Assembly: GCA_016783505.1 (NCBI GenBank)
Contig: JADHWK010000034.1
Span: 1 to 27,683 of the forward strand
Direction of reading: 5' to 3'
Source of the DNA: Candidatus Zhuqueibacterota bacterium
GTDB taxonomy: Bacteria; BS750m-G25
DNA: 27,683 nucleotides
Shown here: positions 1 through 27,683 of the stretch, in pieces
How positions within the stretch are numbered: the stretch's first letter is position 1
Layout of the letters: each line of letters starts with the position of its first letter
Program-made: the position numbers and the translations under genes
Notes under the pieces: model-generated
The model's input: the letters and a program-made list of their open reading frames with translations, nothing else
Told to the model about the DNA's origin: nothing
Database searches by the model: none

Positions 1-2111
1 TCCGGCTCCGGTTTGACGATGGGCGGGGAGATGGCATCCTTCCTCATCAGAAAGACCCAGCGAATGCTGGTCCGTTTGGTGTGCTTCTCGGGACCGCCCA
101 ACCAGTAGGGGTCCAGCATGGCACGGGAGGCGGCCGAGGCCTCGAAGCAGTAGGGTACCCCCCGATCGAGGCGGCAGTTCTCCTCCCGCATGCAGGGCTC
201 ATTGGCGCACTCCTCCTTTTTAGTGATCACGTTCTCGCACCTGGAGCGGTCAAAGAGCGGGGCCAGGTCAGGGTAATGTTTGACGAAGTTGGTAGGCATA
301 TAGAACTTCCGTTCCGGGGTATCTGCCAGCGCCCCTCCCCCCCCGTAGCGGACGAACACCAAGTCGTTGGAAACCAACTTCGCTTCAGGTTGTCGAAGTA
401 AGGAAGCAAAATGGGTGGACTTACCCGTCCCCGGGGGAGCAATCAACAGCAATCCCTTTCCGGCAAAATCCAGGCAGAAGCCCCGGATGGAATGGAGGTC
501 GAAGGACCGTTCCGAGATGTCAGCTACCATCCCCAAAGCCAGGCTCCGGAGCTGACCGTAAAAGGCGGATTTGAAAAGGACGGCCGTCTTGGATTCCGAA
601 TTGTAATAGGCCCGGGGCTCGCGACCGGGAATCCAGCCCACTGCGTAGATGATCCCGTGGGGCTCCAGATCGGCCTCCAGTTGGGCCGGATACCAGTTCT
701 CGATCCAGAAATCATAAAGGTGGGGAAGGTTGGTCCTTAACTGAATAATCACCCCGGCGATGTTAGCGTTCCATTCATAGTAGGTCTCGTAGGACAGGTG
801 CGCCTCGGCCTCGGCCACCAGGGCATCCCGTATCTGGGTGGTGACCTCGGGCTCGGTCTCTACAAACGAGCGCCTCACGGTCATGGTGTTATTCAGGGCC
901 ATCACCTTCGCCTTTCGGGTGGGCTCCAGCTTTGCCATCGCGGCGATAATCCGGTCCATCGCCTCCTCCAGCTTTTCCATGGAGGTGGCATAGGATATGC
1001 GGATATGAGAGTCAGCCCCGAAGGCATCCCCGGGGACGACGGCCACCCTGGCGTGCTTTAAAAGATAGTAGGCCAGGCCGTAGGAGTTGCGGATCTGCGT
1101 CCCCTGGAATTCTTTATTGAAATAGGATGAAAAGTTAGGGAATAGATAGAAGGCCCCCTGGGGCTCGGGGCAGGAGACCCCGGGGATCTGCCGCAATCGC
1201 TGCAGGACGAAATTCCTCCGTCGCTGAAACTCGGCCACCATCTTGGAAATCTCCGTCTGGGGACCCCGGAGGGCCTCCAGGCTGGCCATCTGGGATATGG
1301 TGCAGGCGTTGGAGGTGTTGTGGGATTGGACCTTGGCCATCCCGGCGATGAGCTCCTTTGGCCCAGCCGCATACCCGAGCCGCCAGCCGGTCATGGAATA
1401 GGCTTTCGACACCCCATTGACGATAACCGTTCGCTCCTTAACCTTGAGGCCCAGCGAGGCTAGCGAGACGAAGCGAAACCCGTCGTAGACCAGCTTCTCG
1501 TAGATCTCATCGGCAATGATCACTAGGCCCTCCTCTACGGCGATCTTAGCGATTTCTTCCAGCTCCTCCGGCGAATAGCCCATCCCGGTGGGATTTGAGG
1601 GGTTGTTCAAGATCAAGGCCTTGGTGCTGGGGGAGATGGCAGCGGAAAGCTCCTCAGGGGTGATCCGGAACCCGTTCTCCTCCTTGGCGGGAATGATGAC
1701 CGGATTGGCCTTGGCCAGGCTTACCATCGGGGGGTAGGAGACCCAGTAGGGAGCGGGGATGATGGCCTCCTCACCCTTATTGAACAGGGCCACCGACAGG
1801 TTATAAAGACAATTCTTGGCCCCGCTGGAGACGATGATCTCGTCGGGTCCGTACTCCAGCCCGTTGTCCTCTCTGAGCTTCTGGATAATGGCGGCCTTAA
1901 GCTCCGGGAGGCCCTCGTTGGCCGTATACTTGGTGTAGCCGGCGTCAATGGCCCGCTTGGCCGCCTCCCGGATGTTCTCCGGGGTGGGAAAGTCGGGCTC
2001 CCCCACCGACAGATCCACCACGTCTATCCCCTCGGCCTTCATAGTCTTGGCCTTAGCGGTGATCTTCAGAGTGGGCGAAAACCCGATTCGCTGTATTCTG
2101 TCTGCTAACAT
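1..2111 (-). CDS. Aspartate aminotransferase fused to PEPCK/HprK-like P-loop domain (partial, runs off left edge)
   Basis: Reading from ATG 2111 down to base 1 gives at least 703 codons with no stop. Residues 1-400 are a complete class I (type I-gamma) aspartate aminotransferase: SVGEPDFPTPENI near the N-terminus, NNPSNPTG, the PLP lysine K236 in SKAYSMTGWRLGY, and HIRISYA near the end of the domain. It interconverts aspartate plus 2-oxoglutarate and oxaloacetate plus glutamate. The frame continues through about 140 residues into a P-loop at about 558-566 (APPGTGKST), then SNDLVFV, LFDRSRCENV, SRAML and VFLMRKD. These appear in the same order as in the PEPCK homologue at 5001-6839 (GLTATGKST, QDDIVF, LIDRTALFENV, GRAVI, AFITRRN). 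Five cysteines (625, 635, 640, 646, 655) sit inside this domain. The C-terminus lies outside the window. The aminotransferase call is certain; the activity of the second domain (carboxykinase or serine kinase) is inference. Confidence 0.9.
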   Translation of the reverse strand, partial: MLADRIQRIGFSPTLKITAKAKTMKAEGIDVVDLSVGEPDFPTPENIREAAKRAIDAGYTKYTANEGLPELKAAIIQKLREDNGLEYGPDEIIVSSGAKNCLYNLSVALFNKGEEAIIPAPYWVSYPPMVSLAKANPVIIPAKEENGFRITPEELSAAISPSTKALILNNPSNPTGMGYSPEELEEIAKIAVEEGLVIIADEIYEKLVYDGFRFVSLASLGLKVKERTVIVNGVSKAYSMTGWRLGYAAGPKELIAGMAKVQSHNTSNACTISQMASLEALRGPQTEISKMVAEFQRRRNFVLQRLRQIPGVSCPEPQGAFYLFPNFSSYFNKEFQGTQIRNSYGLAYYLLKHARVAVVPGDAFGADSHIRISYATSMEKLEEAMDRIIAAMAKLEPTRKAKVMALNNTMTVRRSFVETEPEVTTQIRDALVAEAEAHLSYETYYEWNANIAGVIIQLRTNLPHLYDFWIENWYPAQLEADLEPHGIIYAVGWIPGREPRAYYNSESKTAVLFKSAFYGQLRSLALGMVADISERSFDLHSIRGFCLDFAGKGLLLIAPPGTGKSTHFASLLRQPEAKLVSNDLVFVRYGGGGALADTPERKFYMPTNFVKHYPDLAPLFDRSRCENVITKKEECANEPCMREENCRLDRGVPYCFEASAASRAMLDPYWLGGPEKHTKRTSIRWVFLMRKDAISPPIVKPEP

Positions 2112-2136
2112 TTTAGTTCCAATATAAATTTTCTGC

Positions 2137-2206
2137 TAACGTCTCCACTGTTTGTGAAGTGCCGAAGGCATTTGCGCGAACGTAGTGATCCACAAACAGC
2201 GTGTTA
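2137..2206. repeat. Imperfect inverted repeat, attC-like shape
   Basis: Outer TAAC/GTTA ends enclose a 9-bp perfect arm pair, CTGTTTGTG (2148-2156) and CACAAACAG (2191-2199), with a short inner TGCC-GAA-GGCA hairpin. Total length and outer/inner arm layout resemble an integron attC recombination site, but the terminal heptamers do not fully match the RYYYAAC/GTTRRRY consensus and no integrase or cassette array is present. It could equally be a plain hairpin. Confidence 0.3.
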
Positions 2207-2327
2207 TACGCATTGCGTTTATTTCCCGTTTAGCTTCATCCCATCCATATGTTCACTTAAAATGGGAAGTTTTTTATCATGCCAACAAGTTATAATATAG
2301 ACTATTGTGATTTCCAATGACGCGCAT

Positions 2328-2365
2328 TTTGGAGTGCATCCCGAAGCTTCGGGATGCACTCCAAA
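2328..2365. repeat. Perfect 38-base palindrome, member of a dispersed TCCCGAA/TTCGGGA family
   Basis: The left half is tttggagtgcatcccgaag and the right half is its exact reverse complement. The core TCCCGAAGCTTCGGGA is repeated exactly at 4951-4966, and relatives lie at 4663-4680, 8639-8656 and 11713-11744, all between genes. This is the pattern of a REP-like intergenic repeat or a bidirectional transcription terminator. Confidence 0.7.
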
Positions 2366-2562
2366 CAGAAGTCAATAGTATAAGCTGCAAATCGCTAAAA
2401 ACGATTCAAAAGACATAATTTAATTTTTACAATAGCTTAGTTATAATCTTAAATCTTCAACGAGTAATGATAAACCACTATCCATTTTTTGTATGTTATT
2501 ATAACCGTCCTTTCCAACCCAGTCCTGATTTAGATAACTAACAACGAGTACTATGGGGTTGG

Positions 2563-3147
2563 TTAGCGTACTCGCTGCCAATCAGATTCGGCCAGGTAAA
2601 CTTCCAATTCTTTCCACATAGCCTCGAGGTTACAGCGCATCACGATAAGATCCTGCCTTTTACCACCCATGTCTTTCACGTACTCCGGTAGCATGGCTTT
2701 CTCGCGAAAACCAAGCCTTTTAAAGATCCTGTGAGCCCCGATCTGTGGCCGCATCATCTTCACGATAACTTCCTCAACATTTTCCTTCACCGCCAGCAGG
2801 TAGAGTTCACGCGCCATCAACATACCCAACCCTTTGCGCTGAAAGGGGCGGGCCACGATCAACCTCAGTTCTACCATGTGTTCTTTCCAGCCCGGGGCTT
2901 CCAGCTCCAGCGCTCCGTCAGCTACGATCCGGTCATCAACGACAGCTACCAGTCGCTTGACCCCGCAAGATTTCATAGTCTGGATACGTCGCTTGACAAT
3001 CTCACGCTTGGTGACGTCTACCCGAAGATATGCTCGGTCTTCTGGAGGAAGGGCTTGGAAGAAAGCATGGGACCGGTCTATATCCTCTTTCCTCAGCGGG
3101 CGGATGACAACATCACTGCCATCCTTCAGCCTCACTTTCCTTTTCAT
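2563..3147 (-). CDS. GNAT-family N-acetyltransferase
   Basis: A 194-residue protein of the GCN5-related acetyltransferase superfamily, which moves an acetyl group from acetyl-CoA to an amine. The fold signature is visible: the N-terminal strand VVIRPLRKEDID, the core strands VVDDRIVADGALEL and HMVELRLIVA, then the acetyl-CoA pyrophosphate loop RPFQRKGLGMLMARELYLLA, and IFKRLGFREKAMLPEYVKD near the C-terminus. The substrate cannot be told from sequence; small-molecule, protein N-terminal and lysine acetylation all remain possible. It lies 54 bases downstream of the flotillin gene on the same strand and is probably co-transcribed with it. A GAGG lies about ten bases upstream of the ATG. Confidence 0.85.
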   Translation of the reverse strand: MKRKVRLKDGSDVVIRPLRKEDIDRSHAFFQALPPEDRAYLRVDVTKREIVKRRIQTMKSCGVKRLVAVVDDRIVADGALELEAPGWKEHMVELRLIVARPFQRKGLGMLMARELYLLAVKENVEEVIVKMMRPQIGAHRIFKRLGFREKAMLPEYVKDMGGKRQDLIVMRCNLEAMWKELEVYLAESDWQRVR

Positions 3148-3201
3148 TACAGCTGTCCTCGGTTTTTATCTATTATACAGCGGGATCCCCAACCCATTTG
3201 C

Positions 3202-4650
3202 TCACCCCTTCTTCCCCTCCCCGCCAGACTCTTTGAGCTCCTTTTCTTCAGAAGTATCTGTTATTTTCTTCGAAGCCGGGAGGTTTTGCAAGAACTTCTT
3301 AATGTCCACCCCGCTCAGGGACTCGATCACGGTGGGCAGTTGTGCTAAAATCTGGGCCACCTGGGCGGTGAGCCGGGAAACCCCGGAAGAGCCGGTCCCC
3401 CCGTCAACCATAACGATCTTATCCACTTTGGACAGGGGTTCGGACACCGCCCGGGCCAGCTCGGGAAGTTTTTCCACAAACATCTGGTAGATGGCCGCCT
3501 GGTTGTATTCCCCCCAGGATTCGGCCTTCTTCTGCATCGCCTCGGCCTCAGCGGCCCCTTGGGCCCGGATGAGCTCGGCTTCTGCTAGCCCCTCCAGCTT
3601 CTTAGCCTCGGCACGACCCTTGGCCTCGGCCTCCAATCGGAACCGCTCCGCCTCGGCTTCGGCTTGAACCTGGTAGCGCTTGGCATCCGCCGCCTTCTTG
3701 ACGGTGGACTCCAGCTCCTTCTCTTTCCTCAGGATCTCCTTCTCCTCGACCTTAATCCCCCCCTCCTTTTCCACCAGCTTGACCTGGTATTCTTCACGCT
3801 TCAGTTGCCGGCTAACCCTCTGTTTTTCCAACTCGTAGGCCAGGTCGGCCTCGGCCTTGCGCTGGTTGATGGCAGCCTGGTACTCGGCCCGTCGGGTCTC
3901 GTAGTCCCGACTGGCCCGGGCGATCTCGGCCTCGGCCTGGAATTTGGCGATGTCACCCTCCTTGCGGGCCTGAGCTGACTTAATGGTGGCATCCCGGTCG
4001 GTCTCGGCCTGGGCCACCGCCGCATCCCGCTTCACTTGGGCGATCCGGGGTCTCCCCAGCGCCTCCAGATAGCCCTGGGTATCGCTGATGTCTTTCAAGG
4101 CAAAGGAGAGCACCGCCAGCCCCATTCGGGCAAAGTCGTCAGAGGCTGAGGTCATAACCCGTTGGGCGAACTCCTCCCGCTGCTGGTAGATCTCCTCAAC
4201 CTTCATAGACCCCAAGACCGCCCGGACGCATCCCTCCAGGATCTGATTGGCGACATCTTTAATCCCTTCAGCCCCGGTCCCTAAAAACTGCTCCGCCGCC
4301 TGACGAATGGAGTAATCGTCCCCACCGACCTTTACCTGGGCTACCGCCTCGGCGATGATGTGAACCCCCTGGGCGGTGAGCACCTCCGGGGTTTTGATGG
4401 GGATGGTGAACACCCCCAGAGGGAGGACCTGGGCGCGCTCAAGCAAGGGCAGGACGAAGGTCCCCCCACCGATTCGGTAGCGGTAGCCGATTTTTTTCCG
4501 GGTCCCATCTGGGTCAGTCACCGTCCGCTTCCGACCCCCGGAGACGATCAGCACCTCGTTTGGGCCCACCTTCCGATATTGAGTAGCCAGGGCCAGCAGG
4601 ACTAGACCCACCACTACTACAATAATACTGAGCCAGATATACCATTCCAT
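3202..4650 (-). CDS. Flotillin-like SPFH/band 7 membrane scaffold protein
   Basis: A 482-residue bacterial flotillin. An N-terminal hydrophobic segment (about residues 4-24) anchors it in the inner membrane. An SPFH/band 7 domain follows (about 25-205, with QYRKVGPNEVLIVSGG and VLSFALKDISD), then a long charged Ala/Glu/Lys/Arg-rich coiled coil (about 210-380), and a conserved flotillin tail (EYNQAAIYQMFVEKLPELA, PLSKVDKIVMVDGG, LPTVIESLSGVD). Flotillins assemble into oligomers that organise membrane microdomains and affect fluidity. The start is well supported by AGGAGGAG directly upstream of the ATG. An NfeD partner, common beside bacterial flotillins, is not present; the downstream neighbour is the GNAT gene. 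Confidence 0.93.
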   Translation of the reverse strand: MEWYIWLSIIVVVVGLVLLALATQYRKVGPNEVLIVSGGRKRTVTDPDGTRKKIGYRYRIGGGTFVLPLLERAQVLPLGVFTIPIKTPEVLTAQGVHIIAEAVAQVKVGGDDYSIRQAAEQFLGTGAEGIKDVANQILEGCVRAVLGSMKVEEIYQQREEFAQRVMTSASDDFARMGLAVLSFALKDISDTQGYLEALGRPRIAQVKRDAAVAQAETDRDATIKSAQARKEGDIAKFQAEAEIARASRDYETRRAEYQAAINQRKAEADLAYELEKQRVSRQLKREEYQVKLVEKEGGIKVEEKEILRKEKELESTVKKAADAKRYQVQAEAEAERFRLEAEAKGRAEAKKLEGLAEAELIRAQGAAEAEAMQKKAESWGEYNQAAIYQMFVEKLPELARAVSEPLSKVDKIVMVDGGTGSSGVSRLTAQVAQILAQLPTVIESLSGVDIKKFLQNLPASKKITDTSEEKELKESGGEGKKG

Positions 4651-4662
4651 CTCTCCTCCTCT

Positions 4663-4680
4663 GTCCCGAAACTTCGGGAC
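4663..4680. repeat. Short palindrome of the TCCCGAA/TTCGGGA family
   Basis: GTCCCGAA and TTCGGGAC are separated by two bases, 13 bases upstream of the flotillin start codon and outside its Shine-Dalgarno sequence. Confidence 0.6.
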
Positions 4681-4950
4681 GATATAACCTAAACATAAAA
4701 TTGGATTACATCATCAAATTTACCTAAATATATTCAAAAATATAATTCTTTGCAACACTTTTCTCAACTTTTTATCGTAAAACTATTGCTTTTTATCCTC
4801 ATATGTATTAATTTTACAATGACAAAACCGCACAACTGAATTGACACCGTCAGTCAGGCGGCCTTCGGTCATCGTATCAACAATTAACAGATTAGTTGTA
4901 AAAGTAAGTGTATAAAACATTGACAGTAACCGTCTCACGAATGACGAAAG

Positions 4951-4966
4951 TCCCGAAGCTTCGGGA
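4951..4966. repeat. Short palindrome of the TCCCGAA/TTCGGGA family
   Basis: A perfect 16-base palindrome identical to the core of the 38-base palindrome at 2328-2365. It is flanked by AAAG and TTTT, so a transcript could form a longer stem. It lies 34 bases before the PEPCK-homologue start codon. Confidence 0.6.
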
Positions 4967-5000
4967 TTTTAAAGGTGCCAAAGTTTAGTATAGGATAGAG

Positions 5001-6839
5001 ATGAGTAACGGTATCTACGAGGAAGAAGACTCTCAGAGGTTCTATGAGAACCTGACTCCACTGCTGAACGGCCCTAACATTCAGCACGTCAATCTCAAAG
5101 GGTTAAAATCCAGGGCGATCAAGACCGCCACCCGCACCCGGTTCGGATCCTACGGCTGGCGGTCGGCGGTCTCCAGCCGGATAGCCCCTCTGACCGTCTA
5201 CCTGGGGTCCGAACCGGTAAGATTACCCAAGATGACCGCGGTGCAGAAGAATATCGTAGAAAACGCCCCGGAGGAGTTGCATAAGGTTCTCCATCTGATG
5301 AGGTCCCTCCCTTTTGTTCACCTCCGCCGCCAGATGGGAAATAACGACGAATACAATCCCATCTGTAACCTCTATGTCTCGGTGGCCGATTCGAAAAACC
5401 ACCGCATTGCCTACATGTGGGGCCATACCCTCCGAAAACCGGACAAAAAGCCCGGGCCCGAGTTCACCATGATCCACATTCCGGAGGAGCATCATCTCAG
5501 GCAACAGGTCCTGGTTTTGCCGGAATATAATCTAAACATCGCTCTGGGGACCGACTACATGGGGGAGGACAAGAAGGGGTTCTTAAGACAGGCCATGTGG
5601 TATGCTGACGAACACGGCATGCTGGGCCTGCATGCGGGGACGAAGCTGGTGACCGTCCGTGATGCCAAAGATGACCGATTGAAAAGATACGGGGTTTTCC
5701 TGTTCGGCTTGACGGCCACCGGAAAGTCCACCTGGTCCTGTCACCCGTTGGGATTGGATCCAAACAGGGGGGAGTGTACCCAGGTGATCCAGGACGACAT
5801 CGTCTTTCTCAAAAAAGACGGCTCGGCCCTGGGCACGGAAACCGGGTTCTTCGTCAAGACGGATGTGGAGAAGGGCCTTCAGGAGGCCATGTATAATGCC
5901 TTGATTGACCGCACTGCTCTGTTCGAAAACGTTATGATTGATGCCGCCGGGAACCCCGATTTCTTGGACGAGCGCTTGTGCGCCAACGGCAGGGCTGTTA
6001 TCCAGAGGGATAAGTTAAAAATTAAAAGGGGACGGCGGCTGGTGGGGATCAGTTCCAAAAGCATCAACATGCCACCCTTAGACGACCTTGACGGTTTGAT
6101 CTTCGCCTTCATCACCCGCAGGAACACCATCATGCCCTTCGCCCAGGAGCTCACCCCGGAGCAGGCGTTGTTGGCCTATCTATGGGGGGAATCCACCCAC
6201 TCCTATGCCTCCCAACCGCTCAAGGCCGGGGAATCGGTGCGGATTGTAGGGACCGACCCCTTCATCATCGGCTCCCGGGCCAGGAAGGTGAACCGATTCT
6301 ATGACATCATCATGGATTTATTGGACAGATTTCCGGGCAAGGTGAGGTTCTATCAGTACAACACCGGCGGCGTCGGTGAGATCCTGGAGAGCTATGTGGA
6401 AGGGGAAATCGAAAAGAAGAGGGAAATCCAAAAGGTCACCCGGGTGCCCATTAGCGAGATGGCCGCTATTCAGCGCGGGGATCTGAGGGGGACGAACCGA
6501 TATGAAAAAGGGAGGTTTGGAACCCATGAGATCGTGGCCTGTGAGGACAGGGGTCTTAAAGATTTTGACCCCAAGAAATTCTATTCGGAAGAGCAGATTG
6601 AATCCTATCTGGGGGACATTGTCAAGGGGCGGCGAAAGTTTACTGAGGAGATCGCAGACGAGGGGCTGAACCCGGAGATCATCCGGGCGGCGGAAAGATC
6701 CTTCGAGGTTTCCCGACGGGTAAAAACCAAACCTCCACCCGAGGGATTACCCCAAGGGGAACTAGCAGAATCAGGGGAAGAGATTCCTTGGAAACCGAAA
6801 ACCCGACCCCCCCGACCCCTGGGCAGGAGATACAGATAA
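5001..6839 (+). CDS. ATP-type phosphoenolpyruvate carboxykinase homologue (divergent)
   Basis: A 612-residue protein of the ATP-PEPCK family, which converts oxaloacetate plus ATP to PEP, CO2 and ADP. Motifs follow the family order: GTDYMGEDKKGF (about 183-194, with the metal/substrate lysine), LHAGTKL with H211, the P-loop GLTATGKST at 236-244, the DD pair at 265-266, ENV at 309-311, NGR with R331, and the C-terminal FITRRNTIMPFAQELTPEQA and YQYNTGGVG. These correspond to the E. coli PckA stretches around Y207/K213, H232, GLSGTGKTT, D269 and R333. It is longer than the usual 530-540 residues, with a charged Pro-rich tail (about 570-612) encoded by sequence repeated at 7903-8099. The start follows AGGATAGAG. 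The family call is firm; carboxykinase activity rather than another kinase role is likely but not proven. Confidence 0.8.
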   Translation: MSNGIYEEEDSQRFYENLTPLLNGPNIQHVNLKGLKSRAIKTATRTRFGSYGWRSAVSSRIAPLTVYLGSEPVRLPKMTAVQKNIVENAPEELHKVLHLMRSLPFVHLRRQMGNNDEYNPICNLYVSVADSKNHRIAYMWGHTLRKPDKKPGPEFTMIHIPEEHHLRQQVLVLPEYNLNIALGTDYMGEDKKGFLRQAMWYADEHGMLGLHAGTKLVTVRDAKDDRLKRYGVFLFGLTATGKSTWSCHPLGLDPNRGECTQVIQDDIVFLKKDGSALGTETGFFVKTDVEKGLQEAMYNALIDRTALFENVMIDAAGNPDFLDERLCANGRAVIQRDKLKIKRGRRLVGISSKSINMPPLDDLDGLIFAFITRRNTIMPFAQELTPEQALLAYLWGESTHSYASQPLKAGESVRIVGTDPFIIGSRARKVNRFYDIIMDLLDRFPGKVRFYQYNTGGVGEILESYVEGEIEKKREIQKVTRVPISEMAAIQRGDLRGTNRYEKGRFGTHEIVACEDRGLKDFDPKKFYSEEQIESYLGDIVKGRRKFTEEIADEGLNPEIIRAAERSFEVSRRVKTKPPPEGLPQGELAESGEEIPWKPKTRPPRPLGRRYR

Positions 6840-6899
6840 AATTACCATCAAATTCCACAATCAAAAAAAGCCATCGGAAAACTCGCCGGTGGCTTTTTC
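6719..6899 (+). repeat. Copy 1 of a diverged direct repeat (PEPCK gene 3' end plus terminator)
   Basis: The last coding bases of the PEPCK homologue, its stop and its terminator are repeated as a diverged copy at 7903-8100. Shared blocks include GCAGAATCAGGGGAAGA, CGACCCCTG and GATACAGATAAAAT, and the encoded GLPxGExAESGEEIP is kept in both. The two copies enclose the DUF5678/protease module. Confidence 0.7.
6863..6899 (+). terminator. Rho-independent terminator of the PEPCK homologue
   Basis: GCCATCGG (6870-6877) pairs with CCGGTGGC (6886-6893), one wobble pair, followed directly by a run of five T, 24 bases after the PEPCK stop codon. Confidence 0.8.
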
Positions 6900-6960
6900 T
6901 ATATCAACACATCAGTAATGACGGCAGATTACAACATCCACCGCGAGGGAGGAGTTTTTA

Positions 6961-7056
6961 TGGTCACGGCAAAGATAGGAAAGATCAAAAGTAAGATCGC
7001 TGCTTCCCTTATCAATCAGAAGAACAGGTTCTATGATATATTAAAAATTGTTTGAC
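6961..7056 (+). CDS. Possible small basic protein (31 residues)
   Basis: A short ORF beginning MVTAKIGKIKSKIAASLI and ending DILKIV. A strong Shine-Dalgarno GGGAGGAG sits at 6947-6954, about six bases before the ATG, which is the main reason to take it seriously. The product is Lys-rich and could form an amphipathic helix. Its stop codon overlaps the -35 box of the next gene's promoter. No family is recognised, and chance is a real alternative at this length. Confidence 0.3.
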
Positions 7057-7080
7057 TTTTAAAATTTTTTACATTATATT
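7052..7080 (+). promoter_or_regulatory. Sigma70-type promoter of the DUF5678/protease module
   Basis: TTGACT (7052-7057) and TATATT (7075-7080) are separated by exactly 17 bases in AT-rich sequence. The start codon at 7105 follows 24 bases after the -10 box, leaving a short leader with GGAG. Confidence 0.65.
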
Positions 7081-7104
7081 ATTTTAAAAATGGAGATCGA
7101 AATT

Positions 7105-7356
7105 ATGAAAACTCAAAATGTCCAGCTTCCCAACCCTGCGCCAAAGAAGTATTGGGAAGATAGCCGATGGGCGCATGAGCATTCTGTAGAGATTTCCGAG
7201 CGGTATCCTAATCAATGGATAGCGATTTTAAACAAAAAGGTTATTGCTGCTGGTAAAGATGGTTCCAAAGTAGAAAAGAACGGTGCTGAAAAAGCAGGCG
7301 ATCAGGAATTCGTCATCTTCTTTGCTGAAAAGGGAATCCATATCTATGGAAATTAA
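7105..7356 (+). CDS. DUF5678-like small protein
   Basis: An 83-residue protein with the sequence feel of DUF5678: YWEDSRWAHEHSVEISERYP, then NQWIAILNKKVIAAGKD, then a charged linker and EFVIFFAEKGIHIYG at the end. Its function is unknown. The ATG at 7105 is preferred over the in-frame ATG at 7090 because GGAG lies nine bases upstream of 7105. Its last 11 bases overlap the start of the protease gene, a layout that favours translational coupling. From general knowledge, proteins of this type are often found beside small retropepsin-like proteases, which supports both calls. Confidence 0.65.
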   Translation: MKTQNVQLPNPAPKKYWEDSRWAHEHSVEISERYPNQWIAILNKKVIAAGKDGSKVEKNGAEKAGDQEFVIFFAEKGIHIYGN

Positions 7357-7783
7357 TCTCGAATTTGAGACAAAGATTGACCCGGAGTTTCTTGCTGCTG
7401 GCATTCCTGTTCGTCTTATACGATTGCTTGCTACCCTTCAATTTCTAACAAGCGAGGGTTGGAGCCGCAGATACCAGGGAATCATTGATACTGGCAATCC
7501 AATTTCTGTCATTCCACATTTCATTTGGAACAATGCACAGTTAAAATGGATTTCATCAGAAAAAACGAAACTTTATGGCATCGGTTCCGCTGGTGTATGG
7601 GGTAGGTTAGCAGAAATGACAATAACCTTCTCCGATGAAAAGCGGGTATCTCTACCAATTAGTCTCAAAGCCCACCTTTTAGACGATAACAGCGTTCCCC
7701 TCCTCATCGGCTTTGAAGACGTCTTGACTTCCCTCAAATTAGTAAGCGATTACAAAGAACAAAAGGCTTATCTTAAGTGGTAA
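7346..7783 (+). CDS. Retropepsin-like aspartyl protease
   Basis: A 145-residue protein carrying the single-domain aspartic protease motif GIIDTGNPISVIP (catalytic Asp in DTG), a flap-like region (KLYGIGSAGVWGRLAEM), and the hydrophobic element VPLLIGFEDVL that corresponds to the psi-loop I(L)G of the family. Such proteases act as homodimers, each subunit giving one Asp. No signal peptide is visible, so a cytoplasmic location is likely; the substrate is unknown. The ATG at 7346 is chosen over an in-frame upstream start at 7283 because it overlaps the DUF5678 stop by 11 bases and starts a typical N-terminus (MEINLEFETKID). A weak hairpin followed by five T lies at about 7799-7841. Confidence 0.75.
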   Translation: MEINLEFETKIDPEFLAAGIPVRLIRLLATLQFLTSEGWSRRYQGIIDTGNPISVIPHFIWNNAQLKWISSEKTKLYGIGSAGVWGRLAEMTITFSDEKRVSLPISLKAHLLDDNSVPLLIGFEDVLTSLKLVSDYKEQKAYLKW

Positions 7784-7902
7784 ATAGAAGCAAGCATATT
7801 GCCCCAAAAACAGAAAATTGGATCAGTTTGTTGGCTTTTTCATTTTAACACATCTAATTTTGTTTTGATCCTCACTAAGGTTGGTTCCTGCATAGCAATA
7901 AA

Positions 7903-8100
7903 AAGTAAGGCGAAACCCCGGGCTCTACCGGTGGGATTGCCCGAAGGGGAACATGCAGAATCAGGGGAAGAAATCCCCACGCCTACGGGTTGGGAAAGCA
8001 AATCAGACCCCCGCGACCCCTGAGCAGGCGATACAGATAAAATAACCGACGAATTTCACAATTAAAAAAGCCATCTATTAACTTACCGATGGTTTTTTTT
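7903..8100 (+). pseudogene. Copy 2 of the PEPCK 3'-end repeat (non-functional remnant)
   Basis: Diverged duplicate of 6719-6899 with about 15 extra bases in the middle. It still encodes GLPEGEHAESGEEIP in the matching frame and keeps a terminator, but the rest of the PEPCK gene is absent. The 74-codon ORF that can be read through it (7799-8023) has no family signal outside the repeated part, so I treat it as remnant DNA. Confidence 0.6.
8064..8100 (+). terminator. Rho-independent terminator (copy 2)
   Basis: GCCATC (8070-8075) pairs with GATGGT (8088-8093), followed by seven more T. It is the diverged counterpart of the terminator at 6863-6899 and may serve the protease operon. Confidence 0.65.
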
Positions 8101-8357
8101 GAATACTGCTACCAACTTTAACGTCGTTTGTCCTTGAAACCAGCTGGGGGGTTAACTTTTTCCCTGGGTTGCTGAACTGCTTAATTCTTATCTCATATGG
8201 TAAATGATCTTCTCGTGCCGGCTGCAAAATTCGTATTTACTCTTGAGTTGAGCATGGATAAGTTCTGACTGCCAGTGAGTATTTAGCAACCCACCGGGTT
8301 TAGGAGTGGGACTTTTCAGCCCCAGGCAATAATCCTGAGCACCCGCACCCTGTCCTC

Positions 8358-8510
8358 CTATTTCAACTCCCTTTTGGGCTCTTCACCAGGATAGACAATC
8401 CGGCCATTCACACTGAAGATGACAGCGTTTAGATTTAAGTCCAGGTGCTTAATAAGGTCTTCAATGGTAACCTTTTCGCTAATCTCTATCTCTTTCATCC
8501 TAGACACCAT
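8358..8510 (-). CDS. ThiS/MoaD-like ubiquitin-fold small protein, possibly incomplete
   Basis: About 50 residues with the pattern of the ThiS/MoaD sulfur-carrier fold: strand KEIEIS, then VTIEDLIKHLDLNLNAVIFS and VNGRIVYPGEEP. Such proteins carry sulfur on a C-terminal Gly-Gly; here the protein ends RELK with no Gly-Gly, and the N-terminal strand is short. The ORF extends upstream to 8612 but that part shows no family signal, so I start at the Met at 8510; the next Met at 8498 is equally possible. No thiamine or molybdopterin genes are nearby. It may be a lone beta-grasp protein or a decayed copy. Confidence 0.4.
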   Translation of the reverse strand: MVSRMKEIEISEKVTIEDLIKHLDLNLNAVIFSVNGRIVYPGEEPKRELK

Positions 8511-8993
8511 TACCGCATATTGTCCGAAGCTAGAACCAGATACTAAACTTTGGCAAATTTTATAAAGTGCAGAAAAAAACCACCTATCTGTCCTGGGACA
8601 GATAGGAATCAATTCCTAATCTTATGTTTCCTATAGTAATCCCGATAAATCGGGATGATGTGTCCAATCCAATTTGTTGGATTTTTAAAGAGAAGTTTAG
8701 GATGGTAATTGATTACCATCTGGGGGTTAACCGAAACCCAAAAGTAAATTTAAATCGTTTCAATGGCTTATCATTCTGATTCAGCCTAAAAACAATTTTT
8801 GCCAAAGTTTAGTCAGATACATACTGTTGGCGGCCGTACCTAAACTTTATCTTATCATATCCCCATTGACTCGCCAGAGCGTTTCCGACATTCTTTGATC
8901 CTGGGAAAGGCTTGTTTCAGTTGAACTGCTAAATGACCGAGCAAAATGAGGCAAGGCACGAAGTGTCGCAGTGTTGCTCTTCGTCCGCCAACA
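8511..8993. other. AT-rich intergenic region
   Basis: No convincing gene. It holds a TCCCGAA-family palindrome (8639-8656), two copies of the 13-mer GCCAAAGTTTAGT (minus strand 8542-8554, plus strand 8801-8813), a near-perfect dyad GATGGTAAT-TG-ATTACCATC (8701-8720) that could be a protein-binding site, and an imperfect hairpin at about 8955-8985 just after the arsM stop. Confidence 0.5.
8639..8656. repeat. Short palindrome of the TCCCGAA-like family
   Basis: ATCCCGAT and ATCGGGAT are separated by two bases. It matches the shape, though not the exact core, of the palindromes at 2328 and 4951. Confidence 0.5.
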
Positions 8994-9833
8994 CTAGGTT
9001 GTCTCGTTTGGTTTGATTCCACAAACCTTTATACTTATAACCGAACTTGCAACTTCCTTCACTTTCTCAGATGGTATTTTTAAATTATCAATGAGCGCCT
9101 TTGCAGTTGGATCATTAGCCATAAACTCGATAGGGAAAGAAGTCTCATCAACTATGTTGACTTCATGAAAACCAGCCTCTCTTATCGCTTCTATGTACTC
9201 GTCCTTTAATATTGCACCGGAAAGGCAACCGATATATGCCTCAATAGAATTCTTTATGAAATCAGGAAGTTCCTTCAATAAAACTATATCAGAGATCATC
9301 AGCCTACCACCTGGTTTCAGCGCCCTGAACGATTCCATGAAAACCCCTCTTTTATCGGGTGAGAGGTTGATAACACAATTTGAGATGACCACATCAATAG
9401 AATTATCAGCAACTGGTAGATTTTCAATCTCTCCGAGCCTGAACTCTACATTTCCGTAGTTGCCTTTCTGGGCGTTTTCTCTCGCCTTTTCAATCATCTC
9501 TGGTGTCATGTCTACACCGATAACTTTTCCATTTTTCCCAACTTTATCAGCAGCAAGAAAGCAATCGAATCCGGCACCGGAACCAAGATCAAGCACAGTC
9601 TCACCTTCGCTCAAAGAGGCAAGAGCGATAGGATTCCCACAGCCGAGGCCTAAATTTGCCCCCTCAGGAACGGCTTGGAGCTCTTCTTCCGTATACCCTA
9701 TCGTCTTACTAATATCCTGTGCTAAATCAGTACTTCCACAGCAGGAATCAATAGGAACGCAACAGGAGCTATCCTGTTTGGCAATTTTGGCATAGCCCTC
9801 TCTTACGACTTTTTTTGTCTCTTCTTTCCTCAT
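8994..9833 (-). CDS. arsM: Arsenite S-adenosylmethionine methyltransferase ArsM
   Basis: A 279-residue SAM-dependent arsenite methyltransferase that converts As(III) to methylated and volatile arsenicals. The SAM-binding motif is VLDLGSGAGFD (80-90), followed by VIGVDMTPEM. The arsenic-binding cysteines are all present: CC at 31-32, C65 in GLGCGNP, C153 in SNCVINLSPDK and C203 in YIGCLSGAI; the 50-residue spacing of the last two matches human AS3MT (C156/C206). An extra CC pair lies at 24-25. I take the ATG at 9833, behind TTGGAGGAG, rather than the in-frame TTG at 9848. No arsR, acr3 or arsC is in the window, so this is a solitary arsM. Confidence 0.93.
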   Translation of the reverse strand: MRKEETKKVVREGYAKIAKQDSSCCVPIDSCCGSTDLAQDISKTIGYTEEELQAVPEGANLGLGCGNPIALASLSEGETVLDLGSGAGFDCFLAADKVGKNGKVIGVDMTPEMIEKARENAQKGNYGNVEFRLGEIENLPVADNSIDVVISNCVINLSPDKRGVFMESFRALKPGGRLMISDIVLLKELPDFIKNSIEAYIGCLSGAILKDEYIEAIREAGFHEVNIVDETSFPIEFMANDPTAKALIDNLKIPSEKVKEVASSVISIKVCGIKPNETT

Positions 9834-9863
9834 TTTAAACTCCTCCAAAGTTATTTACCAATA

Positions 9864-10131
9864 TCATTTTGCTATTATCTCTTTCATCACTGGACCTAGC
9901 ATATCTTTCACCATCCCTGCAAGATCTTCAACTTTAATTAAAGAAATACAGCACAGCTCCCCATCTTTTTCCCAAAATAAAAGAAAATTGGCCATTTGGC
10001 GAATAAGGGGAATTCTTCCTGTCGCACTTAGTGAGATTTTCCCTGTGGTCAGCTAATAACTTTACAACAGGATTTCTTGTCTTAACACATCCAATTTGAA
10101 TTGTCAAAGCACCTACCGTGAAGAATATCTC
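9864..10131 (-). pseudogene. Decayed coding stretch upstream of arsM
   Basis: Two overlapping minus-strand frames without clear starts look protein-like. One (10131-9934) includes IQIGCVKTRNPVVKLLADHR; the other (10052-9864) includes FLLFWEKDGELCCISLIKVE and ends KEIIAK. Together they suggest one former gene broken by a frameshift, ending 31 bases before the arsM start. The family is not recognised. The 354-base gap between the hydrolase and arsM holds nothing else I can support. Confidence 0.3.
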
Positions 10132-10187
10132 TCAGGGAAGCTGATTTGCGATAGCAAAACTTTATAGATGTGCTGTGTCAGGTAGTA

Positions 10188-10940
10188 TCATTCTCTCCTG
10201 TCACTTCCTTGCCTCCGGTGCTTTAGAAACCACTCATAGAGTTCTGGATTATTGTACGTCTCCGTCCAAGAATCATGACCGGCTTCCGGATATACCGTAA
10301 ACTTCACGTTACCTCCACATTCTCTAAGGGCATTAACCATCTCTTCAGATTTTTTGATTGGAACGACATTATCCTTGGCACCGTGAAATACCCAAACGGG
10401 GACGTGTTTTAATTTGCATGCCTCTAATGGGTTTCCTCCTCCACAAATAGAGGCAATTGCGGCAAATCTATCGGGATACTCAATGGCAAGATTCCAGGTG
10501 CCAAAACCACCCATGCTAAGACCGGTTACATAAATCCGATCCTTATCAACTCGATATCTAGTAACGACCTCATCTAAGAGAGCATTCAGGAAATCGTTGG
10601 ACCACCATCCATCTTTTGGACATTGCGGAGATACTAAAATAAAAGGGAAATCTTCCTGCTCCTCTACAATCTTTGGTGGACCGTGTCTTTTGATTAATTC
10701 CAGATCATCACCCCGCTCTCCAGCACCATGAAGGAAAAGAATCAGGGGCCAACGCTTCTTTTCTTCTACATAGTCCTTAGGCAAAAATAGCAAATATCTG
10801 CCGCTTACAATTTTGGTGATTTTTCTCTCAAATACTTGCGGATGTTGACCAATTGGGGGGTTCAATCCCGTCATGATTGATGCACAACCCGCAAGAAGCA
10901 ACAGGATAGTTATAAAGCATATTGAAATAAAAGTCTTCAT
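10188..10940 (-). CDS. Secreted alpha/beta hydrolase (lipoprotein, esterase/peptidase type)
   Basis: A 250-residue protein with a lipoprotein signal peptide (hydrophobic FITILLLLAGC, lipidated Cys19) and an alpha/beta-hydrolase fold. The oxyanion region LILFLHGAGERGDD, the nucleophile elbow GLSMGG (Ser142), GAKDNVVP (Asp190) and EAGHDSW (His222) form the catalytic triad. It resembles feruloyl-esterase/polyhydroxybutyrate-depolymerase-like and prolyl-oligopeptidase-like hydrolases; the substrate is not predictable. An upstream in-frame Met at 10961 overlaps the preceding nadA fragment, but the Met at 10940 gives the proper signal peptide. It lies directly downstream of the nadA fragment. Confidence 0.85.
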   Translation of the reverse strand: MKTFISICFITILLLLAGCASIMTGLNPPIGQHPQVFERKITKIVSGRYLLFLPKDYVEEKKRWPLILFLHGAGERGDDLELIKRHGPPKIVEEQEDFPFILVSPQCPKDGWWSNDFLNALLDEVVTRYRVDKDRIYVTGLSMGGFGTWNLAIEYPDRFAAIASICGGGNPLEACKLKHVPVWVFHGAKDNVVPIKKSEEMVNALRECGGNVKFTVYPEAGHDSWTETYNNPELYEWFLKHRRQGSDRRE

Positions 10941-10953
10941 ATCATAAATTGTT

Positions 10954-11361
10954 TCAAACATATTCCAACATCTTATCGAGAGCCCCCTGGGCCCTTCTTT
11001 GAATCCCTTCTGGAATCTCTATCTTATATCTATCCTCGACCAATGAATAATAGACATCCTCCAGACCGGTGATCTTCATGTTGCTGTACATGAGTACCCG
11101 GGAAGCAGCGTAGAACTCTTTCTGTGGATTTTCCTTTTTAAGACGGTATATCATTCCCTCCTCGGTCCCTATCAATAACTTTTTTGCCGTTGATTCTCCA
11201 GCGAACCTCACCATTCCCGATGTTGACAAAACTTCATCGGCAAGGTCAATTACCACCGGATCACATTCGGGATGGACCAGAAGCAGAGCATCCGGATGCC
11301 TTTGTTTTGCCTGTAAAACATCCTCACTTCTGATTCTCCTGTGAACATAAAAGTATCCGTC
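10954..11361 (-). pseudogene. nadA: 3' fragment of quinolinate synthase
   Basis: The frame reads as the C-terminal third of NadA: GYFYVHRRIRSEDV, LLLVHPECDPVVIDLADEVL, STSGMVRFA, LLIGTEEGMIYRLKKENP and SNMKITGLEDVYYSL, ending normally at KMLEYV. Family proteins are about 300-350 residues; here only about 135 remain, because an in-frame TAG lies at 11362-11364 and the DNA beyond it encodes a different small protein. The first two thirds, with two of the three cysteines for the [4Fe-4S] cluster, are missing, so the product cannot be a working NadA. The break sits in the AT-rich accessory zone and was probably caused by a deletion or insertion. Confidence 0.85.
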
Positions 11362-11401
11362 CTAATGGACAAAAACATATCAATCCTTGTCCCCCTTGGG
11401 A

Positions 11402-11566
11402 TCATCTCCCCTTCATGGTTGGTCTGCCATTTTTTAGGGTAACCTTCGTTATAATTTTTGGCTTGTCGGCATCTACTACTTCCCCACAGTCACATGTAAT
11501 CTTTTTCCCAAACTGAAAAAGGGTAATGTCATACTGCTTACCGCACTTTGGACATTGAACGGCCAT
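11402..11566 (-). CDS. Small zinc-ribbon protein (54 residues)
   Basis: A short ORF starting MAVQCPKCGKQYDITLFQFG with CPKCG (C5, C8) and CDCGE (C25, C27), a four-cysteine metal-binding arrangement typical of small zinc ribbons, followed by a basic tail (PKIITKVTLKNGRPTMKGR). GGTGGG about seven bases upstream of the ATG supports the start. It lies 38 bases upstream of the nadA fragment on the same strand. Function is unknown; nucleic-acid or protein binding is the usual role of such modules. Confidence 0.6.
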   Translation of the reverse strand: MAVQCPKCGKQYDITLFQFGKKITCDCGEVVDADKPKIITKVTLKNGRPTMKGR

Positions 11567-11712
11567 GGTTATCCCACCAGCAAGAACCTCTTTAGCATCA
11601 CAAATTCTTTAGCCCGGATTAACTAGTGATTCACTACAGAGATATTGACAGGTTTATTTCCGTAGTGGATATTTATCTTCAAATTAGTACCACGCTTTCA
11701 CTGGGTAAAATG

Positions 11713-11744
11713 AAGCCGCACCCCGAAGATTCGGAGTGCGACTT
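11713..11744. repeat. 15-bp stem hairpin related to the dispersed palindromes
   Basis: AAGCCGCACCCCGAA pairs with TTCGGAGTGCGACTT across two bases, with two G-T positions. The core resembles the 2328-2365 palindrome (GCA-CCCGAA / TTCGG-GTGC). Confidence 0.55.
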
Positions 11745-11804
11745 TACCATTTATTCAGTCACCTGACCGATTTTTTAAGAAGTTGCCTCATATAGACGGC
11801 TAGT

Positions 11805-11894
11805 GGCTTATTTCGGCTCACAATAATCCCCGGAATGCGCCGATTCTTCTTGACCAGCGGGGGCTAGGGGCGATCACTCGCCGATGTTCTCCGT
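11805..11894 (-). pseudogene. Remnant copy of the transglutaminase gene 3' end
   Basis: 90 bases match 16446-16535 with no gaps and 12 mismatches (about 87 percent identity). Read on the minus strand it encodes TENIGE, a stop in place of Trp, then SPLAPAGQEES and GDYCEPK followed by the same stop codon. The two copies are direct repeats that enclose the activase gene. Only the last 29 codons of the secreted transglutaminase-like gene are present here. Confidence 0.8.
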
Positions 11895-11948
11895 AAAACC
11901 ACCAAAAGTCTTTTAGCTATAGGTATAGGATGTGCCATTCTATTAACT

Positions 11949-14900
11949 TTAATGCTCATTACAGTACTTCATCATAACATTATGTACTCTTAGAGCCTGA
12001 ATGACAAATGTCTCCAGCCGTGCCTCGATAAGCTGAGGGAATGGGCTGCCATCGCTCTCTATAGCCAGGAAGGGCATATTGGGCACCTCGCTTGTTACCT
12101 GGTCAGTCATTCTATCCTTTCTGAACCGCATCAAATGTTCCCTGTCCATCTTCAGGTTTAGTATTGACTCGCTTAGACGGTTGGGCATACATCCAAACGG
12201 ACCGATGGCGATAGACCCGCAGAATTCTGTTCCTACCTCAGCCATGGGACCACCCACTGTGAGGATCGCCTCACCGGTCAGATTACGGGAAATGAAGTTC
12301 TCTCCTACCTCGATTACATGATCCATTTCCACTATACGAGGTATGTACCATCCCGATTCTGCCATTATCCGTTTGACATCTCTTTCAACCCTGACCATGA
12401 TTTTATGTTTCGCTTTGTTTAATAGAAGAGTTTTGAAGCTCACAGCCTTATCTGACAATTTGTGTTCAAGACACCAATCAACATAATACATCCATTCGTG
12501 CATAGGAGCTACATAAGATACAATACCACTTTCTGCAAGGCGTTCAGGAAGCCAACGTCGAGACAAACCCTCCTTACGCACATATATTTCGCCTACGACC
12601 AGAACTTGGGGTGCATCCCTTAGCGGCTTTTTCTGAGGTATTCGCTTCAGGTCTGCCACTGCTTGCTTAAGAGCTTCCTGAGTACTACTTTTTCCATCTT
12701 CAAGTCCCTTAACAACATAGGACCAGATAGCCTGAAGCTCCTCTAAAGCTTTATCCCGATCTTCGGCAACAGCAAGGATGGAATTGTATATATCCTCAAA
12801 CACATCAGCAATAACAACTGCATTCCAGCCCTGTAGTATGAACTCCGTCCCCAGGCCTCCGTAGGCATCTTCACCATCCAGTGACATAAAAGCTACATTT
12901 TTCATCTTATGCTTTTTCACAAAGTCACGCATGAAAATCTGATACTGCCCGAACCTGCATGGTCCATTAGCAGTGGGCATAAAGTAAACTGTAACCTCGT
13001 TTTGAGACCGTGCATCACGGAGATATTTTAAAAGAGCACCAGTGGTCAATTGTAACGGAAGACACTCTTTACACATTGTATTGCCTCGCCCAAGCTTCAG
13101 GTCCTCCTCATCCATAGCGGGTAAGGCTACCACTTTGATTCCCTGATTCCTGATTGCCGCGCTTATCCCCTGCGTTCCAAACTGGCTCATGGAGGGAATA
13201 ACGAGAGTTACACGAGGATCAAATAATGAAATCTCCTCTCCTTCCGAGGTGGTTATAAGGAATCTCTTATTATCGAATCTGGTTATTGCAGGCTGGAATT
13301 TTTCGAACCCTTTTGCTTTCTGCTCCTTGCTTGCCTGCAATTTTCGATAACGAGCAACTATGTCCAAAAATGCCTCTACCCGAGTCTCAAGACCAGCATC
13401 AGCTGTATGATTGTCCAACTCAAGTGTCAGTGATGGCTTTCTACCCATGATATCCCTGAAGTACCCAACAATGAACGAGTCAGGACCACACGAGAAATTG
13501 GTGATAAACGTTCCGAATAATTGGGGATGATCCTTAATGCCCATAGCACCTTTCAGGATAATTTGGCCCATAGACCAATACATGTGTTCCTTGACAGGGT
13601 ACTTTTTAAGGTCAAGAAAATCGTCGGGAATAATCGTGATACCCCGAGAGGCAAACTTGTGGGGGATACCCTTATTCGCCTCGGGCACAAAGGCATTGTA
13701 CGACCTTCCGAACAGGACAATACCAATCCTGTCGTGATCTCTCTCGATCTCGTGAATGGTCTTTTTCCCTAACTCAACCATGTATTCTTGCATTTGCTCT
13801 TGGACGTCGCGTGCCTTATCAAAGGCAGCTCCTGCCTTCTTTTTACTCACACCCAGTTCAGATGCCATAGACTTGAATGCCTCCTTCTGTTTACCTGTAC
13901 TAGATGCGAGATCTATGAAAGGTGCGATAATTATTGGTCCATTGAGCAACTGGTCCTCGAAAGCACTACGCAAATAGTATGGTTCACCCTGTAACAGGGG
14001 ACACAGTTTCGACGGATAGTACCCATTTTCGACCTTTACACCAGGTATATGGGGAAGGAAAATATAATCTGGATTAATATCCAGAAGGTTCTTAAAATAA
14101 CCATGGGATATCTCGCATGGGAAACAAAAGGGTGCCGAGCGCTGGTCCACTCCATCCGGGTCCACCTCCTTTGACAGTACAGGCCGAAAACCTAACTCCT
14201 TAAAGAAATGAGCAAACAATGGATAGTATGTGTTTGTCAGGAAAGACCTTAAGATGCCTACTGTGGGTGCACCTTCGGGCAGGTCGGTCAGATCGGGAGC
14301 AAACTCATCGAACACCAACTTCTGCCGTAGAACAACCAAGTCATGCTTCCCCGGGTCCATCTTGATCTTGTGACGGATATTATAATACCTGTTGCATGCG
14401 CCCCCAAAGGGATATGTCTTACCCTCAATGACCACGCGGTTAATAGAACACCCAAGATCACACTTTTCTTTACCCCCGGGACATGTAAAGGATTCTTTAT
14501 ATTCCACCTCGCGGTTGACCAATGTTTCAAGCTCGAACAGTTGTTCCTTCATCAAGTTCCGATCAAGCCGATGTTTAATTTCAAGGGCAACACCGTAAGC
14601 ACCTATTAATCCCGGTTCAGGTGGCACGATGATCTCTTTACCGGATAATGCCGCCATGGCTATTGGCACTGAACGGTTGTAGCAAACCCCTCCCTGCATG
14701 AAGACTTTCTTTCCCACAGGTCGCGCCCCCTTGACCCGATTCACATAGTTCATACAAATGGAATACACCAGACCTGCAACAATGTCCTCCTTTGGTATAC
14801 CCTCGTGAAATGTGTTTTTAATGTCCGATGATATGAAGGCTGCGCACTGGTCGTTAAAGTTCGGGGGGCGATTACCCTTCATAGCCCAATCGGCGATGTC

Positions 14901-16244
14901 CTCCATTTCGATGCCCAGGGTCTCTTTTGCAGACTCTTCAAGGAACGACCCGGTGCCTGCGGAACAAGCCTCATTCATGGCATAGTCGCTCGCTACACCA
15001 TTTGTCACCAATGTGTATTTTGCATCCTGACCACCTATTTCGAATATAGTATCTACATCGGGATCAAAGTGAAGAGAGGCGGTGGCATGTGCTATTATCT
15101 CATTGATTACACCGTCAGTAAGTGCATGTAGTCCCGCTATTTTTCTGCCAGAACCGGTCACACCCAGCCCACGAATGACTACTTTTGTGCCATTCAACTG
15201 GTTCAGAAGGGTCTTATAACATTTTCGTGAAGCTCCCACCGGATCGCCATTCGTTCGAAGGTACTCACTGGCGAGTATCTTCAGGTCTGACTCGCGCAAC
15301 AGGACGATCTTGGTCGTAGTCGAACCGACGTCCAATCCCAAGATGCACCTGTCATCAGCCCGTGGCCTCCCCCGCTTCATCTGAGCAAAGGTTACCATAT
15401 GCTCGAAATCACATAATGGTCGGTGGTAATCGAATTGTGATATACGTTTGGTGAAGAGTTGGCTTAGATCATCAAAAGGCCTTGTCTCATTATCCAAAGC
15501 CCAGAGAGCAGCCCCAAGAGCCTCAAAATAAGTCGCCTCCTTTGGTACATTCAAGTTACTAATCTCACGTCCAAGATAATCAATCATAACCTTATTTTTA
15601 GTCGTGCCGCCAACAACCATAACGTTCTCTTTCGGTATATTTTTGAGCAATTCGAGGACCTTACTTGCCATCATCTCGCACAAACCAGCCACCACCCGAC
15701 CTTTGGGCACACCTTTATTGGTCGCATGTGTACAATCGCTCTTACAAAAAACTGAACATCGGCCGGACACATAATACGGTTCTTCATGCTGTGCATACCT
15801 GATTGCTTCCTTTATGCTTACATCCATTCGCCTTGTCTGCTGGATAAAGAATTCACCCGTTCCGGAAGCGCATTTATTCCCTGTATAGACTTTACTAATC
15901 TTTCCAGAGTTGTCAAGTTTATAGACAATAAAAGTCTCCCCACCGGCACTTATGATAGCACTATACGGCTTATTATCACCATTGACATACTTCAATGAGC
16001 ATTCGATAGCTAGCGGCTCTGAGATGCGGCTCAGGTTAAGGAAATCCTTAAATCTCCGACCAGTGACAGCAATTGAATCAATTTTTTTCAGATCAAGCTG
16101 CCCTAGCAAGTTTTTCACTACGTGTTTGGGGTTTCCCTCATGTGCATGAGATAGGACATTGTTAATCCCTATCTCCTTTCCATTCTTTTCAACATCAACC
16201 AGAGTTATTGTTGATGCTCCACAACAAAGACCTATTGAGCGCAT
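11949..16244 (-). CDS. Giant CoA-substrate-specific enzyme activase (BcrA/BadF/HgdC family, two ASKHA domains)
   Basis: A 1431-residue activator of the 2-hydroxyacyl-CoA dehydratase/benzoyl-CoA reductase type, which uses ATP and a [4Fe-4S] cluster to inject an electron into a partner enzyme. The first ASKHA ATPase domain covers about 1-255 (NKCASGTGEFF, MVVGGTTKN). The second is at about 295-575, with LGLDVGSTTTK, FEIGGQDAKY, NEACSAGTGSFLEE, NDQCAAF and MQGGVCYN. A DUF2229-like region follows (TCPGGKEKC, PFGGACNRYYN, RSAPFCFPCEISHGY), then a long C-terminal region with dehydratase-subunit-like character (EDAYGGLGTEF, MAEVGTEFCGS, FGCMPNRLSE). The length is normal for this fused family. The start follows GGAG. 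No separate dehydratase subunits are nearby. It is oxygen-sensitive chemistry, implying an anaerobe. Confidence 0.92.
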   Translation of the reverse strand: MRSIGLCCGASTITLVDVEKNGKEIGINNVLSHAHEGNPKHVVKNLLGQLDLKKIDSIAVTGRRFKDFLNLSRISEPLAIECSLKYVNGDNKPYSAIISAGGETFIVYKLDNSGKISKVYTGNKCASGTGEFFIQQTRRMDVSIKEAIRYAQHEEPYYVSGRCSVFCKSDCTHATNKGVPKGRVVAGLCEMMASKVLELLKNIPKENVMVVGGTTKNKVMIDYLGREISNLNVPKEATYFEALGAALWALDNETRPFDDLSQLFTKRISQFDYHRPLCDFEHMVTFAQMKRGRPRADDRCILGLDVGSTTTKIVLLRESDLKILASEYLRTNGDPVGASRKCYKTLLNQLNGTKVVIRGLGVTGSGRKIAGLHALTDGVINEIIAHATASLHFDPDVDTIFEIGGQDAKYTLVTNGVASDYAMNEACSAGTGSFLEESAKETLGIEMEDIADWAMKGNRPPNFNDQCAAFISSDIKNTFHEGIPKEDIVAGLVYSICMNYVNRVKGARPVGKKVFMQGGVCYNRSVPIAMAALSGKEIIVPPEPGLIGAYGVALEIKHRLDRNLMKEQLFELETLVNREVEYKESFTCPGGKEKCDLGCSINRVVIEGKTYPFGGACNRYYNIRHKIKMDPGKHDLVVLRQKLVFDEFAPDLTDLPEGAPTVGILRSFLTNTYYPLFAHFFKELGFRPVLSKEVDPDGVDQRSAPFCFPCEISHGYFKNLLDINPDYIFLPHIPGVKVENGYYPSKLCPLLQGEPYYLRSAFEDQLLNGPIIIAPFIDLASSTGKQKEAFKSMASELGVSKKKAGAAFDKARDVQEQMQEYMVELGKKTIHEIERDHDRIGIVLFGRSYNAFVPEANKGIPHKFASRGITIIPDDFLDLKKYPVKEHMYWSMGQIILKGAMGIKDHPQLFGTFITNFSCGPDSFIVGYFRDIMGRKPSLTLELDNHTADAGLETRVEAFLDIVARYRKLQASKEQKAKGFEKFQPAITRFDNKRFLITTSEGEEISLFDPRVTLVIPSMSQFGTQGISAAIRNQGIKVVALPAMDEEDLKLGRGNTMCKECLPLQLTTGALLKYLRDARSQNEVTVYFMPTANGPCRFGQYQIFMRDFVKKHKMKNVAFMSLDGEDAYGGLGTEFILQGWNAVVIADVFEDIYNSILAVAEDRDKALEELQAIWSYVVKGLEDGKSSTQEALKQAVADLKRIPQKKPLRDAPQVLVVGEIYVRKEGLSRRWLPERLAESGIVSYVAPMHEWMYYVDWCLEHKLSDKAVSFKTLLLNKAKHKIMVRVERDVKRIMAESGWYIPRIVEMDHVIEVGENFISRNLTGEAILTVGGPMAEVGTEFCGSIAIGPFGCMPNRLSESILNLKMDREHLMRFRKDRMTDQVTSEVPNMPFLAIESDGSPFPQLIEARLETFVIQALRVHNVMMKYCNEH

Positions 16245-16445
16245 TATTTCAAATCTCCATCAACATTTATTTGTTATATATTTACAACTATATTTGTATA
16301 TATCTCCTTACAATCTTCTAATCTTCCCTTCAACACAAAGATAAAACTTCTTCTTGTTCCCAAAATGAGTTCAGGAATTGATTTAGGTTTAAATTTATTA
16401 TATTGTTTTTAAAATTTCAAGAGTTTTTTGATTTTTCTCACCCTA

Positions 16446-16535
16446 GGCTTATTTTGGCTCACAATAATCCCCGGGCTGCACCGATTCTTCTTTGCCTGCC
16501 GGGGTCAGGGGCGACCACTCACCGATGTTCTCCGT
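16446..16535 (-). repeat. Right copy of the 90-base direct repeat flanking the activase gene
   Basis: This is the intact 3' end of the transglutaminase-like gene. Its diverged copy at 11805-11894 lies on the other side of the activase gene in the same orientation. Confidence 0.8.
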
Positions 16536-18113
16536 CTCCACCTTACATTTTCCGATCGCTGTCCAGCGGTCGTTGGAATTGTAGGTCCAGCCCAGGTATT
16601 CCGAATCCCCCCCGCTGATTGTAGTGATCAGACAGCGGTTAGAGGCATACCCGAACCCGTCAGCTTGTCCGGCTGGTGTCTCCTTATCCCCCCGGGAGGG
16701 ATCCACGGGAATCCAGCCGTAGGGGGGGAGATAAATTTCCACCCATCGGTGAAACACCTCGTCAGTCGAGGCATCATCCCCCCGCACTGCCACCGACCCC
16801 ACATAGCGGGCCGGCAGCCCCGCCGCCCGGCAGAGGGAGATGTAGACAAAGCTGTATTCAGAGCAGGAACCGCTCCCGCGGGCCAGCACCGTGGGAGCGA
16901 TGTTCCATCCGCCGGCTAACTCATAGAACATGTGCTCCAGCACGTAGCGGTAGATCTTACGGGCGATCCAATAGGGATTTTTCTCCTCTCCCACCGCCTC
17001 CCTGACGGCATTCTGGATCACCGGGTCTCCGAGGGCAAATTTTGGGGCATCTACTAAATATTTTTTACGGATTTCCTTAGGGATGTTCTTCAACCTTCCT
17101 ACCTTCTCAGGAAAGATAAAGTAATATATTTCATACATCCGCGCCTTTACAGTATAACCAGCGGAGGCGAATTTACCGCTTTCCAGCTCATCGAAATGAT
17201 AATGGGCTACCCGCTGTCCCCACTCATCGGTCAGAAAATCGGTGGGGGGAGGATTGAAACTGATCTCCCCCAGGATTTCCTGGTTGTCCAAATCCTGGGG
17301 AAGCGCCAGGTAAATATCCAGTCCCTTCACGGTCCCGGGGCCAAAGTTCCGGAATTCGTGGGTGTATTCCAATAGCTCCTCCTTGGGGTCCGTCCGGGAG
17401 AAGGAAATGTCATCCCCGATCTTTATCCGATAGACCCAGTCGGTCTGATAGTCAACGTTCCAGAGTGCTCCTTCATCCCAGGCCAGCCCCCTGGCGTAGG
17501 GACCGGGGGAGGGAAGGGAGAGGATCACCTCGCCCAGTTCCGGAGTTACCATATAGATACGATCCTGGATGCGGTCGGAGACCCATAGGTAACGGCCGTC
17601 GTAGGCCAGGCCCTGGGAGTCATCCGAAGGAGAGGGTATGGAACGAATGGTGGTTCCGTCATCGGTGCTGATCTGAAAAATGCGGTCCTCTTGCCCATCC
17701 GCCAACCACAGATTGGCTCCGTCCCAGGCCAGCCCCCCTGGACTGGGGGAGGGGGAATCAATGGCCTTCAGCATCATCCCTGACCGGGGGTCCAACTGAT
17801 AGACGACCCTTCGGGCTCGGTCGGCACACCACAGGTACTCCCTGTCAAAGGCCAGTCCCGCCGGATGATAGCCAGGGGTGGGGATAACCCGAATTACCGA
17901 ACCGTTCTTAGGATTTATTTGATATAGAGAATCCGTCTTCCGGTCGGCAGCCCACAGAAATTCCCCGTCAAAGGCAAGCCCGGTGGAACACCTACCGGGG
18001 GTGGGAAAGGAGATCAGAACATCCCCGGTCTCCGCAGATCCCAACGCCACCATTCCCATGACCACTCCCATAGCCAACCCCCACTTTCTCAACCCCATTA
18101 TCGCTTTTGCCAT
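16449..18113 (-). CDS. Secreted beta-propeller/transglutaminase-like protein
   Basis: A 554-residue exported protein. After a signal peptide (hydrophobic run to about residue 27, ending GSAET) come five repeats of about 42 residues (about 30-245), each with GLAFDGEFLWAADR-like cores and IPTPG-like starts, the pattern of NHL/SMP-30-type propeller blades. A beta-rich linker follows (about 250-340), then a transglutaminase-like domain with the triad Cys in GSGSCSEYSF, His in DEVFHRWVEIY and Asp in WIPVDPSRGD. Such domains act mostly as proteases or cross-linkers. The Met at 18113 is chosen because GGAGGAAAA precedes it; an in-frame Met at 18164 lacks such a site. The substrate is unknown. A remnant copy of its 3' end lies at 11805-11894. 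Confidence 0.85.
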   Translation of the reverse strand: MAKAIMGLRKWGLAMGVVMGMVALGSAETGDVLISFPTPGRCSTGLAFDGEFLWAADRKTDSLYQINPKNGSVIRVIPTPGYHPAGLAFDREYLWCADRARRVVYQLDPRSGMMLKAIDSPSPSPGGLAWDGANLWLADGQEDRIFQISTDDGTTIRSIPSPSDDSQGLAYDGRYLWVSDRIQDRIYMVTPELGEVILSLPSPGPYARGLAWDEGALWNVDYQTDWVYRIKIGDDISFSRTDPKEELLEYTHEFRNFGPGTVKGLDIYLALPQDLDNQEILGEISFNPPPTDFLTDEWGQRVAHYHFDELESGKFASAGYTVKARMYEIYYFIFPEKVGRLKNIPKEIRKKYLVDAPKFALGDPVIQNAVREAVGEEKNPYWIARKIYRYVLEHMFYELAGGWNIAPTVLARGSGSCSEYSFVYISLCRAAGLPARYVGSVAVRGDDASTDEVFHRWVEIYLPPYGWIPVDPSRGDKETPAGQADGFGYASNRCLITTISGGDSEYLGWTYNSNDRWTAIGKCKVETENIGEWSPLTPAGKEESVQPGDYCEPK

Positions 18114-18193
18114 TTTTCCTCCAAAAACCATAAAAAACGCCGGCTTTACACGGAGCAAGCCCAACCAGTTTTGAACTTCCGATAATGTCTAAG

Positions 18194-18709
18194 TTACCAG
18201 GTGATGGTGCTCCGGAACAGCATATTGGTATCCCGGAGGCGTTTGGCCACCGTGCGGGCCAGGGTGCCCATGATCATAAACCCCAGGTGGTGGTCCCCCT
18301 CCATCAGTCGCTTCAGGGCCTCCTTTTCGATCACCAGCACCCTCACATCATCAGCCGCTTCCACCGTCGCCGACCGGGGGGAATCGTCCAGAAAGGACAA
18401 TTCACCGAAAACCTCGCCCTCCTTCAAAGTCTGGATGACTTCCTTTTTAGGACTATCGGCCTTGATACGGATTTTGACCCGCACCCGCCCTTGCTCCACG
18501 ATGTAGATGTCACCACCACGGCTGTCCTCCGCAAGGATTACTTCATCCTTGGAAAACGATCGCCGCTGGGCAATAGTCGCCAGTTTGCCCAATTCCTCCT
18601 CGCTTAATCCCTGGATCAGGGGCACACTTTTTAAAACATCCTTAACTTCCATAGCCTCCTCCTGTTTTAATATCCAAGAATTCTCCAGAAGCGCCGGGTT
18701 CCTTTTCAT
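18194..18709 (-). CDS. Cyclic-nucleotide-binding domain protein
   Basis: A protein made of a single cNMP-binding (CAP-type) beta-barrel: LIQGLSEEELGKLATIA, GGDIYIVEQGRVRVKI, then the phosphate-binding cassette GEVFGELSFLDDSPRSATV and the C-terminal helices ending RSTITW. There is no helix-turn-helix, so it is not by itself a transcription factor; it probably senses cAMP, cGMP or a related ligand and acts on a partner. Two starts are possible. The ATG at 18709 overlaps the stop of a tiny upstream ORF (ATGA); the ATG at 18652 follows GGAGGAGG and gives the canonical 152-residue domain protein. The second is more likely to be the main start. It ends 81 bases upstream of the transglutaminase-like gene. 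Confidence 0.88.
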   Translation of the reverse strand: MKRNPALLENSWILKQEEAMEVKDVLKSVPLIQGLSEEELGKLATIAQRRSFSKDEVILAEDSRGGDIYIVEQGRVRVKIRIKADSPKKEVIQTLKEGEVFGELSFLDDSPRSATVEAADDVRVLVIEKEALKRLMEGDHHLGFMIMGTLARTVAKRLRDTNMLFRSTITW

Positions 18710-18780
18710 CGTTGATGCTTCTTTATACCCTTACGGTGTTTTCCTCGCCGTTTTTTTTTCCTCTTCTTTCTGACAGCCAT
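18706..18780 (-). CDS. Tiny Lys/Arg-rich protein (24 residues), COX24/bTHX-like composition
   Basis: ATG GCT GTC followed by a run of basic codons encodes KKRKKKRRGKHRKG and ends KKHQR. GGAGG lies six bases upstream of the ATG at 18780, an ideal spacing, and the stop TGA overlaps the ATG at 18709 of the cNMP-binding gene. The composition and KKRxKKxRxKHR pattern resemble small ribosomal-associated proteins of the AURKAIP1/COX24 (mS38) or bTHX type. Assignment is tentative at this size, and the nine-A run invites caution. Confidence 0.45.
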   Translation of the reverse strand: MAVRKKRKKKRRGKHRKGIKKHQR

Positions 18781-18786
18781 GACCAT

Positions 18787-19180
18787 CCTCCGATAAGATA
18801 AGCTGATGTTGCCCTATCTAAACAACTTGGAATTTCTACAAATGATTTATATTGTAGTTAAACAACCAAAGTTTAAAGTTGATAATAAGCAATCGGTCAG
18901 ACGCTCGACTGATTGACAATAGCCAGTCTAAACCCCCTTGAAACCAAAATATTATATCATTAGCTCTTCCGGCGATACTTCTCGGGATGTTCAATCATAT
19001 AATTTAACAATTAAATCTCTAAGACTCCGCAACACGGTATTCTCTTTATTATTTATTGCCAACTGCTTACTGCCAGCTGCCTTCGGTTATTGGCAATCCC
19101 TGTCGGTCAGGTTAGTCAGATGTCCGATTTATTTGAATTTGTTTCGTGCTTAGGATTTTTCTTGGAAAGGAGCTGGATGT
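18787..19180. other. AT-rich intergenic region with heptamer repeats
   Basis: About 390 bases without a supported gene. A tandem heptamer array lies at 19057-19084. On the minus strand just beyond it the DNA reads briefly like protein (LRSLRDLIVKLYD) but soon meets stops, so it may be the remnant of a small gene. Nothing else was identified. Confidence 0.45.
19057..19084. repeat. Degenerate heptamer tandem repeat, four units
   Basis: Consecutive units TGCCAAC, TGCTTAC, TGCCAGC and TGCCTTC. The 7-base period matches that of the arrays at 20236-20263 and 20449-20469, although the unit sequence differs. Confidence 0.6.
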
Positions 19181-20149
19181 TTAGAACTCGATGCTGGGAC
19201 GTACAAAAAACTGACTCACTACAATTTCATCCGCTAAAATAAGACCCGTTGACCGGTCAAAGGTCCGTTTTCTCTCAAATAGAATCCCCACGTCCAGGGT
19301 CAATTGCATATCCCAGAACAGATGGATCGGGAACATTTTTCCGTAAGAAAGGAGCAGTTTGGTGAGGGGGCGCTTGGGGCCAAAGTCCCGGAGGGGGAAT
19401 TGCATCTCATATTCCCAGCGACAATTTTGCCCCGGGGTGAACTTTGGGGCCCCAGGATCCATTCGTCTCCGCCGGAAAGATAGGATAAGAACATCGGGAA
19501 GCTCGCCCTTTTGGTGAAGCTTTACCCCGGCCTTAAAATCCCAGCTAAACTCACCGGCACCGGATCCTATCACCCTTACCCCCCGCATTTTCCCCATTAA
19601 CTGAACCCAGTAGTCCTTAAACAACCAACTGTCCAAAAAACTCTGGTTCCCCACCGTCAGCACCACCCCTATGATCCCCTTTCCCCTGTACTTAAGTTTC
19701 CAGTTCTGAAAATCTAAAATGTCGTAAAAGGTTAAAATGTCACCCAGAAAGAAGGATAGGGAATAGGGTTGTTCATACCCCGAGCTCACCATGCGTAGCA
19801 GGTTCACATCACTGTAGAAATGAAAGCGATTAAAAAGTCTGGGATAGTCCCGCTCCAACCAGGCACCCCAAAACGGCAGGGGATAAAGGGTAAACTCCAC
19901 CAACATAAATTGGGGGATCATGACCTCCCGGAGCAGGTCCCGATAAAGCTTCCCCTCCTCCTCGGTCCAGATCTCCAGGGCCCGGTCCCGTACCAAGTCC
20001 TGATAGAAGCTGGTATGACTTTTATATGGATCGAAGACCAAGGCCCATCCACCCCGGCGGCCGGACACCGTCCAGGTCCGGTGAAGACCCAGGGTACATT
20101 CGTAAAAGACGAACACCAAAAGAAAAGATAACGATATTTTCCCCGCCAT
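19181..20149 (-). CDS. Secreted protein, probable outer-membrane beta-barrel
   Basis: A 322-residue protein of no family I recognise. It begins with a signal peptide (KISLSFLLVFVFYECTLG) and continues with many alternating aromatic/hydrophobic stretches typical of membrane beta-strands (WALVFDPY, LKYRGKGIIGVVLTVG, DVLILSFRRRRMD, CRWEYEMQFPLRDFG, LFWDMQLTLDVGILF). It ends VSQFFVRPSIEF, and a C-terminal Phe is the usual outer-membrane insertion signal. An envelope location is therefore likely and a role in transport or structure is open. The start ATG at 20149 has only a weak Shine-Dalgarno (GGATC). It is a single gene with long gaps on both sides. Confidence 0.6.
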   Translation of the reverse strand: MAGKISLSFLLVFVFYECTLGLHRTWTVSGRRGGWALVFDPYKSHTSFYQDLVRDRALEIWTEEEGKLYRDLLREVMIPQFMLVEFTLYPLPFWGAWLERDYPRLFNRFHFYSDVNLLRMVSSGYEQPYSLSFFLGDILTFYDILDFQNWKLKYRGKGIIGVVLTVGNQSFLDSWLFKDYWVQLMGKMRGVRVIGSGAGEFSWDFKAGVKLHQKGELPDVLILSFRRRRMDPGAPKFTPGQNCRWEYEMQFPLRDFGPKRPLTKLLLSYGKMFPIHLFWDMQLTLDVGILFERKRTFDRSTGLILADEIVVSQFFVRPSIEF

Positions 20150-20235
20150 AAGATTTGATCCATCGGAATTTTAAACATGGATTCGGTAATTCTTTATATC
20201 ATTGGTGCAACCAAATAAAAAAGAATATATGTTTT

Positions 20236-20263
20236 GATTGTTGATTGTTAATTGCAGATTGTT
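20236..20263. repeat. Heptamer repeat array, left arm
   Basis: Units GATTGTT, GATTGTT, AATTGCA and GATTGTT in a row. The array ends seven bases before the 3' end of the four-helix-bundle remnant and is the inverted counterpart of 20449-20469. Confidence 0.7.
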
Positions 20264-20269
20264 TAATTT

Positions 20270-20448
20270 TTAAATCCTTAATTTTCCAGTTAATTTTATT
20301 AAGGTATTGATTTCTTTTGGGAGTTTTCTTAACCCGTCCATAATATGTTCATTTTCTTCTTTGAAACAATTTCCCAAACATAACCGTCAAGCTCAGAAGC
20401 AATTTGGTAAAGTGTTATATCTTCTAGTTTTAAAAAATCTTTCTTCAT
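20270..20448 (-). pseudogene. Decayed four-helix-bundle (S23/IVS-type) protein gene
   Basis: From ATG 20448 the frame reads MKKDFLKLEDITLYQIASEL and on to WEIVSKKK before a stop at 20329-20331. Moving one frame after KKK gives ENEHIMDGLRKLPKEINTLI and LIKLTGKLRI, with a stop at 20270. The start resembles the first helix of the four-helix-bundle proteins encoded by 23S rRNA intervening sequences and their free-standing relatives; the end is a plausible last helix. A frameshift and an internal deletion would explain the short total of about 58 codons against the usual 110-120. The family call is moderate. Confidence 0.45.
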
Positions 20449-20469
20449 AACAATCAACAATCAGCAATC
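20449..20469. repeat. Heptamer repeat array, right arm
   Basis: Units AACAATC, AACAATC and AGCAATC directly abut the start codon of the four-helix-bundle remnant. The reverse complement (GATTGTT type) matches the left array at 20236-20263, so the pair forms inverted repeats. Confidence 0.7.
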
Positions 20470-20606
20470 AAACTAAATCTTTCAATTATCATTTTATTGA
20501 AGGAATAATATTGTTGTTTAAAGGTGTGATTTTCAGCACATTAAAGAGTGACGGAGATCATTGCTTTTGCCAAAAAAGAGGGGTAAATTAGTAGTGTCAA
20601 AACGAT

Positions 20607-20715
20607 CTTGAGAAAAGTTCAAGCCGTTACTGTGGGATCATCTTTCACCCTCCCTTACGCAGTAACGACTTGTCGGAGGGGCCCAGCCGAGGTCGACTGT
20701 TGGGCCCTTCTTTTT
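20607..20715 (+). ncRNA. Possible structured RNA ending in a terminator
   Basis: Consecutive hairpins on the plus strand: CTTGA/TCAAG (20607-20623); a 13-bp stem with one mismatch, CAAGCCGTTACTG (20620-20632) with CAGTAACGACTTG (20660-20672), whose first arm overlaps the previous hairpin so the two are alternatives; then the terminator stem below. No plus-strand gene is upstream for many kilobases, so a terminated plus-strand transcript here suggests a small RNA. No known RNA family was recognised, and no firm promoter was found. Confidence 0.35.
20676..20715 (+). terminator. Rho-independent terminator, plus strand
   Basis: GAGGGGCCCA (20676-20685) pairs with TGGGCCCTTC (20701-20710) with one wobble, followed by TTTTT. 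The T run is only on the plus side; on the minus strand the hairpin directly follows the stop of the small gene at 20714 but has no T run after it. Confidence 0.7.
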
Positions 20716-20992
20716 AATCTTCCCCCTCTGATGCAATTTGAATAATAATACGCTGGTTTTCCTCCTCGATCTCGGCCAGCGTTCCCTCATATCCCCCCTC
20801 GACCATACCCTTCAGGGCCTCCAGATCGATAGATTTCTCCTTCAACTTTTCCTTGGCAATACCGGGGATAAAATTGAACACCCATCTAAAGGCTGCCAAG
20901 GGAATTTTGACCCTCGTCTTAGGTTTTTCCAGATCCCCCTCATAGATGATAATGCGGAGAAACTTCTTCTTGGAATGGGTTTCTGTTGGCAT
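20714..20992 (-). CDS. Small conserved protein (SHOCT-like type)
   Basis: A 92-residue cytoplasmic protein: FLRIIIYEG, TRVKIPLAAFRWVFNFIPG, AKEKLKEKSIDLEALKGMV, then EGTLAEIEEENQRIIIQIA. The order strand, amphipathic helix with FIP, KEKL followed by a short helix, and final EIEEE strand pair resembles the SHOCT-like small domain found alone or at the end of bactofilin/YvlB-type regulators. Function is unknown. No strong Shine-Dalgarno is visible (GAAAGAAAG upstream of the ATG). It stands alone between long gaps. Confidence 0.6.
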   Translation of the reverse strand: MPTETHSKKKFLRIIIYEGDLEKPKTRVKIPLAAFRWVFNFIPGIAKEKLKEKSIDLEALKGMVEGGYEGTLAEIEEENQRIIIQIASEGED

Positions 20993-21149
20993 TGCTTTCT
21001 TTCATTTATAATATGGTCTATAAAATAAAGAATAGATTCAATATTCTTTTCATTAAACCTTATTAAGGTTTTAAACCTTCGGAATGTTGACTTTTGTAAT
21101 ATATCACTTTTTCCTAAAAAAGCAAGAAAAATATTTTCTAGCCCATTTT

Positions 21150-21180
21150 TTTTAATAAAAAGCCTTCCCGATGGAAGGCC
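21150..21180 (-). terminator. Rho-independent terminator after the P1-family peptidase
   Basis: On the minus strand GGCCTTCC-ATC-GGGAAGGCT forms a 7-8 bp stem followed by TTTTTATT. It lies 29 bases beyond the stop at 21209 and closes the five-gene minus-strand cluster. Confidence 0.8.
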
Positions 21181-21208
21181 ATAGCTTATTTTATTAAACC
21201 GCCCCCAT

Positions 21209-22369
21209 CTACTCCTTTGGTGGAATATGACGGTGAAGATTCAAGACATTATATTTTTTACAAATTTCCACTATCTTGTCCACCGGTATCGCCCTGACCT
21301 GATGCTCATCCCTCCCCTTAACCGTAGTGGCCTTGAGAAGGGAATTGTAGACGGCCTCTTCGGTAGCCTCAACCACGGCTAAGAATAGGGGGGACATAAA
21401 ATCGTTATGCAGTAATTCAATTGAGTAGCTTGGTTCCCCAGGATCATAAGGGATGCGGTATGCGGTGGAGAAGGCGATGACGTAGTCCCCGCTGCCGTTG
21501 GCGGAGAAGGAGCCGGTCCGCGCTAACCCGAGCCACCCCCGTTTGGCCAGCCTTTTCAAGTTGCGGGGGGAAAGGGGGGCGTCGGTGGCCACCACGATCA
21601 TGCAGGAACCGCCGGTCTGATAGGGCACCCCTTCGCTGAGATAAAACTTGCCCAGTTCCCTTCCCACCGGGGCCCCATTTATTGTCAAAATCCCCCCAAA
21701 GTTAGTCTGGACCAGGACGCCAACCACGTAGCCACCCTGATTCATGGGCAGTACCCGGGAGGAGGTCCCCATGCCCCCTTTGAAACCCAGGCAGCGGGTC
21801 CCCGTCCCCGCCCCCACTGCGCCCTCCTCAACCGGGCCCGCTCGGGCGTTTTTGATGGCAGCCAGCACATCCCCTTCGGTCACATGCAGGCCCCGGATGT
21901 CGTTCAGATAGCCGTCATTGGTCTCCCCCACCACAGCGTTGATGGAGTGGACTTCCTCGTTTCCTGGAAGGCTCAGGGTATAGTTGATCAACGCCTTAAC
22001 GGCAGTAGGAACGCTCAGGGTATTAGTGAGGACGATGGGCGTTTCAATATTACCCAGTTCCTCCAACTGGGTGTATCCCGCCAGTTTACCGAAGCCATTG
22101 CCCACCCAGATGGCTGCTGGCACCTTTTCCTGAAAAATATTTCCCCCATGGGGCAGAATAGCGGTCACCCCGGTACGGATGTTCTTTCCCTTCCAAACAG
22201 TCTTGTAACCGACCCGTACCCCCTTCACGTCGGTGATCGCATTAAACTTCCCCGGCGCCAGAATCCCCACTTCAATCCCAATCTCCCGGGCCCGGGGGCG
22301 GGGGGACTGGCCCCAGACAGATGGACTTTGGGACAACAAAATCAGAAAAAAGTACAGATAAAATCGCAT
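21209..22369 (-). CDS. P1-family aminopeptidase (DmpA/L-aminopeptidase D-esterase type), secreted
   Basis: A 386-residue peptidase of the DmpA family, which self-cleaves between Gly and Ser to create an N-terminal nucleophile. The cleavage site is visible as TGGSCMIVVATDAPL, with Ser255 as nucleophile (Ser250 in Ochrobactrum DmpA). Other family blocks are NAITDVKGVRVGY, GVTAILPH, WVGNGFGKLAGYTQLEELG, ETPIVLTNTLSV, VVGETNDGYLND, GAGTGTRCLGFKGG and GRTGSF-like LARTGSFSANGSGDY. A signal peptide (about 1-20, SVWGQ) sends it out of the cytoplasm. It removes N-terminal residues from peptides or amides. It is the last gene of the minus-strand cluster, 72 bases after the UDP-sugar dehydrogenase. Confidence 0.92.
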   Translation of the reverse strand: MRFYLYFFLILLSQSPSVWGQSPRPRAREIGIEVGILAPGKFNAITDVKGVRVGYKTVWKGKNIRTGVTAILPHGGNIFQEKVPAAIWVGNGFGKLAGYTQLEELGNIETPIVLTNTLSVPTAVKALINYTLSLPGNEEVHSINAVVGETNDGYLNDIRGLHVTEGDVLAAIKNARAGPVEEGAVGAGTGTRCLGFKGGMGTSSRVLPMNQGGYVVGVLVQTNFGGILTINGAPVGRELGKFYLSEGVPYQTGGSCMIVVATDAPLSPRNLKRLAKRGWLGLARTGSFSANGSGDYVIAFSTAYRIPYDPGEPSYSIELLHNDFMSPLFLAVVEATEEAVYNSLLKATTVKGRDEHQVRAIPVDKIVEICKKYNVLNLHRHIPPKE

Positions 22370-22441
22370 AGGAAGAAATTTTAACTGGAATAATGGAGAA
22401 AACCCAGCTTCTCAAACCAAAGGATTAGATTATCCACTTTT

Positions 22442-23767
22442 CTATCCTTTACCAATACCCTTATAAACAAAGCCAACTTCCCTCACTTCTGGGCCCCGGA
22501 AGACATTGCGGCCGTCCACCAGAGTGGGAGTCCTCATCAACTTTTTAGCCTGTTTTAAATCAAGGTCAAAATAACATTTATGTTTGGTCACAATAACCGC
22601 ACAATCGGCCCCTTTCAGGGCCTCGTCCAGATTACGCGTCAAAGTGACCCCCTCATACTCCCTCACAAAAGGGTCGTGCACGATCACCGAGGCCCCTTCC
22701 CTTTCCAACTCCTGGATCAACGGCCAGGCGGGGGTGTTCCGGGTGTCGTCCGAATCCTCTAAGTAGGCCAGACCCAACAGGGCGATCTGAGAACCCCGTA
22801 GGGGTCTCACTTTTTCCAGCAGCGCCTCTTTGACCAGTTCGGAGGTGTGATGGGGCATAAAGTCGTTCACCCGCCGGGCCAGGGCGATGACGTCGGTGTT
22901 GGCATCCTTCAGCCCGTATTCAGTCAGGCCGTAGCGCAAAAGCCAGGTGTCCTTGGGCAGGCAGTGCCCCCCTACCCCGGCCCCGGGGTAGTGCATATGC
23001 CGATCGTGCCGGGCGTTGATGAGTTTCCGTATCTCCCAAACATCAGCACCCATGGACTCACATACTAAGGCGATCTCGTTGGCAAAGGCGATGTTCACAT
23101 CCCGGTAGGCGTTCTCCACCGTCTTGGCCAGTTCGGCGGTGATACAATCGGTGGCCGTGATCTCCCTCTTCACTATTTTTTTATACATATCAACGGCCAT
23201 CTCGGTGCTCCTGGGGTCAATCCCCCCCACCACCCGGGGCATGTTGACTATGTATTCTAACAATTTGCCCGGCATCACTCGCTCGTAGGAAAAGGCTAAG
23301 TAAAAGTCCCTCCCCGCCTTCATCCCTGATGCCTCCTCTAAGATGGGCTGAACGATGTTCTGGGTGGTCCCCGGCGCCACCGTGGACTCAATTACCACCA
23401 GGACACCCTTTTTCATGTATTGTCCCGTGTTGCGACTGACTTCCCTTAAAGATAAGTACTGGGGGACCCGGTTCTCGTCAGTGGGGGTCTGAACATCAAT
23501 AAGGATGATGTCTGCATCCTTGCAGGCAGAAATATCATCGGTCACCCTGAAGGTTCCCTTTTTCACCACCTTAGCGATCAGCTCCGAAAGCCCGGGTTCG
23601 TCCCCCTCAAAGGGGTTCTTGCCGCTGTTCAGACACTCGATCTTCCAGCCCGATCGCCGCGAGCGCCTCTGCACCCCGGTGACATAAAAACCATCCACAT
23701 CCGCCAACAGCACCGCACAGGGGATGCCCACATAGCCCATACCGATGACCACAATTTTCTTCTCCAT
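22442..23767 (-). CDS. UDP-sugar 6-dehydrogenase (UDP-glucose/UDP-ManNAc type)
   Basis: A 441-residue NAD-dependent nucleotide-sugar dehydrogenase that oxidises the C6 hydroxyl of a UDP-sugar to a uronic acid in two steps, supplying precursors for surface polysaccharide. Visible elements: the N-terminal Rossmann loop VIGMGYVGIPCAVLLA (GxGxxG), IESTVAPGTT, YERVMPGKLL, the central helix ELAKTVENAYRDVNIAFANE, the catalytic Cys269 in GVGGHCLPKD, and the C-terminal UDP-binding domain with LLGLAYLEDSDDTRNTPA. HYPGAGVGGHCLPKDTW and overall shape are closer to the WecC/UDP-ManNAc group, but the sugar cannot be fixed. It lies 14 bases downstream of the response regulator, so the two are surely co-transcribed. 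Confidence 0.9.
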   Translation of the reverse strand: MEKKIVVIGMGYVGIPCAVLLADVDGFYVTGVQRRSRRSGWKIECLNSGKNPFEGDEPGLSELIAKVVKKGTFRVTDDISACKDADIILIDVQTPTDENRVPQYLSLREVSRNTGQYMKKGVLVVIESTVAPGTTQNIVQPILEEASGMKAGRDFYLAFSYERVMPGKLLEYIVNMPRVVGGIDPRSTEMAVDMYKKIVKREITATDCITAELAKTVENAYRDVNIAFANEIALVCESMGADVWEIRKLINARHDRHMHYPGAGVGGHCLPKDTWLLRYGLTEYGLKDANTDVIALARRVNDFMPHHTSELVKEALLEKVRPLRGSQIALLGLAYLEDSDDTRNTPAWPLIQELEREGASVIVHDPFVREYEGVTLTRNLDEALKGADCAVIVTKHKCYFDLDLKQAKKLMRTPTLVDGRNVFRGPEVREVGFVYKGIGKG

Positions 23768-23781
23768 AACCTTTTCCCCTT

Positions 23782-24138
23782 CTAAATTTCTATGAGTTCC
23801 CCTACTTTGTCCAGAAATTCCCTCAACGGGAAGGGTTTTTGGAAAATAGCCTCCACCCGATGCTTTTTAACCTGGTCGGTATATTGCACTGGGTCATAGC
23901 CGGTGACCACGATGGCCTTCAGGTCGGGGTACTTCTCCCTCAGCTTACCGATGGTGGTGAAGCCATCCATGTGGGGAAGGCCGATGTCCACCACGTACAG
24001 GTCATATTGATAATTCTTGGCCAAGGCGGCAAACCCATCCCCCACCGTTTCAGTCTGATAATCGGCCAATAAGTCACGATAAAAATCCTGCAGGGCTTCC
24101 TCATCTTCGATGATTAGAATGGAGGGTTTAACCATCAT
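23782..24138 (-). CDS. Single-domain response regulator
   Basis: A 118-residue CheY-like receiver domain without an output domain. The acidic pair is ED at 11-12, the phospho-acceptor is Asp51 in VVDIGLPHMDG, the switch Thr79 is in VVTGYD, and Lys101 is in FQKPF. It most likely receives phosphate from the histidine kinase encoded 75 bases upstream and passes the signal by protein contact, since it cannot bind DNA itself. The first two codons are both ATG; either may start. A small tandem repeat of ATCCATYT (about 24191-24214) lies in the gap to the kinase gene. Confidence 0.92.
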   Translation of the reverse strand: MMVKPSILIIEDEEALQDFYRDLLADYQTETVGDGFAALAKNYQYDLYVVDIGLPHMDGFTTIGKLREKYPDLKAIVVTGYDPVQYTDQVKKHRVEAIFQKPFPLREFLDKVGELIEI

Positions 24139-24213
24139 TATTATTCAGGTATCTTTTTTTAGCCAGACAAGCCAACTACGAATATCTCCTTATCCATTTA
24201 TCCATCTATCCAT

Positions 24214-26112
24214 TCATTCCTTCTGCTTGGGTATTTTTAAAGTAAAGGTGGTGTTCCCCGGCTTACTCTTAACCTCGATCTTCCCCCCATAGGGCTTAAG
24301 CAGCATGTAGGCACTGGAAAGCCCTAGACCCGTTCCCGTGGGCTTGCCGTTACCAGTAACTGAGAGGGGTTTGGTGGTAAAGAAGGGGTCGAACAGCCTG
24401 GAAATGTGTTCGGGGGGAATTCCAACACCGGTATCATGAAAATCAATACAGATAAAATCATCGTCCTGATAGGTAGTAATGGTTAGGGTTCTCTCCTCGG
24501 TATCATGCATGGCGTCAATGGAATTCCGCAGGATGTTGAGGATGGATTGACTGAAGTCGCTGTAGACCGCCCGGATGGGTTTTATGGAATCATCAAAATG
24601 GTATTCCTTATCAACGTTGTGTTTGAAATACATATCACCATCCAAAAAGGTTAGCTCCTCCTGTAATAGGTCGTTAATGTTAATCCACTGGGCTTCTTTT
24701 GCCTGTTCCTGCCGGCTCTTATACATCATGTTGACGATGATATCGCTCATCCGATTAGCCTGGTTAACAATTTTGGTCATCACCCCGTTGACCTTTTTGC
24801 CAAGATTCTCCCGGAGCAGCATCTCCGCCCGACCTCTTATAACCGTTAGGGGGCTGTTCAGATTATGGGCAATGCCGGCCACCATGGTTCCAATGGCGGC
24901 CAACTTGCTTTCCTGTAAAAGCTCCAGTTGCATCTCACGCTGCTTCTGTTCAAGCCTTCTCTGCTCCGTTCGGTCTACGGTTATCCCCAACGACCCAATG
25001 GGCTTTCCTTCAACATCCCTTAACAGGGATGCCGTTATTGACATGACGACCCGGGAACCATCATTCTTCTTCAGGGTTGATTCAAAGGATTCCAGAAAAC
25101 CTTTTTTCAAGACAATTTTGGCAATATAATTTGCATCCTCCGGGTTTTCATAGAACTCAACCGCCTTCTTTTTGCCGATGACCTCATCAGCCCGATAACC
25201 CGTTAACAACTCCGCCCCTTTGTTGAAGATGATAAAATTTCCTTCCATATCAACCATGGTAATGGCCACCTGGGAATTATTAATGATATTCTCCAGATAT
25301 TCTTTAGCCTCCTTAAGCTCCCTGGTTCGCTGTTCGACCTTTTTCTCCAGCTCCAGATTTAGTTGCTGGATTTCTTCACGGGACAGCTTTATATCCCGGA
25401 TCATCTCGTTAAATGACTGGGCTAAAACCCCGAGTTCATCGGATGTCTTAACCTCCAGTCGCTGGTCCAGATCACCCCGGGCGGCCTTTCTGGTGGCTGC
25501 AGTAAGTTGGACAACGGGACCGGTGACCACCCGGGATAGAACCACGGCTCCGAACCAGCCCAAAAGAATGGCCATCAATCCGATAAACAGCAGGGTTAAA
25601 CGGGTCCGCCGCAGGTCCTCATACATCCCCGCCAGCGACAGCCCAATGCGGACCGTGCCCCACTTTGCGGTAGATCCCTCCACATAAACGGGAACGGCTA
25701 CGTCCAATAACCGGGCCGAGGACCCGGAAGCGTCCCTAAAGTGGTGGTACTGGATGATAGATTTAGGAGCCAAAAATGCCGTCTTTCCTACTTGGTCACT
25801 GATCTCCTCACCCTGGCGGTGGAGGGCTCCGCTGTAAGCAGCAATCCTACCCTCCTTATCCAGGATAATAGCATAACTGATATCTTCTTCCTTAGCAGCC
25901 TGGTCAACATTATACTGCAGCGCCGCATAGTTGTATCCTAACAGGGCGTTGGTGCTGACGGCCCCCAGACTCCGGGCGATGGCCAATCCCTTCTGCTGGG
26001 TATGGTGCAAAAGCGCTGCTGTCTGTCTCTGGTCGAGGGCGACCATCGCCAAGCCGATCACCACTACGATCAAGGAAAAGAAAGACAATAAAAATTTCGA
26101 TCTGAGTTTCAT
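24214..26112 (-). CDS. Membrane sensor histidine kinase (periplasmic sensor, HAMP, PAS)
   Basis: A 632-residue kinase. TM1 spans about 7-25, followed by an extracytoplasmic sensor of about 145 residues with cache-like features (SYAIILDKEGRIAAYSG, VAVPVYVEG), TM2 at about 172-190, a HAMP domain (about 195-245, GDLDQRLEVKTSDELGVLAQ), a coiled coil, a PAS domain (about 280-395, FIIFNKGAELLTGY, EVIGK), the phospho-acceptor His in GIAHNLNSPLTVIRG, and the ATPase domain with ILNILRNSIDAM (N box), HDTGVGIPPEH (G1) and GTGLGLSSAYMLL (G2). I take the ATG at 26112 rather than the in-frame TTG at 26124. It begins 8 bases after the substrate-binding protein's stop, and its GAAGG ribosome site overlaps that stop, so the two are coupled. 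Confidence 0.95.
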   Translation of the reverse strand: MKLRSKFLLSFFSLIVVVIGLAMVALDQRQTAALLHHTQQKGLAIARSLGAVSTNALLGYNYAALQYNVDQAAKEEDISYAIILDKEGRIAAYSGALHRQGEEISDQVGKTAFLAPKSIIQYHHFRDASGSSARLLDVAVPVYVEGSTAKWGTVRIGLSLAGMYEDLRRTRLTLLFIGLMAILLGWFGAVVLSRVVTGPVVQLTAATRKAARGDLDQRLEVKTSDELGVLAQSFNEMIRDIKLSREEIQQLNLELEKKVEQRTRELKEAKEYLENIINNSQVAITMVDMEGNFIIFNKGAELLTGYRADEVIGKKKAVEFYENPEDANYIAKIVLKKGFLESFESTLKKNDGSRVVMSITASLLRDVEGKPIGSLGITVDRTEQRRLEQKQREMQLELLQESKLAAIGTMVAGIAHNLNSPLTVIRGRAEMLLRENLGKKVNGVMTKIVNQANRMSDIIVNMMYKSRQEQAKEAQWININDLLQEELTFLDGDMYFKHNVDKEYHFDDSIKPIRAVYSDFSQSILNILRNSIDAMHDTEERTLTITTYQDDDFICIDFHDTGVGIPPEHISRLFDPFFTTKPLSVTGNGKPTGTGLGLSSAYMLLKPYGGKIEVKSKPGNTTFTLKIPKQKE

Positions 26113-26120
26113 TATGACCT

Positions 26121-27683
26121 TCAATCAATTTTATCTTTGGAAAACCAGATTTTTCCCATAGGAAGGTTGGCCATCCCAAAGGGACTCATCTCAACCCCAT
26201 TGACATAGGATTTCAAAGCATAAGTATTAATAGTATGATCCAGGGGAACGATGGGACAATCTTCCAAAATTATCCCCTCTGCCTGTTGATAAAGGCCGAT
26301 TCTCTTCTGGGGGTCCCACTCCCGTCGAGCCTCCTCTAATAAGTTGTCCACACGCTCGTTTTTGTAGTTAAAGTAATTATTCGATCCGTGAGAGTGAAAC
26401 AGACTAAATAAGAAGGAATCGGGATCAGGAATGTCAGCCACCCATCCCAGAGAGAACATTGGGACCCTTTTTCCCATTATCCCTCGATCAAACTCTAACC
26501 AACCGGTCCCTTTCATCACCACATCAATCCCCACCGCCTTTAAATCCTCAACCAAAAGGTAATCATTTTCGTACAATTCAACATCCTCGGTAACGGTCCA
26601 ATATTCAATAGAATAACGTTTATTATTTAAAAGGGCTCTGGCCTTTTGGGGGTCAAAAGGTAAAACTTTGGGGGACAGGGTATAACCTGGAATACCAGGG
26701 GGGAAAATACCGGTGGCTTCAATAAACTGATCTTCCCCTAAAGACAATAATCGTTTTCTATTAATAGCGAATTGGATAGCTCTTCTAAAATCAGGGTCAT
26801 CAAAGGGCCTGGTAGCCAGGTTAAAACCCAGGTATTCCAGATCCATTCCAACCCTTTTAATTATTTTATATTCTTTTTCTTTTTCAAAATCTTTCCATTC
26901 CCCGATGGGTATATAGGTCATATCCAAAAGACCTTTACGAAAATCGGAGGCGCTTTTATCATCCGAATAATTTACCGGCACGTAAAAAATTAAAGAATCC
27001 AAATAAGGTCGACCCCCATAGTAACCGTTAAAGGCGGCCAAAACGATCTTTTCCCCCGGTTCCCAGGAGACAAACCGGAACGGTCCCGTCCCCACCGGAT
27101 GGTCCCCAAACCCCTGCCCTCCCATCCGCTCAACCTCTTCCTGGGGCACCACTTTGGCATTATCCCCGGCCAGAACAGAGAGAAAGGTAATAGAGGGATA
27201 CTCTAGTTCAATCACCAGCTCATAATCATCCTTAGACCAAAGCCCGGCTATCTTTTCCGCCCTTCCCTGAAGATAAACCTGGGCCCCCTTGATAATTTTT
27301 AAATGCTCCTGGGCGATGGTGGGGACCCTGATTTCCTGATCAAATATCCTCGTAAACGAATGTACAAAATCTTGGGTTCTTAATTCCCGACCGGTATGAA
27401 ATTTGACCCCCTTCTTTAACTTAAAGATGTAGGTTTTTTTATCCTTTGAGATTGTCCAACTTTCCGCCAATGCCGGGACGGGGTTTAAGTTCACATCAAA
27501 ACGGAGCAGGCCGTCGAAGATTTGGTGTATGATGGAGCTCTCATAAACGTCGTCTACAAAGGCAGGGTCTAAGGTCTGGGGAACATCCTGACATACCCGG
27601 AAGGTCCCGCCGTAAACGGGGGCTTGGATGGCTGGAATTTTCGGTGCCTCCTTCTTTTTGGCACAAACCATAGCCAGGGCTGC
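26121..27683 (-). CDS. Family 5 extracellular solute-binding protein, lipoprotein (partial, cut by right edge)
   Basis: At least 520 residues of an oligopeptide/dipeptide-type (SBP_bac_5) binding protein. Family blocks are GGTFRVCQDVPQTLDPAF, IFDGLLRFD, PALAESWTISKDKKTYIFKL, GVKFHTGRELRTQDFVHSF, VGTGPFRFVSWEPGEKI, NRKRLLSLG and LGWVADIPDPDSFLF. The reading frame stays open to the right edge (AALAMVCAKKKEAP), so the real start is outside and the Met near 27671 is internal; the Cys after this hydrophobic stretch fits a lipoprotein anchor. No ABC permease or ATPase gene is seen in the window. Its gene is coupled to the histidine kinase gene, which suggests it may present a ligand to the kinase as well as, or instead of, to a transporter. 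Confidence 0.92.
   Translation of the reverse strand, partial: AALAMVCAKKKEAPKIPAIQAPVYGGTFRVCQDVPQTLDPAFVDDVYESSIIHQIFDGLLRFDVNLNPVPALAESWTISKDKKTYIFKLKKGVKFHTGRELRTQDFVHSFTRIFDQEIRVPTIAQEHLKIIKGAQVYLQGRAEKIAGLWSKDDYELVIELEYPSITFLSVLAGDNAKVVPQEEVERMGGQGFGDHPVGTGPFRFVSWEPGEKIVLAAFNGYYGGRPYLDSLIFYVPVNYSDDKSASDFRKGLLDMTYIPIGEWKDFEKEKEYKIIKRVGMDLEYLGFNLATRPFDDPDFRRAIQFAINRKRLLSLGEDQFIEATGIFPPGIPGYTLSPKVLPFDPQKARALLNNKRYSIEYWTVTEDVELYENDYLLVEDLKAVGIDVVMKGTGWLEFDRGIMGKRVPMFSLGWVADIPDPDSFLFSLFHSHGSNNYFNYKNERVDNLLEEARREWDPQKRIGLYQQAEGIILEDCPIVPLDHTINTYALKSYVNGVEMSPFGMANLPMGKIWFSKDKID

Follow-up and report, generated by a model that had tools for sequence, protein, structure and literature searches.

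A conserved fusion of aspartate aminotransferase to a PEPCK-fold domain is encoded beside a flotillin gene in about a dozen bacterial phyla

Aspartate aminotransferase interconverts aspartate and 2-oxoglutarate with oxaloacetate and glutamate. The class-I aspartate/prephenate aminotransferases represented by PDB entries 1j32, 6f35 and 5wmh are stand-alone enzymes, with no domain resembling phosphoenolpyruvate carboxykinase (PEPCK). The flotillin FloT/YuaG is partnered by an NfeD protein and, to our knowledge, definite metabolic partners are rarely known for flotillins. We know of no fusion between HPr kinase (HprK) and an aminotransferase. According to a review of the phosphoenolpyruvate (PEP)-pyruvate-oxaloacetate node, NADP malic enzyme carries a C-terminal, catalytically inactive phosphate acetyltransferase domain (PMC8100219). 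The gene described here likewise appears to join an enzyme of central metabolism to an inactive enzyme domain. However, the enzymes are different and the malic enzyme is not known to have a flotillin partner. A text search of the same review found no passage on such a fusion (PMC8100219). Searches of the open-licence literature found neither the fusion nor its flotillin partner described, nor the second domain treated as a family, in agreement with the initial annotation, which knew of no described protein with this architecture. The component folds are all known and the architecture itself is certain.

The window, by which we mean the whole 27,683-nucleotide stretch of DNA analysed, is contig C33 of a 2.5 Mb genome that is 60% complete. 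An open frame extends on the minus strand from an ATG at position 2111 to the window edge, and encodes 703 residues. Only the contig end cuts this frame. The initial annotation had described the frame as uninterrupted, which held, and proposed extending it leftwards. The first 139 bases of contig C16 are identical to the window end, an overlap shared with no other contig of the genome. Joining the contigs gives a fusion protein of 780 amino acids; residues 704-780 and the stop codon are encoded by C16 (L008:138-371, with the stop at 369-371). Residues 1-398 (918..2111, minus strand) match class-I aspartate aminotransferases over their full length (Pfam Aminotran_1_2, E 2.5e-80; PDB entries including 1j32, with a lowest E of 4.5e-117). 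We refer to the PEPCK-fold domain formed by residues 399-780 as KIN, of which residues 399-703 lie in the window (1..917, minus strand).

All of the sequence motifs previously listed for this protein were located in the frame, and the earlier observation was confirmed overall. The codon for the PLP-binding Lys236 is at 1404-1406 (minus strand). In KIN, the P-loop APPGTGKST occupies residues 558-566 (414..440, minus strand) and the second nucleotide/metal motif, SNDLVFVR, begins at residue 581 (348..371, minus strand). These are followed by DRSRCENV (residues 621-628), SRAML (from residue 662) and VFLMRKD (residues 686-692). The aminotransferase half is complete, as had been claimed. Lys236, Asp201, Tyr204, Arg244, Arg371 and the acidic-substrate residue Lys99 are conserved in homologues, and the catalytic residues are nearly invariant. 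Two loci, L028 and L068, are extreme outliers in the tree used below to compare the paralogue with GTP-PEPCK. They are most likely wrong-frame reads, should be disregarded, and are probably behind stray letters in the aminotransferase alignment.

The same architecture was sought in other genomes. A KIN profile scan of 85,000 species genomes identified 158 loci and we analysed the best 80, ranked by similarity to the fused query. Among these best 80 of 158, aminotransferase and KIN share one frame, with no stop between them, at 79 of 79 testable loci. Because the ranking used a fused query, the fused share among all 158 may be lower. Records whose titles indicate whole chromosomes and that contain the fusion include L022, L025, L056, L077 and L097, and the fusion is also present in the single-contig genome G379. 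The loci span about a dozen phyla. Lineages named in the record titles are Zixibacteria, Aminicenantes, Acidobacteria, Planctomycetota, Bacteroidetes/Ignavibacteria, Calditrichota, Latescibacterota, Gemmatimonadota, TA06, KSB1, Eisenbacteria and others. Trees of the two domains agree (patristic distances, r 0.87), as expected if both were inherited together, and the linker is conserved. We also surveyed 386 genomes chosen across bacterial families. Five of the genes recovered were aminotransferase-KIN fusions, two were KIN-PEPCK fusions (G039 and G128) and one encoded a distant relative of 600 amino acids (G008). The latter (L015, 502-2301, minus strand) has the KIN core, belongs to no Pfam family and is encoded beside an ABC-2-type permease-like ORF.

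Three other settings for these genes were considered and rejected. A scan of viral contigs contained no KIN relative, which argues against viral spread. PADLOC gave no match for the fusion protein, the flotillin or the PEPCK paralogue described below, which argues against a defence system. Among plasmids, no record covered at least 80% of the query and, in the matches listed, coverage was of the aminotransferase part only.

A gene for a FloT-like flotillin is directly upstream of the fusion, on the same strand, at 71 of 71 testable loci among the best 80 of 158, at a median distance of 66 bases. This most constant partner was omitted from the initial annotation. In the window, the flotillin (482 amino acids; 3202..4650, minus strand) has a Band_7 domain (E 2.4e-27) and a flotillin domain (E 1.4e-8), as does FloT/YuaG. 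However, its genomic partner is a metabolic fusion protein, not an NfeD protein, and its score against NCBIfam FloT (431 bits) is below the equivalog cutoff of 700. A GNAT acetyltransferase gene (2563..3147, minus strand; Acetyltransf_3, E 4e-6) lies between flotillin and fusion in the window. The GNAT gene was matched in none of the 80 related loci (the best 80 of 158) and is probably not part of the module.

The second neighbour is a divergent PEPCK paralogue (612 amino acids; 5001..6839, plus strand; PEPCK_ATP, E 5.1e-26). This adjoins the fusion in 55 of the best 80 of 158 loci, where it is downstream in 46 cases, divergently transcribed in 5 and, in the other 4, upstream on the strand of the fusion. 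The window contains both flotillin and paralogue, with the paralogue divergently transcribed; the divergent order also occurs in L022, L029, L030, L089 and L090. In G379, which is a single contig and 100% complete, flotillin, fusion and paralogue are in a row. A nucleoside diphosphate kinase gene is found between fusion and paralogue in L093, L096, L097 and L098. Loci L101 (6295-8979, 894 amino acids) and L102 (7401-10142, 913 amino acids) encode proteins that combine a KIN-like with a PEPCK domain. No aminotransferase or flotillin is encoded near either, and L101 is beside an adenylosuccinate synthetase-like ORF. The occurrence of KIN-PEPCK fusions in two genomes supports a direct partnership, with KIN and PEPCK acting together. 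The suggestion that the fused domain belongs with the separate PEPCK homologue is borne out by these fusions and by the adjacency of the genes.

The paralogue resembles PEPCK in fold and in catalytic residues. Its fold is that of PEPCK over nearly the full length (Z 29.9, 481 residues). The score against PF01293 (91.8 bits) is above the cutoff of 26.5, yet far below the approximately 730 bits of canonical PckA. Scores are also below the curated PckA cutoffs (NF006821, 297 versus 369 bits; TIGR00224, 27 versus 590 bits). In 29 sequences Arg60, Tyr186, Lys191/192, His211, Lys242, Asp265/266 and Arg331 are invariant, although the placement of Arg60 is less certain than that of the other residues. 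Hence, the paralogue has the PEPCK catalytic set (E. coli Arg65, Lys212/213, His232, the P-loop, Asp268/269 and Arg333), despite its distance from canonical PckA.

The distribution of other PEPCK genes is also suggestive. Canonical ATP-PEPCK accompanies the paralogue in 5 of 27 genomes and is absent in most checked. Of 13 genomes that lack an intact paralogue, 9 carry GTP-PEPCK; of 43 that have one, none does. Completeness is established for a minority of these genomes. The exchange corresponds to only about two independent occurrences in the phylogeny and, with few independent pairs, a tree-based test fell short of significance. The one GTP-PEPCK genome that still has the paralogue gene (L085, 5500-6967) has a damaged copy, from which some 260 internal bases have been deleted. 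The counts suggest that the paralogue probably serves as the PEPCK of the host organisms.

To place KIN we used a close homologue. An AlphaFold2 model of the L021 KIN domain, built with 69 sequences, had a pLDDT of 90.7 and a pTM of 0.89. Its best Foldseek matches were ATP-PEPCKs. Alignment of the model to residues 38-455 of Thermus PEPCK, using VIA-align, gave Z 30.0 and an rmsd of 2.9 Å for 344 of 386 residues; values for residues 51-466 of E. coli PckA were similar. Since the model aligns across both, KIN contains the N-terminal and P-loop domains of PEPCK. Profile-profile comparison also linked KIN to the paralogue (E 2e-6) and to canonical PEPCK (E 1e-4). As judged from the model, KIN is a near-complete PEPCK fold, related to PEPCK over nearly its whole length. 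The initial annotation had called the second half of the protein PEPCK-like, and this was correct. Conversely, PEPCK_ATP (PF01293) was matched neither by the window KIN nor by any of the 69 homologues (E 0.01).

It had been suggested that the fusion channels aspartate to PEP, both halves being active, with oxaloacetate passed to the fused domain. The relationship to PEPCK stands; catalysis by KIN is less likely. The evidence is from residues equated by profile alignment, not structural superposition. On this basis, the PEPCK metal-binding lysine (E. coli Lys213) is not kept in KIN in either register, and is mostly Ser or Leu among the 69 homologues. The position of PEPCK His232, which is also that of the HprK catalytic His (HG motif), is Arg in 61 of 69. 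The P-loop is variable; GTGKS becomes GTKKT in many members, often as GPKGTKKT, Arg replaces the Lys in 9 of 69 and 14 of 69 lack the Ser/Thr after it. PEPCK Asp268-Asp269 is mostly Asn-Asp, with the second Asp kept in 63 of 69. Hence, KIN appears to have lost most PEPCK catalytic residues and to lack the catalytic sets of both PEPCK and HprK, including key metal and phosphate residues of PckA. Against this, the window KIN has a textbook P-loop, GTGKST, so may bind or use ATP, and the invariant Tyr124 of KIN may match PEPCK Tyr207. However, the neighbouring paralogue, a gene of its own, has the complete set of residues, and genomes with the fusion but no paralogue often have GTP-PEPCK. We consider channelling by the fusion itself unlikely.

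A second proposal was that KIN phosphorylates something in response to amino-acid status. Here, KIN would be an HprK-like protein or peptide kinase, the aminotransferase would be the amino-acid sensor, and the substrate could be the flotillin or another membrane protein. HPr kinase is the first profile match of KIN (E 0.003), and no gene accompanies the fusion more constantly than flotillin. In Pfam and NCBIfam, residues 399-780 gave no significant family match, the weak hits being to HPr kinase. Thus, Hpr_kinase_C scored 13.5 bits against the window KIN and 19.6 against L021, below the gathering score of 33.3, and weakly matched 13 of 69 members. The likeness to HprK (PF07475) is confined to about 60 alignable residues around the P-loop, compared with the 344-residue fold match to PEPCK, from N-terminal through P-loop domain. 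In addition, most members have another residue in place of the HprK catalytic His, and the P-loop varies. Kinase activity is conceivable, yet the fold is closer to PEPCK, and we judge this explanation less likely again.

Glu52, Trp53, Asn54, Tyr124, Arg194, Arg207, Lys208, Glu232, Asn233, Asp273, Trp276, Arg286, Asn335 and Asn366 (L021 numbering) are invariant in KIN, which is evidently under strong selection for some role. The most conserved block, EWNANIAG...QLRTNLPHLYDFWIENWYPAQLE (675..776, minus strand), is within the PEPCK N-terminal domain fold and has columns invariant in the 69 homologues. The conserved elements EWNxN...QLRTN...NWYPA, RK, EN and DP.W are not the motif set of PEPCK itself and suggest a selected site. 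KIN might therefore have a new activity that does not involve phosphotransfer, such as oxaloacetate decarboxylation or conversion of the aminotransferase product to an unusual metabolite. However, beyond flotillin and PEPCK, no pathway genes recur near the fusion across lineages, and of the three alternative activities this is the one we find hardest to favour. Finally, the initial annotation had raised the possibility of an assembly error, or of homologues always encoded as two genes; while the window gene does end at a contig end, recurrence of the in-frame fusion at 79 other loci, whole chromosomes included, with a conserved linker, leads us to reject an assembly or annotation artefact as almost certainly wrong.

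The reading that we prefer, and to which we give an even chance, is a flotillin-scaffolded aspartate-oxaloacetate-PEP module in which KIN is a regulatory or docking pseudo-PEPCK and not a second active enzyme. Briefly, the aminotransferase would interconvert aspartate and oxaloacetate. The divergent, probably active paralogue would, in most lineages, interconvert oxaloacetate and PEP. The flotillin would anchor fusion and paralogue at the membrane. KIN would dock the paralogue and/or sense oxaloacetate, PEP or nucleotide and, in this way, may couple aspartate transamination to the oxaloacetate-PEP step. More tentatively, the module could be a flotillin-scaffolded metabolon at this node in many uncultured phyla, where a pseudo-PEPCK recruits and controls a divergent class of PEPCK. 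We regard this wider proposal as possible rather than probable.

Docking of the paralogue cannot be the whole role of KIN. No paralogue was detectable anywhere in 12 of 23 genomes checked, most of which had been picked because no paralogue adjoined the fusion, and the fusion was kept. The paralogue therefore cannot be all that KIN depends on. Such genomes keep KIN together with flotillin, so KIN must do more than dock the paralogue. If the module operates as we suggest, it would be an undescribed, widely conserved organisation of a central metabolic branch point. It would give one bacterial flotillin a clear metabolic partner, and a domain of about 380 residues, absent from Pfam, would be recognised as a pseudoenzyme. 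The module would also account for the interconversion of oxaloacetate and PEP, in many candidate-phylum bacteria, without canonical PEPCK.

Two further features of the window were observed. The palindrome TCCCGAAGCTTCGGGA occurs three times in intergenic gaps around the module (2339-2354, 4664-4679 and 4951-4966), compared with 0.02 expected by chance, and is a REP-like dispersed repeat. Further along (11949-16244, minus strand) is an ORF of 1431 amino acids that, by eye, resembles a fusion of the activator and subunits of 2-hydroxyacyl-CoA dehydratase.
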